Below, piece by piece: positions 1-64,000 of a DNA stretch of 64,000 bases. How positions within the stretch are numbered: the first letter of the stretch is position 1; the number at the start of each line of letters is the position of its first letter. The DNA is from Pyruvatibacter mobilis (GTDB taxonomy: Bacteria; Pseudomonadota; Alphaproteobacteria; CGMCC-115125), in NCBI RefSeq assembly GCF_012848855.1, contig NZ_CP051630.1:1-64000 (forward strand), read 5' to 3'. The notes below the pieces were generated by a model, which ran no database searches, was not told where the DNA came from, and saw only the letters and a list, made by a program, of their open reading frames with translations. The position numbers and the translations under genes are program-made.

Positions 1-1434
1 GGGTTTTTCCCAACGCAGCCACTCTGTATCGAAGCTATATTGTTCACGAGCATATTCGTGACAATCAACAGAGAACTTGGCGTTATAGTGACTGGCCACC
101 TGATAGCAGGCGTCACAGGTATAGTAATCGTGGGCAATTACAAGGTCTGCTTTTAGTTTCGGGTTCTGCCTTACCAAATTCCAGAGATGTAATCTGATGT
201 TGAGGTAGAGTGGGTGTCCCAGCTGGTAAGTATGTGGGGCCCACCTGAACAGGAACCTGGGGCGGCCAAAAACCATCAGAACTCTGGATACCTTGCGAGT
301 GAGCGCCAGCAGGCCGTTGAAAACTGGCGTGAAAGCATATGAGGATGGCAGGCGAACGTATGTCCACTCGACCGGTCTGGGGGAATGTCCGTCAAAGCCG
401 CAAACAACGACCCGCCAGCCATCATCCATAAGAGCCTTGGCTTGGCGCAGAACACGCGGTTCATTAGACACGCCTGTATAGGAGACAATCCAGGCTGTTC
501 TCTTTCCAGAATTGGGGCTTAGGTGGTCTGGGTTTAGATGCAGATTCGCAACAGTGTGTTCATTCTGTGCTATAGTTTTAAAAACCAGTGACATAATTCT
601 ATGTCGCCAATAAGCTCGGGTGAAATATCTTATTGATTTTGTATTTGGGTCAAATATTAATTCTCTCGCATTGAACGGGAATGATATTTTTATAGTAGAA
701 ATGAAAATTGCGAAATATAGGCCTATAGCCAATAATTTTTGATTTAGAGTAGCCGTGCTCGCGCCGGCGAACAAGATAAGGTGTATGATCCACAGAGAAG
801 ATGATATCAAGGCAAATGGTATTATTAGGGGGGGGGCAGACCTTGATCTGATATTATTTTGCTCAAATATGTTAAGCGCGATTAGTGTGAGTGTTGATAT
901 GAATGTAGATATTACTGCTCCAACCATGTTGCTCTGTAATTCTCCTATCGGGAAAACTAAAATCGAACTTATAAAGAAGGCAATAGAGGAGAAGGCTATA
1001 TACATCGAAATTATAAATGATTCCAATTTTAGTCTTAGATTTTCTCTCGCTTTCTGTATCGAATATAGCGTTGTTACAATGATCACTGTAGGGAAAAAAT
1101 AATATATATACCTTTTTTTCTCTATGATAATCGGGATAATTTCATTTATAAGTAAAAATATAAATGTAGACGCTGGTGATATTTTTATCGCCGGTATTAT
1201 TAATCCTTTTTCATTTATATTATGGGACTTAAAAGTTATGAAAATTGACAGGTAGGCGATAAATGATGTTGCCCATTCCGATATATGTATATTTTCAAAT
1301 GTTATTTCTTTTTTTATTATCTGCCCTATAATAAAACATGTAGGGTATATTGATACAGATGCAAATAGATGCCAAGATATCACGCGCAAGCTGCTAATTT
1401 TTCTCATGTCCATTTTTTCTTTGAGATTTTGCAT
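1..1434 (-). CDS. Membrane domain fused to GT4-like glycosyltransferase (3' end beyond window)
   Basis: A single open frame runs from ATG at 1434 to the window edge: reading + triplets from base 1, no tta, cta or tca occurs before 1456. Residues 1–280 are strongly hydrophobic with about seven or eight predicted membrane segments and are very AT-rich. From about residue 310 a soluble domain begins with KRTAWIVSYTGVSNEPRVLR, the typical opening of GT4/GT-B glycosyltransferases (xDPRVxRxAxxLxxxG, then VVVCGFDG), and carries on through HDYYTCDA and DCHEYAREQ to residue 478. The start is 2 bases after the stop of the upstream gene, so it is the last visible gene of the exporter operon. An internal ATG at 594 could make the glycosyltransferase part alone. 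Role inferred: membrane-bound sugar transfer during polysaccharide assembly. The in-frame joining of the two halves was read directly; its function is not known to me. Confidence 0.72.
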   Translation of the reverse strand, partial: MQNLKEKMDMRKISSLRVISWHLFASVSIYPTCFIIGQIIKKEITFENIHISEWATSFIAYLSIFITFKSHNINEKGLIIPAIKISPASTFIFLLINEIIPIIIEKKRYIYYFFPTVIIVTTLYSIQKARENLRLKLESFIISMYIAFSSIAFFISSILVFPIGELQSNMVGAVISTFISTLTLIALNIFEQNNIRSRSAPPLIIPFALISSSLWIIHLILFAGASTATLNQKLLAIGLYFAIFISTIKISFPFNARELIFDPNTKSIRYFTRAYWRHRIMSLVFKTIAQNEHTVANLHLNPDHLSPNSGKRTAWIVSYTGVSNEPRVLRQAKALMDDGWRVVVCGFDGHSPRPVEWTYVRLPSSYAFTPVFNGLLALTRKVSRVLMVFGRPRFLFRWAPHTYQLGHPLYLNIRLHLWNLVRQNPKLKADLVIAHDYYTCDACYQVASHYNAKFSVDCHEYAREQYSFDTEWLRWEKP

Positions 1435-1436
1435 GG

Positions 1437-2759
1437 CTAGAGTTCTTTGTTTTGTCTAACTAGCATATTTACTTCTTCGGGATCGGATATTTGGCCTGAA
1501 AGCACACGGTTAGCCCAGTTTGTTAGCGGTTCTCCTTCGAGCCTTTCTTCTGACCGACCTAGTCGAAGAGTCTCGCGAGCGAGGCTTTGTTTGTGGGCTG
1601 CTTCCGTTGCTTTCTGCTGTTCACGTGTTAGCGGAGGGCTCTTATGCAACTTTGCCTTGCTTTGGAAAAAGTCGAGAACTGTCTTGACCATCGTGCTTAT
1701 GCGAAAGTCCTGTGATTCAACAAGGTGAGTGTAAGCGCGATCGATCATGGCTCTAACTTCACCGGTATCTGACATCCTGGTGAAGGCCTCGTCCAAATTC
1801 GACATATCAGCTGCGACGGGTATGTAATGTTCATGAGGGCGTATAACGCCCCTGTAAGGATTCTCTATGAGAACCTGGCCGCATCCCATGATTGCTGCTT
1901 CAAAGATCCGTGGGCCAAATCCAGGAAATTCGTGCAGACCGTCCAGGCCCAGAAAGCATGCCTGTTCAATTTCCTCGAAACTCGCTTCCGGGTTCTCTGC
2001 AACATAGTCGTTTACGGAGTCCTGAATGACGCCATAAGGGTCCCAGACGCTGTGCCCGCCTGGTGCACCGATTATGAACTTGCAGTTTCCAAGAAAGGTG
2101 CACCAGTCATTTCCGTTCAGTGTGTCCGAAGGGTCGACCGAAATACTCGCGGGCAATTCGCGCTCAATGCACTCTTGCTTGAACTTCTGTGCCATCAGGC
2201 CTTTGAGTCGGCTAAGCCGACCGCCCCAGGCGGGGTACATCGTCACCCTTTGCCCTATGACATAATCGCGGGCTTCGTATGGGCGGCGGTGTTTCTTCAG
2301 CCGTTCGACATCGTCATCATCTATGAAACCTGAGTATGTAGAAATAAAATCGGCGCTTTTCGAGGTAATGGGGTAGATCAGGTCTTTCTTTTCTGGCCGA
2401 ACCGAGAAAACACAATCCACCTGTAACCAGTTGAGAAGCAAATCGAGCACTCCGCCGCAAGAGGCGTCATCTTGTGGAAACGCAATTTTGATTGCCCTTG
2501 TATTCCGCAGAAAAGTGTAACGGTCTCGTATCTGGGCAGTACGACTACGTGGCCGTAGCGTAACAATTCCTAAGGACGTACTGTCGAAAATCACCAAGTC
2601 CCAATCAACTGATCGCATGGCATCTGTTGGTGGAAGCATAATGCGATGATATATATAAAAGTCATCAGGATTCTGTCGCTGAAAACTGTATATGAAATCT
2701 GTGATTGTCTTTCGCGTTTCGAACATATTTTCTACATTGTGAATCACAAGAATATTCAT
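1437..2759 (-). CDS. CgeB-like glycosyltransferase family protein
   Basis: 440 residues. The N-terminal half is a Rossmann-like domain (MNILVIHNVENM, then DLVIFDSTS). The C-terminal half resembles the CgeB/Glyco_trans_1_2 type: WCTFLGNCKFIIGAPGGHSV around residues 215–235, then RIFEAAIMGCGQVLIENPYR and HYIPVAADMSNLDEAF, the usual nucleotide-sugar-binding pattern in which an acidic residue sits in a 'FEAAxxG' stretch. A charged tail (about residues 375–440) may be a coiled coil or docking region. It lies 1 base after the SGNH hydrolase gene and 2 bases before the membrane/GT fusion, so the three are surely co-transcribed. It shares its overall pattern with the protein at 14045–15259. Sugar specificity cannot be read. 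Confidence 0.7.
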   Translation of the reverse strand: MNILVIHNVENMFETRKTITDFIYSFQRQNPDDFYIYHRIMLPPTDAMRSVDWDLVIFDSTSLGIVTLRPRSRTAQIRDRYTFLRNTRAIKIAFPQDDASCGGVLDLLLNWLQVDCVFSVRPEKKDLIYPITSKSADFISTYSGFIDDDDVERLKKHRRPYEARDYVIGQRVTMYPAWGGRLSRLKGLMAQKFKQECIERELPASISVDPSDTLNGNDWCTFLGNCKFIIGAPGGHSVWDPYGVIQDSVNDYVAENPEASFEEIEQACFLGLDGLHEFPGFGPRIFEAAIMGCGQVLIENPYRGVIRPHEHYIPVAADMSNLDEAFTRMSDTGEVRAMIDRAYTHLVESQDFRISTMVKTVLDFFQSKAKLHKSPPLTREQQKATEAAHKQSLARETLRLGRSEERLEGEPLTNWANRVLSGQISDPEEVNMLVRQNKEL

Positions 2760-2760
2760 T

Positions 2761-3462
2761 TTACTTAACTTTTATTCCAAATTCGTTCTTCAATACCTTT
2801 GAGAAAACTGGTTTTACAGTTGCGTGGTAAAGATTGTGGCCTTCGAGGCTTAAGTGCAGATTGTCCTCAAGGAGAAGTTGGCCAAGTTTGTCACGATCAT
2901 TTTTTGTAGCGTTAAGGAAAGAAGTTTCAATGTCAATAAGGGTGATCTTTTCGCGCAAGGAAGAGCGAGCGGCCAGATCACGGACGATATTGTTGTATTC
3001 CCTGTTCTTGTCTTCGTAGGTGTTTTGAGAAAAGGGCATTGTGTCCCGATCTCTCAAAGTTGGGTGATTTGTGTTCAGTACTATGCCTTTGGCTCCGAAT
3101 GACAATGCTCTTGTACAGATCTCTTCAAGGTTTGCTGCAAAAGCTGCTGGGCTGACTCTTGGGTGCCCGCGGTCCGACTCCCATTGATTGCAGTCATTCA
3201 GGCCAAATTGTGCCAGTAATAGGTCGACGCCGTTCGACTGAACATCATAGGGCATGCGTTCGAGGGCTTGTCGTGTGGTATTGCCATTGATCGAAGCGTT
3301 GACGATAACAGCGCGGTCACCATGTGGATCCATTGCTGCGGCGAGTCTCGACACCCAACTGCGGTGCAGGGAGACACCTTGCCCAACGCAGATTGAGTCT
3401 CCAAAGAAGACGATTCGGTGTTTGGAAATAGTCATCAACGGCTTTCGTCTAGATGTCACCAT
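2761..3462 (-). CDS. SGNH/GDSL hydrolase family protein
   Basis: 233 residues with the SGNH blocks in order: block I FFGDSICVGQG (nucleophile Ser in GDS, residues about 20–30), block II Asn in NASINGNTT, block III GLNDCN, and block V DNLHLSLEGH with the Asp–His pair. The family removes or transfers acyl groups on esters and sugars. There is no clear signal peptide, so it probably acts in the cytoplasm on a glycan or lipid intermediate; deacetylation or acetyl transfer on the exported polysaccharide is an inference from context. The ATG at 3462 overlaps the end of the methyltransferase gene by 14 bases; a second ATG at 3435 (MTISKHRI) is also possible and fits the family N-terminus better. Confidence 0.8.
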   Translation of the reverse strand: MVTSRRKPLMTISKHRIVFFGDSICVGQGVSLHRSWVSRLAAAMDPHGDRAVIVNASINGNTTRQALERMPYDVQSNGVDLLLAQFGLNDCNQWESDRGHPRVSPAAFAANLEEICTRALSFGAKGIVLNTNHPTLRDRDTMPFSQNTYEDKNREYNNIVRDLAARSSLREKITLIDIETSFLNATKNDRDKLGQLLLEDNLHLSLEGHNLYHATVKPVFSKVLKNEFGIKVK

Positions 3463-4183
3463 TGAGGGTAGCTATGCATACTTGGCGCCCATTTGGGTAA
3501 AGAGATTCGCGATCCTGTTCAAAACCGTTGGGCTGCCAATTTGCAAAACGGGTCTGGTACTCAGAAAGCACTGCTGCTACCTGCGGACCATTCCACGCCA
3601 GCATGCAAAAGACTTCGTCAGCATCAAGCCGCTTAGCGAAGTGAAATCGAGGAGCGTTGTGGTAAGTAAGCGACACGCGAAGCTGGCTGCAGGCGGGGAT
3701 TGCTTTGTTTAAAAAAAGGGCAAGCCGCTGATCCACATTCGGGAAAATGTCATTGGCAACGATGACATCATATTCCTGGTCGAGAGGCACTTCATACCAA
3801 TCCTGTTGGTCTACCCTAAAAGAGGGAGGCGAGCCTCTAAGCTCCTCGACATGTTCGGGGCTATCATGAGCCATCAGATCCACCAGATGGTAATCATGCT
3901 GCGAAGCCAGTTTGTTTGTGAGGCAAGTGAGACCACCTCCGATGTCAAGAATTCGTTTACCCGACGTACTCAACAGGTCACCATAAAGCATAGAAAACCC
4001 AAGGCGCTTTGCCGATGAATTCATCAGCCAACGCTGACAGGTCAGTTCATGGTCTCGAGGTTTGGATATCTGTTTGATCAATTCCGCAATGCTGTCCTCG
4101 TCCATATAGGCATCAAGCATATGCTGATCCAAGTGGGTGATTGTGGAAGGCGACATGCAGATGTTTATCCTGTTGCTGTGCAT
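3449..4183 (-). CDS. Class I SAM-dependent methyltransferase
   Basis: 244 residues. Motif I is ILDIGGGLTCLT (about residues 81–92), followed by the acidic loop YHLVDLMAH and the post-II strand DVIVANDIFPNVD, as in small-molecule class I methyltransferases. The substrate is unknown. In an operon with Wzm/Wzt and a sulfotransferase, a natural reading is O-methylation of a sugar residue, possibly the chain-ending cap recognised by the Wzt C-terminal domain, but that is inference. The start lies 2 bases after the sulfotransferase stop; MSPSTITHL at residue 11 is an alternative start. Confidence 0.75.
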   Translation of the reverse strand: MHSNRINICMSPSTITHLDQHMLDAYMDEDSIAELIKQISKPRDHELTCQRWLMNSSAKRLGFSMLYGDLLSTSGKRILDIGGGLTCLTNKLASQHDYHLVDLMAHDSPEHVEELRGSPPSFRVDQQDWYEVPLDQEYDVIVANDIFPNVDQRLALFLNKAIPACSQLRVSLTYHNAPRFHFAKRLDADEVFCMLAWNGPQVAAVLSEYQTRFANWQPNGFEQDRESLYPNGRQVCIATLNGDI

Positions 4184-4185
4184 GG

Positions 4186-5142
4186 CTATTTGGTCGGATA
4201 GCGGCAGTTTGTCAGGCGCGTGCTTGTTGCCGCAATGTACTGTTCAATTGCCTTATCGTCTTCCGGAGAAAGCGACGTTGAGATTGATTTTGTTGGTTCG
4301 TGTCGCCGTAGCTGAGATTCAGTGAGGCATGCTCCAAGTTCTGGGGCGGCCGAGGCCAATTGACTCAGGGTCTGTTCCTCATCCTCAAGTAAATCCTCAT
4401 ACCAGACTTCAGTGATATGCTGCTTGCCGGCCATACTTATATGGTCCTGGATCGCGCGGGCAAACTCATACTGGTTTTCAACAACCTGCTCCCAATACGG
4501 GCGGGTTTTAAGATGCGGGTAGTTCCTTGGTGTCGCTGAATTCCAAGCCGTAGGAAGCTTTTTGGTTATATAGCGGGCTTGGAGGTCTGATTTGGCAGCC
4601 GCAGCTATGTCCCTTCTAAGCCAGATGAATTTTGAGTTCGGGAACGTCTGGTGAAGGTAGTCAAGACGAAAGCAATTCCACGCATTCTTGATGAGAAGCG
4701 GTCTGGAAAACAGAACTTCGGCTGCTGCCAAGGTTTGGATCATGTGTTCTTCTTTGCCATGTATTACATGACGACTGGTGATTTCCGATGGATGTCCTCC
4801 GCCGAACCAATTGGTCATGACGGCGGAAGCTTCTGATGGCTGAAAGAGGCCGACTGTTTTTCCGAATGCACTGGAGGTGTCTATCAATTGGTTCTGACAC
4901 CACGACCTCTGGATGGATAGTCCCAGAATTGGGTGATGGGGGAAGTGTTCATTCGTGAAATTTGAAATGAACGGTAGGCCAAATGTTCCGACTAGCAGTT
5001 GGTAAGCATAGGTGCTGCCAGTGCGGGGAGAAGCAATCAGAAAGACCGGAGCTGGGCTTGTGTCTTGCGAGCTTCCTTTCTCCAAAAGAATTTGCTCCAT
5101 GGCATCCAGCGAAGTGATGGAGCCCGTACTACCCTTGCTCAT
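4186..5142 (-). CDS. Sulfotransferase family protein
   Basis: 318 residues from the chosen start. The 5'-phosphosulfate-binding loop is LIASPRTGSTYAYQLL (about residues 34–49) and the 3'-phosphate-binding part is FIWLRRDIAAAAKS near residue 180, the two signatures of PAPS-dependent sulfotransferases. Expected reaction: transfer of sulfate from PAPS to a hydroxyl or amino group of a sugar. I chose ATG 5142 because it overlaps the stop of the wzt-like gene as ATGA; a start at 5160 adds six residues. Placed between exporter and methyltransferase, it probably decorates the exported glycan. No PAPS synthesis genes are in the window. Confidence 0.78.
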   Translation of the reverse strand: MSKGSTGSITSLDAMEQILLEKGSSQDTSPAPVFLIASPRTGSTYAYQLLVGTFGLPFISNFTNEHFPHHPILGLSIQRSWCQNQLIDTSSAFGKTVGLFQPSEASAVMTNWFGGGHPSEITSRHVIHGKEEHMIQTLAAAEVLFSRPLLIKNAWNCFRLDYLHQTFPNSKFIWLRRDIAAAAKSDLQARYITKKLPTAWNSATPRNYPHLKTRPYWEQVVENQYEFARAIQDHISMAGKQHITEVWYEDLLEDEEQTLSQLASAAPELGACLTESQLRRHEPTKSISTSLSPEDDKAIEQYIAATSTRLTNCRYPTK

Positions 5143-6551
5143 TCCGGTTCGGTTTCCCAATGTGCCGGGTGGTGAAACAGGGCCGGTTCGGAATTCGTCT
5201 TTGGATGAACCTTGATCTTGAAGCTGCGAGACAGCAGGTCGTAACGTACCACGTTGTTGGTGTCGTCCGGATCAAACTCTTTGAACAGACCAACCGAGAA
5301 AACAAACTCTCCCTTAGCCAGCATAGTTTCAGGATAAACAAGCTTAACGGTGGTATTCTCGCCCTCCTTCATATTCCTTTCGAATTCTGGGCTCAGGTGA
5401 CGGGACAGTCCTACTCCTTCAAGTGACATAACGAGAATGGACAACTTGAAAAAAAAGTGACCATCGTGTTCAGCAGACACATCTACTTCAATTGTCATTG
5501 GTTGGCCGCTGTCTATCATGCCGTTGACAAGGCCTTTTTGATCACGAACCTCAACTCGGGAAATCTTCATGCCGTGCTCGCCTGGCCAGCGTGAAACTGT
5601 GTCTGTCGTGCTGTCAGCATTTGTGACTAATTTCATCAACTGGTCCTTCTGCCAGTCAGGTGTGTCGTAGTCACGCTGTTCTTCGCTAGAGGCTTTTTCC
5701 ACGTTGTCAGGAGCAGCTAAAGCCAGCTTCGCTTGTCGCTGTTGCTGGAAGGAGAGTTCCTGAACGTATTCCTCATACGCCTTGACAACTTCCAGCGCCT
5801 TGCCCTCCATTCTCACACTACCGCCGTCGAGCCAGAGGGCATCCTCGCAAAACTGGAGGACCTGGGCGGATGAATGTGAAACGAGCAGCAGAGTGCAGCC
5901 GGACTTCGTTAAGCGCTCCATCCGATGGGCCGATTTCGCAGCGAAGTAACTGTCTCCGGCGCCCATGATCTCATCAATTATCAGGATATCAGGCCTAATT
6001 GCCGTTGCTGTCGCGAACTGCAGGCGTGCATTCATGCCCAATGAGTATGTCTTCATCGGCTGGTGCAGAAAGTCACCGAGTTCCACGAAATCGATGATGT
6101 CTTCCATCGCTTCCGTCAGCGCCTTTGGGTCCAGACCATTGTAAGCAAGAGCAGCACGGATATTGTCATATCCGGTGAATTCCGGGTGGAAGCCTATTCC
6201 AAGCTGCATAAGTGCCTGCACGGAACCATTGACTTGCACATTACCTGTGGTTGGCGCGAAGTTCCGGGTAATGAGTTTCAGCAGTGTAGTCTTGCCAGCT
6301 CCGTTCCTTCCAACAATGCCAAGGCGATCACCGGCAGGAATGCGGATGCTGACATTGTTCAGTGCCCTGAATTCTCGGAAATTCGGTGGTGACCGCCAGA
6401 ACATAAACTTGGAGACTCCGCTTTGGTGCAAGAGTTGTTCTCCCTGGCTGTCATAAAGGTTGTAAACTTTGGACACATTTGACAGCTCCACAGCTAAATC
6501 TGTCTTGCGTTCAGTGGAATACGGAGGGTCTGAAGCTTTTATCTTAGGCAT
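5139..6551 (-). CDS. wzt: Polysaccharide ABC exporter ATP-binding protein, Wzt type with C-terminal domain
   Basis: 470 residues from ATG 6551, which overlaps the permease stop by 8 bases (ATGCCTAA); the longer start at 6596 is buried in the permease gene. Walker A GRNGAGKTT (81–89), the degenerate signature YSLGMNARLQ (169–178) typical of the Wzt/KpsT subfamily, and Walker B ILIIDEIMGAGD (189–200). A long spacer (about 265–325) leads to a beta-rich region (about 325–465, MKISRVEVRD to SRSFKIKV) matching the Wzt_C carbohydrate-binding domain that in O-antigen exporters reads the modified non-reducing end of the chain. It works with the permease encoded just upstream to move undecaprenyl-linked glycan to the periplasm. 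Confidence 0.9.
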   Translation of the reverse strand: MPKIKASDPPYSTERKTDLAVELSNVSKVYNLYDSQGEQLLHQSGVSKFMFWRSPPNFREFRALNNVSIRIPAGDRLGIVGRNGAGKTTLLKLITRNFAPTTGNVQVNGSVQALMQLGIGFHPEFTGYDNIRAALAYNGLDPKALTEAMEDIIDFVELGDFLHQPMKTYSLGMNARLQFATATAIRPDILIIDEIMGAGDSYFAAKSAHRMERLTKSGCTLLLVSHSSAQVLQFCEDALWLDGGSVRMEGKALEVVKAYEEYVQELSFQQQRQAKLALAAPDNVEKASSEEQRDYDTPDWQKDQLMKLVTNADSTTDTVSRWPGEHGMKISRVEVRDQKGLVNGMIDSGQPMTIEVDVSAEHDGHFFFKLSILVMSLEGVGLSRHLSPEFERNMKEGENTTVKLVYPETMLAKGEFVFSVGLFKEFDPDDTNNVVRYDLLSRSFKIKVHPKTNSEPALFHHPAHWETEPE

Positions 6552-7371
6552 AGTCGTAGAACGCGCTCTTTGACGAAATACAAATTCTGTACCCAAAAAT
6601 AAAAGTGGCGAAGCTAATTGCCACCATGGGAATTGTAATCGATATAGGAGGTATCTTATTCAGCATTATAAGGTTTTGAAATGATATTACAAAGTAGGAC
6701 AGAGGGTTAACATAAATAAGAGCTGCGACTTGACGTGGCATCATGCTTGGTGTGTATGCTATTGGTGTGATGACCATCAGCATCATTATTGAGTAATATA
6801 TGATTTGTTGTATATCTCGCATTAGAAGTGCAACAAGAGAAAGTATCCAGCATAGCCCTGTTACAAACATTAGTTGTAGCAACATTACGATGGGAACTAA
6901 TGCTATGGTGGCCGTCGTCTTGCTAAGAAAAAAGTCTCCCGCCAAAACAATGGTTATCCCGACGGGCATAAATATGCTAGCGCTCAGCACGCTTCTGAGT
7001 GGGATTAGTTCTGCCGGAAATACGGTATTCAACAGTACAGACCTATTTGAAACAAGAGAAAGTGTTCCTGCGGTAACTGCACCTGAGAAGGATATGAATG
7101 AGGCTAGACCGCAGAATACATAAAGAATGTATTCTGTTACGCCCATATCGGGCGGGCGGATTCGGAAGATAACTGCATATGTGAAAGAGTAGACGAATAG
7201 CATTACTATAGGTCCGAGAATAGCCCATAATATACCAAGTATAGAACCTGCATATATACCTTTTATATCATTTAATGTGGTCCGCAGTAAGATTTTCCTG
7301 TGCTTCAATACTTCTGAGAACGGGGTGCAAGCCCAGCTGATGAGGTTTTTTCTCTGGCGTTTCTGTGGCAT
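6544..7371 (-). CDS. wzm: Polysaccharide ABC exporter permease, Wzm type (ABC-2 family)
   Basis: 275 residues with six predicted membrane segments: WAILGPIVMLFVYSFTYAVIF, YILYVFCGLASFISF, FMPVGITIVLAG, ALVPIVMLLQLMFVTGLCW, IMMLMVITPIAYTP and ITIPMVAISFATFIFGY. The cytoplasmic N-terminus with LLRTTLNDIKGIYAGSILG, the YxGSxLGxxW pattern, is characteristic of ABC-2 polysaccharide and teichoic-acid exporters (Wzm, TagG, KpsM). It is the first gene of a minus-strand operon running to the left edge. The coding sequence is clearly AT-richer than the plus-strand genes to its right, as is common for polysaccharide genes acquired by transfer. Confidence 0.9.
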   Translation of the reverse strand: MPQKRQRKNLISWACTPFSEVLKHRKILLRTTLNDIKGIYAGSILGILWAILGPIVMLFVYSFTYAVIFRIRPPDMGVTEYILYVFCGLASFISFSGAVTAGTLSLVSNRSVLLNTVFPAELIPLRSVLSASIFMPVGITIVLAGDFFLSKTTATIALVPIVMLLQLMFVTGLCWILSLVALLMRDIQQIIYYSIMMLMVITPIAYTPSMMPRQVAALIYVNPLSYFVISFQNLIMLNKIPPISITIPMVAISFATFIFGYRICISSKSAFYDYA

Positions 7372-8013
7372 GAATTTATTTTCCGTTTCGCGCGGCTAGA
7401 ATTCTATCGAAGGTGCGCAGCATGAACTATCTAGGTCTCGTTTGGACGGTGTTCATAATGGTTATATGCGACCCCTTGGTGTCCGAGTGGCATGTGGTCT
7501 GAGGAGGCTGAATAAAAATCTTGCTTTTTGGCGGAGAGACGGGGGCTCATTTTAAGCCCGCGTCACTTTTTTTAATCAGGTTTCGATTCAGCGCTTACTG
7601 GTTTCATGCCCTTGATTTCAGAGGCTGAAGTTTGTTGATACCAGAGGTAAAGTTGCATTGCCGTGGAGGTGCATGTTTCGGAACGTAAACTATTAGTTTG
7701 TTTGCATTCTTGCCATCCAAAAAACTCTGATCTGGTATGCCGATATAGGCTAGGGGAGTCAAGCAGTGACCAGATTTGGCATTGGTGCTGAATCTACTCT
7801 TCCATTCGCGCGTCAAATCGAGCGGGATGGGCGGTCCGTGAAGGCTTTCACAGCTAAATTGATTTGGTTTGCCGCGCGGCGTGCAAATAGCCAAAAGGTG
7901 TGAAATTCAGCCGAGGCAGAATGAGCTCGGAATCGTCGATCCTTCATCGTTGGACCTGTTCGCATGAATGCTTTAGGAAGATCTGCCGATTGCGGTCATC
8001 TGGAAGTGGAAGT
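7372..8013. other. Divergent intergenic region between wzm and asnB operons
   Basis: About 640 bases with no convincing gene. It must hold promoters for both the leftward exporter operon and the rightward amidotransferase operon. It is AT-richer than the genes on its right. A weak hairpin (GGGCT…AGCCC, about 7552–7568) is followed after seven bases by seven T (7575–7581), too far away to call a terminator with confidence. A minus-strand frame at 7604–7894 (96 codons) has no family features and no ribosome binding site I trust. I could not pick out unambiguous -35/-10 boxes. Confidence 0.5.
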
Positions 8014-9963
8014 ATGTGCGGCTTTGGAGCCATTGTGGACTTAGAGCGCGACCGCAGTCACGTCTCGGCGGCTGATTTGGTCATACTAGGTCGGCTGATT
8101 GCCCATCGCGGGCCCGATGGCGAGGGCCTGTGGGTCGCGTCGCACCGGCGCGCGGGCCTGGTGCACCGACGGCTGTCGATCATCGACCTGACGGATCACG
8201 CTGCCCAGCCGATGCACAGCGGCAACGGGGTGTCCATTGCCTACAACGGCGAGACCTATAATTACCTGGAACTGCGTGAAGCGATCGGCGGGAATTGGGA
8301 GTTCACCAGCAACTCCGATACCGAAGCGGTTCTGGCGTCATACGAAATGTTTGGGACCGATTGCGTAAGCCACATGCGGGGCATGTTCGCGTTCGCGATC
8401 TGGGACGAGAAGGCACAGAAGCTGTTCTGTGCGCGCGACCGGTTCGGAATCAAGCCGTTCTATTACACGGTGGTGGACGGGGTTTTTTACTGCGCGTCCG
8501 AAGCCAAGGCGCTGCTGCCCTTCCTGCCGGATATCGAGACAGACAAGGCGGCTTTCGCCGAGTATCTGACCTTTCAGTACACCATTGGCGAGCAGACCCT
8601 GTTCAAAGGCATCAAGCAGTTGATGCCGGGCCATGCGCTGTCCGTGCAGAATGGCGAGGTCAAGGTCTGGCGTTATTGGGATGTGCACTACGACATCGAT
8701 TTCGACCATAGCCCGGCCTATTTCGAAAGTCGGTTGACGGAGCTGCTGGACGATTCAGTGCGCGTGCATCTGCGCAGTGACGTGCCGGTGGGCGCCTATG
8801 TGTCGGGCGGTATCGACTCGAGCCTGATGGGGCTTCTGGCCGCGCGCCATGACGAAGTGAACCGGCTCTCGTTCAACGGGCGGTTCACCGAATTTCCCGG
8901 GTACGACGAAAGCAATTACGCCCAAATCGTTGCTGACCGGATGAATGGCGATCTGCACATTGCAGATATCACCGCCGCCGACTTCCGCGACAACATCCGC
9001 AACGTCATCTACCACCTCGATTTCCCGGTGGCGGGTCCAGGGTCCTTTCCGCAATACATGGTGTCGAAGCTTGCGGCAGAGCATGTGAAGGTGGTGCTGG
9101 GCGGCCAGGGTGGTGACGAGATTTTCGGCGGCTATGCGCGTTACCTGCTCGCTTACTTCGAGCAATGTATCAAGGCGGCGATGGACGGCAACTATCGCAA
9201 CGGTAATTACGTTGTGACGATCGAATCCATCGTCCCCAACCTTGGATTGCTGCGCGAATACAAGCCAATGATGCAGCAGTTCTGGAAGGAAGGTTTGTTC
9301 GGCCCGCTGGACGAGCGCTACTTCCGGCTTGTTGACCGTTCGACCGACATGACCGACGAGGTGGACTGGTCGGAACTTGATCAGGACGCGGTGTTCGCCA
9401 GCTTCCAATCCATCTTCAACAGCGCGCGGAATGTGGGCAAGGAAGCCTATTTCGACAGCATGACGCATTTCGACTTCAAGTGCCTGCTGCCTGCCTTGCT
9501 CCACGTGGAAGACCGCATGAGCATGGCGCATGGGCTGGAAAGCCGGGTGCCGCTCCTGGATCATGGCCTGGTCGAATTTGCGGCCACGGTGCCCGCGGAT
9601 GTGAAGTTTGAAGGCGGCCATATGAAGCACATGCTGAAGACTGCCTATGCGGATGTGATCCCGCAGGAAGTCCTGACGCGACGCGACAAGATGGGCTTCC
9701 CGGTTCCGCTGAAAGAATGGTTTGCCGGCGAGCTCAACGGCATGATGGTGGATATCTTCACCAACCTCAAAGACAGCCACAGGCCGTATATCAATGCGGA
9801 TACGGTGCTCAACAGTTTCGACAAGGCTGCGCGGTTCTCGCGCAAGACCTGGGGGCTGTTGTCACTGGAACTATGGCACCAGGAATTCCATGACAAGGCA
9901 GCCGATTTCCGTGCCATGCGCACCGAACCGGCGTCGATTGAAGCAGAGAAGGTAGGCGCATGA
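8014..9963 (+). CDS. AsnB-type glutamine-dependent amidotransferase (asparagine synthase family)
   Basis: 649 residues starting at MCGFGAI, so that Cys2 becomes the Ntn nucleophile after Met removal; the frame is open further upstream but that extension would block the active site. The N-terminal glutaminase domain (1–about 210) has AYNGETYNY and CARDRFGIKPFYY. The synthetase domain has the PP-loop YVSGGIDSS (about 262–270) and LGGQGGDEIFGGYARY. Enzymes of this family make asparagine or, in polysaccharide loci (Bordetella WbmE, Pseudomonas WbpS), are thought to convert sugar uronic acids to uronamides. As the first gene of a sugar-epimerase operon, amidation of a uronic acid is the likelier role. 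It overlaps the next gene by ATGA. Confidence 0.88.
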   Translation: MCGFGAIVDLERDRSHVSAADLVILGRLIAHRGPDGEGLWVASHRRAGLVHRRLSIIDLTDHAAQPMHSGNGVSIAYNGETYNYLELREAIGGNWEFTSNSDTEAVLASYEMFGTDCVSHMRGMFAFAIWDEKAQKLFCARDRFGIKPFYYTVVDGVFYCASEAKALLPFLPDIETDKAAFAEYLTFQYTIGEQTLFKGIKQLMPGHALSVQNGEVKVWRYWDVHYDIDFDHSPAYFESRLTELLDDSVRVHLRSDVPVGAYVSGGIDSSLMGLLAARHDEVNRLSFNGRFTEFPGYDESNYAQIVADRMNGDLHIADITAADFRDNIRNVIYHLDFPVAGPGSFPQYMVSKLAAEHVKVVLGGQGGDEIFGGYARYLLAYFEQCIKAAMDGNYRNGNYVVTIESIVPNLGLLREYKPMMQQFWKEGLFGPLDERYFRLVDRSTDMTDEVDWSELDQDAVFASFQSIFNSARNVGKEAYFDSMTHFDFKCLLPALLHVEDRMSMAHGLESRVPLLDHGLVEFAATVPADVKFEGGHMKHMLKTAYADVIPQEVLTRRDKMGFPVPLKEWFAGELNGMMVDIFTNLKDSHRPYINADTVLNSFDKAARFSRKTWGLLSLELWHQEFHDKAADFRAMRTEPASIEAEKVGA

Positions 9964-10904
9964 AGGTCTTCGTGACGGGTGGCTGCGGCCAGGTCGGGTC
10001 GCATGTGGTGGAAATGGCGCTGGAGCGCGGTGACGACGTGGTGGCGATCGATGATCTGTCTACCGGCCGCCGCATTCATTTGCCCGAGAGCCAGGACCGC
10101 CTGACCGTCGTGGAGGGATCAATCGCAGACCAGGGGCTAGTCAATCAGCTTATCGGCGACTTCAAACCCGATACGCTGGTTCACACGGCGGCCTCCTACA
10201 AGGATCCGGATGATTGGTACAATGACACGCTCACCAATTGTGTCGGCGGTACGAACCTCATTCGTGCGGCACTCGACAACAATGTCGGCCGATTTGTCTA
10301 TTTTCAGACGGCGCTTTGCTATGGCGTGAAGCCGTCGGAGAATCCGGTCACGCTGAACCACCCGAAGAACCCGGCCAATTCTTCATACGCGATTTCTAAA
10401 ACGGCGGCGGAAGACTATCTGGAGATTTCGGGCCTCGACCACGTGATTTTCCGGCTTGCCAATGTGGTGGGCCCGCGAAATGTGTCCGGCCCGCTGCCGA
10501 TCTTTTATCAGCGCCTGTCGGAAGGCAAAAAGTGCTTCGTTACCAAGGCGCGACGCGACTTCGTGTTCGTGAAAGACCTGGCTCGCAACGTCCTCAAGGC
10601 GATGGATGGGACTGGCCATGGTGCCTATCACTTCTCGTCCGGCACCGACGTGGCGATCAAGGAGCTCTATGACGCCGTGGTGGAAGCCATGCAGCTCAAT
10701 GACTATCCCGAACCCGACATCCGTGACCTCGGCGAAGACGATGCGGCTTCAATCCTTCTGGATCCGTCACGGACCTTCCAGGACTTCGGTGACATCGAGT
10801 TCACACCGCTGAAGGAAACCGTCAAGGCCGCCATCGACTATTACAATGAGTTCGGCGCTGCGGGTGGCTATACGCACCTCAAGATCGAAGAGAACAAGAG
10901 CTAG
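9960..10904 (+). CDS. NAD-dependent SDR epimerase, WbmG/WbmH-like
   Basis: 314 residues, extended SDR fold. NAD-binding motif GGCGQVGSH (residues 7–15), IDDLSTG after the second strand, and the catalytic Tyr-Lys pair in SSYAISKTAAE (about 141–151). The overlap with asnB (ATGA) indicates translational coupling. It resembles the next gene closely along its whole length (for example HFQTALCYG/YFQTALCYG and PIFYQRLSEGK/PTFYQRLKAGK), so the two are tandem paralogues. A tandem pair of about 310-residue SDR proteins plus a 350-residue one behind an AsnB-type gene is how the Bordetella wbmE–wbmH block is arranged as I remember it, where these enzymes are thought to epimerise UDP-2,3-diacetamido-hexuronic acids. 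Exact reaction inferred only. Confidence 0.82.
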   Translation: MKVFVTGGCGQVGSHVVEMALERGDDVVAIDDLSTGRRIHLPESQDRLTVVEGSIADQGLVNQLIGDFKPDTLVHTAASYKDPDDWYNDTLTNCVGGTNLIRAALDNNVGRFVYFQTALCYGVKPSENPVTLNHPKNPANSSYAISKTAAEDYLEISGLDHVIFRLANVVGPRNVSGPLPIFYQRLSEGKKCFVTKARRDFVFVKDLARNVLKAMDGTGHGAYHFSSGTDVAIKELYDAVVEAMQLNDYPEPDIRDLGEDDAASILLDPSRTFQDFGDIEFTPLKETVKAAIDYYNEFGAAGGYTHLKIEENKS

Positions 10905-10933
10905 AGGCCGGGCTGGCCAGGCGGGACTGACAC

Positions 10934-11866
10934 ATGCGTATCCTCATGACTGGCGGGGCGGGTTGCCTCGGCTCCAACCTCATTGACCGGTATTTGCCCA
11001 AAGGGCATGAGATCTTGGTGATCGACAATTACGCCACGGGCAAGGCCGGCAATCTGCCGCCTGTGGAGGGGTTGACGGTCATTGAAGGATCAATCGTCGA
11101 TCAGAGGTTGGTGGACAAGGCCTTCGATGACTTCAAGCCGGACGTCGTGATCCATTCGGCGGCTGCTTACAAAGATCCGGTCGACTGGGCCAGTGATGCG
11201 GAAACCAATGTGCGCGGCACGATCAATGTGGGTCAGGCTGCCCAGCGACTTGACGTTGCGCGGCTCATCCATTTCCAGACCGCGCTTTGCTATGGCCGCC
11301 CGGATACGGTTCCGATCCCCGTGGACCATCCGACCCGTCCGTTCACCAGCTACGGCATCTCCAAGACAGCGGGAGAGCAATACTTGCAGATGACAGGTCT
11401 GCCCGTCGTGTCGCTGCGTCTTGCCAATGTGACAGGCCCGCGGCTTGCAATCGGCCCGATCCCGACCTTTTACCAGCGCCTGAAGGCAGGCAAATCGTGT
11501 TTCTGCTCAGAAACGGTGCGCGATTTCCTCGATATGGACGACTTCTTTTCGTTGATGGATAAGGCTCTTGTGCCCGGGGCGGCGACGGGGATTTTCAACG
11601 TGTCCACCGGTGAAGGCCATACAATCAAGGACGTGTTCAACGCGGTGGTGGATTATCTTGGTGTCACCTTGGACGAACCGGTGCCCGTCGTGCCGCCCGG
11701 CGATGACGATGTGCCGGCGGTGGTGCTTGACCCCAGCGAGACGGAAAAGGCCTTTGACTGGAAGGCCGAGATCGGTTTCACCGAGACGATTAACCGGATG
11801 CTGGCCTGGTACGACAAGCACGGGGTGACGGATGTTTTCAGTCACCTGGCCGCGCCCAAATCCTGA
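10934..11866 (+). CDS. NAD-dependent SDR epimerase, tandem paralogue of preceding gene
   Basis: 310 residues. GGAGCLGSN (7–15) binds NAD; IDNYATG follows strand 2; the YxxxK catalytic pair lies in TSYGISKTAGE. It aligns without large gaps with the gene at 9960 and ends similarly (AIDYYNEFG/MLAWYDKHG plus a short tail). The gap to its neighbour is 29 bases. Likely a C4- or C5-epimerase on a UDP-activated diamino-uronic acid. The duplication suggests two successive epimerisations or two substrates. Confidence 0.82.
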   Translation: MRILMTGGAGCLGSNLIDRYLPKGHEILVIDNYATGKAGNLPPVEGLTVIEGSIVDQRLVDKAFDDFKPDVVIHSAAAYKDPVDWASDAETNVRGTINVGQAAQRLDVARLIHFQTALCYGRPDTVPIPVDHPTRPFTSYGISKTAGEQYLQMTGLPVVSLRLANVTGPRLAIGPIPTFYQRLKAGKSCFCSETVRDFLDMDDFFSLMDKALVPGAATGIFNVSTGEGHTIKDVFNAVVDYLGVTLDEPVPVVPPGDDDVPAVVLDPSETEKAFDWKAEIGFTETINRMLAWYDKHGVTDVFSHLAAPKS

Positions 11867-11903
11867 TCTTTCCTGACACTCTTGCGCTAGGACACGTCAA
11901 TCG

Positions 11904-12953
11904 ATGAGCGAAACCTATAAGGGCGCCAAAATCCTCGTGGTGGGGGGCGCCGGCTTTGTCGGCTCAAACCTCGTTCTCAAGCTTCTGGAGCAGGCGCCAG
12001 AGCGTGTTGTCATCGTGGACAACCTCCTGTCCGCGGACATCACCAATGTGCCCGACCATCCTGCGGTGGACTATCGCTATGGGTCGATCACCGATGACAA
12101 GATCCTTCAGGAACTGCCGGAAGACACAGAATATGTCTGGCATCTCTCCTGTCTCCACGGCAATCAATCCTCCATCGCAGACCCGATGCTGGATCACGAG
12201 AACAACACGCTGACAACGCTGAAACTGCTGGAGCGGATCAAGGATTTTCCGTCTCTAAAGAAGGTGGTTTATGCGGCTGCCGGGTGCGCTGTTGCCGAGA
12301 AGACATTTGATGAGGCAGAGGCCACCTTCGAGGATGCACCGGTGTCGCTCTACCACGACAGCCCGTATTCAATCTCGAAGATCATCGGTGAGTTCTACGG
12401 CAATTATTATTGGCGTCGGCACGATGTGCCTTTCGTCAAGTGCCGGTTCCAGAACGTCTATGGCCCGCGGGAGATACTCGGAGCCGGCCGCTGGCGTGGC
12501 ACGCGGCACACTGTCTGGCGCAATGTGACGCCGACCTTCATCTGGAAGGCGCTTCACCATGAAGCACTGCCTCTCGACAATGGTGGCTTTGCCAGCCGCG
12601 ACTTCATCTTCGTGGAAGACATGGCTCGTGGCCTGATGGCGGCGGGGCTGAAGGGGGAAGCCGGGGAGGTCTACAATCTCGCATCCGGTGTCGAGACCAC
12701 CATCAAAGACCTCGCCGAACTCATAAATGAGCTGACCGGCAATCCGACCCCTGCTGACATTGCCCCGGCGCGTGACTGGGACCGGTCCGGCAAGCGCTTC
12801 GGGTCGACCGAGAAATCGAAGGAGAAACTCGGCTTCGAAGCGCAGGTCAGTGTTCGTGATGGGCTGGAGCGCACGGTTGCCTGGACACGCGACAACCAAG
12901 ACCGTATCGAGCGGTGCATTCGCCAGCATGACTGGTTCATGGCGCGGGTCTAA
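11904..12953 (+). CDS. NAD-dependent SDR epimerase/dehydratase, WbmF-like
   Basis: 349 residues. NAD-binding motif GGAGFVGSN (residues 14–22), IVDNLLSADITNVP after strand 2, and the catalytic pair in SPYSISKIIGEFYG (about residues 152–165). The segment VVYAAAGCAVAEKTFDEAEA replaces the usual Ser/Thr-rich active-site loop (S-S-S-V-Y-G) of GalE-type enzymes, so the catalytic Ser/Thr position is unusual. The C-terminal region (SREFGSTEKSKEKLGF-like pattern) is as in other sugar epimerases. It is more distant from the two preceding SDR genes. Part of the same plus-strand operon. Confidence 0.8.
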   Translation: MSETYKGAKILVVGGAGFVGSNLVLKLLEQAPERVVIVDNLLSADITNVPDHPAVDYRYGSITDDKILQELPEDTEYVWHLSCLHGNQSSIADPMLDHENNTLTTLKLLERIKDFPSLKKVVYAAAGCAVAEKTFDEAEATFEDAPVSLYHDSPYSISKIIGEFYGNYYWRRHDVPFVKCRFQNVYGPREILGAGRWRGTRHTVWRNVTPTFIWKALHHEALPLDNGGFASRDFIFVEDMARGLMAAGLKGEAGEVYNLASGVETTIKDLAELINELTGNPTPADIAPARDWDRSGKRFGSTEKSKEKLGFEAQVSVRDGLERTVAWTRDNQDRIERCIRQHDWFMARV

Positions 12954-12994
12954 ACTCGCGTCCGAATGACGTTGTGGCGGACACAGGAAACAGA

Positions 12995-14038
12995 ATGACC
13001 ACGATCCTCACCGTTGTCGGCGCGCGGCCTCAATTCATCAAGGCAGCGGCCGTGAGCCGGGCAATCCGGGCGCGCGACAGCATGTCTGAAATCATGGTGC
13101 ATACGGGCCAGCACTTCGACGCCAACATGTCGGATGTGTTCTTCGACGAGCTCGAGATTGCACCCCCGGCGCATCATCTGGGGATCGGTGGTGGCGGCCA
13201 TGGCCGCATGACCGGACGGATGCTCGAAGGCATTGAGGGAATTCTCGAGGCGGGCCGGCCCGACTGGGTCCTTATCTATGGGGATACGAATTCCACTATT
13301 GCCGGGGCTCTTGCGGCTGCGAAGCTGCATATTCCGGTTGCGCATGTGGAAGCGGGTCTGCGGTCCTTCAACAAGCGGATGCCTGAGGAGATCAACCGTA
13401 TCCTGACGGATCATGTGAGCACGCTTCTCTTCTGTCCGACGCAGACAGCGGTGGACAATCTCGCAAGTGAAGGCATCACAGCTGGTGTTCACCACGTCGG
13501 CGATGTGATGTACGACGCCACGCTGGATGCGCGTGAAAAAGCCCGCGAGACATCCGATATCGTGGCCCGGCTGCAGCTCGAACCCGGCAAATACGTGTTG
13601 TCCACCGTGCATCGGGCGGAAAATACCGATAGCAGGGATGCGCTGGGGGCTGTGCTTGACCATCTGAAGGCCAAGGCAGCCGAGGTGCCGGTGGTGTTGC
13701 CGCTGCATCCGCGCACGGCTGGCGCTGTGAAGAAGCATGGCCTGGATTTTGATGGTCTGACAGTGATTGATCCGGTTGGCTACCTGGACATGGCGGCACT
13801 TCTGGATGGGTGTGCCGAGGTGCTCACCGATTCAGGTGGTGTGCAGAAGGAAGCCTATTTCCATCGCAAGCCCTGTACGACGCTGCGGGATGAGACCGAA
13901 TGGGTCGAGACGATTGAAGCTGGGTGGAACCGGCTCTGGAAAGGCGCCGATTTCGTGTCGCCGCGCAAGGACATCGCCGATTACGGAGATGGCAAGAGCG
14001 CTGAGCGGATCCTCGATCTCATTGCGTCGGCGGGGTAG
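12995..14038 (+). CDS. Non-hydrolysing UDP-sugar 2-epimerase, WbpI/WlbD-like
   Basis: 347 residues from ATG 12995, which has AGGAAA six bases upstream; an in-frame GTG at 12974 would add seven residues but has no such site. N-terminal VVGARPQFIKAAAVSRAI (about 6–23), GDTNSTIAG, AHVEAGLRSFNKRMPEEINR, and DSGGVQKEAYFHRKPC near the C-terminus are signatures of the WecB/WbpI family (GT-B fold). The GARPQFIK version of the first motif is more usual in WbpI/WlbD than in WecB (GTRPEAIK). Since genes for making UDP-2,3-diNAc-glucuronic acid are nearby, I favour C2-epimerisation of that sugar to the manno form. A WecB-type activity on UDP-GlcNAc remains possible. Confidence 0.85.
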   Translation: MTTILTVVGARPQFIKAAAVSRAIRARDSMSEIMVHTGQHFDANMSDVFFDELEIAPPAHHLGIGGGGHGRMTGRMLEGIEGILEAGRPDWVLIYGDTNSTIAGALAAAKLHIPVAHVEAGLRSFNKRMPEEINRILTDHVSTLLFCPTQTAVDNLASEGITAGVHHVGDVMYDATLDAREKARETSDIVARLQLEPGKYVLSTVHRAENTDSRDALGAVLDHLKAKAAEVPVVLPLHPRTAGAVKKHGLDFDGLTVIDPVGYLDMAALLDGCAEVLTDSGGVQKEAYFHRKPCTTLRDETEWVETIEAGWNRLWKGADFVSPRKDIADYGDGKSAERILDLIASAG

Positions 14039-14044
14039 CGCCCG

Positions 14045-15259
14045 ATGGCAGGTGACAGCGTGGCTCGGGTGCTCGTGCTTCATGCGCAGTATACGGACCG
14101 CCTGAGCTATTATGACGACTGGCTGGATGCATTCCGCGACAGCCCGCTTTTTGACGTCACAGCGGTCAATATTGTGAGCCGAACCGCGCGGGATGATATT
14201 GTCCGTGCTCTCACCGGCTCCGACCTTGTGGTGCTGTTGCATTCCACAAATGGTGACACAACCATTTATCTTGAGCCTTTCGCCGAGCAGTTGGCGGATC
14301 GGACATGCCCGCTTTTGAGCTTCATCGGAAATGAAGTGAACCTTCCCGGGTCCCCCATCTCTGCCAAGCGCGATGTATTGCGGAATATACGGCCCGACTA
14401 TGTCGCGACCCAATTGCTCAAGGAAGCGGGTGACTATCTGTGGGGAGACCTGGTCTCCAAGGCAGTTGTCGAGCTGCCGCACGCGCTCAATCCAGCAGCG
14501 TTTCGCCCGGGCCAACCGCAAGCTGACCGACCCATCGATATCGGTGTGCGGGCCGTACGCTATCTGCCGCATCTAGGCGATAGCGATCGCAATGCCCTGC
14601 ATGATTTCTTTGATTCGCATACCTTCGCACCGGACCTTGAGGTCGACATCAGCACCCAGCGGTTCGATCGGGACGGCTGGGCGGCGTTCCTGCAGAGCTG
14701 TAAGGCGACCGTCTCGAGCGAAGCGGGGACGTGGTGGCTGGAACGGGACGATGCCACCATCGAGGCTATCCGTGCGTGGACGGCTGCTCGAATGAAGGGC
14801 AAAGGGCTTGTCATCGCCAATGACAGCGCGCTGCGGCGGTTGGGCCACAAGCTGCCATGGTGGATGCGGGCCGCCTTACGGAAGCTCATGAGCGCCGGGC
14901 CCGTCAGGCACGAATCAACTGTCACGGAAGACCTGCCGGCCGATGAAATCTACGAGACCTTCTTTGTGGGCCGGCAGCGGCCGGCATTCTACGGCAAATG
15001 TATCTCGTCGCGGCATTTCGATGCCGCCGGAACGGGTACGGTGCAGATCCTGCTTGAAGGCCGATACAACGATATCCTCGAAGCGGGCGTGCATTACCTG
15101 CCGCTGAAGGAGGATTTCTCCAATATAGATGCGGTGATGGATCGGTTCCGTGACCCTGTGGCCCGCCGAGAAATAGCGGACGCTACTCTGGGCCTGGTTA
15201 TGGATCACCATACCTACGCGCACCGTGTCAAAGCGGTGTACGCTCTGCTTGAGAGCTAG
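14045..15259 (+). CDS. CgeB-like glycosyltransferase family protein
   Basis: 404 residues. The N-terminal Rossmann half (RVLVLHAQYTDRLSYYDDW) is followed by a C-terminal half with the same landmarks as the protein at 1437–2759: WAAFLQSCKATVSSEAGTWW, then SSRHFDAAGTGTVQILLEGRYN and HYLPLKEDFSNIDAVMDRF. These match the C-terminal nucleotide-sugar-binding part of CgeB/Glyco_trans_1_2 proteins, with Asp in place of the usual Glu before the AA pair. It begins 7 bases after the 2-epimerase gene and ends in a shared CTAG with the convergent gene at 15256. Sugar specificity unknown. Confidence 0.68.
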   Translation: MAGDSVARVLVLHAQYTDRLSYYDDWLDAFRDSPLFDVTAVNIVSRTARDDIVRALTGSDLVVLLHSTNGDTTIYLEPFAEQLADRTCPLLSFIGNEVNLPGSPISAKRDVLRNIRPDYVATQLLKEAGDYLWGDLVSKAVVELPHALNPAAFRPGQPQADRPIDIGVRAVRYLPHLGDSDRNALHDFFDSHTFAPDLEVDISTQRFDRDGWAAFLQSCKATVSSEAGTWWLERDDATIEAIRAWTAARMKGKGLVIANDSALRRLGHKLPWWMRAALRKLMSAGPVRHESTVTEDLPADEIYETFFVGRQRPAFYGKCISSRHFDAAGTGTVQILLEGRYNDILEAGVHYLPLKEDFSNIDAVMDRFRDPVARREIADATLGLVMDHHTYAHRVKAVYALLES

Positions 15260-16263
15260 GCGTTGTAGAAGTTCCGATACCAATCGATAAAACGCGAAAT
15301 GCCTTCGCGATAATCCGTCTTCGGATTGTAGTTGAATGCGTCGCGTGTCTGGTCGATGTCGGCATAGGTCGCTACCACGTCACCTGGCTGCATCGGTTTC
15401 ATGATGAGTTCGGCCTTTCGACCAAGCGCGTCTTCTATGGCAGCGATGAAGTCCATTAGAGCCACGGGCTTGCTGTTGCCAAGGTTGTAAATCCGCCAAG
15501 GTGCCATGCTCGTGGCAGGGTCGGGGGTGTCTGAATTCCAGTCAGTGTTTGGAGTTGCCGGTTGGTCAGCAGCGGCAATGACCCCGGAGACGATATCGTC
15601 GACAAACGTGAAGTCGCGTTGGTGGCGGCCCTCGTTGAAGACTTCGATCGGCTCGCCCTGCAGGATCTTCTTCGTAAATCCAAAAAGCGCCATGTCGGGC
15701 CTGCCCCACGGACCATACACGGTAAAAAACCGCAATCCGGTACAAGGAAGGCCGAACAGGTGTGCATAGGAATGAGCGACCAGCTCGTTTGATTTCTTGG
15801 TCGCAGCATAAAGGCTCAGCGGGTGGTTCACGGCTTCCTGCACTGAGAAGGGCATCCTCGTGTTTGCTCCATAGACGGAGCTTGTGGATGCGTACACGAA
15901 GTGGAGCACTTCCTGAGCACGTGCTTCGTCGATCAGATTCTGGAAGCCTGTGATGTTCGAGCGAATATAGGCCTTAGGATCTTTTGCGGCATAACGCACA
16001 CCAGCCTGGGCGGCCAGATGTATGATCCGTGTGAAGTGGTGTGCCTTGAACAAATCAGCCACGGCAGCTTCATCGGCCAGGTCGATTTTTGCGAATGTAA
16101 AGCCGGGCGTCTGCTCGAGCAGGCCCAATCGCGCCTGCTTCAGTGTGACGTCATAGTATTCGTTCAGGTTGTCGAGGCCGACAACTGTCTCGCCACGCGC
16201 AAGCAAAGCGCGAGCGGTGTGGAAGCCGATGAAGCCGGCCGCACCGGTTACGAGAATGGTCAT
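15256..16263 (-). CDS. UDP-glucuronate 4-epimerase-like SDR
   Basis: 335 residues. MTILVTGAAGFIGFH contains the GxxGxxG NAD site, LDNLNEYYDVTLK follows strand 2, TSSVYGANTRMPF holds the Ser/Thr, and SLYAATKKSNE the Tyr–Lys pair. GPWGRPDMALFGFTKKILQG is a strong marker of the bacterial UDP-glucuronate 4-epimerase group (LspL/Cap1J). Reaction expected: UDP-glucuronic acid to UDP-galacturonic acid, or the same inversion on an N-acetylated uronic acid. It lies 24 bases after the dehydrogenase gene, which would supply the uronic acid substrate. Confidence 0.85.
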   Translation of the reverse strand: MTILVTGAAGFIGFHTARALLARGETVVGLDNLNEYYDVTLKQARLGLLEQTPGFTFAKIDLADEAAVADLFKAHHFTRIIHLAAQAGVRYAAKDPKAYIRSNITGFQNLIDEARAQEVLHFVYASTSSVYGANTRMPFSVQEAVNHPLSLYAATKKSNELVAHSYAHLFGLPCTGLRFFTVYGPWGRPDMALFGFTKKILQGEPIEVFNEGRHQRDFTFVDDIVSGVIAAADQPATPNTDWNSDTPDPATSMAPWRIYNLGNSKPVALMDFIAAIEDALGRKAELIMKPMQPGDVVATYADIDQTRDAFNYNPKTDYREGISRFIDWYRNFYNA

Positions 16264-16287
16264 CTTGCGCGATCCTGGTTGATTGCG

Positions 16288-17583
16288 TCAGAGACGGACG
16301 TCTGTCTCAGCGGCGGCAAAAACCCATTTGAGGTCCGCCAAGACGCCGGCAGGTTTGAGGTAGTCTCGAATGCGCTGCGGGCCCATTTCACGGAACTGGT
16401 CGTGCGCGACGGCAACGACGACAGCATCATAGTCGCCTTTCTGGGGCTCGGAGATCATTTCAAGGCCATATTCATGGCGCGCCTCATCAGCAGAGACCCA
16501 GGGGTCGTGGATGTCCACAGTCACCTGCCGGTCTCGCAGGTGGGCAATCACGTCAACAACGCGCGTGTTCCGCAAGTCGGGGCAGTTTTCCTTGAAGGTC
16601 AAACCAAGCATTAAAACCCGTCCGCCGTGAATAGGCAGGCCTTTCAACATCATTGCGTCCAGCACCTTGGCGCCGGCATAGCTGCCCATGGAGTCGTTGA
16701 TCCGCCGACCGGCCAGGATCATTTCCGGGTGATGGTTCAATTCCTGTGCCTTGTGCGTCAGGTAGTAGGGGTCAACACCAATGCAATGGCCACCGACAAG
16801 GCCCGGCCGAAATGGCAGGAAGTTCCATTTGGTGCCTGCCGCGTTCAGCACTTCCTCTGTGTTGATGCCCATCTTTGAAAACAGGATCGCCAGTTCGTTT
16901 ATCAAGGCGATGTTTACATCGCGTTGGGTGTTCTCGATGACCTTGGCAGCTTCAGCGACGCGAATTGACGAGGCCTTGAAGGTGCCCGCGCGGACGATGC
17001 TGGCATAAAGGGCGTCGACGAGTTCAGCGGTTTCCGCTGTTGAGCCTGACGTAACTTTCTTGATGTCAGGCAGTCGGTGCTGCTTGTCACCGGGATTGAT
17101 CCGTTCCGGACTGTAGCCGACGAAAAAGTCCGTGTTGAAAGCCAAACCGGACACGCGCTCGAGGACCGGCACACAATGATCTTCCGTGGCGCCGGGAAAC
17201 ACCGTCGATTCATAGATGACGACGTTGCCGGGTTTCAGCGTCTTGCCGACAGTCTCACTGGCGCGCTCGAGATAGGAGAGATCCGGGCGCTTGAAGTCGT
17301 CGATTGGGGTCGGGACCGTGACGATGTAAACATCCGCGTCCTGAAGGCTTTCGGCTTCGCAGCTGAAGGTGAGCTGAGCAGCTTCAGCGAGTTCCTCCGC
17401 GGACACCTCCAGGGTTTCGTCATTGCCTTTCGATAGTTCGGCAACCCGGGCTGGATTGGCGTCGAAGCCAATGGTGGGCTGCTTCTTGCCGAATTCGACA
17501 GCTACAGGCAGACCAACATATCCGATGCCGATGACCGCAATGCGCAATGCATTGATATTCTTGATATTTTCGTTCGTTGGCAC
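16288..17583 (-). CDS. UDP-N-acetylhexosamine 6-dehydrogenase (WbpO/TviB/WbpA family)
   Basis: 431 residues from GTG 17583, which has GGGAG nine bases upstream; the upstream TTG at 17667 has no ribosome binding site and gives an unusual N-terminus. IAVIGIGYVGLPVAVEFGK is the NAD-binding Rossmann motif; STVFPGATE, the EAAKVIENTQRDVNIALINE helix, and catalytic Cys in RPGLVGGHCIGVDPYY follow; C-terminal GLTFKENCPDLRNTR closes the active site. It oxidises the C6 alcohol of UDP-GlcNAc or UDP-GalNAc to the uronic acid with two NAD. This is the first committed step toward UDP-diacetamido-uronic acids. Confidence 0.9.
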   Translation of the reverse strand: MPTNENIKNINALRIAVIGIGYVGLPVAVEFGKKQPTIGFDANPARVAELSKGNDETLEVSAEELAEAAQLTFSCEAESLQDADVYIVTVPTPIDDFKRPDLSYLERASETVGKTLKPGNVVIYESTVFPGATEDHCVPVLERVSGLAFNTDFFVGYSPERINPGDKQHRLPDIKKVTSGSTAETAELVDALYASIVRAGTFKASSIRVAEAAKVIENTQRDVNIALINELAILFSKMGINTEEVLNAAGTKWNFLPFRPGLVGGHCIGVDPYYLTHKAQELNHHPEMILAGRRINDSMGSYAGAKVLDAMMLKGLPIHGGRVLMLGLTFKENCPDLRNTRVVDVIAHLRDRQVTVDIHDPWVSADEARHEYGLEMISEPQKGDYDAVVVAVAHDQFREMGPQRIRDYLKPAGVLADLKWVFAAAETDVRL

Positions 17584-17821
17584 TGCGGTCAGCTCCCAGT
17601 CTGGGGGTGAGGCCAAGTAGGGCCTGATCTTTGCGGCTGGTTTTACGGGGGCCTGAAAAAATTGCAAGTGTTGTCCCGAAACAACCCTGCCTGACCGTAG
17701 GGCTTAACTGTAGTGATTGCACTGGAGGGCGGTTCCGATTAGGAACTCCCAGCATTGATTGCAGAAAGATCGTCGGCTCTGCTATGCCTGCGGCATCCGC
17801 ATCTTGGGGGAGGATTCCAGC

Positions 17822-18769
17822 GTGACGAAACGTTTTGCGCTAGTTGGTGCTGCCGGTTACATCGCGCCGCGGCATATGGCGGCGATCCGCGACACGAACA
17901 ACGAACTCGTTGCCGCTTTGGACCCAAATGACAGTGTCGGGATCATCGACAGCCATTTCCCTGACGCGGATTTCTTTACCGAGTTTGAGCGGTTTGACCG
18001 GCATATCGACAAGCTGCGCCGTCGGGGCGAACCGGTGGACTATGTGTCGATCTGCTCGCCTAACTATTTGCATGATGCCCATATGCGTTTTGGTCTGCGC
18101 GCCGGCGCAGATGTGATCTGCGAAAAGCCCTTGGTGCTCAACCCGTGGAATATCGACGGGCTGAAGGAAATCGAGCAGGAGACGGGCCGCAACATCTACA
18201 ACATCCTGCAGCTGCGCCTGCACCCGTCGGTCAAGGCGCTGCGCGACAAGGTTCAGGCCGCTCCGGCGGACAAGGTGTTCGACGTTGATCTCACCTATCT
18301 CACCTCGCGCGGCCACTGGTATGGGGTGAGCTGGAAAGGCGCGACGGAAAAGTCCGGCGGTATTGCCACCAATATCGGCGTGCATTTTTACGACATGCTC
18401 AGCTGGGTCTTTGGTGACCTGAAAAGCTCCATCGTCCATTTCCATCGTGAGGATGTAGCGGCGGGGTATCTGGAATATGAGCGCGCCAGGGTGCGCTGGT
18501 TCCTGTCGATCAACGCCAATTACCTGCCGGAGCAGGCCGTCGCCGCCGGCAAGCGGACCTATCGCTCGATCATGATCGAAGATGATGAGCTGGAATTCTC
18601 CGACGGCTTCACGGATCTGCACACGGCGAGTTACCAGGCGATTCTCGACGGTCAGGGTTTCGGCCTCGATGAGGCGCGCCAATCAATTGAGACGGTGTAC
18701 CGGATCCGACAGGAAGACCCCGTGGGCAAGAGGGGCGAGTATCACCCCTTCTGTGACCGGCTGGATTGA
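17822..18769 (+). CDS. wlbA: UDP-N-acetylglucosaminuronate 3-dehydrogenase (Gfo/Idh/MocA family, WlbA/WbpB)
   Basis: 315 residues from GTG 17822, preceded by GGGGGAGG; the frame is open upstream to 17759 without a good start. [19 protein letters not shown] is the NAD site; [10 protein letters not shown] carries the conserved Glu-Lys-Pro of the family; [20 protein letters not shown] and GVHFYDML (His–Asp pair) are diagnostic for WlbA/WbpB. It oxidises the 3-hydroxyl of UDP-GlcNAcA, with NAD recycled by 2-oxoglutarate in known members, making the keto substrate for the aminotransferase encoded two genes on. The upstream region holds two TGATTGCA copies and an inverted repeat. Confidence 0.9.
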
Positions 18770-18780
18770 GGACGCGCCCG

Positions 18781-19362
18781 ATGGCAGACGACAAAAAGCC
18801 GCCTTTCGTTCATGAGTCCGCCTATGTGGATGACGGTGCCCAGGTGGGTGACGGCACGCGAATCTGGCATTTCGTGCATGTGTCCGGCGGTGCGAAGATC
18901 GGCGAGAGCTGTTCCATCGGCCAGAACGTCTTTGTCGGTAACCGCGTGGTCATCGGCGACAATGTGAAGATCCAGAACAACGTTTCGGTCTTCGACGCGG
19001 TGACGCTGGAAGATGGCGTGTTCTGCGGGCCGAGCATGGTCTTCACCAATGTCTACAATCCCCGTGCTGAAGTGGAGCGCAAGGACGAGTATCGCGAAAC
19101 GCTGATCAAGCGCGGCGCGACGCTGGGCGCCAATTGCACCATTGTCTGCGGTGTGACGGTGGGTGAGTTCGCCTTTGTCGGCGCAGCCACGCTGATCAAC
19201 CGGGATGTGCCGCCATTCGCACTGATGGTCGGTGTTCCGGCGCGTCGCATCGGCTGGATGAGCCATGCGGGCGAGAAGCTGGGCCCTGACCTTGTCTGCC
19301 CGCGTGAGGGCCGCCGCTACCGTGAGGTCGGCCCGGACCAGCTTGAAGAAATCCCGGCCTAA
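18781..19362 (+). CDS. wlbB: UDP-2-acetamido-3-amino-dideoxy-glucuronate N-acetyltransferase (WlbB/WbpD)
   Basis: 193 residues. A left-handed beta helix of hexapeptide repeats runs from about residue 15 to 155 ([43 protein letters not shown]). IWHFVH holds the likely catalytic His, and [17 protein letters not shown] with the Cys-containing tail [10 protein letters not shown] are typical WbpD/WlbB endings. It acetylates the 3-amino group with acetyl-CoA. The start ATG 18781 is 12 bases after the wlbA stop. Confidence 0.9.
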
Positions 19363-19391
19363 GCGCCATTCCTGTTCAGGACATCACCTTC

Positions 19392-20519
19392 ATGAGTGAC
19401 CCGATCGCGTTCATTGATCTTCAGGCCCAGCAGGCGCGCATTCGAGACAAAGTGGATGCGGCGATCGCCAGGGTGCTGGATCACGGTCAATACATCAACG
19501 GGCCGGAAGTGGCCGAGTGCGAAGCGGCGCTGGGTGAGTTCTGCGGGGCCAAGCATGTCATCGGCTGCGCCAACGGGACCGACGCGCTGGGGCTTGTGCT
19601 GATGGCGCGCGGCGTGAAGCCCGGCGACGCTGTCTTCGTGCCGGCCTTCACCTTCATCGCCACGGGGGAAGTGGTGGCGTGGATGGGGGCGACACCTGTC
19701 TTCGTCGACATCGACCCCAAGACATTCAACATGGACCCGCAGCATCTCAAGGCGTCTATCGCCGAGGCACGGGACAAGGGACTGAACCCGGTCTGCGTTG
19801 TGCCGGTGGATCTGTTTGGTCAGCCGGCGGACTATCCGGCCATCCGGGCCATCTGCGAGGAGGAAGGCCTGTTCCTCATGGCCGATGCGGCGCAGGGCTT
19901 CGGCGGGCGGCTTAATGACCAGAGCGTGGGCACGCTGGGCGATGCCTCGACGACCAGCTTCTTTCCGGCCAAGCCGCTGGGCTGCTATGGCGATGGCGGG
20001 GCCATTTTCACGGATGACGCTGAGTTGGCAGATGTGTTGCGGTCGCTGCGCAATCACGGCGCGGGCAAGGACCGCTATGACAATGTGCGTATCGGGATGA
20101 ATGGCCGTTTGGACACGGTGCAGGCGGCGATCCTGATCGAGAAGCTGAAGATTTTCCCCGACGAGATTGAGGCCCGCCAGCGCGTGGCTGAGCGCTACAA
20201 CGCGCTGTTGTCGGATGTGGCCGAGGTGCCGTTTGTTTCCAACGCGGCGCAGTCGGCCTGGGCGCAATACACGCTGAAGGTCGAGAACCGGGATGCGGTG
20301 CGGGCGGCCTGTGCTGAGGACGGGGTGCCGACGCAGGTCTATTATCCGGTGCCGCTCAATAATCAGACTGCCTACAAGCATTACCCCACGGGGCCCGGCG
20401 GGTGTCCGGTGTCTGATGAACTGGCGGAAAAGGTGCTGAGTCTGCCGATGCATCCCTATCTGGATGAGGGCACGCAGGACAGGATCGTCGCCTCCGTGCG
20501 CAAGGCGCTTGGCGCCTGA
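19392..20519 (+). CDS. wlbC: PLP-dependent sugar 3-aminotransferase, DegT/DnrJ/EryC1 family (WlbC/WbpE)
   Basis: 375 residues. IAFIDLQAQQARIRDKV at the N-terminus, GCANGTDALGLVL (cofactor phosphate), DAAQGFGG (Asp binding the pyridine N) and TSFFPAKPLGCYGDGGAI with the Schiff-base Lys. Family members transfer the amino group of glutamate to the 3-keto sugar made by WlbA. The gene order wlbA–wlbB–wlbC places the three steps of UDP-2,3-diamino-uronic acid synthesis together. Confidence 0.9.
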   Translation: MSDPIAFIDLQAQQARIRDKVDAAIARVLDHGQYINGPEVAECEAALGEFCGAKHVIGCANGTDALGLVLMARGVKPGDAVFVPAFTFIATGEVVAWMGATPVFVDIDPKTFNMDPQHLKASIAEARDKGLNPVCVVPVDLFGQPADYPAIRAICEEEGLFLMADAAQGFGGRLNDQSVGTLGDASTTSFFPAKPLGCYGDGGAIFTDDAELADVLRSLRNHGAGKDRYDNVRIGMNGRLDTVQAAILIEKLKIFPDEIEARQRVAERYNALLSDVAEVPFVSNAAQSAWAQYTLKVENRDAVRAACAEDGVPTQVYYPVPLNNQTAYKHYPTGPGGCPVSDELAEKVLSLPMHPYLDEGTQDRIVASVRKALGA

Positions 20520-20528
20520 AGTGGCGCG

Positions 20529-21677
20529 TCAGGCATTCAGCAATTCTCCGTATACATTCAACGTTTGGCTGACGACGGCATCAACGGACAGGCCTGCTTC
20601 TACGTAAGCCCGGCCGGCGCGTCCCATGCGGTGGCGCAGGTCGGCGTCGGTGATGAGGCGGGCCAGGGCGTCTGCCAGCGGAGCTGTGCTGCGTGCGGGG
20701 ACGAGCAGGCCGGTATCGCCCTCCACGATTGCGTCGCGGCAGCCGGGGACGTCCGTGGTGACGATAGGCAAGGCACAGGCTGCGGCTTCCAGCAGCGATT
20801 TGGGCAGGCCTTCGCGATAGGAGGGCAGGCAGGCGATGTGAGCGCTGCGGTTAAGCGCGGCCATATCTGTAACGTGGCCGGTCCAGGTCACCACGCCCTC
20901 CTGCGTCCAGCTGTTGATTTCGTCTTCGGTGATGGCGGAGCGGTTGGCGGGGTCGAGCCCGCCGGCCAGGATGAATTCTGCTTCAAGGCCCTTGGCCTGC
21001 AGCTGCCGGGCGGCGTCGACGAATTCGCGCACGCCCTTGTCGGCCAGCATGCGGGCGGCAAGGGCGACGCGCACCGGCGGGACATTAGGTGGTGGGGAAG
21101 CGGGCGTGAAGATGGCGATGTCGACCCCGGACCCGCGGATGAGGCGCGTATTGGTGGGGGAGACGGCAAGCGGTCCCGTCACGAGATTTCGGTCGTCCGG
21201 GTTCTGAACGATGACGCGGCACGCCCGGCGGCCTGCGAGCGCTATCCGCAAAGCGGGCAGCAAGGCGGACTGAATCAGCTTGTCGCGCGCAGACGTCCCG
21301 AGGAAAAACGAACCAACGCCGGTGACGGACGCCGCCAAGGGTGTTCCGGTGCGGCGCGTGATGAGACCGGCATAGAGCACCGGCTTGAGCGTGTAGGCGT
21401 GGACGACGCCTGGGCGCAGGTGACGCACCAGGCGGTGCAGCGCCGACAGGCTCTCAAGCTCAGCCAAAGGGTTGCCAAAGCCGCGCGCCAGGGGCAGGTG
21501 GTGGAAGGTGAGGCCTTCAAGCCCGAGCGCAGCAGCGCGGCAACACGCGGCGTCGGCTTCGTCCATGGCCACGTGCACGTCGAAGCCATCATCAATGGCA
21601 CCAATCGCCTGCGGCAGCCGGTGATTGAAGAAGCTGTCGAGCTGGTTTGCCACCATCAGCAGGGAGCGCCTTGTCAT
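20529..21677 (-). CDS. GT4 family glycosyltransferase
   Basis: 382 residues from ATG 21677, which overlaps the stop of the upstream asnB-like gene (ATGA); the open frame extends to 21722 but without need. N-terminal SLLMVANQLDSFFNHR and HAYTLKPVLYAGL resemble PglA/CapM/WbpT-type transferases. The C-terminal GT-B domain has RVALAARMLADKGVREFV, the sugar-binding PSYREGLPKSLLEAAACALPIVTTDVPG pattern (shown in part) and DTGLLVPARS. It likely adds one sugar, possibly a HexNAc-uronic acid, to the undecaprenyl-linked repeat. It ends 9 bases from the convergent wlbC gene. Confidence 0.85.
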   Translation of the reverse strand: MTRRSLLMVANQLDSFFNHRLPQAIGAIDDGFDVHVAMDEADAACCRAAALGLEGLTFHHLPLARGFGNPLAELESLSALHRLVRHLRPGVVHAYTLKPVLYAGLITRRTGTPLAASVTGVGSFFLGTSARDKLIQSALLPALRIALAGRRACRVIVQNPDDRNLVTGPLAVSPTNTRLIRGSGVDIAIFTPASPPPNVPPVRVALAARMLADKGVREFVDAARQLQAKGLEAEFILAGGLDPANRSAITEDEINSWTQEGVVTWTGHVTDMAALNRSAHIACLPSYREGLPKSLLEAAACALPIVTTDVPGCRDAIVEGDTGLLVPARSTAPLADALARLITDADLRHRMGRAGRAYVEAGLSVDAVVSQTLNVYGELLNA

Positions 21678-23635
21678 ATGTTCCAGTGCTCCCGCCAGGC
21701 TTCCAGCATGAGGATGGTCCACAGCTTGTTGGCCAAATTCTCCCGGCCGGACAGGTGCCGGCGCCAGGCTTCCTGAATTGGTGCTGCGTGGAGCAGTCCG
21801 CCAGCTTCAATGCGGGCCGGGTCCAGCAGATGGTCACCCCACTCGCTCAGCGGTCCCCGCAGCCAGTCGCCAATGGGCACGCCGAACCCCTGCTTGGGGC
21901 GATCCATCAGCTGGTGCGGCAGGCGGCGGGCCAGCAGTTCCTGCAGCAGCCATTTGCCCTTGCCGCCGCGCAGTTTCATGTGTTCCGGGAGGGTCCAGGC
22001 GAATTCGTAGAGCCGGGTATCGAGCAGAGGGCTGCGAACTTCCAGGCTTACGGCCATGGAGGCGCGGTCCACCTTATGCAGCGGGTCGGTCGGCAGGTAG
22101 TGCAGGTAGTCACCCAGCATCATGTCTCCGGCAAGCGTCGGAAGAGATACATACTCGGAGCGTACGCCGGGGACGGGAGTGATGCCGCGCACGAGTGTGG
22201 CCGGGTCATCCCAGACCGACTGGAAGAAAAGATAGAGCGCTTCGGTATCCCGCGCTGCCAGCGCCCCGGCCAGCTTGAAGAGACGGTCGCCGGCCTGGGG
22301 CTGGCCGAGGGGAGCCAATAGCCGATCCCACACACGTGGCGGCAGGCTGCGCGCCAGAGCACTAATCGCCCGGCGCAGGGTAAGCGGCCATGTCCGGAGG
22401 GTGCCGGCAAGGCGCTGGGCATGAATGTGGCGGTTGTATCCGCCAAAGACTTCGTCGCCGCCATCACCGGACAGCGCGACTGTGACGCGTGACCGTGCAA
22501 ACCGGCTGATCAGATAGGTGGGGATCTGAGAGGAATCCGCAAAGGGCTCGGAGTAGATTTCCGGCAATCGCGGGATCACGTCGCGGGCATCTGTGCCTGA
22601 GAGATATAGCTCGTGATGATCCGTGCCCAGGGCGCGCGCGACGGCGGCGGCATGCTCGGCTTCATTATAGCCGGCCTCGTGGAAGCCGATCGTATAGGTC
22701 TCGACGGGGCGGGTTGCGTGGTCACACATCATGGCGACAACGCAGCTTGAATCGATGCCACCGGACAGGAACGCGCCTACCGGGACGTCAGCGACCATAC
22801 GCTCCGCTGTTGCGGCTGAAAGACGCGCGGTGACTTCCGTCAAGGCGTCTGCGTCCGTCATGTCACGCGGCGCCGCCTGACCCGTTCGGGCAATTGAGGC
22901 CGCGTCCCAGTAGCGTGGTGCGGCAGCGATCACCGTTCCGAGATCTGCAGGTGCGGCTGTGGGGTCGATGGTGATGTAGCTGGCCGGAGGCAGTTGCCAG
23001 CAATCGCGCAGGATCGAGTGCGGAGCGGGCACGGCCATGAATCTGAGATAGAGCGCGGTGCTCTGAGGGTCTATCTCACGCGCGATGTCATCGCGCTTGA
23101 GGATGCCACGGAGCTCTGAAGCAAAAGCGAGACCCGTGGCCGTGCGGGCAATGTAAAGAGGCTTCTTGCCGGCCCGATCGCGGGCAAGGGTCAGGGTGCG
23201 TGCCTGCCGGTCCCACAGGGCAAAGGCGAACATGCCGTGGACGCGCGCCAGGGCGTCCTCCACGCCCCATTGCTCAATCGCGGCGAGCAGCACTTCCGTA
23301 TCGGAATGGCCGGTGAAGTTGTGGCCGAGGCCGGCCAGTTCCCGCGCCAGAGAAGGGTAGCCGTAGATTTCGCCGTTATAGGAGATGACGAAGCGGCCAG
23401 ACGACGAGGCCGATGTGGCTGACACCATCGGCTGCGCGCCAGCCTGGGTCAGATCGAGAATGGACAGGCGACGATGCCCCAGATTGACACCCGCCTCATC
23501 GTCAGACCATGTGCCCGCGGCATCCGGCCCGCGATGGACCAGGGCAGTGGTCATTTTCAGCAGCTGCTCTTGCTGGAAAGCAGGGGACGCAGTTTCACCG
23601 GCGCTGAATGAAATGTGACCGGCAATGCCGCACAT
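21674..23635 (-). CDS. Second AsnB-type glutamine amidotransferase
   Basis: 653 residues from MCGIAGHISF with Cys2 as nucleophile; AGGAT lies before this ATG, while the open upstream extension would bury the Cys. SYNGEIYGYPSLA, LARDRAGKKPLYIA, the PP-loop AFLSGGIDSSCVVA and ALSGDGGDEVFGGYNRH are all intact. RHLSGRENLANKLWTILMLEAW is the usual C-terminus. It is clearly a different branch from the AsnB-type gene at 8014 (different loop and C-terminal sequences). Being coupled to a GT4 gene in a glycan locus, it may amidate a uronic acid as proposed for WbpS, though true asparagine synthesis cannot be excluded. Confidence 0.88.
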   Translation of the reverse strand: MCGIAGHISFSAGETASPAFQQEQLLKMTTALVHRGPDAAGTWSDDEAGVNLGHRRLSILDLTQAGAQPMVSATSASSSGRFVISYNGEIYGYPSLARELAGLGHNFTGHSDTEVLLAAIEQWGVEDALARVHGMFAFALWDRQARTLTLARDRAGKKPLYIARTATGLAFASELRGILKRDDIAREIDPQSTALYLRFMAVPAPHSILRDCWQLPPASYITIDPTAAPADLGTVIAAAPRYWDAASIARTGQAAPRDMTDADALTEVTARLSAATAERMVADVPVGAFLSGGIDSSCVVAMMCDHATRPVETYTIGFHEAGYNEAEHAAAVARALGTDHHELYLSGTDARDVIPRLPEIYSEPFADSSQIPTYLISRFARSRVTVALSGDGGDEVFGGYNRHIHAQRLAGTLRTWPLTLRRAISALARSLPPRVWDRLLAPLGQPQAGDRLFKLAGALAARDTEALYLFFQSVWDDPATLVRGITPVPGVRSEYVSLPTLAGDMMLGDYLHYLPTDPLHKVDRASMAVSLEVRSPLLDTRLYEFAWTLPEHMKLRGGKGKWLLQELLARRLPHQLMDRPKQGFGVPIGDWLRGPLSEWGDHLLDPARIEAGGLLHAAPIQEAWRRHLSGRENLANKLWTILMLEAWREHWNI

Positions 23636-23836
23636 TGTGGCTTCATCCTGTAAGATCATGGTTGCCGGAAGCCGGATCAGCCCCCAGCTAAACGGCATAA
23701 CTGGCCCTGCACTTGCTTGCAACAATGCCTGTAGCGTGGCCTATGGTCGGTCTGCGTTACCAGCTCTGCTATTTTCATCGTGCCCCCGGCGACAATTTCC
23801 GCGTGCATCCCGGGGTGAGTAGCCAAGTGGATATCG

Positions 23837-25216
23837 ATGCCACCCTTTGTTGAACGCGCTGCGTCCCTGGTGCGATCCGACCTGCTGACCACGTGGCAGT
23901 CCCTGTCATCGAAGGGGGCCGCGCGCGCGATGGCTGTGGTCGCGGGGGGTGTTTTCGGGGCGCGTGTGCTGACGGCGCTGGGCTATCTGGTCATTGCCTG
24001 GTTCTACAGCGCTGAAGTGTTCGGCCTGTTCTCCGTCTATATTGCGCTCAGCCTGGTACTGCAGCTGGTCATCACCGCGGGCTATAGCGGTGCGATCGTG
24101 GTGGAGAAGGAAGACCGCTGCGCGGCTCTCGTGACCGGCGTCAGCCTTGCGGCGGCCGCGGTCATTCTGTCTCTGGTGACGGCTGCTGTGCTGCTGGTGC
24201 CGGAGGCAATTGCGCGGCTGGTGGGCGTTCCGGCCCTGGCGGAGCTCTTGTGGGTGCTGCCTATCGGCGTTGCGGCGCGCATGCTGCAAACCCTCTTTAC
24301 CCAATGGTCCATCCGGTCCGGGCGCTTCGGCGACCAGGCACTGACCCATATCGCTTTTGCCGGCGTGCAGACGGGCGGGCAGGCCGTCATGGCCGTGGCG
24401 GGGATGGGCACGGCCTTTGCGCTGGTAATGATCGACCTTGCCGCCGTTGTGGTGTCCGTTGCCGTGCTGGCCTGGCACGAGCTGCGGCCGCTTGTTCGCG
24501 TCATTCGTGCCCATGTGACGGGCAGTGGGCTGTGGGAAGCGGCGGTTCAATGGCGGGACATGCCGCGCTTTGCACTCCTTACCAACCTGATCACCGGTGC
24601 CTGGCAGCAAGGGCCTGTGCTGGTTGCGGCGGCCGCCCTCGGGGGCGGAGCCGTGCTTGGGCAGGTGGCGCTGGCGTTGCGGGCGCTTGAGCTTGTGCTC
24701 CAGGTGGTGAATGCGTCCCTCAGCAACGTTGCGATGCGGCATATGGCGCAAGCACGGGGTGGTGAGCGCTATCAGCAGTTCAAGCGGTTTGCCCGGCAGC
24801 TGTTCCTGGCAGGCCTTGGCGTTTATCTCGTCTCGGCTGCCGTCCTCTTTGTGGGTGTGCCCTTTGTGCTCAAGCCTGGCTGGGCAGATGTGCCGGTGCT
24901 GTTCGGCCTGCTGGTGCCCGCCTATGTGCTGAACGTCACCGTGGTGCCTGTTTGGTTCGTCTACACGCTGGCGCGGCGGCTGGGGCGCGGGCTTCTTCTG
25001 CGGCTGGCCTATCTCGCCGTATTGGCACTTGCCTGGCTATATGCCGTGGCGACGCAGGACCTTTACGGTGCCCTGATCTGCTTCAGCCTGTGCGGGGCTG
25101 CGGTGGGGGCCATGGTGCTGGTGGATATGCGTGGAATTCTGCGGGCGGGGATCGATCCTGCTGAGGAGCAGGAGGCGCGGGACGCCTTGGCAAAACCCGT
25201 CACGGCAGGCGATTAG
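23837..25216 (+). CDS. Wzx-like oligosaccharide flippase (MATE/MVF-type membrane protein)
   Basis: 459 residues with about twelve hydrophobic segments: VVAGGVFGARVLTALGYLVI, LFSVYIALSLVLQLVITAGY and so on, ending with GALICFSLCGAAVGAMVLVD. The early Y-S-A-E-V-F-G-L-F pattern followed by a G-Y-S-G-A-I-V strand is characteristic of polysaccharide biosynthesis/flippase family members (Wzx, lipopolysaccharide biosynthesis protein). It would flip undecaprenyl-linked repeats across the inner membrane. No Wzy polymerase is visible here. It is transcribed alone, divergent from the asnB-like gene. Confidence 0.8.
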   Translation: MPPFVERAASLVRSDLLTTWQSLSSKGAARAMAVVAGGVFGARVLTALGYLVIAWFYSAEVFGLFSVYIALSLVLQLVITAGYSGAIVVEKEDRCAALVTGVSLAAAAVILSLVTAAVLLVPEAIARLVGVPALAELLWVLPIGVAARMLQTLFTQWSIRSGRFGDQALTHIAFAGVQTGGQAVMAVAGMGTAFALVMIDLAAVVVSVAVLAWHELRPLVRVIRAHVTGSGLWEAAVQWRDMPRFALLTNLITGAWQQGPVLVAAAALGGGAVLGQVALALRALELVLQVVNASLSNVAMRHMAQARGGERYQQFKRFARQLFLAGLGVYLVSAAVLFVGVPFVLKPGWADVPVLFGLLVPAYVLNVTVVPVWFVYTLARRLGRGLLLRLAYLAVLALAWLYAVATQDLYGALICFSLCGAAVGAMVLVDMRGILRAGIDPAEEQEARDALAKPVTAGD

Positions 25217-25234
25217 ACGGTGCAAACTCTCCCT

Positions 25235-25263
25235 TTGCGTTGGCGGCAAAGGTCGTGTATACC
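25235..25263 (+). promoter_or_regulatory. Predicted sigma-70 type promoter of rpmF
   Basis: TTGCGT at 25235–25240 and TATACC at 25258–25263 are separated by 17 bases, a good match to the housekeeping promoter pattern. It lies 125 bases upstream of rpmF and downstream of the flippase stop. Confidence 0.5.
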
Positions 25264-25279
25264 CTCGCGACTTGAATTC

Positions 25280-25309
25280 GGCCCGGTGCCCCGAAAGGCA
25301 GTCCGGGCC
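25280..25309 (+). promoter_or_regulatory. Strong leader hairpin upstream of rpmF
   Basis: GGCCCGG (25280–25286) pairs with CCGGGCC (25303–25309) and the inner TGCC (25287–25290) with GGCA (25297–25300), with loop CCGAAA. It falls in the transcribed leader if the promoter at 25235 is right. Only four T follow at 25315–25318, so it could be a weak terminator for the flippase gene, an attenuator or a ribosomal-protein binding site. Confidence 0.45.
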
Positions 25310-25387
25310 GCTCGATTTTGGCTATATGGCGCGAAGCCGAGGGCACGGGAACCCGGGCCGGCTGGCGCGACACAAAGGTGAAAACCC

Positions 25388-25573
25388 ATGGCGGTCCCCA
25401 GAAGTAAAGTTACCAAGATGAAGCGCGGCCAGCGCCGCAGCCATCACGCGCTGAGCCAGCCGGCTTACGTGGAAAACGCGGATTCCGGCGAACTGCACCG
25501 TCCGCACCACATCGACCTGAAGAGCGGCATGTATCGCGGCCGCCAGGTGCTGGAGCCGAAGGACGACGCCTGA
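25388..25573 (+). CDS. rpmF: 50S ribosomal protein L32
   Basis: 61 residues: [20 protein letters not shown] is the universal L32 N-terminus, followed by the alphaproteobacterial ending with [12 protein letters not shown]. The zinc-binding cysteines present in some L32 proteins are absent, as is normal in this class. It is a single-gene unit with its own promoter region and terminator; plsX, often next to rpmF elsewhere, does not follow. Confidence 0.97.
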
Positions 25574-25610
25574 GGCGTTTTCCCGGGCATCAGCCCGCAG
25601 GATATGAATC

Positions 25611-25634
25611 AAGGGGCCTTTGGGCCCCTTTTTT
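25611..25634 (+). terminator. Rho-independent terminator of rpmF
   Basis: AAGGGGCC (25611–25618), loop TTTG, GGCCCCTT (25623–25630), continuing into a T tract to 25634. Located 38 bases after the rpmF stop. Confidence 0.9.
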
Positions 25635-25858
25635 CGTGGAATTTCCGGGGGAAAGGCGTCTGGTTATGCCGGGCGTCCAGGTGAGGCATCGGCGTCACGG
25701 CTGTGCCTCAATTTGCCGGTAACCATTATGGCAGCGCGCGGGTTTGCCGGGTTTCGTGGTAGGAAATCCACGGGGCTTTGACAGTTCGGCGGGGCAACCG
25801 GGTCACAGGGGATGTGATGCGGGGCCGTCGCCGTCATGAGATTTCGGGGGATTTCCCA

Positions 25859-26251
25859 ATGATTGCCATCATTCCGCTGCTGATCATCCTGCTGATCGCC
25901 TACAACATCGTCGTGTTCATCACCGGGCCGGACCTGGCGGCAACGCTGTTTTCCGTCGACATGGTGTCGGGCGCTGTGTGGAGCTTCTCGGTCGCTGACC
26001 TGTTCCTGGTCACCGGGCTGATCCTGCTCTTCATTGAAATCGTGAAGGCGACGAGCACCGCACAGACTTCGATTATCAATCATGGCCTGTCGATGCTGGT
26101 GTTCGTGCTCTGCATTGTTGAATTCATCATCGTGCCGGAGGCCGCCAGCTCGACGTTCTTCTTCATCACCATGCTGGCGCTGCTCGATGTGGTGGCCGGT
26201 TTCTCGGTGACGATCACGACCGCGCGCCGCGACTTCGCCGTCGGCGAGTAG
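25859..26251 (+). CDS. Small four-helix inner membrane protein, unknown function
   Basis: 130 residues from ATG 25859 (a GGGGG run lies 8–10 bases upstream; the frame is open earlier but arginine-rich and unlikely). Four hydrophobic helices: IAIIPLLIILLIAYNIVVFI (about 2–22), VADLFLVTGLILLFIEIVK, LSMLVFVLCIVEFIIV and TMLALLDVVAGFSVTIT. Short hydrophilic ends. I do not recognise a functional family; proteins of this shape are common in alphaproteobacteria. It is monocistronic, ended by a terminator that lies inside the convergent pabC gene. Confidence 0.75.
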   Translation: MIAIIPLLIILLIAYNIVVFITGPDLAATLFSVDMVSGAVWSFSVADLFLVTGLILLFIEIVKATSTAQTSIINHGLSMLVFVLCIVEFIIVPEAASSTFFFITMLALLDVVAGFSVTITTARRDFAVGE

Positions 26252-26269
26252 GCGCGCGCCAGAAACGAC

Positions 26270-27124
26270 CTAGCAAATCAGGCTCGCCCAGGCGTCATCC
26301 AGCGCCTGGGCGAGCTTTTTTGTGGCGTCGGTGGTCTGGCGGCGTGTGCCATCCAGTTCCGTCACCGGGCAGATACCCCACAGGCTGTTGGTAAGGAAGA
26401 TGTCATCGGCCGACCGAAGTGCCTCGATGCTCAGGGGCGCTTCATCCACTGTCAGGCCATGATCCGGGGCGAGGGTCAGCACGTCGGCGCGGGTGATGCC
26501 GGCCCGGATGGCGCCATCGTCGGGCGGGGTGAGCAGGCGTTTGCCGGACATAACAAAAACGTTGCCGATGGTTGCGCAGGCGATGCCGCCCTGTTCGGTC
26601 AGCATCAGGGCTTCGTCGGCTCCGGCAGTATCCGCCTCGCGCCTGGCGATCACATGATCTGTGTAGTTGAGGGTCTTGAGTGCGCTGGCAGGGCTTGTTC
26701 GCACCTTGCGGACGCTGCTGGTCATGACGCTGAGCCCCTGTGGCGCGGGCGGAGCCTGTGTGGCTGTGATTATCAGTGTCGGTTGTGGCGTCGCCGGAAG
26801 CGCCAGACCGCGGCCGGCGGGCCCGCGGGTGAGCGTGATGCGGAGGCTGGCGCGGTCAGCATCATGCAGGCCGTTGGCGGCCAGGGTTTCAGAGGCGGCT
26901 GCGCGGAGACCGGTGGCGCTGAGGGGCAGGGGAATGCCCAGGATTGCGGCGCCTTCCGTCAGCCGAGTGATGTGGCGGTCGAGATTGATGATCATGCCAT
27001 GGCGGGCCAGCAGGGTCTCAAAGAGGCCGTCCGCCAGCAGCAGGCCGCGATCCGCCGGGTCAATGCGGGCATCGGCTGCGGGGATGAGGTCGCCATTGAG
27101 CCAGGTAATGGCGTTTCCGGTCAT
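26270..27124 (-). CDS. pabC: Aminodeoxychorismate lyase / class IV aminotransferase
   Basis: 284 residues of the BCAT-like class IV PLP family: WLNGDLIPAADARIDPADRGLLLADGLFET at the N-terminus (given in part as the conserved D-R-G-x-x-x-x-D-G-x-F-E-T), Schiff-base Lys in ALKTLNYTDHVIAR (about residues 150–163), and TNSLWGICPV near the end. In this operon with pabA and pabB it most likely releases pyruvate from aminodeoxychorismate to give p-aminobenzoate for folate. D-alanine or branched-chain aminotransferase activity would be the alternative. Overlaps pabA by ATGA. Confidence 0.85.
   Translation of the reverse strand: MTGNAITWLNGDLIPAADARIDPADRGLLLADGLFETLLARHGMIINLDRHITRLTEGAAILGIPLPLSATGLRAAASETLAANGLHDADRASLRITLTRGPAGRGLALPATPQPTLIITATQAPPAPQGLSVMTSSVRKVRTSPASALKTLNYTDHVIARREADTAGADEALMLTEQGGIACATIGNVFVMSGKRLLTPPDDGAIRAGITRADVLTLAPDHGLTVDEAPLSIEALRSADDIFLTNSLWGICPVTELDGTRRQTTDATKKLAQALDDAWASLIC
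26282..26321 (+). terminator. Rho-independent terminator overlapping the pabC coding end
   Basis: GCTCGCCCAGGCG (26282–26294) pairs perfectly with CGCCTGGGCGAGC (26303–26315) around an 8-base loop, and six T follow at 26316–26321. It serves the plus-strand gene ending at 26251, yet lies wholly within the last codons of the minus-strand pabC gene. Confidence 0.88.
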
Positions 27125-27729
27125 GCCGCGGCGCCCTTCCGGCCGGCCTGATGCCGGGCTGAGAGGGTGAGGAAGTTCTCCAGCAGGGCGTGGCCATGGT
27201 CGGTGAGCACGCTTTCAGGATGGAACTGCACGCCATAGGCAGGCGCCTCGCGGTGTTCGATGGCCATGATGGTTGCCGGGTCATTGGCCAGCTGCGCTGT
27301 GGCCGCAAGGGGCCGTGGCAGCGTGCCGCCGGCGATGAGGGAGTGATAACGGCCAACAGTCAGCGGATCAGGCAGGCTTTTGAAAAGACCTGTGCCCGCA
27401 TGAGTGATGGGGGAGGCCTGGCCGTGGACCGGGCGCGCGGCACGGGAAATGGTGCCACCACAGGCGGTGACCAGGCATTGGTGGCCGAGGCAAACACCCA
27501 GGAAGGGTGTCCGGGTACGGATGGCTTCAGCCGCGAGTGCGGTGGAGATGCCGGCTTCAGCAGGTGTACAGGGGCCGGGCGACACGACTATAGCATCGGC
27601 GCCCATGGCCATGGCATCGCTGACCGTCAGGACGTCATTTCGGTAGATGGTGACGTCCTGGTCCAGCTCCCGGAAATAGCGGGCAAGGTTGTGGACGAAG
27701 CTGTCGTAATTATCGATGATGAGGATCAT
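27121..27729 (-). CDS. pabA: Aminodeoxychorismate/anthranilate synthase glutaminase subunit
   Basis: 202 residues, class I glutamine amidotransferase: MILIIDNYDSFVHNLARYF, VVSPGPCTPAEAG, nucleophile Cys in FLGVCLGHQ (about residues 75–83), and the His–Glu pair in YGVQFHPESVLT. Supplies ammonia to PabB. Overlaps both neighbours by four bases (ATGA at 27726–27729 and 27121–27124), so the operon pabB-pabA-pabC is translationally coupled. Confidence 0.92.
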   Translation of the reverse strand: MILIIDNYDSFVHNLARYFRELDQDVTIYRNDVLTVSDAMAMGADAIVVSPGPCTPAEAGISTALAAEAIRTRTPFLGVCLGHQCLVTACGGTISRAARPVHGQASPITHAGTGLFKSLPDPLTVGRYHSLIAGGTLPRPLAATAQLANDPATIMAIEHREAPAYGVQFHPESVLTDHGHALLENFLTLSARHQAGRKGAAA

Positions 27730-29294
27730 GCGCTCTCCCCTGTGAGGGCTCGGCGCATGGCGCTGGCCTTGGTCAGGGTCTCGTCATATTCCGCCTGCGG
27801 ATCGCTATCCGCCACGATGCCGCCGCCTGCATGATAGGTGATGGTTTCTCCCGATACCGTCAGGGTGCGGATGGGGATCGACATGTCCATGGCACCTGAG
27901 AGGCCGATGAATCCCAAGGCGCCGCAATAGGCACCGCGCGGATGCGGTTCCAGCTCGCGGATGATTTCCATTGCCCGCACTTTGGGCGCGCCTGTGATTG
28001 AGCCGCCGGGGAAGCACGCCGCCAGGCATTCGAGGGCCGACCGATCGCGGGCAAGCGTGCCGGTAACGGTGGACACCAGGTGGTGGACGTTCCCGAAACT
28101 GTGCAGCTCGCACAGGGCTTCGACCTTGACTGAGTGATCCTGCGCCACGCGGGAGATGTCGTTGCGCAGAAGGTCGACAATCATCACGTTCTCGGCGCGG
28201 TCCTTGGGGCTGTCTGAAAGCTCCCGGGCAAGGCGCGTGTCCTCGTCCGGTGTCGCGCCGCGCGGGCGGGTCCCCTTGATGGGTTCGGTGCGGATGTGGC
28301 CGTCAGCCGACACGGAGAGGAAGCGCTCGGGCGAAGATGACACGAGTTGTCTGTCCGGCAGGGTGAGGAAGGCAGCGAAAGGCGCAGGGGTGCGGTCCGC
28401 CAGGCGCTGATAGATGTCGAAGGCGGTCAGTCCCCGTGGCAGCGTTGTGTCGAACCGCTGGGTGAGATTGGCCTGGAAGATGTCGCCTGCATGGATCAGC
28501 TCGATAACGCGGGCAACTGCAGCGCGATAATCGTCCGGGCTGACGGTGGCGGATGGTGCGGGGCAGGCGATGGTTGACGGTGCCGTCGCCGGGCGGGCTG
28601 TCTCGATCAGGGTCCGGAGGCGGGTGCGCTTTGCCCGGGTCTTGTCGGTATCCCAAGGCGACACAATGACGGCGTGGTCAGCGCCTTGTGGGAATGCCGC
28701 AACGGCATCATAGAAGCCGACAGTGAGGACTGGAGTGTGGGCTGGCAGGTCGCCGCGCCCGGGCAGGCGCTCGAGATCATAGGCCAATTCATAAGCGAAC
28801 ATGCCCGCCGCCCCGCCGGTGAAGGGCAACGCAGTGTCCGTGGTCTGGTATCCGCCATGGCGGGTGGCCCAGGCGTCCAAGGCGTGCTGCAACCGTGCAA
28901 AGGAAGATCCAGCGCGAGCAGGGTCCAGGTCACCCAGTGTAATCGTGAGCGTCTCGTCCGGATCGAGCAGAAGATAGGCGGTGCCGCAGCCCGCCTGCCA
29001 ATCCAGGAGTTGAGCAAAGACCTCTGACGCGACCGGGGCAAACACATCAACGGGACGGATGTCCTGGCCGAGTGGCACCTGCACAGGAGATGGCGCGCCG
29101 GCGACGCTGCGTTGTTTCCGCGGCCCGGCGGCGGATGCCGTCGGGGCTGGCTGGCTGACAGAGCTGGCGGTTGTGGCTGACAGGGCTCGGCTTCCTTGTT
29201 CCCGCCTTGCCTTTGGCGGGCGCAGTTGCTTTGGTGCTGGCGACAGTAGCGCATTTAAGCCGTGTGCGGCGTGAGGCCAAGAGAGACCTGCCAT
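27726..29294 (-). CDS. pabB: Aminodeoxychorismate synthase component I
   Basis: Chorismate-binding enzyme: IFQANLTQRF, SPERFLSV, IKGTRPRG, DLLRNDISRVA, GGSITGAPKVRAMEIIRELEP-type signature and YCGALGFIGLSG near the C-terminus. It aminates chorismate with ammonia from PabA. Start: ATG 29294 gives 522 residues with a 75-residue Ala/Pro/Arg-rich N-terminal stretch unlike most PabB proteins; the TTG at 29339 is less likely, and a GTG near 29072 would give a more typical length. The true start is therefore uncertain. Divergent from the SDR gene at 29339 with only 44 bases between starts. Confidence 0.88.
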   Translation of the reverse strand: MAGLSWPHAAHGLNALLSPAPKQLRPPKARREQGSRALSATTASSVSQPAPTASAAGPRKQRSVAGAPSPVQVPLGQDIRPVDVFAPVASEVFAQLLDWQAGCGTAYLLLDPDETLTITLGDLDPARAGSSFARLQHALDAWATRHGGYQTTDTALPFTGGAAGMFAYELAYDLERLPGRGDLPAHTPVLTVGFYDAVAAFPQGADHAVIVSPWDTDKTRAKRTRLRTLIETARPATAPSTIACPAPSATVSPDDYRAAVARVIELIHAGDIFQANLTQRFDTTLPRGLTAFDIYQRLADRTPAPFAAFLTLPDRQLVSSSPERFLSVSADGHIRTEPIKGTRPRGATPDEDTRLARELSDSPKDRAENVMIVDLLRNDISRVAQDHSVKVEALCELHSFGNVHHLVSTVTGTLARDRSALECLAACFPGGSITGAPKVRAMEIIRELEPHPRGAYCGALGFIGLSGAMDMSIPIRTLTVSGETITYHAGGGIVADSDPQAEYDETLTKASAMRRALTGESA

Positions 29295-29338
29295 GCAGGC
29301 GGCTTGACGCGCACCGGGGACAAGGGAGGGCTGGGCCA

Positions 29339-30166
29339 ATGACCAATACGTTCCGCGACAAGATGATGGACGGCAAGGTGGCGTTTTTTGCAGGCGCGTC
29401 CTCGGGTATCAATTTGGGTGTGGCCCAACGCTTTGCCCGTGAGGGTGCCAAAGTGGTGCTGATCTCGCGCAGCCATGACAAGATTCAGGAGGCTGTTAAG
29501 ACGATCACTGATGAGGGCGGAGTGGCGTTCGGCATGGCCTGCGATGTGCGGGACTTCGAAAGTGTCGATCAGGCGCTGAAGAAGGCGCATGATGAGTATG
29601 GTCCGATTGATTTCGTGCTCTCCGGGGCAGCTGGCAATTTCGTGGCTCCGGCCCTGGGCATGTCGTCGAACGGCTTCAAGGTGGTGGTTGATATCGACCT
29701 GATCGGCACCTTCCACGTGTTCCGTGCTTGCTTTGCCTATCTCAATCGGCCTGGCGCATCGTTGGTAGCGATTACCGCGCCGCAGGCGGTGCAGCCGTCG
29801 ATGTTCCAGGCTCATGTGTGCGCTGCCAAGGCGGGTATCAACCAACTGGTGAAATGCCTGGCGCTGGAATGGGGGCCGGGCGGCGTGCGCGTCAACGCAG
29901 TATCGCCGGGGCCGATTGCCGATACCGAAGGTATGCGCCGTCTGGCGCCGACGCCGGAAGTGGAAGAGATGATCAAGAGCACGATTGCGCTTCGGGACTA
30001 CGGCTCCAAGGAAGACATTGCAGAAACCTGCCTGTGGCTCAGCAGCGAAGCGTCACGCTATGTGACCGGTACGATCATCGATTGCGATGGCGGCACGACG
30101 CTGGGGTCCGCGCAGGGGGATGCGATAGGCGAGCTCGGCGAGCAGGTGCCGTCGCTCGGCCGCTAG
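29339..30166 (+). CDS. SDR family oxidoreductase, 2,4-dienoyl-CoA reductase-like
   Basis: 275 residues from ATG 29339 (GGGAGG nine bases upstream). Cofactor motif GASSGINLG replaces the usual TGxxxGIG; SGAAGNFVAPALGMSSNGF and QAHVCAAKAGINQL with ALEWGPGGVRVN and GPIADTEGMRRLAP match the peroxisomal-type 2,4-dienoyl-CoA reductase group, in which the common catalytic Tyr of the YxxxK motif is replaced while Lys is kept. Expected role: NADPH-dependent reduction of dienoyl-CoA esters during unsaturated fatty-acid degradation. 18 bases ahead of the next gene, so possibly co-transcribed. Confidence 0.8.
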   Translation: MTNTFRDKMMDGKVAFFAGASSGINLGVAQRFAREGAKVVLISRSHDKIQEAVKTITDEGGVAFGMACDVRDFESVDQALKKAHDEYGPIDFVLSGAAGNFVAPALGMSSNGFKVVVDIDLIGTFHVFRACFAYLNRPGASLVAITAPQAVQPSMFQAHVCAAKAGINQLVKCLALEWGPGGVRVNAVSPGPIADTEGMRRLAPTPEVEEMIKSTIALRDYGSKEDIAETCLWLSSEASRYVTGTIIDCDGGTTLGSAQGDAIGELGEQVPSLGR

Positions 30167-30184
30167 GGGTGCCGGCACATCAGA

Positions 30185-30610
30185 ATGGCGCTCTTTTTTG
30201 ATCAGAAATGGTTCACCGACCGGCTGAACGCGCTTGGCAAGACGCCGAACGGGTTGGCTGAGGCGATGGGCATTCCGCTTATTGATCTTGCCGCCGTCTG
30301 GAAAGATCAGCGGGAACTGTCCGTTGAGGAAGTCCGCGCAATGGCGGAGTTTCTTGATGCGCCGGTGCAGGATGTGGCGTCGCATGCGGGAATCTCAACG
30401 CCAATACCTGTTGATGAGGGCGCCGACGGGAACCCTGATACAGAACAACCAAATGCCGTGCTGGCGCGTTTTGATCGAATGGACGCGCGGCTGGAGCGGC
30501 TGGAGCGGATGATGGGCGATGTTCACGCCCTGTTGATGGAAGAGCGCCTTGCGCGGCTGGATGAAGCGGGGCTGGGTATCGCTTCGGGAAAGGACACCGA
30601 AACACAATGA
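30185..30610 (+). CDS. Cro/CI-type helix-turn-helix protein with C-terminal coiled coil
   Basis: 141 residues. Residues about 8–62 (FTDRLNALGKTPNGLAEAMG…ELSVEEVRAMAEFLDAP) form a compact helical region like the XRE/Cro DNA-binding domain. A Pro/Asp-rich linker follows (about 70–92), then an amphipathic helix (FDRMDARLERLERMMGDVHALL) likely to dimerise. It overlaps the next gene by ATGA. Target unknown; it may act with the membrane protein encoded next. Confidence 0.65.
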   Translation: MALFFDQKWFTDRLNALGKTPNGLAEAMGIPLIDLAAVWKDQRELSVEEVRAMAEFLDAPVQDVASHAGISTPIPVDEGADGNPDTEQPNAVLARFDRMDARLERLERMMGDVHALLMEERLARLDEAGLGIASGKDTETQ

Positions 30611-31224
30611 CTGGGATCAGCAGCGCCCTACCGGCGATCTTTGCGGGGTTTCTCCTTGGGGCGGCGATTTACGCAGTCACCCAGGGGCGGGCCTCTTCCG
30701 TCAACGGACGGATTTTCTGGATGGTGGCGTTTTTGTCATTCGTCGTGGCCGGTGGCTTTGCTGTCGCCCGCCTTTTCGTCGAAGGCGTGCAGCCGGTTTA
30801 TGCATCGGTAATGGGGTTTGCCACATCTGTTGGCTTTGCGGCCGTACTGATCGGCGTTGTGTCCCATCTTGTGCGCATTGTGCCGGAGCGGTGGACGACG
30901 ATCATTCTCGCCATTCCTGTCGTTGTTTATGTGGTGGCCGTGCTGACGGACCAGGTCTTCTATGTGGGGCTTGTCCAGGTCGTGCTGCTGATCGGCATGA
31001 CGGGTTTGGCAGCATGGAAATTCGAGAGCTTCCCCAAGGCATCCATCTGGCTGATCGCAGCCACGCTGGCTTTTGCCATCCTGCCCGCCATGCTGATGCG
31101 GCTGGCGCCGGGGCTTGGGGTAACCGCGATGGATGTGGGGCATCTCGCCATGGCGCTGGGCATTCTTGCTCTGGTGCAGGTCATGGCGGCGCCGGGCATT
31201 GAAGGTGCTGCGCGGCAAGACTGA
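30607..31224 (+). CDS. Seven-helix membrane protein, unknown function
   Basis: 205 residues, nearly all hydrophobic, with about seven segments: IFAGFLLGAAIYAVT, IFWMVAFLSFVVAGGFAVARL, VMGFATSVGFAAVLIGVVSHLV, TTIILAIPVVVYVVAVLT, VGLVQVVLLIGMTGLAAW, IWLIAATLAFAILPAML and LAMALGILALVQVMA. Short charged loops; no motif I recognise. Translationally coupled to the HTH gene before it, and 14 bases before ggt. Confidence 0.65.
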   Translation: MTGISSALPAIFAGFLLGAAIYAVTQGRASSVNGRIFWMVAFLSFVVAGGFAVARLFVEGVQPVYASVMGFATSVGFAAVLIGVVSHLVRIVPERWTTIILAIPVVVYVVAVLTDQVFYVGLVQVVLLIGMTGLAAWKFESFPKASIWLIAATLAFAILPAMLMRLAPGLGVTAMDVGHLAMALGILALVQVMAAPGIEGAARQD

Positions 31225-31238
31225 ACAGGAACAGATGA

Positions 31239-32825
31239 ATGCGTGACTTCCAGCTTCCCGGCCGGTCGACGGTCCACAGCCTCAATGGCATGTGCGCCTC
31301 GTCGCATCCGCAGGCCTCACTCGCAGCGGTTGAGATCATGCGGGCGGGGGGCAACGCGGTGGATGCAGCTATTGCCGCCAGCGCCGTGCTCTGCGTCGTT
31401 GAGCCGATGATGACCGGGATCGGCGGTGATTGCTTCGTGCTCTATGCGCCGAAGGGATCGGGCGATGTGATCGGCCTTAACGGGTCCGGGCGTGCCCCCA
31501 AGGGGCTGTCGCGGGACTATTTGCTGGACAGGGGCGAAACGAGTGTCGGGTTCCAGTCAGTCCATTCGGTGACCATCCCGGGTGCCGTCGATGCGTGGGC
31601 GAAGTTGCTTGCGGATCACGGGACCATGGGCATGGACAGGGTGTTGCAGCCGGCCATCGCACTATGTGAGCAGGGTTTTGCCGTGGCGCCGCGCACGGCG
31701 ATGGACTGGATGTTTCTGGAGCCGCAGATCAGGCTCGATGAGGATCTCACTGCGCTCTATCTGCCGACCGGTTCAACACCCAAGGTTGGTGATCTGTTCA
31801 GGAGCATCGCGCTGGGGAAGACCTTCCGCGCCATCGCCGAAAGCGGGCGAGCCGGGTTCTATGAGGGGGAAGTCGCCGAGCGCATGGTGGCGACGCTACG
31901 CGCGAAGGGCGGCACCCACACGCTTGATGATTTTGCTGAAACCTCAGCTGATTACGTGACGCCCATCGGGACGGATTTCAGAGGGCACAGGCTGTTTGAG
32001 ATACCACCCAATGGCCAGGGCATCACCGCGTTGATCGCACTCAACATCCTGTCGCGGCTGGAACTGGACGGGCTGGACCCGCGTGGGCCGGACCGGGTGC
32101 ATCTGCAGGTGGAAGCGGCACGGCTCGCCTATGCGGCGCGTGATGCCCATGTGGCCGACATGGATCAGGCCGACGTGCCTGTCGACTATTTGCTGTCTGA
32201 TGGTTTTGCTGACGAGCTTGCAGGCAAGATCGATCCAGGCCGGGCGATGGACCTGCCCCAAGCCGGGGACAGCCCGCACAAGGACACGACCTATCTCACT
32301 GTCGTGGACAAGGACCGGAACGCAGTCTCGTTCATCAATTCTCTGTTTCAGGGGTTCGGTGCCTGCATCGCGGATGAAGCGACGGGTGTAGTGTTCCAGA
32401 ACAGGGGTGCGGGCTTTGTGCTGAGTGAGAACCACCCCAATTGCCTGGCGCCGGGCAAGCGGCCGATGCACACCATCATTCCGGCGATGCTGGTGAAGGA
32501 TGGGCGCGCCGCCATGTCCTTCGGTGTGATGGGCGGACATTATCAGCCCATGGGCCACGTGCAGGTGCTGATGAACATGTTGGCCTACGGCATGGATATC
32601 CAGGAGGCGATTGATTTTCCCCGCTTCCTTACCGAGGACGGCGTTCTTGCCATGGAGCGAGGGCTGCCGGCCGCCACCTATGATGCCCTCAAGGCGCGGG
32701 GCCACACGGTCAGTAAAGCGCTGCCTCCGTTCGGCGGGGGGCAGGGCATTGTCATCGATTGGGATCGGGGAACCCTGGCCGGCGGGTCAGACCCGCGCAA
32801 GGATGGGGCCGCACTCGGCTACTAG
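31239..32825 (+). CDS. Gamma-glutamyltransferase family protein
   Basis: 528 residues of the Ntn-type GGT family. AGGNAVDAAIAASAVLCVVEP and MMTGIGGDCFVLY mark the large-subunit part; autoprocessing is expected at the Thr of KDTTYLTVVDKD (Thr350 or 351), which becomes the nucleophile; NSLFQGFGACI and GGHYQPMGHVQVLMNML lie in the small subunit. No signal peptide is visible, so it may be a cytoplasmic GGT-like enzyme acting on gamma-glutamyl or acyl-amide compounds rather than periplasmic glutathione. It could be the last gene of the operon starting at 29339. Confidence 0.9.
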   Translation: MRDFQLPGRSTVHSLNGMCASSHPQASLAAVEIMRAGGNAVDAAIAASAVLCVVEPMMTGIGGDCFVLYAPKGSGDVIGLNGSGRAPKGLSRDYLLDRGETSVGFQSVHSVTIPGAVDAWAKLLADHGTMGMDRVLQPAIALCEQGFAVAPRTAMDWMFLEPQIRLDEDLTALYLPTGSTPKVGDLFRSIALGKTFRAIAESGRAGFYEGEVAERMVATLRAKGGTHTLDDFAETSADYVTPIGTDFRGHRLFEIPPNGQGITALIALNILSRLELDGLDPRGPDRVHLQVEAARLAYAARDAHVADMDQADVPVDYLLSDGFADELAGKIDPGRAMDLPQAGDSPHKDTTYLTVVDKDRNAVSFINSLFQGFGACIADEATGVVFQNRGAGFVLSENHPNCLAPGKRPMHTIIPAMLVKDGRAAMSFGVMGGHYQPMGHVQVLMNMLAYGMDIQEAIDFPRFLTEDGVLAMERGLPAATYDALKARGHTVSKALPPFGGGQGIVIDWDRGTLAGGSDPRKDGAALGY

Positions 32826-33350
32826 GCGGTCTTGTCGGCCAGACGTCCGGGAACCGCACTGGGCGAGGTGCTGTGCAGACCCTCATTGAGTGTCTGAGCG
32901 CGGGCATAGGCGCGGGTGCCGGAGCACAAAGCGGCCTGCGGGTCACTGGGGATGTTGTGCCAATTCGGGATTTCCCGCCACAGGACACGGGCACCCGGCC
33001 CGCGCGGATCGGCTGGTCGGGGCTGCGAACTTGTGTCTTTGGGGGCAGATTTCGTGGTGGTGGCCGGATTATCTGCAAAAGATGCCACGCGCGGTGCCGC
33101 GGCAACGCGGTGCGGAAGGTGAACAAATCTGGTGCGGCCAATCCTCATGGGCCTGTCGGAGCAAACCCGGTGCCAGATTTCATTAACCAATGATGCTGAC
33201 AGATTGTCCGGTCCGGCTGTGGCAAGCGGCGATGTTTCGTCTTTTTTAAGAGCTAGATGCGAGTTTTCCGCAATATCGCACGGCTATGGCTGCCTGAAGC
33301 GGCAGGTGTGTGACGTGCGGCGCGTGAGGAACTGGGGCTCGTATTTGACG
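32826..33350. other. Intergenic region before the PAS-EAL gene
   Basis: About 525 bases. Several overlapping GC-rich frames exist on both strands (for example plus 32759–33193 and minus 32822–33190) but none has a recognisable family, a good start or codon use that stands out, and they contradict one another. The frame of the following EAL gene is open back to 33132. I see no tRNA or clear terminator. It probably holds the EAL gene promoter. Confidence 0.45.
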
Positions 33351-35138
33351 ATGCGTGACAACGAGCGGGACAATGGAGCCGGTGCTGCAAGAATGGCAGC
33401 CCACTCCCCGGACGGCGCCACAGCTGCGGCTGGTGCAGCTGCCGACCGCCTGCGCGCGCTCAGCGCTGCGGGCATCTCCCTTTATGAGTGGGATGTGCAG
33501 AGCGACGTCATTACCTGGGACGCCACCGCGCATGCCTTGTTCGGACTTGCGGTGGACCCGGCACTCGCGCGGCATCTGGATACCGGCAGGGCCTATGCGC
33601 GGCTGATCGACCCTGACGCCGGTACGGCGCGCTATGACGCGGTGATGGCGAGCGACAAGATTGATCGCGGCGACGGGGTGTCTTTTCAGTGTGAATACGC
33701 GGTGCAGCTTCCGGGTATGGAGCATGCGGTATGGGTGGAAGACGCCGGTATCTGGTATGCCGGTGAAACGGGGCGGCCGGGGCGCGTGGTTGGTGCGGTA
33801 CGCAATGTGTCCGAGCGTAAACGATCCATCCGCAAGCTGACTTACCTGGCGAGCTATGACGAGCTAACCGGTAATGTGAACCGGGCACGTCTGCGGGAAG
33901 TGCTGTCGCAGACGATTGCCTATGGCGAGCGTTTTGACCGGACCTCGGCGTTTCTGATGGCCGGCATCGACAATCTGGCAATGATCAATGAGGCCTACGG
34001 GTTCGACGTGGCGGACCAGGTGATTGTTGCCGTGTCGCAGCGGCTGCGCGAGGAGCTACGTCAGGCAGACATTCTGGGCCGCGTTGCCGGCAACAAATTC
34101 GGTATCATTCTATCAAACTGCCGCGAGGAGCAGATCGTGACCACGGCTGAACGGCTGATGGATTGCGTGCGCGGCAAGGTGATCGATACGGGGGCGGGGC
34201 CAGTCTCCGCAACCATCTCCATCGGGTGTGTCTCGATCCCGCGCTGTGCGCATAACGCGACCGAAGCGCTGTCCCGGGCGGAGGAGACCCTTGACGCCGC
34301 CAAGGCAACGCGGCGCGGCGCCTATGCGCTCTACCAGCTATCGGAGCAGCGTGAGTCCCGCCGTAAGCGGAATATCCAGCTTGCTGATCAGATCGTGGCG
34401 GCGCTCAAGGAGGACCGCCTGCTTCTGGCCTATCAGCCGATCATCGCTGCGAAGACAGGCGAAGCTGAGCTGCATGAGGCGCTCCTGCGTATGCGCCGTC
34501 CCGGTGGCGAGATCGTATCGGCAGGTGAATTCATTCCGGTCGCCGAGCAGCTGGGGCTGGCGCGGCTGATCGATCACCGGGTGCTGGAGCTTGCGGTCCG
34601 CACATTGCGGACATATCCGTCGGCTCATCTGGCTATCAATGTCTCCGGCATGACGGCGGTCGATCGCAGCTGGATCGATGCGATGACGGCCTTTGCGGCA
34701 GAGACGCCGGACATCACCTCACGCCTGATCGTCGAGATCACCGAAACGGTCGCCCTGCATGAGCTTGAAGAGTCCGCCCGCTTCGTGCGCGACCTGCGGA
34801 GCCTGGGGTGCCGGGTGGCGATTGATGATTTCGGGGCAGGCTATACGTCGTTCCGCAATCTGAAGGCGCTGGATGTCGATATGGTCAAGATCGACGGCTC
34901 CTTCGTGAAGGGGCTGGTGCGCAGCCGCGACGACCAGCTTTTCGTCCAGACGCTGGTGCACCTGGCCAAGAACTTCAACCTGCCGGTGGTGGCTGAGTGG
35001 GTGGGCAATGAAGATGAGGTGACTCTGCTGCGCGCCTATGGCGTCGATTACCTGCAGGGTTTCTTCCTCGGTGAACCGGTGATCGAAGCGCCGTGGTCAC
35101 AGACGAGCGCGACATCCGCCTCTGCTGTCAGCGCCTGA
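33351..35138 (+). CDS. PAS–GGDEF(degenerate)–EAL protein, likely cyclic-di-GMP phosphodiesterase
   Basis: 595 residues from ATG 33351. A PAS-like sensor (about 35–155: SLYEWDVQSDVITWDATAHALFG) precedes a GGDEF domain (about 160–335) whose catalytic motif is GNKF in RVAGNKFGIIL, so cyclase activity is unlikely. The EAL domain (about 345–585) keeps HEALLRMRR, LAINVSG, VEITETVA, AIDDFGAGYTSFRNL, MVKIDGSFV, and GVDYLQGFFLG, that is the Glu, Asn, Asp-Asp, Lys and Gln positions needed for metal binding and hydrolysis of cyclic-di-GMP. No membrane segment. The GGDEF part may serve as a GTP-binding allosteric domain, as known for other proteins of this type. Confidence 0.88.
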   Translation: MRDNERDNGAGAARMAAHSPDGATAAAGAAADRLRALSAAGISLYEWDVQSDVITWDATAHALFGLAVDPALARHLDTGRAYARLIDPDAGTARYDAVMASDKIDRGDGVSFQCEYAVQLPGMEHAVWVEDAGIWYAGETGRPGRVVGAVRNVSERKRSIRKLTYLASYDELTGNVNRARLREVLSQTIAYGERFDRTSAFLMAGIDNLAMINEAYGFDVADQVIVAVSQRLREELRQADILGRVAGNKFGIILSNCREEQIVTTAERLMDCVRGKVIDTGAGPVSATISIGCVSIPRCAHNATEALSRAEETLDAAKATRRGAYALYQLSEQRESRRKRNIQLADQIVAALKEDRLLLAYQPIIAAKTGEAELHEALLRMRRPGGEIVSAGEFIPVAEQLGLARLIDHRVLELAVRTLRTYPSAHLAINVSGMTAVDRSWIDAMTAFAAETPDITSRLIVEITETVALHELEESARFVRDLRSLGCRVAIDDFGAGYTSFRNLKALDVDMVKIDGSFVKGLVRSRDDQLFVQTLVHLAKNFNLPVVAEWVGNEDEVTLLRAYGVDYLQGFFLGEPVIEAPWSQTSATSASAVSA

Positions 35139-35154
35139 GCTCCGCCCGGACAGT

Positions 35155-35763
35155 CTATTTTTTCTTGTTGCCGGACAGGGCATCGAGCTGGCGCTGCATA
35201 TCGACCATCTGCTGCTGCAGGCTTTCGATCTTGGCGTCTTTCTCAGCGGTGTCGTCGTCAGAGGCGTCAGCGTCCTGATGGCGCGCTTCGGCCTGCTGTG
35301 ACGCAAAGGGGTTGAGGGCGCGGACGGCACCCTCAATGGCCGCCACATTTCCCCGCACTTGTTCTTCGAGCGCATGCATGCGCTCCTCGCCAACGGCGCT
35401 TGCCAGCCTTCCACGCAGGCGCTCCTGCTCCTTGGCGAAATTCTCGAGGCTCAATTCCAGGAAGCCGGGGACGGCGGCCTGCATGCTGTCGCCATAGAAC
35501 TTGATGAGCTGGCGCATGAAGCGGACGGGCAACAGGCTCTGGCCGCCTTTCGCCTCTTCCTCGAAAATGATCTGTGTAAGGACAGACCGGGTGATGTCCT
35601 CACTGGTCTTTGCGTCGATGACCACGAAATCCTGGTTCTGTCGCACCATGTCGGCCAGATGGTCCAGCGTCACATAGCTGGAGGTTGCCGTGTTGTAGAG
35701 ACGGCGGTTCGCGTATTTCTTGATGGTGACCGGCTCGTTGCCGGAGGACCGCTTCTTAGCCAC
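35155..35763 (-). CDS. phaR: Polyhydroxyalkanoate synthesis repressor PhaR
   Basis: 202 residues. The N-terminal DNA/PHA-binding domain is intact: VTIKKYANRRLYNTATSSYVT then DFVVIDAKTSEDITRSVLTQII. The middle has FMRQLIKFYGDSMQAAVPGFLE (PHB accumulation regulatory domain), and the C-terminus is a coiled coil rich in Gln and Asp ending in KKK. PhaR represses phasin and PHA genes and is released by binding polymer. phaC/A/B are not in the window. Its stop lies 17 bases from the convergent EAL gene. Confidence 0.93.
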   Translation of the reverse strand: MAKKRSSGNEPVTIKKYANRRLYNTATSSYVTLDHLADMVRQNQDFVVIDAKTSEDITRSVLTQIIFEEEAKGGQSLLPVRFMRQLIKFYGDSMQAAVPGFLELSLENFAKEQERLRGRLASAVGEERMHALEEQVRGNVAAIEGAVRALNPFASQQAEARHQDADASDDDTAEKDAKIESLQQQMVDMQRQLDALSGNKKK

Positions 35764-36012
35764 GTCGCATGCTTTCCGTCGGTTTGAGGGTTCGGGCAGG
35801 TGATGTGCCGGGGCAGGGGAGCCCCGTGCAAATCGGCGCTGCCGAACATTTCGTCACATTCTCGCGTAGCGATGCTGCGATGCGCAAGTGCGGTTGCGAG
35901 GGCGCCCCTGCGGAAAATGCTGCGACTGCGAAGAATATGGCGGGAAACTGCCGGTTTTGACGGCAGATGCGGGGGGTGGCGCTGCCCGTGATCACCCGTT
36001 TCGGCAGGGCGG

Positions 36013-36660
36013 TTACTGGTCTTGCGGTGTGGTTTGCGCGTCGGCATTGGCTTGTGCCGCCAGCAGGGCCTCGTATTCCGCGTCGCGATCCCGGCGGCCA
36101 ATGGCTGGATGAACCCAGTGATCGACCGGGCCGACATCGACATGCACATAGGGCGTGCGGGTCGGGTAGTAGCCGGCGCCGCCGCGATTGAGCTTCCGGG
36201 CCGCCTTGTAGACGGCATCAGGCCGGGCAAAGTCCTGGGTGATATCGATCGCCATGCCGCGCATGTGGAATGAGCCCGGGTCAACCGACGTGGACTGGGC
36301 CGCCAGCCATGCATTGGTGCGCTCGGACCGGAAGGCCGACATGATGTAGATGGGGGCCGATGATGTGGTGAGCTGATCGATGTCCCACAGAAGGTCCATC
36401 AGGGCCGGGCTCATCTCGGTGGTGGTGTTGGTGCGCAGGTCACGCATGAACCACGCCAGGCGCTGGAAGGCGCCTTTCTGGTAGTCGCCGTCGGCCCAAT
36501 AGGTGATTTTGAGCTTCTCACCCGAATTCAGGCTCTGCATGCGCAGGGTGCGCTTGTAGGGGGCGTCAGCCCGCAGGATTGCGGGTGCGCTGACGAGCCC
36601 TGTGGCAAGGCCCAGCGTTGCAGCGGCGGACGTCTTGATGAGCGTGCGGCGGGTGGTCAT
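36013..36660 (-). CDS. DUF882 (YcbK-like) peptidase-type protein with Tat signal
   Basis: 215 residues. The N-terminus TTRRTLIKTSAAATLGLATG is a twin-arginine export signal (residues 2–30, cleavage likely near ILRADA). The body has SAFRSERTNAWL, SFHMRGMAIDIT (His and Asp) and YVHVDVGPVDHWVH, the zinc-ligand pattern of the M15-like DUF882 family, whose YcbK/MepK member cleaves peptidoglycan cross-links. Likely a periplasmic cell-wall hydrolase. It lies 36 bases upstream of nothing on the same strand except the deacetylase gene before it (36697), so the two may form one transcript. Confidence 0.85.
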   Translation of the reverse strand: MTTRRTLIKTSAAATLGLATGLVSAPAILRADAPYKRTLRMQSLNSGEKLKITYWADGDYQKGAFQRLAWFMRDLRTNTTTEMSPALMDLLWDIDQLTTSSAPIYIMSAFRSERTNAWLAAQSTSVDPGSFHMRGMAIDITQDFARPDAVYKAARKLNRGGAGYYPTRTPYVHVDVGPVDHWVHPAIGRRDRDAEYEALLAAQANADAQTTPQDQ

Positions 36661-36696
36661 CGGTCAGAGGTCTCGAAGCTTGAATGCGATGTGGCT

Positions 36697-37635
36697 TCAG
36701 TTTGCCACGGAGGGGCGAAGGGTGGGTGACGTATCGGTCACAGGCTGGCGCTCGGTTGCCGACAATTGGGGAGAAGAAGGCCTGGCACCGATGGCGCTTG
36801 CGGCGAGTTCTGGCTGGCCAGGTCTGGCATGGCCGCGAGGCACCATATGCACCGCCTGATAGCCGCGGCGCGCCAGTTCATCCAGGATCTTTTCCAGCAT
36901 GGTGGACGTGCGGTGATGGGTGTCATGGAAGATGACGATGCCCGAACCCTTGTACTCGATCATCCGCAGGGCGCGCTTGTAGAGCGTCCAGGGGGAGATG
37001 CGGCGCCAGTCGTCCGTGCCCATGTCGCAGGAGAAGGTCGCAATGTCATTTGCCGCGAGATAGCGGCGCAGGCGGCTTGTGTGGTTGAGGCCCGGAAACC
37101 GGAAGAAGGGCGCGACCCGGGCGGGCCGCCCTTCCAGGTCCTCAAGCCCGGCAAGGGCTGCACGGGTTGCCCCGATACCGCGGTCGATCTGCCGGACGGA
37201 TGCCTTGTAGGACATGCGCGAGAGGATGGGATGGGACCAGGTGTGCGTGGCGATGGTATGCCCGCGCGCCCAGGCATCGCGCACAATCTCTGGGTGCAGT
37301 TCCGCGTAGCGGCCGACAACGAAGAACGTCGCCTTGATGCAGTGACGGTCCAGCACGTCCAGTATCTTTGGCGTGTGCTCCGGGTTTGGGCCGTCGTCGA
37401 AAGTGAAGATGATCTCCTTCGGGCGCAGCGGCAGGGTGGACCGGTATTGCATGGTGCCGAAATCCGCCCCGCCAGTCGTATCCACTTCAATTGTGCGGGC
37501 GGTGCCCATGGCGCCGGGCTTGCCGTTGCAGGCGGGCGTATCTGCCAGCGCCGGAACGGCTGCAATGGCTGCAAGAAATCCCAACGCCGGTGCGGCCCTG
37601 CGCGCCAGATCAAGAAGTCTGAAATGTCCCGGCAT
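36697..37635 (-). CDS. Polysaccharide deacetylase (NodB homology, CE4) with signal peptide
   Basis: 312 residues from ATG 37635 (preceded by GGGGGGC). A Sec signal peptide covers about residues 1–32 (APALGFLAAIAAVPALADT). NodB motifs: TFDDGPNPEHT (catalytic Asp, metal Asp), THTWSHP (metal His pair), FFRFPGLNH (Arg) and IVIFHDTHHRT (catalytic His). It should remove N- or O-acetyl groups from a glycan in the periplasm, for example peptidoglycan or exported polysaccharide. The C-terminal 40 residues are low-complexity. Confidence 0.88.
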   Translation of the reverse strand: MPGHFRLLDLARRAAPALGFLAAIAAVPALADTPACNGKPGAMGTARTIEVDTTGGADFGTMQYRSTLPLRPKEIIFTFDDGPNPEHTPKILDVLDRHCIKATFFVVGRYAELHPEIVRDAWARGHTIATHTWSHPILSRMSYKASVRQIDRGIGATRAALAGLEDLEGRPARVAPFFRFPGLNHTSRLRRYLAANDIATFSCDMGTDDWRRISPWTLYKRALRMIEYKGSGIVIFHDTHHRTSTMLEKILDELARRGYQAVHMVPRGHARPGQPELAASAIGARPSSPQLSATERQPVTDTSPTLRPSVAN

Positions 37636-37746
37636 GACGCCGCCCCCCGGATGTCCCCTGACGGGACTATAGATCAAGGAAGCAACAAATCGGAGTCGGC
37701 GCCACCGGAAGGCTTAACCGTTGGGACGGACGCCCTGCGGCAGTCG

Positions 37747-38184
37747 TCACCCGCCCGCCGGACGCGGTTTGGGGTGCCAGTCGGGTGGTGCCATTTCGAA
37801 CTGGGCAAACTCAAAGCCGGGCGCGACAGTACAGCCACACAGGGTCCAGGTGCCGAGTGATTCAGCAGTCTGCCAGTGACCGGCGGGGACAATGGCCTGG
37901 GGGCGCTGACCTGCCGAAAGCTCCGGGCCGAGGCGAAAGGCTTCGGCGTCATGACCATCAGGGGAAATGGTCAGCGCCAGCGGGCCACCGCCATACCAGT
38001 GCCAGACCTCGGCAGCATCCAGCACCCGGTGCCAGTGGGAGACATCACCTGCTTCCAGCAGATAGTAGATCGCGGTTGAATGCCCGCGCGGGCTGCCGGC
38101 GGTATCGCGGAAAGTCTCGCGGAACCAGCCGCCTTCAGGGTGCGGAGCCAAGTCCAGCGCCTTGATGATGTCCTGAGCATTCAT
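37747..38184 (-). CDS. Cupin family protein, DUF985
   Basis: 145 residues: HPEGGWFRETFRD, STAIYYLLEAGDVSHWHRV, EVWHWYGGGPLAL and GTWTLCGCTVAPGFEFAQFE match the DUF985 cupin family, with His residues placed to bind a metal. Biochemical role unknown to me. It ends a unit with gloB (15-base gap). Confidence 0.85.
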   Translation of the reverse strand: MNAQDIIKALDLAPHPEGGWFRETFRDTAGSPRGHSTAIYYLLEAGDVSHWHRVLDAAEVWHWYGGGPLALTISPDGHDAEAFRLGPELSAGQRPQAIVPAGHWQTAESLGTWTLCGCTVAPGFEFAQFEMAPPDWHPKPRPAGG

Positions 38185-38199
38185 GGGTGCCTCGGGCCT

Positions 38200-38970
38200 T
38201 CAGAAATTGTCCTTCAGTTCGCGGGTCTTTGCGAAGACATCCACGAGGTCCGCGCCTTCAAGGCCCACGGTTTCCTGCAGGTTCGGGCTCTGCGGCCTCA
38301 GGAAGGGGTTTGTCGCCTTTTCAAGGCCGATGGTCGTCGGCACGGTCGGTTTGCCCTCCCGGCGCAGTTCGTCAATCTGCCGCGCTCGGCTTGCCAGCGC
38401 CTCGTTCCCGGGTTCGACGGACAGGGCGAACTTTGCATTGGCCTGGGTATATTCGTGGGCGCAATAGACCGTGGTGGCGTCCGGCAGGGCGGCTAGCTTC
38501 GACAGGCTCTCCCACATCTGGGGCGGGGTGCCCTCGAAGATACGGCCGCAGCCGAGCGCGAACAGGCTGTCGCCGACAAAGGCGATGCCAGCCTCATCGA
38601 AATAGTAGGCAATGTGGCCCACTGTGTGGCCGGGGACGCCGATGACCTTTGTCTTCACATCTCCGAACTCGACGGTATCGCCGTCACCCACGGCGCGGTC
38701 GATGCCCGGGATTTTCGATGCTTCGTCCCTGGGGCCGATGACCGTGCAGCCGGTCCGCGTTTTCAGCTCCTGATTGCCGCCGGCATGGTCGAAATGGTGG
38801 TGGGTGTTGAGAATGTGGGTCAGGCGCCAGCCCTTTTCGTCCAGCGCCTTGAGGATCGGCTCCACTTCCGGGGTGTCGATGGTCGCCGTCTCCCCGGTCT
38901 TCTGCGAATGGAGCAGGTAGCCGTAATTGTCGGAGAGGCAGGGAATCTGGTGGACGATGAGATCGCTCAT
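38200..38970 (-). CDS. gloB: Hydroxyacylglutathione hydrolase (glyoxalase II)
   Basis: 256 residues, metallo-beta-lactamase fold. NTHHHFDHAGGNQEL supplies the HxHxDH metal motif (about residues 57–71), GHTVGHIAYYF the third His, FVGDSLFALGCGRIFEGT the bridging Asp, and CAHEYTQANAKFAL the later His plus the glyoxalase II-specific helix. It hydrolyses S-lactoylglutathione to lactate and glutathione. It is transcribed divergently from a methyltransferase gene at 39134, an arrangement common in alphaproteobacteria. Confidence 0.94.
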   Translation of the reverse strand: MSDLIVHQIPCLSDNYGYLLHSQKTGETATIDTPEVEPILKALDEKGWRLTHILNTHHHFDHAGGNQELKTRTGCTVIGPRDEASKIPGIDRAVGDGDTVEFGDVKTKVIGVPGHTVGHIAYYFDEAGIAFVGDSLFALGCGRIFEGTPPQMWESLSKLAALPDATTVYCAHEYTQANAKFALSVEPGNEALASRARQIDELRREGKPTVPTTIGLEKATNPFLRPQSPNLQETVGLEGADLVDVFAKTRELKDNF

Positions 38971-39133
38971 GGGGGCGCTCCTTAAGACGCGAGGGGCTCG
39001 CTCTCTTGGGGTAGGGGAGAGATTGGCTGCAGCCTAGGGCGGCGGGCCTGTTTTTTCAAAGGCAGCTCTCAAGTGGGGGCATCAGGGCTTTGCGGCAACG
39101 ACCTTGCAACGCATCTCTGGTAGGTTTCCCGCC

Positions 39134-39910
39134 ATGCATCTCGATGTCGTTGATCTCAGGGATTTCTACGGTCTGCCGCTGGGCAGGGTGGCGCGGCGGC
39201 TTGTCGGCCATGCGGTGCGGCGGGTGTGGCCGAACGTGGCCGGCATGAATGTGGCCGGGCTTGGTTACGCAACACCCTATCTGGGGCAATTCCGGGATGA
39301 GGCCGCGCGTGTGGTGGCCCTTATGCCGGCGCAGCAGGGCGTGCTGCATTGGCCGCGCCAGGGACGCATGCTGACAGGCCTCGTGGATGAGGTGTGTCTG
39401 CCGCTGGCGGATGCATCCGTGGACAGGCTGTTGCTGGTGCATCACCTGGAAGGTGCCGATCAGTTGCGTCCGGCCCTGCGGGAAGCCTGGCGGGTGCTGG
39501 CACCCGGCGGGCGTATTCTTATTGTTGCGGCCAACCGGCGCGGAATGTGGGCGCGTATCGAATCAACGCCATTCGGCCATGGGCAGCCCTTTTCGCGCGG
39601 ACAGCTGGTGTCGCTGCTGCGGCAGAGCATGTTCACGCCTGTCGAGTGGGGCTCTGCGCTGTTCATGCCGCCTGTGGGCTGGCGGGTGTTCATGCGCTCG
39701 GCTGTGGCGTGGGAGCGCCTCGGGGCTACTCTCTGGCCGCGGTTCTCAGGCGTCATCCTCGTGGAGGCGACCAAGCAGATCTATGCACCCACCGGTCACC
39801 GGGAGCGCGCCCGGCGGCGGCTGCCGCTTGTGGCGCCGGTGGCGAGCCCCGCCCCGGCCCGCAGCTTCCGCGATGGTGCCGCCACATACGGGGATGCTTG
39901 CCGAGACTAG
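39134..39910 (+). CDS. SAM-dependent methyltransferase-like protein
   Basis: 258 residues from ATG 39134 (AGG eight bases upstream). The first motif is replaced: DFYGLPLGRVARRLVGHAV leads to GLGYATPYLGQF in the place of the usual GxGxG loop, followed by VCLPLADASVDRLLLVHHLEGAD (motif II region) and VLAPGGRILIVAANRRGMWAR (motif III). Found next to gloB in many alphaproteobacteria. Substrate unknown. The C-terminal 40 residues are basic (HRERARRRL). Confidence 0.78.
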   Translation: MHLDVVDLRDFYGLPLGRVARRLVGHAVRRVWPNVAGMNVAGLGYATPYLGQFRDEAARVVALMPAQQGVLHWPRQGRMLTGLVDEVCLPLADASVDRLLLVHHLEGADQLRPALREAWRVLAPGGRILIVAANRRGMWARIESTPFGHGQPFSRGQLVSLLRQSMFTPVEWGSALFMPPVGWRVFMRSAVAWERLGATLWPRFSGVILVEATKQIYAPTGHRERARRRLPLVAPVASPAPARSFRDGAATYGDACRD

Positions 39911-39977
39911 ATGCGGGTTTTAGGTTTGGCGCCACATACCGTTGCAGCACAAACCAACAACCAAGGGACACGCCCCC

Positions 39978-40322
39978 ATGCGCATGGTCACCGCCATCAT
40001 CAAACCCTCCCGGATCGACGAGGTGCTTAACGCGCTCTCGGGTATCGGCATCCAGGGCCTCACCGTCACCGAGGTGAAGGGCTATGGCCGACAGAAGGGC
40101 CAGACCGAAGTCTATCGCGGCGCTGAGTATATCGTGCAGCTGGTGCCGAAGGTGCGTGTCGACGTGGCATGCCATGATGCCATGGCTGACAAGATCGTTG
40201 ATGCCATCGCGGGCGCCGCGAAAACGGGCAAGATCGGCGACGGCAAGATCTTTGTCAGTGACCTGATGTCCGCCATGCGCATCCGCACGGGCGAATCCGG
40301 AAACGAGGCGATCAACGGCTGA
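39978..40322 (+). CDS. glnB: Nitrogen regulatory protein P-II
   Basis: 114 residues from ATG 39978 (AAGGGA upstream). MRMVTAIIKPSRIDEV, the T-loop GYGRQKGQTEVYRGAEY with the uridylylation Tyr at 51, and GKIGDGKIFVSDL are complete P-II signatures. It signals nitrogen and 2-oxoglutarate status to targets such as NtrB and GlnE. Neither glnA nor amtB adjoins it here, so the paralogue identity (GlnB or GlnK) is unresolved. Confidence 0.92.
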   Translation: MRMVTAIIKPSRIDEVLNALSGIGIQGLTVTEVKGYGRQKGQTEVYRGAEYIVQLVPKVRVDVACHDAMADKIVDAIAGAAKTGKIGDGKIFVSDLMSAMRIRTGESGNEAING

Positions 40323-40354
40323 TGCCCGGCAGGCTGCGCGTCGGTGACGCGTGG

Positions 40355-40990
40355 CTAGCGGCTTCTCAGAAGGAAAATGGCCTGTTCGGCGGTGGCGTTC
40401 CCCCACCAGCCGGGCGGGCCATTTTTTGTGTCCGCCGACCCGTTCATCCCCAGCAGCACAGTGGTTTCCACCCGGGCGCCCAGGACATCGCACAGGGCAG
40501 TGAAGTCACGCAGGGTGCACAGGTGGATGTTGGGGGTTTCCCACCATTCATAGCCCAAGGCCGGGGTGACCGGCATGCGGCCATGCAGGGCCAGATGAGC
40601 GCGCACTTTCCAATGGCCGAAATTGGGGAAGGAGACGATCACCCGTTCACCGATGCGCAGCATCTGCGTCAGCACTTCGCGCGGGTTCTGGGTAGCCTGG
40701 ATGGTTTGCGACAGCACGACGAAATCGAAAGCGCGGTCGGGGTAGTCTTCGAGGTCCGTGTCGGCGTCGCCCTGAATGACCGACAGGCCTCGGGCCACGC
40801 AGGCATTCACGCCCGTCTGCGATAGTTCCAAGCCGCGACCGTCTACCTTGCGTTCATCGCGCAGGATTTCGAGCAGGTGGCCGTCTCCGCACCCCACATC
40901 CAGCACGCGTGCACCGGGTGTCACCAGGTCGGCGATGCGGGCCAGGTCAGCGCGGGTGGCGCGGGGCGGGGCGGGCATAGCGGCAGCCAT
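40355..40990 (-). CDS. metW: Methionine biosynthesis protein MetW
   Basis: 211 residues: VLDVGCGDGHLLEIL (SAM-binding motif I, about residues 29–43), GLELSQTGVNACVARGLSVIQGD, LSQTIQATQNPREVL and FPNFGHWKVRAHL are specific to MetW. It lies 16 bases after metX; MetX–MetW work together in homoserine acylation in many alphaproteobacteria. Predicted cytoplasmic. Confidence 0.93.
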   Translation of the reverse strand: MAAAMPAPPRATRADLARIADLVTPGARVLDVGCGDGHLLEILRDERKVDGRGLELSQTGVNACVARGLSVIQGDADTDLEDYPDRAFDFVVLSQTIQATQNPREVLTQMLRIGERVIVSFPNFGHWKVRAHLALHGRMPVTPALGYEWWETPNIHLCTLRDFTALCDVLGARVETTVLLGMNGSADTKNGPPGWWGNATAEQAIFLLRSR

Positions 40991-41006
40991 CGATCCGTCC
41001 CCGTTC

Positions 41007-42203
41007 CTAAAGGCCGCGGGCGCGGGCAGAGGCGCCGATGAAGCCGAGAATGGTGTCGTGCAGTTCCGGCTCGTCCAGCAGAAAGGCGTCGTGGCCCTTG
41101 TCGCTTTCGATTTCCACGAAACTCACATTGGCAGCCACGGCATTGAGGGCGTGAACCACCTGCCTGCTTTCCGAGGTGGGGTAGAGCCAGTCGCTGGTAA
41201 AGGACGCCACGCAGAACCGGGTCTCGGTGCCGCGGAAGGCATCCGCCAGGGTGCCCGTGTCACAGCCCATGCGGCGGGCGTGATCGGCAGCCAGGTCGAA
41301 GTAATCCATGGCCCGGGTGATGTAGAGGTAGGAATTGGCGTCGAAGCGGTCGACGAAGGTTGAGCCCTGGTAGCGCAGATAGCTTTCGATCTGAAAATCG
41401 GCATCGAAGCCATAGGTCACCGCATCCCGGTCCTGCAGATTGCGGCCGAACTTGCGGTGGAGGGCTGCCTCCGACAGATAGGTAATGTGCGCAGCCATGC
41501 GCGCGACGGCCAGTCCCTTGGACGGATAGGCGTCGCTGCCGTCATAGGCGCCTGCCTGCCAGTTGGGGTCGGCCATGATGGCCTGCCGGCCAACTTCATG
41601 GAACGCAATGTTCTGGGCCGAGTGGCGGGCGGCTGTGGCAATGGGCATCGCTGAGAAGACGCGCTCCGGGTAGGACGCGCACCATTCAAGAACCTGCATG
41701 CCGCCCATCGAGCCGCCGGCCACGCAGAACAGCTGCTCGATGCCGAGCGCTTCAACCAGCATGGCCTGGGCGCGCACCATGTCGCCGATGGTGATCACCG
41801 GGAACTCGAGGCCATAGGGCTTGTCGGTCGCCGGGTTGATGGCTGTGGGGCCCGTCGTGCCCGAACAACCGCCGATCACATTCTGGCAGATGACAAAGAA
41901 GCGGTCCGTGTCGATCGGGCGGCCAGGGCCTACCATGCGGTTCCACCAGCCATCCTTGCCGGTGACCGGGTGTCGGTTGGCCGCGTGCTGGTCGCCTGTC
42001 AGGGCATGGCAGACGAGCACGGCGTTGGATTTGTCAGCGTTGAGTGTGCCGTAGGTCTGGTAGGCGATCTCAACGGGGGCGAGCTTCACGCCGCTGTCGA
42101 GCTGCAGAGGCTGATCCATGCCGAAACGGTGCACACAGGCTTGCGCGCCTGATGCCTGGCCTTCGGTATCGGTAATGGTCTCAGCGTTGGTCATTGCCGC
42201 CAT
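41007..42203 (-). CDS. metX: Homoserine O-acyltransferase MetX
   Basis: 398 residues, alpha/beta hydrolase fold. [11 protein letters not shown] (oxyanion region), [13 protein letters not shown], nucleophile Ser in [14 protein letters not shown], Asp in FTSDWLYPT and His in [10 protein letters not shown] complete the triad. It acylates homoserine with acetyl-CoA (or succinyl-CoA; specificity cannot be read safely from this family) in methionine synthesis. Two ATGs, 42203 and 42194, are possible. A structured leader lies just upstream. Confidence 0.93.
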
Positions 42204-42290
42204 GTAGGGTCGCGCTACCGGACTGTCACCGGCTTAAGGCGCAAGGGTGTCCTGCTTTTCTCAACAAAGCGGGGCAGGTAGCTAGGGAAG
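42204..42290 (-). promoter_or_regulatory. Structured leader of metX with mutually exclusive pairings
   Basis: Read on the minus strand, GCTACC (42282–42277) can pair with GGTAGC (42219–42214), enclosing a hairpin GCTTT…AAAGC and a CCGG…CCGG hairpin. The same GGTAGC region can instead pair with CTAC directly before the start codon (42207–42204). This alternative pairing next to the ribosome binding area suggests regulation of metX translation. It does not match the SAM-II riboswitch pattern as I remember it. Confidence 0.35.
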
Positions 42291-42495
42291 AGGGGGCGTA
42301 TCTGTCAATGGTTTGGGGGTGCCAGGCTGCGTTTGTCGGCTGGCGGCATGGCCCTCTGGTTCGCCGGCGATGTGCCTTTGCCAAGGCAGTTTTCTTTGAT
42401 TTTCATGCTGTCAGCGCCTATTGATACGCGCTTTCCACCCTTGTCTGGCGCATGCTGACTGCCTGCGCGTTCCCGCCTTCAGGGCCCACCGCTTC

Positions 42496-43464
42496 ATGTC
42501 CGCTTCCACCAAATCCCCGTCCGCACCCGGAATTCCGGCCGATCAGGCACCGGATCTGGCGGCTGCGCGCGAGGAGATCGACCGGATCGATGACGAGATC
42601 CACGACCTCCTGATGCGCCGCGCCGAAGTGGTGGGGCAGGTGGCCGCGGCGAAGGGACCGGCGCTTTTGGCCGCCAGCCCGATCCGCATCGAACGTGAAG
42701 CCCAGATGCTGCGGCGGCTGGCAGCACGCCACGAGGGGTCGCTGCCTTTCATGGCGGTGGCTGATCTGTGGCACGAACTGATCGCGGCCATGACGGCGAT
42801 CCAGGCCCCGTTCGCCGCAGCCATTGCGGGTGGCGAGGGCGCCATCCGGCGGTTCGACCTGGCGCGTCAGCAGTTCGGCTCCAGCATTCCGGTCGTGGTG
42901 GCTGAGGATGCGCGCAACGCGGTGCGGCGGGTCGCTGACGGTTCCGCCGGGGTGGCGGTGCTGCCGCCACCGGAAAATGGCGGCAAGGGCGCGCGGAAGG
43001 GGGAAGCACCGTGGTGGACGCTGCTGAGTCCTGCCGAAGATGCGCCGCGCATCGTTGCGGCCTTGCCCTTTGTCCTTGAGGCAGAGAGTGACGCGCCGGT
43101 GCGGCGGCGATACCTGGCTGGTGATGGCCCCCGAGCGGTGGCCGTCGCCAAGGCGCCGCACAATGCGTCGGGCGATGACGTGACACTGGTCGTGGCAACG
43201 TCCCAGGGGTTTGTCAGCCCCGACACCTGTGCGGACATTTTTGACAAGGCCGGGCTGTCCGCCTGGCGGCTTGCCTATGCGGATGATCCGCATGCAGGCC
43301 CGGAGACCGACAAGGGCGCAGGTGCGCCGCAGCTCCATCTAATTGCGATCGATGGTCACATCGAGGGCCGGGACGAACGGCTTACCCTTATGGGCAAGCA
43401 GCATGGCGGCCCGTTCGGCAATGTCTATCCGGTTGGCGGGTATCCGGTGCCGATCGGGCTCTAG
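42496..43464 (+). CDS. Chorismate mutase with degenerate prephenate-dehydratase-like and ACT-like C-terminal part
   Basis: 322 residues from ATG 42496. The AroQ mutase domain is at about 20–105: LAAAREEIDRIDDEIHDLLMRRAEVVGQVAAAKG. After it, VVVAEDARNAVRRVADGSAGVAVLPPPENGG resembles the prephenate dehydratase core but lacks the TRF signature expected near ALPFVLEAE. The last part (DVTLVVATSQGFVSPDTCADIFDKAG) resembles an ACT regulatory domain. The gene starts the operon CM–hisC–tyrA, so its products feed phenylalanine/tyrosine synthesis. Dehydratase activity is doubtful. Confidence 0.8.
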   Translation: MSASTKSPSAPGIPADQAPDLAAAREEIDRIDDEIHDLLMRRAEVVGQVAAAKGPALLAASPIRIEREAQMLRRLAARHEGSLPFMAVADLWHELIAAMTAIQAPFAAAIAGGEGAIRRFDLARQQFGSSIPVVVAEDARNAVRRVADGSAGVAVLPPPENGGKGARKGEAPWWTLLSPAEDAPRIVAALPFVLEAESDAPVRRRYLAGDGPRAVAVAKAPHNASGDDVTLVVATSQGFVSPDTCADIFDKAGLSAWRLAYADDPHAGPETDKGAGAPQLHLIAIDGHIEGRDERLTLMGKQHGGPFGNVYPVGGYPVPIGL

Positions 43465-43525
43465 GCCGGGCGGGCACCCTCAATAGCCGGACCATCTGGA
43501 CACTGAATTTTCAAGGAACAACGCG

Positions 43526-44626
43526 ATGGGTGACCTGACACCACGCGACGGCATCGAGAAGATCACCCCCTACAAGGCGGGTGAATCGAAGATTGCCGGG
43601 CAGGACAACGCACTCAAGCTGTCCGCCAACGAGACCCCGCTGGGACCGAGTCCCAAGGCCCGTGAGGCTTTTCTCAAAGCCGCGGAGACCATGGAGATTT
43701 ATCCTGACGGCGGCTACGGCGCGCTGCGGGGGGCAATCGCCCGCCGATACGGCCTCAACCCTGACCGCATCGTATGCGGCAACGGGTCGGACGAGCTGTT
43801 TCACCTGCTGGCCCAGGCCTTCATGGGACAGGGCGATGAGGCGATCCACACCGAGCATGGCTTTGCGGTCTACCGGATCGCGACCCAGGCAGCAGGCGGG
43901 ACGCCTGTTGAAGTGCCGGAAACCAATTTCACCACGGATGTGGATGCGATCCTCGCCGCGGTGACCGGGCGCACGCGCATGGTGTTCATCGCCAATCCGA
44001 ACAATCCGACGGGGACGTATATTCCCATCGACGAAGTCAGGCGCCTGCATGCGGGGCTGCCATCCAATGTGCTGCTGGTGCTGGACGGGGCCTATGCCGA
44101 ATATGTGACGCGGAATGACTATGAGGCGGGCATCGAGCTCGTGTCGGGGTCAAGCAACGCCGTGATGACGCGTACCTTCTCCAAGGTGCATGGGCTGGCG
44201 GCGTTGCGCGTCGGCTGGGCCTATGCGCCTGAAAACGTGGTGGATGCGCTCAACCGGGTGCGGGGGCCGTTCAATGTGGGCGGGCCGTCGCAGGCAGCGG
44301 CCATCGCGGCAATCGGAGATACGGCGCATGTGGATGCGTCTGTTGCACACAACGAAAAGTGGCTGGCCCGGCTGACGGAAATCCTGCCGGGGCTTGGCAT
44401 TGAGGTGCTGCCGCCGGTGGCGAATTTTGTGCTGATGCGGTTTTCCGGTGAGAACGGGAAGACCGCACAGGCGGCGGATTCATTCCTCAAGAGCCGCGGC
44501 ATCATTCTGCGGCCGACAGCGTCCTACAAGCTGCCGGACTGCCTGCGCATGACGGTGGGGCTTGATGAGCACAATGAGCGGGTGATCGCGGCGCTGACCG
44601 ATTTCATGGAAGGCACGGGGTCATGA
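43526..44626 (+). CDS. hisC: Histidinol-phosphate / aromatic aminotransferase
   Basis: 366 residues, class I/II PLP fold: [48 protein letters not shown] and Schiff-base Lys in [17 protein letters not shown] (about residues 215–231). Standing between a chorismate mutase gene and tyrA, it likely transaminates prephenate or 4-hydroxyphenylpyruvate as well as, or instead of, histidinol phosphate. AAGGAA precedes the start; it overlaps tyrA by ATGA. Confidence 0.92.
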
Positions 44627-45582
44627 GCAAGCCGATCTTCGAGCGCGTTGCCATTCTCGGCCTCGGTCTTCTCGGGGCCTCGCTGGCCCATGCCGTGAGG
44701 CGTGGGGGGCTTGCGGGCGAGATCGTCGGCTATGCGCGCTCATTGGAAACGCGTGACCGGGTGCGTGAGCTGGGGTTCTGCGATCAGGTATGCGACAGCG
44801 CGGCGGATGCGGCCAAGGGGGCGGACCTCGTGGTGCTTTGCGCGCCCGTGGGGGCATTCGGGGCACTGGCGGAGACCATCGCGCCGCATCTCCGCACGGA
44901 CTGCATCGTTACCGATGTGGGGTCAGTGAAATCGGCGGTGGTGCGGGATGTGAGCCCGCATATTCCCGATGGGGTGCATTTCATTCCCGGTCACCCGATT
45001 GCGGGCACGGAGCAATCGGGCCCCGATGCCGGCTTTGCAGAGCTGTTCGACGGAAGGTGGTGCATTCTGACGCCGATCGGGGCTGCGGAAGATGACGTGT
45101 CGCATACGGCGGACCGGGCGGAGGTCGAGAAGCTTGCCCGCTTCTGGCGCGCCTGCGGGTCGAATGTCGATTTCATGGACCCGCACCATCATGACCTCGT
45201 GCTGGCGATCACCAGCCATCTGCCGCATCTCATCGCCTACAACATTGTGGGGACGGCTGCGGATCTGGAGACGGTGACCCAGTCGGATGTGATCAAGTAT
45301 TCGGCGGGCGGCTTCCGTGACTTCACGCGTATCGCGGCGTCCGACCCCACCATGTGGCGCGACATCTTCCTCAACAACCGCGAGGCGGTGCTGGAGATGC
45401 TGGGACGTTTCACCGAGGACCTGTCGGCCCTTCAGCGGGCGATCCGCTGGGGGGATGGGGACGCGCTGTTCGAGCGGTTCAGCCGTACCCGGACCATCCG
45501 CCGAAGCATCATCGATGCGGGGCAGGATTCTCCGGTGCCGGATTTCGGCCGTCACGCAAAGCCGGGCGACAAGAAAGCCTGA
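44623..45582 (+). CDS. tyrA: Prephenate/arogenate dehydrogenase
   Basis: 319 residues. [21 protein letters not shown] binds NAD(P), [12 protein letters not shown] and the catalytic His in [17 protein letters not shown] are TyrA/TyrC signatures, and [17 protein letters not shown] forms the dimer helices. Oxidatively decarboxylates prephenate or arogenate toward tyrosine. ATGA overlap with hisC. Its stop is 3 bases from that of the convergent DUF2125 gene. Confidence 0.92.
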
Positions 45583-45585
45583 CGT

Positions 45586-46617
45586 CTAGGGCGTGTCACC
45601 GGCAGTACCGGTCAGCCTGACAGGGCCGAGGAAGACTTCGTCGTTCTTGATGATAAGCGGCAGGCGCAGCTGACCGGGGTCTGCTCCGGATGCAAGAGAC
45701 AGCACCGACATGGCGGTCTTCAGTGTGCCTTCCATGTTGCTAGCAATCAGCTTCTGGCGGATCAGCCCGTCGATGATGACGTCGTGGCCGCGCAGGGTCG
45801 TGTCGAAGCGGCCATTGGCGGTGCCGTCGGCGGCGATGTCCATCGCGCCGGATGCCGTTGCTCCGGTTTCGCCCCAGGTGATCGTGCCCTGGGAGACCTG
45901 GAGCGTCGCACCATCCATCGCGAGAAGGGCCAGGTCCTGAAAGACACGGTCGCCGGCAAGGGCCGTAACGCGGGACTGAACGCCCACATGCTCGATTGTC
46001 GGTCCCATAAGATCGACAAGGCCGGGAGCGATGTCCTTGCCCAGCGCCATGTTGGCACCCCGCAGGGCGATGTCGACCGCGCCATCTAGGTCTTCCACCT
46101 TGCGGGCATGCACCTGCAGGCGTTCGGCGCCAAGAACCGCAGGTCGGTCCAGACGGGTCGCTTCGACTGTCTGCAGGTCGATCGCAAGGCGCAAGGGATG
46201 GCCATCGCGCATCACGTAGCTTGCCTCTGCGCTCTCGGCTGCAACTTCCCAGCGTTGTTCGTTACTGCCGCTCCCATAGGTCAGCTGCATGGGGCTGCGG
46301 GCGGCTGCGATCAGATGGTCGAGGCGGTAGGGAAGGGCGTGCGCGTGGAATTCCGGCGTTTGCCATGACCACGGGGTGTCGGCGCTTAATGCCGCATAGC
46401 GCAGATTGTCGAGTTCGAGGCGCAGGCGCAGGGGCCAACCAGTGACGCGCATGTCGTCCCAGGCTACCTCGATACCATCCTCTGCCTGCCGTGCCTGCCA
46501 GGTGTCGATCTCAAGCCGCAGCCTGTCGGCCACCGACATCCAGTAAAGCGTGTAGAGCCCCAGGAGCAGCGCAAGCGCGAGCATGGGGAAGGCCGTTTTG
46601 GGGATGCGGTTGAGCAT
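45586..46617 (-). CDS. DUF2125 family protein
   Basis: 343 residues. An N-terminal membrane anchor (FPMLALALLLGLYTLYWMSVADRL, about 10–33) is followed by a periplasmic beta-rich region with DMRVTGWPLRLRLELDNLRY, the hallmark of DUF2125, an alphaproteobacterial family related to YdgA-type proteins. Repeating beta strands (TLQVSQGTITWGETGATASG) suggest an AsmA-like or lipid-groove fold, but this is inference. Its position beside tyrA is conserved in the group. Confidence 0.82.
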   Translation of the reverse strand: MLNRIPKTAFPMLALALLLGLYTLYWMSVADRLRLEIDTWQARQAEDGIEVAWDDMRVTGWPLRLRLELDNLRYAALSADTPWSWQTPEFHAHALPYRLDHLIAAARSPMQLTYGSGSNEQRWEVAAESAEASYVMRDGHPLRLAIDLQTVEATRLDRPAVLGAERLQVHARKVEDLDGAVDIALRGANMALGKDIAPGLVDLMGPTIEHVGVQSRVTALAGDRVFQDLALLAMDGATLQVSQGTITWGETGATASGAMDIAADGTANGRFDTTLRGHDVIIDGLIRQKLIASNMEGTLKTAMSVLSLASGADPGQLRLPLIIKNDEVFLGPVRLTGTAGDTP

Positions 46618-46635
46618 GAAGGCGGACCTGCGCTA

Positions 46636-47262
46636 TTGCGGAGCGGGAATGAACAAGCGAGCGCTGCGAGGATAGAGCATTTGCCCGGCGAAAGCCTGCA
46701 TACGGAGAATTCTGGCCGAAACTGTGATGAGGACCTGTGGGTTTTCGGATACGGCTCGCTGATGTGGCGGCCGGGGTTTGCGTATCTCGAACAGCACCAG
46801 GCGCGCATCACGGGGTATCACCGGGGCTTCTGCGTCTACAGTTATCACCATCGCGGCACGCCGGACCGGCCTGGGCTTGTGTTGGGGCTTACCCGGGGCG
46901 GTTCCTGCCGGGGCATGCTCTACCGCGTGGCTGCCGAACAGTCTGATGAGACAATCGCCTATCTGCGCGAGCGTGAGCAGGTGACGGCTGTCTATCGCGA
47001 GGTGTGGGTGGGCGCATTGCGGCTGTCGGACGGCAAGCGCCTGCCCAAGGTGCTGACTTATGTGGCGGACCCGCGCCATGAGCAGTATGCAGGCGCGCTC
47101 GACATGGAGACGCAGGCGGGGCTGATTGCGCGCAGTGAGGGCAAGTCAGGCCGCAATCCGGATTACCTGGCGAGCATGGTGGTGCATCTGCGCCATATGG
47201 GTATCCGTGACCGGGGGCTTGAAGACTTGCTGAAAGCCGTGGAGCAGCGGCTGGAGGCGTGA
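46636..47262 (+). CDS. Glutathione-specific gamma-glutamylcyclotransferase, ChaC family
   Basis: About 208 residues. WVFGYGSLMWRPGF is the glycine-rich substrate loop, and YLREREQVTAVYREVWV carries the catalytic Glu of ChaC proteins; RSEGKSGRNPDYLASMV is also family-typical. Likely reaction: glutathione to 5-oxoproline and Cys-Gly. No in-frame ATG precedes the domain: the start must be TTG 46636 or TTG 46681, the latter with GAGGAT nine bases upstream and therefore preferred by me. Confidence 0.88.
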   Translation: MRSGNEQASAARIEHLPGESLHTENSGRNCDEDLWVFGYGSLMWRPGFAYLEQHQARITGYHRGFCVYSYHHRGTPDRPGLVLGLTRGGSCRGMLYRVAAEQSDETIAYLREREQVTAVYREVWVGALRLSDGKRLPKVLTYVADPRHEQYAGALDMETQAGLIARSEGKSGRNPDYLASMVVHLRHMGIRDRGLEDLLKAVEQRLEA

Positions 47263-47288
47263 TTGTCCGAACCGCGTAGCGTGGCTGA

Positions 47289-48023
47289 TCAATCCCGGTA
47301 GGACAGGGTCTGCTGTGCCTCTTCCACCAGTTTCTGCGTGGCGGGTTCGATGGCGCCTTCCAGCCTTGCCATGAAATCGCGCCGTTTCAGCCCCGGTTCG
47401 ATGGGCGGAAGGATTTCTACGACGATGGTGCCGGGCTGGCGCTTCATGGCGCGGCGCGCCCAGTAGAGACCGGAGTTGAGCGCTACCGGCACGCAGGGAA
47501 TATCCAGATGGGTATAAAGCGCGGCGGCCCCGGGCTTGTAGGCGGGCGGTGCTCCCGGCGCCATGCGGCTGCCTTCCGGGAAGATGACGATCGGCCTGCC
47601 CTCGGCTACGGCGCGGCGGCCCTGGCGAACCAGCTTTCGGATGGCCGACGGGCCGGAGCCGCGATTGATGGAAATCATGCCAGCCTTCAGCGCGTACCAG
47701 CCATAGAGCGGGATGTAGGTCAGTTCCTGTTTCAGCACGATGGCAGGGTCTTTTGCTGCCACGGCCCAGAAGATCGTGTCCCACATGCTCTGATGCTTGG
47801 ATGCAATGAGGCAGGGGCCGTCCGGCAGGTTTTCCTGCCCGCGAATCTCATATCGCACGCCGGTGATATGGGCAGCACCCCAGAGCTGTACCCGCGACCA
47901 GAAACGGATGCCGGCGCCGGTAAACCGGCGCGGCAGTACGAGCAGCGGCAGGGCGCCCAGCGTGATGATGGCGCTGGCCGTGTAGAGATAGAGTTGGTAG
48001 GCGAGGGAGCGAAGCGCGGTCAC
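47289..48023 (-). CDS. plsC: 1-acyl-sn-glycerol-3-phosphate acyltransferase
   Basis: 244 residues. An N-terminal membrane segment (YTASAIITLGALPLLVLP) leads to the acyltransferase motifs SKHQSMWDTIF (H-x4-D), SINRGSGPSAIRKL, and IVIFPEGSRMAPGAPP, then the proline motif GVPVALNSGLYW-like (here CVPVALNSGLYW). Makes phosphatidic acid from lysophosphatidic acid. 29 bases after ydcF-like gene, on the same strand. Confidence 0.92.
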   Translation of the reverse strand: MTALRSLAYQLYLYTASAIITLGALPLLVLPRRFTGAGIRFWSRVQLWGAAHITGVRYEIRGQENLPDGPCLIASKHQSMWDTIFWAVAAKDPAIVLKQELTYIPLYGWYALKAGMISINRGSGPSAIRKLVRQGRRAVAEGRPIVIFPEGSRMAPGAPPAYKPGAAALYTHLDIPCVPVALNSGLYWARRAMKRQPGTIVVEILPPIEPGLKRRDFMARLEGAIEPATQKLVEEAQQTLSYRD

Positions 48024-48052
48024 AGGGGCAACTATCTATTGTTGACGTGGCC

Positions 48053-48697
48053 TCACCCCAGCCGGTGATGCACCAGGGTGACGACGTATTTCGCGTACTC
48101 CGTGACAAGGATGCGCGCAAGCTTGACATTGCGCAGGGCCCGGTTGGTGCTGGGACCGTCCATCGCCACGGCATAGGGGGCGAAGCTGACTGCGGGCATG
48201 CGGTGGCGCAGCAGGGCAAGGCTGCGCGGCATGTGATAATCGCTGGTGACGACCACGAGCGACCTGAATCCCTGTTCCGCGACCCAGTCAGCGGTTTCCT
48301 CGGCATTGCCCACTGTTGTGCGGGCAGCGAAACCAAGATCGACGCAGCACCCGAACCTGGTGCCGTCGCCGCCGAAGCTGGCGGCAAGATCTTCGCGGGT
48401 GATCTCTTCATTGACGCCTGAAATGAGCAGGCGGGCGCCGCGTCCGGCTTCCAGAAGCTGCATGGCTACGGCGATGCGATCCCGCCCGCCTGTGAGGACC
48501 ACGATCCCGTCGGCGCTTGGAGCAGATGACGGGTCGAGCGGTTGCTGCGGTTCCGGAATGGCGGCGAGGAAGCTGAGGAAGCCTCCACCGGCCATCAGCA
48601 CCAGTACCAGCGCGAACCCCATGCCCACGCGCGCCAGCACGGACAGACCGCCACGGCGGGGCTTCTTGTGCCGGAAGATGGGAATGGAACTGTTCAC
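48053..48697 (-). CDS. YdcF/ElyC-type DUF218 envelope protein
   Basis: 214 residues. One membrane segment (VGMGFALVLVLMAGGGFLSFLA, about 24–45), then the DUF218 domain: DGIVVLTGGRDRIAVAMQLL, ARLLISGVNEE, TVGNAEETADWV (catalytic-site Asn-Glu), VVVTSDYHMPRSLALL. Relatives SanA and ElyC act in envelope integrity and undecaprenyl/O-antigen matters. Role here not assigned. Confidence 0.88.
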   Translation of the reverse strand: MNSSIPIFRHKKPRRGGLSVLARVGMGFALVLVLMAGGGFLSFLAAIPEPQQPLDPSSAPSADGIVVLTGGRDRIAVAMQLLEAGRGARLLISGVNEEITREDLAASFGGDGTRFGCCVDLGFAARTTVGNAEETADWVAEQGFRSLVVVTSDYHMPRSLALLRHRMPAVSFAPYAVAMDGPSTNRALRNVKLARILVTEYAKYVVTLVHHRLG

Positions 48698-48899
48698 GTC
48701 GTGGACCGGATAGAAGGCTCCCGCTTGGAAGCACGTGGTGACAGGACAAAAGCAGCCAACAATACAGGAGCGATGTCCGGCCCCGCGACCATGCCCCGTG
48801 CCGAAAGGTTAATGGCGCAGTTAACGGCGCGTGGGCGTCCGGCCCATCACAGGCCTGAAGTGTGCCCGCGACAGGGTGAACAAAAACCGAAGATTATGG

Positions 48900-49880
48900 C
48901 TAAAGCGTGGGGGCGAGGGCGCGCATGACGGTCATTCGCGCGGCAATGGCCGTCAATGCGGTAGCGGCTACGGGCACTGCCAGCAGGATCAGGTAATGCG
49001 TCCATGGCATCTGCAACTGGGGCAACAGGGTGACGTCGCCTGTCCCGTCGGAAGCGGCCATGCCGAAAACCATGAAGGTCACAGCCGCTGCGGCCCAGCC
49101 GCCGAGGCTGGCCTTGAGGCCGGTATCGAGGAATTGCCGCTGGACTTCCCCGGCGATGAAACTGTCGCGGGCACCTATCAGGTGCAGCACCTCGACCGTG
49201 TCGCGGTTGGCGGCCAGGGCCGAACGGGTGGCGAAGACAACGATGGCAGCGGTCGTGAGCGCCACCAGGGCGAGGATGCCCAGCCCGACCAGCTCAACAA
49301 CCGTGGCTGCACCTGCCAGCTCATCGCGCCAGCGGGCATGGGTATCGAGGGTTGCGTTGGGAGCTATGGCGCGGATGCGGGCGCGCAGCATCTCGAGATC
49401 AACGCTGGCACCTTCAGCAAGGTCCGCATGGATCAGCAGGGGGACCGGCAGGCCCATCAGCGCGTCGGCATTGCCAAGCCATGGTTCGATGAGGGCAGCG
49501 GAGGCGGACTGGGACAGGGCTTCAACGCGGGCGAAAGCGGGATCTGCCTCCATCAGCGCGATGACAGCTTGCGCCTCTGCTTCCACATCGGCGCCGCCGC
49601 GCGGGACGATTTGAATCGTCAGGGCGCGGTCGAGGTCCCGGGTCCAGGCGCGGCTGGCGTCAGATGTGAGCAATGCACCACCCAAGGCGAGGCAGGCGAG
49701 ATAGCACATACCCGCCACCACGACGCCCAGCGCCGCACCTCCCCGGCCGCGCGGCATCAGATCGGTTGACGGAGTGAGCGCGTCATCGCCCGGGCTGTTG
49801 GGCCCGGTCAGGCCGAAGCGCTGGCCGATGCCATTGGCAAGGGCCTGCGACAATCCCTGTTTGCGCCAGCCACGGATCAT
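48900..49880 (-). CDS. ftsX: Cell division protein FtsX
   Basis: 326 residues with the FtsX layout: a cytoplasmic N-terminus, one membrane helix (GVVVAGMCYLACLALGGALL, about 50–70), a periplasmic domain of roughly 110 residues, and three C-terminal helices (ELVGLGILALVALTTAAIVVF, SLGGWAAAAVTFMVFG, YLILLAVPVAATALTAIAA). NRDTVEVLHLIGARDSFI is the conserved cytoplasmic loop contacting FtsE. Overlaps ftsE by ATGA. With FtsE it controls septal peptidoglycan hydrolases. Confidence 0.9.
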   Translation of the reverse strand: MIRGWRKQGLSQALANGIGQRFGLTGPNSPGDDALTPSTDLMPRGRGGAALGVVVAGMCYLACLALGGALLTSDASRAWTRDLDRALTIQIVPRGGADVEAEAQAVIALMEADPAFARVEALSQSASAALIEPWLGNADALMGLPVPLLIHADLAEGASVDLEMLRARIRAIAPNATLDTHARWRDELAGAATVVELVGLGILALVALTTAAIVVFATRSALAANRDTVEVLHLIGARDSFIAGEVQRQFLDTGLKASLGGWAAAAVTFMVFGMAASDGTGDVTLLPQLQMPWTHYLILLAVPVAATALTAIAARMTVMRALAPTL

Positions 49881-50530
49881 TGGATGAGCTCGCCCTTGGC
49901 CAGATGCAGCACGGGGGCGCCTGACCGCTCCACGAGCGCGTGATCATGAGTAGCGATCAGCACGGTGGTGCCGAAGCGGTTCAGTTCCTCGAACAGCCGG
50001 AGCAGGCGCAGACCCATGTCCGGGTCCACATTGCCGGTCGGTTCGTCAGCGAGCAGCACATCAGGCCGGGCGACAACGGCGCGGGCGATTGCAGCGCGCT
50101 GTTTCTCACCGCCGGACAGGGTGGCTGGTGTTGCATGCATGCGTTCGCCCAGCCCGACCCATTGCAAAAGCTCAATCACGTCGTCGCGGTAGTCGTCCAT
50201 GTCGTGGCCTGCGATGCGCAGGGGCAGGGCGACGTTCTCAAATGTTGTGAGGTGATCCAGCAGGCGGAATTCCTGAAACACCACGCCGATGCGCCGGCGC
50301 AGGGCCGGCAGGTCCTGGCGGCTGGTGGTGGCAAGGTCATTGCCGAACATGGTGATGAGCCCGCGCGACGGACGCAGGGCGAGGAACATCAGCTTGAGGA
50401 GCGATGTCTTGCCGGCGCCTGACGGGCCGGTGAGGAAGTGGAAGCCGCCCGGTTCGAGATGGAAGCTGATGTCGCGCAGGACCTCAGGCCCCAATCCGTA
50501 GCGCAATCCAACATTCTCGAAGCGGATCAC
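49877..50530 (-). CDS. ftsE: Cell division ATP-binding protein FtsE
   Basis: 217 residues. MIRFENVGLRYGLGPEVLRD opens the family; Walker A GPSGAGKTSLLK (about 36–47), GVVFQEFRLLDHLT Q-loop, signature LSGGEKQRAAIARA, Walker B VLLADEPTGNVD and His switch IATHDHAL. Powers the FtsX complex at the divisome. Divergent, about 290 bases, from the zinc-ribbon gene. Confidence 0.95.
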   Translation of the reverse strand: MIRFENVGLRYGLGPEVLRDISFHLEPGGFHFLTGPSGAGKTSLLKLMFLALRPSRGLITMFGNDLATTSRQDLPALRRRIGVVFQEFRLLDHLTTFENVALPLRIAGHDMDDYRDDVIELLQWVGLGERMHATPATLSGGEKQRAAIARAVVARPDVLLADEPTGNVDPDMGLRLLRLFEELNRFGTTVLIATHDHALVERSGAPVLHLAKGELIQ

Positions 50531-50818
50531 CCGCGTACCTCACATCGTTCCAATCGGCCGGCAAGGTGGCCAGCGGGGCTGAAAATGGCAAAAAACCTGC
50601 CCTACACGCCGAATCGCGGCATGGTTAGCGCAGTTTTAACGGACTGTGGCCCATAGAGAGGGCAAGTGCCATAGGTGCCGTCCTGTAACCTGCGTGCAGG
50701 TGAGCGGCCGGGACACATGGCCTGTGACTTGCCTAACCGGTGGCTGCGTGCAAAACCACCCGACGACGAAATCCGGCGCATGTGCTGCGCCCTTTTCATA
50801 AAGACGCTCCGCCTGCCG

Positions 50819-51631
50819 ATGATCATCACTTGCCCAGAATGCGAGACGCGCTACACGGTGAAGGCCGAGGCCTTCAAGGCGCCTGGCCGCAAGGTGCGCT
50901 GCAAGGAATGCGGCAATGAGTGGTTTCAGGAGCCGCCGGAAGACGAGGCCGCAGTGCCTGCGCCGACAGGCGAGGCAGTGCCCGACCCGGCACCTGAACC
51001 AGAGCCTCAGCCGGAGCCCGCTCCCGAACCTGCTGACGAGCCTGCCGTTGTTGCGGCGGCCGCGGAGCCCGTTCCCGCGACGGAAGAGCCTGCGCCGGCC
51101 AGGAAGGCGAAACCGTCTCCGGGTGCTGAGACATCCGCCTTCACGCCGGCCAAGAAGTCCCGCCGGGGCGCGATTATCGGCTGGAGTATCCTTGTCGTAT
51201 TTGTCGGTGTGTTTTTCGGCTCCCTCATCGCCTTCCGGGGCGATGTGGCGGCCTACTGGCCCGCTACGGCAAAGCTCTACGATGCGATCGGATTTCCGGT
51301 GGCGGTCCATCACATGGAATTCCGCCAGGTCACCTTCGAGGAAACGAAGGAAAATGGTCTCGACGTGCTGTCGGTACGCGGGGAGATCATCAATGTGACC
51401 GAAGAGCGGGCGCCCGTGCCGCGGGTGCGGCTGGCGCTCAGGGACGCGGAAGGCCGCGAGCTCTATCACTATTTCTTTGCGATTCCCGAGGGGGAACTTG
51501 ACGGCGGTGCGGTGGCGGAGTTCGTCACCCGGCTTTCAAGCCCGCCCGCCCAGGCGTCGGATTTCGTACTGCGCTTCGTTGAGCCGGGTGAGTATTCCGG
51601 TGGCGGGACGGGCAGTGGCGCCGGCAGCTAG
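50819..51631 (+). CDS. Zinc-ribbon and DUF3426 membrane protein
   Basis: 270 residues from ATG 50819. CPEC (5–8) and CKEC (28–31) form an MJ0042-type zinc ribbon (PECETRYTVKAEAFKAPGRK between). An Ala/Pro/Glu-rich linker spans about 45–105, a membrane helix about 120–142 (AIIGWSILVVFVGVFFGSLIAF, given in part), and a periplasmic DUF3426 domain from about 165 (VLSVRGEIINVTEERAPVPR). Often next to ftsEX and TIGR02302 genes in this class. Role unknown. Shares CTAG with the convergent gene at 51628. Confidence 0.85.
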   Translation: MIITCPECETRYTVKAEAFKAPGRKVRCKECGNEWFQEPPEDEAAVPAPTGEAVPDPAPEPEPQPEPAPEPADEPAVVAAAAEPVPATEEPAPARKAKPSPGAETSAFTPAKKSRRGAIIGWSILVVFVGVFFGSLIAFRGDVAAYWPATAKLYDAIGFPVAVHHMEFRQVTFEETKENGLDVLSVRGEIINVTEERAPVPRVRLALRDAEGRELYHYFFAIPEGELDGGAVAEFVTRLSSPPAQASDFVLRFVEPGEYSGGGTGSGAGS

Positions 51632-54207
51632 AAGCGCTGCAACAATCTGTTGAGATAATCGAGCTCCACCGGCGGCCGTGAGCGGTCACCGGCGCGGCGC
51701 TGTAACTCTTCGAGGATACGTCGGGCCCGCTGGATATCAGTCTCGTCCGGCACCTCGACGCCATCGCCCTGTTGCGGGCCGGAGCTGCGCTGGGGGCGGC
51801 CCAGCGGGTCGCGGCCTTCTCCGCCGCGCCCCTGATCCTGGCCCTGCTGATCGCCCATGGCGAGATCCTCGAGCAGGGTTTCGGCCAGGGCCTGTGCCCC
51901 GTCGCGAAGGTTCTCAATGGCTTCACCCTGTTTGCGGGCGGCGCGTTCGGTGTCGCCCTGGGCAAGGGCGTCTTCCGCGTCCTGCATGGCCCGTTCGGCG
52001 CGGCCGAGAGCGGAGGGCTGAGAGACGCCGGAGCCATCCAGCCCCTCGCGCAGTCGGCTCAGCTCGTCTCGGATGCCGCCCTGCCGCCGCTGAAGCTCGC
52101 CATTGGGGCCTGCGCCCGGCTGGCCCTTGCCTGCCTGGTTGCCGCCCTGGGAGCCCCCTTGCTGATCACCTTCACGGCCGCCTGCCTGGAAGTCCTGGCT
52201 GTTGCCCTGCTGCACGGTTTCATCCTGCAGGGCACGCTGCTGGTCGATGATTTCGCCCATCTGGCCGATGGCGTCATTCATGGCCGACTGTGGCGGCGTC
52301 ATGGCCATCTGGCCGGGCGTGCCGCTGGCAAGGTTTTCCATCATGCGCTGCAATTCGGAGAGCAGCTGCCGGGCAGCGTCGCGCGATCCGGACTGGGCGA
52401 GGTCCTGGAGCGCATCGAGCATGTCTTCGAGGTCGCCGCGTTCGATCATCTGGGCGTCTGGCGGCAACTGCGCGGTATCCCCATTGGGGCCGGCCTGCAT
52501 CTGTTGCTGTGCCAGGGCCTGCAGGAACTCATCCATCGCCTGCCGCAATTCCTGCATCAGGCGGTCGATCTCTGCATCCGGCGCGCCATTCGCCAGGGCG
52601 TCCATCAGAGCGTCCTGAGCGTCGCGCAGGGCGGTTTCAGCCAGAGAGAGCTTCCCGTCCTCGAAATGCAGCGCTACGTCCCACAAGAGCTCGTAGATGC
52701 CGTCCAGGTCGCCTTCGTGGTCGGCTCCCTTCAGGCGCCAATAGGCGGCGCGCAGGGGCAGATAGTCGGTTGCGGTCTCGTAGTAACGGTCTGCGTGCAG
52801 GGTGAGGGCATTCAGCGCGCGGGCGACGCGGGGTGCATCGTCGGGTTTGCGGGCAAGGCGCTGGCGCTGCTCGATGACGGCGCGTGCGACGGGGTTGGTG
52901 AAGCGGCGCTGCGGCAGGCGCATGATCCGGGTGCCGCTCAGCCCCTCCTGGCCTGCTTCATCGAAGGCTGCCAGCGTGATTGCGACCTGCAGGCCGGCCC
53001 AGGGGTGGCTTGTCAGGTCCTTGTAAGTGAATTCGGCTTCCGCCTCGGTGACGCGGGGCGACGGCAGCGGCAGTTTGAGGACCGGCGGGTCGATGGCCGC
53101 AAGAGCCCCGATTTCCGTGCTGGCGGTGCCGTCACCCTCATCGCCGTCGGCGGTGATGTCGGTCGTGTCCGGATCCGGCAGGGTGATGCGCATTTCCGCC
53201 TGGGTGATGCCGTAATCGTCCAGCAGGTCGTAGCCGACGGCGAGGGTCAGCTGCGGCGTGACGGAGAGGGCATCGCCGTCGGTGAAGGTGATCTGCGGCG
53301 CATGATCGGGGGTGAGCGTCAGGGCGTAGCTGTCGAGCACCCGGCCATTGGCGGCCAGGGCAAGCGTGCCCTCCTGCGTCAGTTTAAGGGCGATCTCATG
53401 AGCCCCTGACGCGGCATCGGCAAAGGGATGGTCACCGTCGCCAAGGCGTGCTTCGGCGCTGCCGGCACCATAGATGCGGGCGGTGAGTTCGCTGCCGGTG
53501 GGGACGGAGACCGGAGCCGGGGCACCATCCTCGCCACGGGGGGCAGAATTGAGGAACAGCGGCGGCACGCCGGTATAGGCCGGCGGTGTGATCCAGGCAT
53601 CGTAGGCGATGGCGGTACTGCTGCCCGAGAAGGTGCCGGGCAGCAGATTGTCAGCCAGCCGCGCCGGAGCGTCGCGGCCTGCATGTACAAGGGCTGCGGC
53701 GACAAGAAGGAAGGCTGCGCCGCGCAGGGCATAGCGGTCGGTCTCGGGTGCCCGCGAGCGTGGGGATGCGAACCTGGCCTGCCGCATGGCGCCTTCAAGG
53801 CGGGCCTGATGGGCCGCCCAGAGGGCAGAGCCTTCGTTGCGGTCGCCTGCGAAGTCAGCGCGGTCGTCGGCCAGCGCGGATAGGGGGCGATGCCTGAGGC
53901 CTGACTGCCGCTCGATACGGCGCAGGGCTTCCTCGGTTTCAGGCCAGCGCCAGCCGCGCAAACTGCGGATCAAGAGCCAGGCAGACCCGCCGAGCGTGCC
54001 GGCAAGGGCGAGCCAGTGCAGGGGAGCGGGCACCGACTGCCAGCCATTGACCAGTGCCACGGCCCCATAGACGCCGGTGAGGCTCAAGGGTGCTACGAGT
54101 TCGGGCCACAGGCGCTCCCAGGCTAGGCCCGCACGCGTCAGTGCCACCTTCCGCTTCAGGGCGGGCGGCAGATGGTCTGCGGCGGTGTCGCGGCGCTTGC
54201 GGATCAA
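51628..54207 (-). CDS. TIGR02302/DUF4175 family large membrane protein
   Basis: 859 residues. Two to three membrane helices lie in the first 190 residues (LSLTGVYGAVALVNGW, ALAGTLGGSAWLLI, YALRGAAFLLVAAALV), then a large periplasmic region with Ig-like strands (YDAWITPPAYTG) and helices. From about residue 590 a Gln/Gly-rich low-complexity segment (QQGNSQDFQAGGREGDQQGG) precedes coiled-coil helices (RAMQDAEDALAQGDTERAAR). Ends in ELDYLNRLLQRF. This family is restricted to alphaproteobacteria and sits beside lysA and ftsEX; function unknown to me. Confidence 0.87.
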   Translation of the reverse strand: MIRKRRDTAADHLPPALKRKVALTRAGLAWERLWPELVAPLSLTGVYGAVALVNGWQSVPAPLHWLALAGTLGGSAWLLIRSLRGWRWPETEEALRRIERQSGLRHRPLSALADDRADFAGDRNEGSALWAAHQARLEGAMRQARFASPRSRAPETDRYALRGAAFLLVAAALVHAGRDAPARLADNLLPGTFSGSSTAIAYDAWITPPAYTGVPPLFLNSAPRGEDGAPAPVSVPTGSELTARIYGAGSAEARLGDGDHPFADAASGAHEIALKLTQEGTLALAANGRVLDSYALTLTPDHAPQITFTDGDALSVTPQLTLAVGYDLLDDYGITQAEMRITLPDPDTTDITADGDEGDGTASTEIGALAAIDPPVLKLPLPSPRVTEAEAEFTYKDLTSHPWAGLQVAITLAAFDEAGQEGLSGTRIMRLPQRRFTNPVARAVIEQRQRLARKPDDAPRVARALNALTLHADRYYETATDYLPLRAAYWRLKGADHEGDLDGIYELLWDVALHFEDGKLSLAETALRDAQDALMDALANGAPDAEIDRLMQELRQAMDEFLQALAQQQMQAGPNGDTAQLPPDAQMIERGDLEDMLDALQDLAQSGSRDAARQLLSELQRMMENLASGTPGQMAMTPPQSAMNDAIGQMGEIIDQQRALQDETVQQGNSQDFQAGGREGDQQGGSQGGNQAGKGQPGAGPNGELQRRQGGIRDELSRLREGLDGSGVSQPSALGRAERAMQDAEDALAQGDTERAARKQGEAIENLRDGAQALAETLLEDLAMGDQQGQDQGRGGEGRDPLGRPQRSSGPQQGDGVEVPDETDIQRARRILEELQRRAGDRSRPPVELDYLNRLLQRF

Positions 54208-54262
54208 AGGCTGTCACGCTCCCAAAGGCTTGCCGGCCGGCGCGCGACGCCCTGGGAGAGGG

Positions 54263-55546
54263 TCAGCGGTCCAGCCAGTCCGGCATCCGGTTGTCAGCCA
54301 GCAAAGCGTCATAAGTTTGGCGCTCGCGGACCACGGCCCAGTCTGCCCCATTGACCATCACTTCGGCCACCAGGGGACGCGCATTGTAGGTCGAGGCCTG
54401 CACCGCGCCATAGGCTCCTGCGGAAAGGATAGCCAGACGGTCGCCCTGGGCAAGCAGCGGCAGATCACGATCCTTTGCAAAGGTGTCGCCGCTTTCGCAG
54501 ACAGGCCCCACAATGTCGGCCTTCAGCCGCGGGTGGTCGGGCGCGGGCTCTGTCACCGGCAGCATGTCGTGCCAGGCGTCATAGAGCGTCGGGCGGATCA
54601 GATCGTTCATGCCCGCGTCGAGGATCAGGAAGTCCTTGGCCTCGCCATGCTTCACATAGGTGACTTCGGTCACCAGCACGCCTGCGTTCCCCGCAATGAT
54701 CCGGCCCGGCTCAAACAGCAGGCGCACATCGAGGTCGGCGAAGGCCTCGCAGGCGATGCGGCCATAGTCTTCGGGGTGAGGCGGCGGCTCATTGCCCTGC
54801 ATGTAGGGAATGCCCAGCCCGCCGCCGAGATCCACATTGTGCACGGCGTGGCCCTGCGCCTTCAGCTCGCGCACAAGCTCCGCCACCTTGGCGAAGGCTG
54901 CCTTGAACGGGTCGAGGCTGGTGATCTGGCTGCCGATATGCACATCGACGCCGACAATCTCGATGCCCGGCAGGTCAGCGGCGCGGGCATAGACCGCGTG
55001 CGCGCGCTCCCAGGCGATGCCGAACTTGTTTTCAGCCTTGCCGGTGGTGATCTTCACATGGGTGTTGGCATCCACATCCGGGTTCACCCGCAGCGAGATG
55101 GGCGCGCGCATGTTCTTGGTAACGGCCACCTCATTGAGCGCTTCAAGCTCCGGCTCGCTTTCCACATTGAACATGAGGATGCCTTCGTCGAGCGCATAGG
55201 CCATCTCCTCGCGCGTCTTGCCGACGCCGGAAAAGACGATCCTGTCCGCCGGAATGCCCGCCTTGCGCGCGATGCGGATTTCGCCCTGGGAGACGACGTC
55301 AGCACCGGCCCCCATCTTTGCCAGCGTCGAGACAACGGCGAGGTTGGAGTTGGACTTCACCGAAAAGCACACAAGTGCCTTGTTGCCGCTGGTGCCGGGC
55401 TTGAAGGCGTCGGAGAAAACGCGGAAATGCCGCTCGAGCGTTGCTGTGGAGTAGCAGTAAAACGGTGTGCCCACGGCATCGGCAATGGCCGACAGGGAGA
55501 CGTCCTCGGCGTGAAGAACGCCGTTCTTATAGGCAAAATGGTGCAT
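54263..55546 (-). CDS. lysA: Diaminopimelate decarboxylase
   Basis: 427 residues from ATG 55546 (MHHFAYKNGVLHAEDV); the frame is open beyond but overlaps the lipoprotein gene. PLP Lys in VCFSVKSNSNLAVV, HIGSQITSLDPF, DLGGGLGIPY, and CESGDTFAKD with the active-site Cys are all present. Last step of lysine synthesis, and controls the meso-diaminopimelate pool for peptidoglycan. Confidence 0.95.
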   Translation of the reverse strand: MHHFAYKNGVLHAEDVSLSAIADAVGTPFYCYSTATLERHFRVFSDAFKPGTSGNKALVCFSVKSNSNLAVVSTLAKMGAGADVVSQGEIRIARKAGIPADRIVFSGVGKTREEMAYALDEGILMFNVESEPELEALNEVAVTKNMRAPISLRVNPDVDANTHVKITTGKAENKFGIAWERAHAVYARAADLPGIEIVGVDVHIGSQITSLDPFKAAFAKVAELVRELKAQGHAVHNVDLGGGLGIPYMQGNEPPPHPEDYGRIACEAFADLDVRLLFEPGRIIAGNAGVLVTEVTYVKHGEAKDFLILDAGMNDLIRPTLYDAWHDMLPVTEPAPDHPRLKADIVGPVCESGDTFAKDRDLPLLAQGDRLAILSAGAYGAVQASTYNARPLVAEVMVNGADWAVVRERQTYDALLADNRMPDWLDR

Positions 55547-55568
55547 CTGTCGTGTTCCGGCTTTCGGC

Positions 55569-55820
55569 CTAGTTGACGGCTTCCGGGGCGGGGAAGCGCG
55601 GCCGGGAGCTCTCCTCGGGCGTTTCGCGCTGGGCTTCCGGAGCAGGTGCCGTGGCGGCGGGTGAGGGCTCGCCGGTGGGTTCCGGGAAATCCTTGTCGGG
55701 ACCAAGCAGCGTGTCGCGGCCTTCTGGCGGCACCAGGGCTCCGCGGACGCCGCAGCCGGCGACCACAAGAGCCAGAAGAGCTGCCACGGCAAGCCTGCCG
55801 AAGGATGTCGCTGCGGTCAT
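55569..55820 (-). CDS. Small lipoprotein, LptM (YifL)-like
   Basis: 83 residues from ATG 55820, which overlaps the argH stop (ATGA). Signal peptide [14 protein letters not shown] with lipobox and acylated Cys at about 23, followed by [12 protein letters not shown], resembling the CGxKGPL start of LptM, which helps LptD maturation in enterobacteria. The remainder is Pro/Ala/Glu-rich and probably unfolded. The argH–lptM-like–lysA order is common in alphaproteobacteria. Confidence 0.8.
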
Positions 55821-57196
55821 GAAAGCTGCTCCCGCCAATAGGCTACCTGGGCGCGCACATTATCCGGCGCCGTCCCGCCGAAGCTTGTGCGGCTTTTGAC
55901 CGAGTTGTCGAGGCCCAGCACGTCAAAAACCTCGGCAGTGATCTTGGGTTCAGCCTGCTGCATCTCTTCTAGCGTCAGCCCGTCAAGGTCGCAGCCCTTG
56001 GCCTCGGCAGCGGCCACGAGGCTGCCTGTCACGTGATGCGCATCGCGGAACGGCATGTTGAGCTCGCGCACCAGCCAGTCCGCCAGATCGGTGGCAGTGG
56101 AAAAGCCCGTGCCGGCGCTGGCACGCATGGCGTCCTTGTTCACCGTCAGATCACGGATCATGCCGGTCATCGCAGCAATCGCCACATCAAGGGCGTCCAT
56201 CGCATCAAAGGCCGGTTCCTTGTCTTCCTGCATGTCCTTTGAATAGGTCATGGGAAGGCCCTTGAGCATGATCAGCAGGCTGTTGAGCGCGCCGATGATG
56301 CGGCCTGGCTTGGCGCGCACGAGTTCTGCCGCGTCCGGATTGCGCTTCTGCGGCATGATCGACGACCCGGTGGAGAACTTGTCCGGCAGGCGCACGAAAT
56401 TGAACTGCGACGACGTCCAGATGACGATTTCCTCGGCCAGCCGCGACAGGTGAACCGCGCAGATGCTGGCAGCCGACAGGGTTTCGAGCACGAAGTCGCG
56501 GTCAGCAACGGCATCAAGCGAGTTGCGGGTCGGCCCGTCGAAGCCGAGCGCCTTGGCCGTCTGCTCACGGTTGATGGGGAAGGACGTGCCGGCCAGAGCG
56601 GCAGAGCCGAGCGGGCTCAGCCCTGCGCGGGCATGGGCATCCTGAAACCGGCCGCGGTCACGCGCCAGCATTTCCACATAGGCCAGGCAATGATGGCCGA
56701 AGGTCACGGGCTGGGCGGTCTGCAGATGCGTGAAGCCGGGCATCACGGTGTCCGTGTGCTGCTCGGCCTGGTCCACCAGCACGGTCTGCAATTCCTTCAG
56801 GCCCTCATCGAAAGCCTCCAGGCGCTCGCGCACATGCAGCTTGAAGTCTGTCGCCACCTGGTCGTTGCGCGACCGGGCGGTGTGCAGGCGGCCTGCAGCC
56901 GGGCCGACGAGGTCGCGCAGGCGGGCTTCCACGTTCATGTGGATGTCCTCAAGGTCGCGGCGGAACGGGAAGGTGCCGTTCACGAGTTCTTGTTCGACCT
57001 GGTCCAGCCCCTTGAGAATTTCGGCCAGGTCGTCGCTTGAGATAATGCCGCTGTCGGACAACATTTGAGCATGGGCGCGGCTTCCGGCAATGTCCTGCCG
57101 GGCCAGGCGCTGATCGAAGTCGATGGAAACGTTGATTGCTTCCATGATGGCGTCAGGTCCGTCCGCGAACCGGCCGCCCCACATTTTGTTGCCCAC
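55817..57196 (-). CDS. argH: Argininosuccinate lyase
   Basis: 459 residues from GTG 57196 ([15 protein letters not shown]); ATG 57184 is an alternative, and the upstream frame to 57295 would run into the divergent tlpA gene. [25 protein letters not shown] with the catalytic His, and [17 protein letters not shown], the fumarase/lyase signature with the catalytic Ser, are present. Produces arginine and fumarate. First gene of the argH–lptM–lysA unit. Confidence 0.95.
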
Positions 57197-57242
57197 AGTC
57201 TGTGCCTTTGTCGTTGTCTTAGCTGTCAGGAAAACGTGTCCG

Positions 57243-57938
57243 ATGTCCCGTGAAACCGGCCCCGCCAAATCCGACGAGAAGAAAGTGTCACCCAAGACCC
57301 GCTTTCAGCTCACCGCCTTCATTCTCGCGGCGGTCATTGCGGCGGTTCTATACGGCATGGGCCCGATGGGTGGCAAATCGGATGGTGATCGTAACGGCGC
57401 TGTCGAGCGTGCAGATGCGGAGGCTGCCACTGTTGACCTCGCCCCGCTGACCGTGGGCGCCGTCGAGAATTTCGTGCCCGCAGAAGCCCCGCTTGATCTC
57501 AAGCCCATCAGCTTTGTGGACGCGGAAGGGAACCGGCTCACCCTCGATGACTTCGAAGGACGGGTTGTGCTGCTCAATCTGTGGGCTACCTGGTGCGGCC
57601 CGTGCCGGGAGGAAATGCCCGCGCTGGACAGGCTGCAGGCGGAACTAGGCAGTGACGAGTTCGAGGTACTGGCGCTCAGCCTCGACCGGGGCGGTATCGA
57701 CAAGCCGCGCGACTTTCTGGCGGAGATCGGCGTCAGCAATCTGGCGCTCTACCATGACGAAACGGGCCGGATGAATGTGCCGCTCGGTGCTTTCGGGCTG
57801 CCGACGACACTGCTGATTGACAGGCAGGGGCGGAGCCTTGGGCGGCTTGTCGGGCCTGCGCACTGGGATACCGGCACTGCCATAGCCCTCATCCGGGCCG
57901 CGATTGACGCGGATGAGACGGGCGGTCCGGCATCCTGA
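57243..57938 (+). CDS. TlpA-like thiol:disulfide oxidoreductase
   Basis: 231 residues from ATG 57243. A membrane anchor ([20 protein letters not shown], about 20–39), then a thioredoxin-like domain from about 90: [23 protein letters not shown] with CxxC, and the cis-Pro loop [21 protein letters not shown]. Likely a periplasmic reductant for cytochrome c maturation or similar. Divergent from argH with about 46 bases between starts, so their promoters overlap. Confidence 0.9.
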
Positions 57939-57948
57939 ACCGTGTGAA

Positions 57949-58470
57949 TCAGGAAGCTTCGCCGGTCTGCCGATACGTGGTGAAGAGGGCACCCAGGATC
58001 TGTCCCACCTCGCTGCCGCCATGGGTCAACGGCAGGCAGACCGCGTGATAGATCAGGTGATCCCGTTCAGCGCTTGATGCCTTGGTGACTGCGAATACCG
58101 GGGCGCCGCGTGAGATTGCGGCCTTCTGGATTGCAGACCAGCGGCGGCTGATGGCGTTCTCCGGGGACGATCGGCCGATCTCGGATACTTTCATCCCCGT
58201 GCGTTCCTCACCGGTCATCTGGGTGAGGGCGGAGCCAAACAGGCGAATTCGGAAATCACCGTCCTCGAGGGGTTCGGTGATCGCCAGGTTCGGCGCGATG
58301 TCGGACAGGTCAGCCAGATTGATGTCCGCGCGGTCTGGCATGGCTTTGCCTGCGCATTTTTCTGACCAATAAGCAAACAATCGCTCCGCGCCAGGGTGGC
58401 TCGGAGCGGCGACAAAAGTGAACCCGGCATCAGGTGCAGCCGGAAGGTCGGAACTAGACACTAAACACAC
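57949..58470 (-). CDS. PAS_5-type PAS domain protein
   Basis: 173 residues. FAYWSEKCAGKAMPDRADIN and DFRIRLFGSALTQMTGEERTG followed by YHAVCLPLTHGGSEVGQILGALF fit the alphaproteobacterial PAS_5 family, single-domain proteins carrying a PAS fold. No output domain is attached. Ligand and partner unknown. Confidence 0.78.
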   Translation of the reverse strand: MCLVSSSDLPAAPDAGFTFVAAPSHPGAERLFAYWSEKCAGKAMPDRADINLADLSDIAPNLAITEPLEDGDFRIRLFGSALTQMTGEERTGMKVSEIGRSSPENAISRRWSAIQKAAISRGAPVFAVTKASSAERDHLIYHAVCLPLTHGGSEVGQILGALFTTYRQTGEAS

Positions 58471-58485
58471 ACTTCTTAGTCAGAA

Positions 58486-58556
58486 TTAACCACCTTCATA
58501 AGGTGTACCGACAAAACGTCAGCAACCAAAGCGTGTTGGCGCCTTAATGGTGGTTA
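58486..58556. repeat. Spaced inverted repeat upstream of the PAS protein gene
   Basis: TAACCACC (58487–58494) and GGTGGTTA (58549–58556) are perfect inverted copies. Next to the first copy lies a compact hairpin CACCTT-CAT-AAGGTG (58491–58505). The stretch is AT-richer than its surroundings and precedes the PAS gene, so it may hold its promoter and operator. Confidence 0.35.
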
Positions 58557-58569
58557 TGGTTAACGGGAA

Positions 58570-58615
58570 CGTGAAAAACAGCAGAAAACCGGGCGTTTCT
58601 GTTGAAACCGCCCGG
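58570..58615 (-). terminator. Rho-independent terminator after hbd
   Basis: On the minus strand CCGGGCGGTTTC pairs with GAAACGCCCGG with a single bulged base (58615–58589), followed by TTTT, then a second TTTTT run to about 58570. It lies 36 bases after the hbd stop and would end the etfBA–hbd transcription unit. Confidence 0.8.
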
Positions 58616-58650
58616 CGATGCCTCTGTGATGTGAGGCGGTGCTGAGGGGG

Positions 58651-59526
58651 TTACCGGGTGGGAACCGGAGAATCACCGCGGTAATCGTAGAAACCGCGAC
58701 TGGTCTTGCGACCCAGCCATCCGGCTTCGACATATTTCACCAGCAGCGGGCAGGGGCGGTACTTGGAGTCCGCCAAGCCCTCATAGAGCACCTGCATGAT
58801 CGACAGGCAGGTGTCGAGACCGATGAAATCAGCCAGTTCGAGCGGGCCCATCGGGTGGTTGGCGCCCAGCTTCATGGCGGTGTCGATGGCTTCGACACTG
58901 CCGACGCCCTCATAGAGGGTGTAGATTGCTTCGTTGATCATCGGCAGCAGGATGCGATTGACGATGAAGGCCGGAAAATCTTCCGCCACGGTCGCCTTCT
59001 TGCCGATATGGGCCACGAAATTCCTCGAGGCCTCGAAGGTCTTTTCGTCGGTGGCGATGCCGCGCACGAGTTCGACCAGTTCCATGACCGGCACGGGATT
59101 CATGAAATGAATGCCCATGAAGCGCTCCGGACGGTCTGTCGAGGCGGCCAGGCGGGTGATGGAGATCGACGAGGTATTGGTCGCCAGAATGGTGTGCTCC
59201 GGCAGGACCGGGCAGACATCGGCGAAAATCTTGCGTTTGATCTGTTCTTCTTCCGTGGCGCTCTCGATCACGAGGTCGCAAGCCGCGAGCGCGTCCAGGC
59301 CGCCGGAGGGGCGGATGCGCTTCAGCGTGGTATCACGGGTAGCATCGTCGATGGCGCCTTTGGCAACCTGGCGGGCGAGGTTGCCGTTGATGGTGGCAAG
59401 GCCGCGCTCAATCGCGCCTTCGTCCACATCATGCAGGATGACGTCCAGACCCGACAGGGCGCACACATGGGCGATACCGTTGCCCATCTGCCCTGCACCG
59501 ATCACACCGACCGTACCGATATTCAT
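58651..59526 (-). CDS. hbd: 3-hydroxybutyryl-CoA dehydrogenase
   Basis: 291 residues from ATG 59526. VGVIGAGQMGNGIAHVCA binds NAD, ILATNTSSISI and GIHFMNPVPVMELVELV carry the catalytic Ser/His region, and EDFPAFIVNRILLPMINEA plus GPLELADFIGLDTCLSIM mark the C-terminal helical domain of the short-chain HAD family (PaaH/Hbd). Interconverts 3-hydroxybutyryl-CoA and acetoacetyl-CoA. Co-directional with etfBA, 169 bases downstream. Confidence 0.93.
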   Translation of the reverse strand: MNIGTVGVIGAGQMGNGIAHVCALSGLDVILHDVDEGAIERGLATINGNLARQVAKGAIDDATRDTTLKRIRPSGGLDALAACDLVIESATEEEQIKRKIFADVCPVLPEHTILATNTSSISITRLAASTDRPERFMGIHFMNPVPVMELVELVRGIATDEKTFEASRNFVAHIGKKATVAEDFPAFIVNRILLPMINEAIYTLYEGVGSVEAIDTAMKLGANHPMGPLELADFIGLDTCLSIMQVLYEGLADSKYRPCPLLVKYVEAGWLGRKTSRGFYDYRGDSPVPTR

Positions 59527-59695
59527 GAGAATTACTGTCCTGTCCGCGGTCTGCTGCCTGCCTGGGGCCGGGCCGTCGGGCCGGCACATCGCATTGCGGG
59601 CGCACCGCTCACTTCAGGGGAGGGGCTTGCCCGGGGCTGGTAGTATGCACCAAGGCCCCGGGGAAGCGTAGCGTATTCAAGCCTTTTGGGAAGGC

Positions 59696-60634
59696 TTAGA
59701 GAACCTTGTCGAGCTCGGCTTCAAGCTCCGGCACCGCCGTGAAGAGGTCCGCGACCAGGCCGTAATCGGCAACCTGGAAGATCGGAGCTTCCTCATCCTT
59801 GTTGATGGCGACGATGACCTTGGAGTCCTTCATGCCGGCCAGGTGCTGGATGGCACCGGAAATGCCGACGGCGATGTAGAGCTCAGGGGCCACGATCTTG
59901 CCGGTCTGGCCGACCTGGTAATCGTTGGGCACGAAGCCCGCGTCCACAGCGGCGCGCGAGGCACCGACGGCGGCGCCGAGCTTGTCGGCCACCTTGTCGA
60001 GCATGGCGAAGTTGTCGCCGGACTGCATGCCACGGCCACCGGAGACGATGATCTTGGCAGCGGTCAGCTCCGGACGGTCGGACTTGGTCAGCTCTTCGCC
60101 GACGAATTCGGACAGGCCGGGATTGTCGGCGGCAGCAACGTTCTCGACAGCAGCCGAACCGCCGTCGCCGGCAGCGTTGAAGGACGCGGTGCGGACCGTG
60201 ATGACCTTCTTGGCGTCGGTGGACTGGACGTGCTCGATGGCGTTACCGGCATAGATCGGGCGGGTGAACGTATCGGCGCTTTCAACCGACATGATCTCCG
60301 AGATCTGCGCCACGTCCAGCAGGGCTGCCACGCGCGGCATGTAGTTCTTGCCGTTGGTGGTGGCCGGGGTGAGGATCGCGTCATAGGAGCCTGCGAGGCT
60401 CACGATGAGGGCGGCCATCGGCTCGGCAACCTGCTTGGCGTACTGGGCGTCGTCGGCAACCAGCACCTTGGCGGCACCTTCCAGCTTGGACGCGGCTTCG
60501 GCGGCAGCGCCGCAATTCTCACCGGCCACCAGAATGTGCACATCACCACCGATCTGGGTGGCGGCGGTCAGCGCCTTGGCGGTGGCGTCGTTGAGGGCGG
60601 CGCCCGTGTGTTCTGCGATAAGGAGCGTGGTCAT
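59696..60634 (-). CDS. etfA: Electron transfer flavoprotein alpha subunit
   Basis: 312 residues. The C-terminal FAD-binding domain is complete: [88 protein letters not shown]. Carries electrons from acyl-CoA dehydrogenases to ETF-ubiquinone oxidoreductase. It shares one base with the end of etfB. A perfect hairpin AAGCCTT…AAGGCTT (59679–59697) overlaps its stop codon but has no T tract. Confidence 0.96.
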
Positions 60635-61383
60635 TAGATAACTCCGGCTTCGTTCTTCAGCTTGCTGACGAGTTCAGCAACGGTCTCGACCTTGACGCCT
60701 GCCTGGCGTTCGGCCGGCTCGGTCACCTTCAGCACCTTCAGGCGCGGGGTGGTCTCACCGCCGAAATCGGCCGGAGCCTTCTCGTCGATCGGCTTCTTCT
60801 TGGCCTTCATGATGTTCGGCAGCGACGCGTAGCGCGGCTCGTTGAGGCGCAGGTCGGCGGTCACGATGGCCGGCAGGGTGAGGGACACGGTCTGTGTGCC
60901 GCCGTCGATTTCGCGGACGACGTTGAGCTTGCCGTCCTGCTTTTCGATCTTGGCGGCGAAGGTGCCCTGGGCCCAGCCGAGGAGGGCTGCGAGCATCTGA
61001 CCGGTCTGGTTGGAATCGTCGTCAATGGCCTGCTTGCCGAGGATGACGAGTTCCGGGCCTTCGGCGTCGACCACACCCTTGAGGATCTTGGCGACGTTGA
61101 GCGGCTCGACCGTGTCGTCGGTCTTTACCAGGATGCCGCGATCAGCGCCCATGGCCAGCGCGGTGCGCAGGGTTTCCTGGGCCTGCTGCGGGCCGATGGA
61201 CACGACCACCACTTCGGTGGCGGTGCCGGCTTCCTTCAGGCGGACGGCTTCTTCAACGGCGATTTCGTCGAACGGGTTCATCGACATCTTGACGTTGGCC
61301 AGTTCAACGCCGGACTGGTCCGCTTTCACGCGGACCTTCACGTTGTAATCGACCACGCGCTTGATCGGCACGAGCACTTTCAT
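60634..61383 (-). CDS. etfB: Electron transfer flavoprotein beta subunit
   Basis: 249 residues. [54 protein letters not shown] (ETF-beta signature region) and [23 protein letters not shown]-type C-terminus (shown in part) with AMP binding. Forms the ETF dimer with EtfA. First gene of the etfB–etfA–hbd unit; the 270-base upstream gap holds a perfect palindrome at 61619–61643. Confidence 0.96.
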
Positions 61384-61618
61384 GGAGGCAGTCTCCGAAC
61401 TTGCGAATCTTGATGGAGCTTGCGCTTTTGCCCATCAGGCCGTCAGACCTTGCAAGAAGTGCTGACACTGGAGGGAAAAACCAAGCAAACCCGGAGTGTG
61501 CAAGACCCCGAGTATTGTTGCGGTGCGGGAACCTACTTGGCCCCCGTAGGCGAGTCAACGCGCAGGCAGGCCTGCTCCCTGGCGAAGAAATATTGCGTAT
61601 ATATTCCGTGCCAAGCGC

Positions 61619-61643
61619 ATATATGTCGCAGTGCGACATATAT
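61619..61643. repeat. Perfect 12-base palindrome around a single base
   Basis: ATATATGTCGCA (61619–61630), G (61631), TGCGACATATAT (61632–61643). It sits 12 bases after the rhomboid gene stop and about 235 bases upstream of etfB, in a small AT-rich island. There is no T tract, so it is more like a dimeric regulator's operator than an ordinary terminator. Confidence 0.6.
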
Positions 61644-61654
61644 ATCTGCCGATG

Positions 61655-62362
61655 TCAGCGCGGGGCCGGGTCCTGCATGCGGCGGATCGGGGCGCGACCG
61701 AACAGGGGCACGCCGGGCCGCTTCAGGAGCGGCGTGAGCACGAGGCCTGCCAGAAAGCCGCCGATATGGCCCCACCAGGCGGTCGGACTGCCGGGATCGG
61801 CAACCACCATCACTACCTGAAAGGCGACCCAGCCGCCCAGCACGCCCCAGGCGGGGACGTAGAGCGGGATGCGCATCACGAAGACCGCCCACATGCGGAC
61901 CCGGGGGTGGAGCATCAGATAGGCGGCGACAAGGCCCGAGGTGGCGCCGCTGGCACCGATCAGCGGCACGGTGGAGTCCGGTTTGAGGACCGAAAAGAGG
62001 AGCGCTGCCGCCACGCCGCAGAGCAGATAGAAGGCCAGGTAGCGCAGATGGCCGAGGTCATCCTCCACATTGTCGCCGAGCACCCACAGGAACAGCATGT
62101 TGCCAGCTAAGTGCCAGACGTCGGCGTGCAGGAACATGTAAGTGAGCAGCGCCAGTTCCTCTGGGAAGGCACCGAAATCCGGCAGCCCGCCCACAAGCGC
62201 GGCCGGCACAACGCCGAAGGCCTGGTCGGCGGCAATCATCTCGCCGGGAGCGAGGGAGGTCTGCCAGAGGAAGGTCAGCACATTGGCAATGATCAGCCCC
62301 ACGGTCACCCGCTGGAAGGAGATGACCTTGAGGGGGTTGTCGTCGTGGATGGGAATGAACAT
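61655..62362 (-). CDS. Rhomboid family intramembrane serine protease
   Basis: 235 residues, about seven hydrophobic segments. YMFLHADVWHLAGNMLFLWVLG (loop 1 H-x-x-x-H…N pattern), nucleophile Ser in LIGASGATSGLVAAYL and catalytic His in WWGHIGGFLAGLVL form the active site. Cleaves transmembrane substrates, identity unknown. It stands alone between the small lipoprotein unit and etfB. Confidence 0.92.
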   Translation of the reverse strand: MFIPIHDDNPLKVISFQRVTVGLIIANVLTFLWQTSLAPGEMIAADQAFGVVPAALVGGLPDFGAFPEELALLTYMFLHADVWHLAGNMLFLWVLGDNVEDDLGHLRYLAFYLLCGVAAALLFSVLKPDSTVPLIGASGATSGLVAAYLMLHPRVRMWAVFVMRIPLYVPAWGVLGGWVAFQVVMVVADPGSPTAWWGHIGGFLAGLVLTPLLKRPGVPLFGRAPIRRMQDPAPR

Positions 62363-62446
62363 CGAGGGCTACCCGGGAACTGGCGTGCCCCCGCATTGGC
62401 CGCATTGCCGGGGGCGCTTGCCGCAAGCTTACGGCAAGGGGACACT

Positions 62447-62647
62447 TTAAAACAGCCTGCTTCGATCGGCCGTGCAGTGAGGATTGCCGGTGCAGTAGTC
62501 CCGCGTGCTCTGCGGCCGGTCGCACCGGCTGCTGCTGTCGCACCACCGCTCCATGCTGCGCGTCCTGCTCTCCTGGGTGCAGGCTGCCAAGGCCGGTGTC
62601 AGGAGGCAGGCCAGCAGCAGCGCACCTGCGGGCATCGTTCTTTTCAT
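62447..62647 (-). CDS. Small cysteine-containing lipoprotein
   Basis: 66 residues from ATG 62647, with GGGAAGG about 6–12 bases upstream. Signal MPAGALLLACLLTPALAAC ends in a lipobox (LAAC, Cys23), after which the mature protein has four further Cys (WCDSSSRCD, DYCTGNPHC) that may form two disulfides. No family recognised. It begins 13 bases after the HTH gene and is likely co-transcribed with it and the DUF2975 gene. Confidence 0.65.
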   Translation of the reverse strand: MKRTMPAGALLLACLLTPALAACTQESRTRSMERWCDSSSRCDRPQSTRDYCTGNPHCTADRSRLF

Positions 62648-62660
62648 GAGGGCCTTCCCG

Positions 62661-62891
62661 TCATGAAGGATCTCCCTGTTCGGTGGGCTCCGGCTCATAG
62701 GCGAGGATATCGCCGGGGGCGCAGTCCAGCTCCCGGCAGATGGCTTCAAGCGTCGCGAAGCGGATGCCCTTGACCTTGCCGGATTTGAGCAATGACAGGT
62801 TGGCTTCGGTGATGCCGACCGCCCGGGCAAGGTCGCGGCCTTTCATCTTGCGGCGGGCAAGCATGACATCGAGGGTGACGATAATCGGCAT
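62661..62891 (-). CDS. Small Cro/CI-type HTH regulator (YozG-like)
   Basis: 76 residues: VTLDVMLARRKMKGRDLARAVGITEANLSLLKSGKVKGIR (given in part as the helix-turn-helix around 18–45), then FATLEAICRELDCAPGDILAYE, the standard YozG/PHA-type ending. This small regulator family is usually paired with a DUF2975 membrane protein, as here (10-base gap), and likely regulates its own operon. Confidence 0.88.
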   Translation of the reverse strand: MPIIVTLDVMLARRKMKGRDLARAVGITEANLSLLKSGKVKGIRFATLEAICRELDCAPGDILAYEPEPTEQGDPS

Positions 62892-62901
62892 GGATGCCCC
62901 T

Positions 62902-63459
62902 CTAGACGATGCTGGCGCTGTCTTCGGCGGCGCGGGCAGCTTCCACCATCACCCACGAGATCACCAGCGCCACGGCCCCGACCAGCGCGATGGCGACATC
63001 GTTGCTCGACAGCGAGATCGCCACGAAGCGCTCGCCGACCGCATTGTCGAGGCTCATGGCGAGAGACACCACGATATCGCCCAGCATTTGCGCCGGCACC
63101 CATAGGATGAGGGTCATGGCCAGGGCCCGCAGGCGCTCTGCGTTGTCGGGCCCGAGAATAATGCCCCGGGCGTACAGGCCGAACAGCGCCCGCAAATGCC
63201 ACACGCCATAGAGGATGACGCCCGTCGGCAGCAGCAGGGAGGCGCCGAAACCCATTGTGCGGTCCAGCAATGTCAGCGGGCCGGGCTGCGCACCGGGCAT
63301 CATCTTGAGGCCGAGGCTGTCGCCCAGCTGCGCATCGGGGATCAGCGCCCAGCCGAGGGCCAGCAGGAGCGGGATCCCCGGCAGCAGGGCTGTCAGAACG
63401 AGATGCAGCCAGGCGCTGGCGCGTTGAATGCGGGCAAGGCGGATGTCGGAAAGCGGCAT
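62902..63459 (-). CDS. DUF2975 membrane protein
   Basis: 185 residues, four membrane helices: LVLTALLPGIPLLLALGWAL, GASLLLPTGVILYGVWHL, ALAMTLILWVPAQMLGDIVV and VAIALVGAVALVISWVMVEAA. LFGLYARGIILGPDNAERLR between helices 2 and 3 is the DUF2975 hallmark. Precedes its HTH partner. AAAGGA lies before the start. Function unknown; possibly membrane signalling to the HTH protein. Confidence 0.85.
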   Translation of the reverse strand: MPLSDIRLARIQRASAWLHLVLTALLPGIPLLLALGWALIPDAQLGDSLGLKMMPGAQPGPLTLLDRTMGFGASLLLPTGVILYGVWHLRALFGLYARGIILGPDNAERLRALAMTLILWVPAQMLGDIVVSLAMSLDNAVGERFVAISLSSNDVAIALVGAVALVISWVMVEAARAAEDSASIV

Positions 63460-63494
63460 GGCCAGGTCCTTTGAAGGTCGATGACCATGCCGTT

Positions 63495-63532
63495 TTATGA
63501 TGTATTTTTATTGTATTGCAATAATTAATCGC
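63495..63532 (-). promoter_or_regulatory. AT-rich probable promoter of the DUF2975 operon
   Basis: Minus strand reads TTGCAATACAATAAAAATAC, with a TTGCAA box and an AT-rich -10-like stretch about 17 bases later; it stands out in GC-rich DNA 36–73 bases before the DUF2975 start. It also contains the palindrome ATTGCAAT. Box assignment is tentative. Confidence 0.4.
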
Positions 63533-63542
63533 CGTAGTGCAG

Positions 63543-64000
63543 CTAGTTTCGCAGCTTTCCGACGAAGTCCGCGGTCGCCGTGCCGATCTCGTGCGGGCTA
63601 TCTTCCTGGATGAAATGGCTGCCCTTCACGGTCACTTCCGTCTGGTTGGGCCAGCTGCGGCAGAAATCCCGCATGGCTCCCGTCAGGATCGCGCCCGGCT
63701 CGGCATTGACGAAGAGCTTCGGCAGGTCCGCCTGCGACAGCCAATTGCCGTAGTCCTCGACGATTTTCACAACATCCGCCGGGTCGCCCTCGATCGGGAT
63801 CTGCCGCGGCCAGGTAAGGGTGGGGCGGCGGTCTTCGCCCTTCTCGGCAAAGGGACGCCGATAGACGGCCATCTCATCTTCCGTCAGTCCACGGATGATT
63901 GAGCCTGGCAGCACCGTCTCGACGAAGACATTCTTCTCCAGCACCATCTCTTCGCCGGCGGGGCTGCGGAAGCCCTGGAACACGGCGGTCGCGGCATCCG
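63543..64000 (-). CDS. Haloalkane dehalogenase, C-terminal part (5' end beyond window)
   Basis: The frame is open from 63543 to the window end, giving about 152 residues. [63 protein letters not shown] and catalytic His in [16 protein letters not shown] match the cap and C-terminus of DhaA/LinB-type alpha/beta hydrolases. The nucleophile Asp and halide-binding residues lie in the missing part. In known members a haloalkane becomes an alcohol plus halide; other hydrolase activities are possible. Confidence 0.85.

Follow-up and report, generated by a model that had tools for sequence, protein, structure and literature searches.

An orphan membrane segment of Pyruvatibacter mobilis has probably been joined recently, at the strain level, to an ordinary GT4 glycosyltransferase, and the two parts may function as one protein. 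The gene is located at the left edge of the window, the 64-kb stretch of DNA analysed here, which is the beginning of a single contig of 3,333,914 bases. Its minus-strand frame (1434..1) starts with an ATG at 1434, runs for 478 codons without a stop and is still open at the left edge of the window. None of 20,000 base shuffles kept 281 codons open. The original prediction, made from the letters of the window, described about 280 residues of membrane helices joined to a GT4-like domain. The unbroken frame and both parts stand, but the membrane domain comprises about 254 residues and is followed by a linker of 56 residues. The prediction of structure and topology proposed at that time gave about eight helices with predicted cytoplasmic termini, then the linker and the GT-B part (Table 1).

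Table 1. Features of the membrane domain–GT4 gene and its surroundings, with positions in the window.
Feature	Position	Strand	Basis
Beginning of the GT4 domain (N-terminal Rossmann half of the GT-B fold)	1..504	-	PF13579/PF13692; AF2 pLDDT >90 from residue 311; completed ORF
Linker, residues 255-310, AT-rich and charged, with the only in-frame internal ATG (594)	505..672	-	Composition and codon use; helix 266-295 predicted with low confidence
Low-GC segment, read as foreign DNA	555..1477	.	Maximum-likelihood segment, delta log-likelihood 38; rare-codon positions
Orphan membrane domain, residues 1-254, about eight predicted helices, N and C termini predicted to be cytoplasmic	673..1434	-	Hydropathy, loop charges, low-confidence AF2 helices
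Nine consecutive C of the coding strand, in frame	828..836	-	Only G/C run of at least seven in the 64-kb window
440-residue protein, no Pfam family over the cut-off	1437..2759	-	Homologue directly upstream of a stand-alone GT4 in Neomarinimicrobiota
Wzt, ABC ATPase with a Wzt_C domain	5139..6596	-	PF00005 and PF14524
Wzm, ABC-2 membrane subunit	6544..7371	-	PF01061 (ABC2_membrane)

As was found by a search of the genome against itself, the last 11,647 bases of the contig (3322268-3333914; 11.65 kb) duplicate window positions 1-11651, with indels and zero clean substitutions. This duplication is an untrimmed overlap of a circular replicon; several long-read assemblers leave such start-end overlaps on circular replicons (PMC6966772). 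The overlap supplied the 3′ end that the window lacks, together with a second reading of the gene, which is not fully independent of the window copy. The sequence to the left of the window, needed to complete the gene, was reached across the circular join; the completed gene encodes 718 residues and has its stop at contig base 3321545. The contig-end copy is short of four bases within the gene (near window positions 236-239, 256-259, 379-383 and 1094-1099), all of them in runs of four to six bases, and its frame is therefore broken, while the window copy encodes a coherent protein. The two copies are identical between about base 383 and base 1093. A stop or frameshift near base 594 had been named as the finding that would speak against the fusion; the frame is open there and both assembled copies agree. 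The genes in the 11.65-kb overlap are counted twice in the assembly, the end copy bearing frame-breaking indels. An overlap left untrimmed in a long-read assembly is a usable check on reading frames at contig ends.

The transferase occupies residues about 311-718. Pfam calls on this half were judged by gathering score, and PF13579 (residues 326-509; 43.7 bits, cut-off 29.7), PF13692 (residues 537-681; 43.4 bits, cut-off 27), PF00534 and PF13439 all lie above their cut-offs. By its domain content, this half is a GT4 glycosyltransferase of the GT-B fold, predicted to transfer a sugar from an NDP-sugar. The AF2 confidence leaps from about 55 to the level given in Table 1 at the start of the domain, and the fold neighbours of the model include the GT-B enzymes BshA and MshA. 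The comparison of the GT half with PDB sequences gave nothing at E 0.01.

Eight hydrophobic helices fall within residues 18-254 of the membrane half. The N terminus carries a positive charge, and so do most of the inner loops; loop 105-109 (EKKRY) goes against the positive-inside rule. The even number of helices and the mostly positive inner loops would put the C terminus, and with it the transferase, in the cytoplasm. AF2 models of this half are poor (mean pLDDT 47.5), and a fold search using the low-confidence model found nothing meaningful. No meaningful match was found in Pfam, NCBIfam, PHROGs or PDB sequences. When 59 relatives, 398 phylum genomes, plasmids, phages and viral contigs were searched as six-frame translations, only chance matches appeared, for example to a part of a Na+/H+ antiporter-like protein, and a BLASTN search of plasmids with the low-GC segment gave zero matches. 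The search with the membrane half alone, which had been suggested as a check, thus returned no family, and no relative in about 450 sampled genomes either.

The membrane half resembles Wzx-like flippases (PF01943) in that it is a multi-pass membrane part encoded by AT-rich DNA within a polysaccharide cluster. This is a resemblance only; the half has no Pfam match and its profile score is at the level of shuffled controls. Identity with a Wzx/PST flippase was rejected: PF01943 (Polysacc_synt) was not matched even at E 10, and the hhalign comparison with 16 Wzx-like proteins scored 13.0, while the reversed sequence scored 15.8 and block shuffles 10.6-14.0. The fold of these flippases needs 12-14 helices in two lobes, whereas the membrane half has about eight.

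The two halves differ in composition. The GC content of the low-GC segment is 33%, compared with 49% around it; GC3 is 0.33 for residues 1-254, 0.57 for the GT half and 0.42 for wzm, a membrane gene nearby. Among the isoleucine codons, ATA makes up 33 of 52 in the membrane half and 3 of 22 in the transferase half. The shift in third positions and codon choice indicates that the change is not merely an effect of hydrophobic codons. Rare codons are dense up to about residue 312 and sparser after it, and GC, GC3 and rare codons switch at residue about 293-312. This switch coincides with the start of the alignment to stand-alone relatives, so the join lies nearer to base 510-555 than to base 600, where the original prediction had placed an otherwise real shift. 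The confidently modelled fold sets in at the same place.

The species collection of 84,980 genomes was scanned with short patterns, a method with a reach limited to close relatives, and yielded 21 GT4 loci; class and phylum samples (about 780 sampled genomes) added a few more relatives, about 25 being examined overall. None of these carries a membrane-GT fusion or a multi-helix extension. The original prediction treated the architecture as unfamiliar and, in line with this, no homologue with both halves was found among those examined. As to the possibility that homologues always occur as two separate genes, the GT4 is a stand-alone protein in its relatives, and none of the searches turned up a relative of the membrane half.

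In P. mobilis, the GT4 is followed downstream by HisH, HisF and a WbpG-type amidotransferase. The same GT4-HisH-HisF-WbpG order with a stand-alone GT4 was found in Candidatus Accumulibacter (L009) and in Neomarinimicrobiota (L011, L012), with about 41% identity over the GT part for L009. These loci differ from P. mobilis by the absence of the membrane domain and by the presence of asnB or a homologue of the 440-residue protein directly upstream; in L011, this homologue overlaps the start of the GT4. No separate multi-pass membrane gene is situated beside the GT4 in the three neighbourhoods. The genus-mates are devoid of WbpG, the membrane half and a close GT4 (one has only a 27% relative of Wzm), which leaves no closely related locus for comparison. 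The earlier suggestion that parts of different origin were joined is supported by the sharp GC and codon switch at the point where the stand-alone alignment begins, and also by the conservation of this gene order in other phyla, where the membrane part is absent. Most simply, AT-rich DNA would have been inserted between the gene of the 440-residue protein and the GT4 gene.

The genes with ABC2_membrane and ABC_tran/Wzt_C domains lie in one gene run, which characterises the region as a Wzm/Wzt polysaccharide cluster. A sulfotransferase gene (PF13469; window 4186-5160) adjoins wzt, which suggests that the polysaccharide is sulfated. About 3 kb downstream lies a second WbpG-like amidotransferase gene (contig 3317790-3318855, within L003:9704-10874), which a frameshift divides between two frames; the cause is either a sequencing or assembly error or pseudogene formation and decay. 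The 440-residue neighbour also has a paralogue of similar size (L003:6462-7781; 25% identity). Relatives of both paralogues adjoin GT4 genes in other bacteria, and these proteins possibly represent an undescribed family of polysaccharide clusters.

The preferred reading of these data, to which we would give a little less than an even chance, is that a foreign segment of about 0.9 kb has turned the GT4 into one membrane-anchored enzyme of 718 residues. The AT-rich segment, coding for the eight-helix domain, would have been placed upstream of the conserved GT4, with its frame continuing stop-free into it. The product would sit in the inner membrane and expose its GT-B catalytic part to the cytoplasm, where it may add one sugar to the lipid-linked polysaccharide prior to export, the membrane part serving as an anchor only. 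The open frame, the domain content, the composition change, the syntenic stand-alone relatives and the lack of fused relatives in the searches are observed; we infer the foreign origin, the topology, single-chain translation, catalysis and anchoring. Provided that translation covers the entire frame, the most economical explanation is a cytoplasmic GT4 that is anchored to the membrane and acts ahead of Wzm/Wzt export. The original prediction went further and placed the transferase next to the Wzm/Wzt exporter, coupling assembly or capping to export. This is a conjecture with which the even number of helices, the mostly positive inner loops and the resulting cytoplasmic position of the GT domain are compatible. 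Against it stand the lack of relatives with both halves or with the membrane half, the EKKRY loop, the poor AF2 model and the possible GT start at ATG 594. The conserved GT4 of the relatives works without a membrane part, which argues against this part being necessary.

For the same reason, a rather unlikely alternative has to be taken seriously, in which the membrane part is a relic, e.g., the beginning of a transporter or polymerase gene that was truncated, and a stand-alone GT4 translated from ATG 594 (residue 281) is the working enzyme. Every GT4 relative is a stand-alone protein with its start near the conserved domain, and this ATG, the sole in-frame internal start near the join, is preceded by GGCGA nine bases upstream. 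Genes wzx and wzy are typically AT-rich, rare-codon-rich membrane genes. The membrane part has the same make-up, in a cluster that uses Wzm/Wzt and a genome without a PF01943 match. However, 281 codons are still open at 33% GC, the ATG is located within the AT-rich segment about 30 codons ahead of the conserved GT start, and the alignment comparison with the 16 Wzx-like proteins is no better than its controls. It seems still more doubtful that the fusion is an assembly error, with a base missed or added near the join masking where a membrane gene ends and the GT gene begins. The long-read-type overlap, the four bases missing from the second copy and the split WbpG-like gene, which indicates that errors or decay occur in the region, speak for such an error, as do the runs of 4-5 bases at 576-584 and 637-640 and the stops soon reached in the other frames. 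Nevertheless, the assembled copies, though not fully independent, are concordant across the join, in-frame codon use remains AT-rich through the linker and no run in the linker exceeds five bases.

The run of nine C is a possible slippage site. The helices on either side of it share one frame, so nine is a coding length. Phase variation of the gene through this run, in which one C gained or lost within the membrane part would switch the GT off or alter its start, is improbable. The genome contains six G/C runs of at least nine, and this one alone is clearly inside a gene; variable poly-G tracts have been described in Campylobacter genomes (PMC539331). At the same time, both assembled copies have nine C, and no other gene of the P. 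mobilis genome clearly possesses such a run. The combined idea of a phase-variable membrane-anchored GT4, in which slippage within an acquired orphan eight-helix module would switch the surface-sugar structure, is very improbable.

If translated as one chain, the protein would be a recent case of the conversion of a soluble polysaccharide transferase into an integral membrane enzyme by an acquired unrelated segment, in a cluster exporting through Wzm/Wzt. A literature search on flippase-GT fusions gave no paper matching all terms. In the part of the source on Klebsiella O4/O7 considered here (PMC11231755), the fused modules are a methyltransferase, a coiled-coil and a GT, with no mention of a multi-pass membrane domain. 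In the same part, ABC transporter-dependent assembly of these O-polysaccharides is described as the work of multidomain, interacting enzymes, and the P. mobilis protein is similar to them in combining a GT4 enzyme with a fused module in a Wzm/Wzt pathway.
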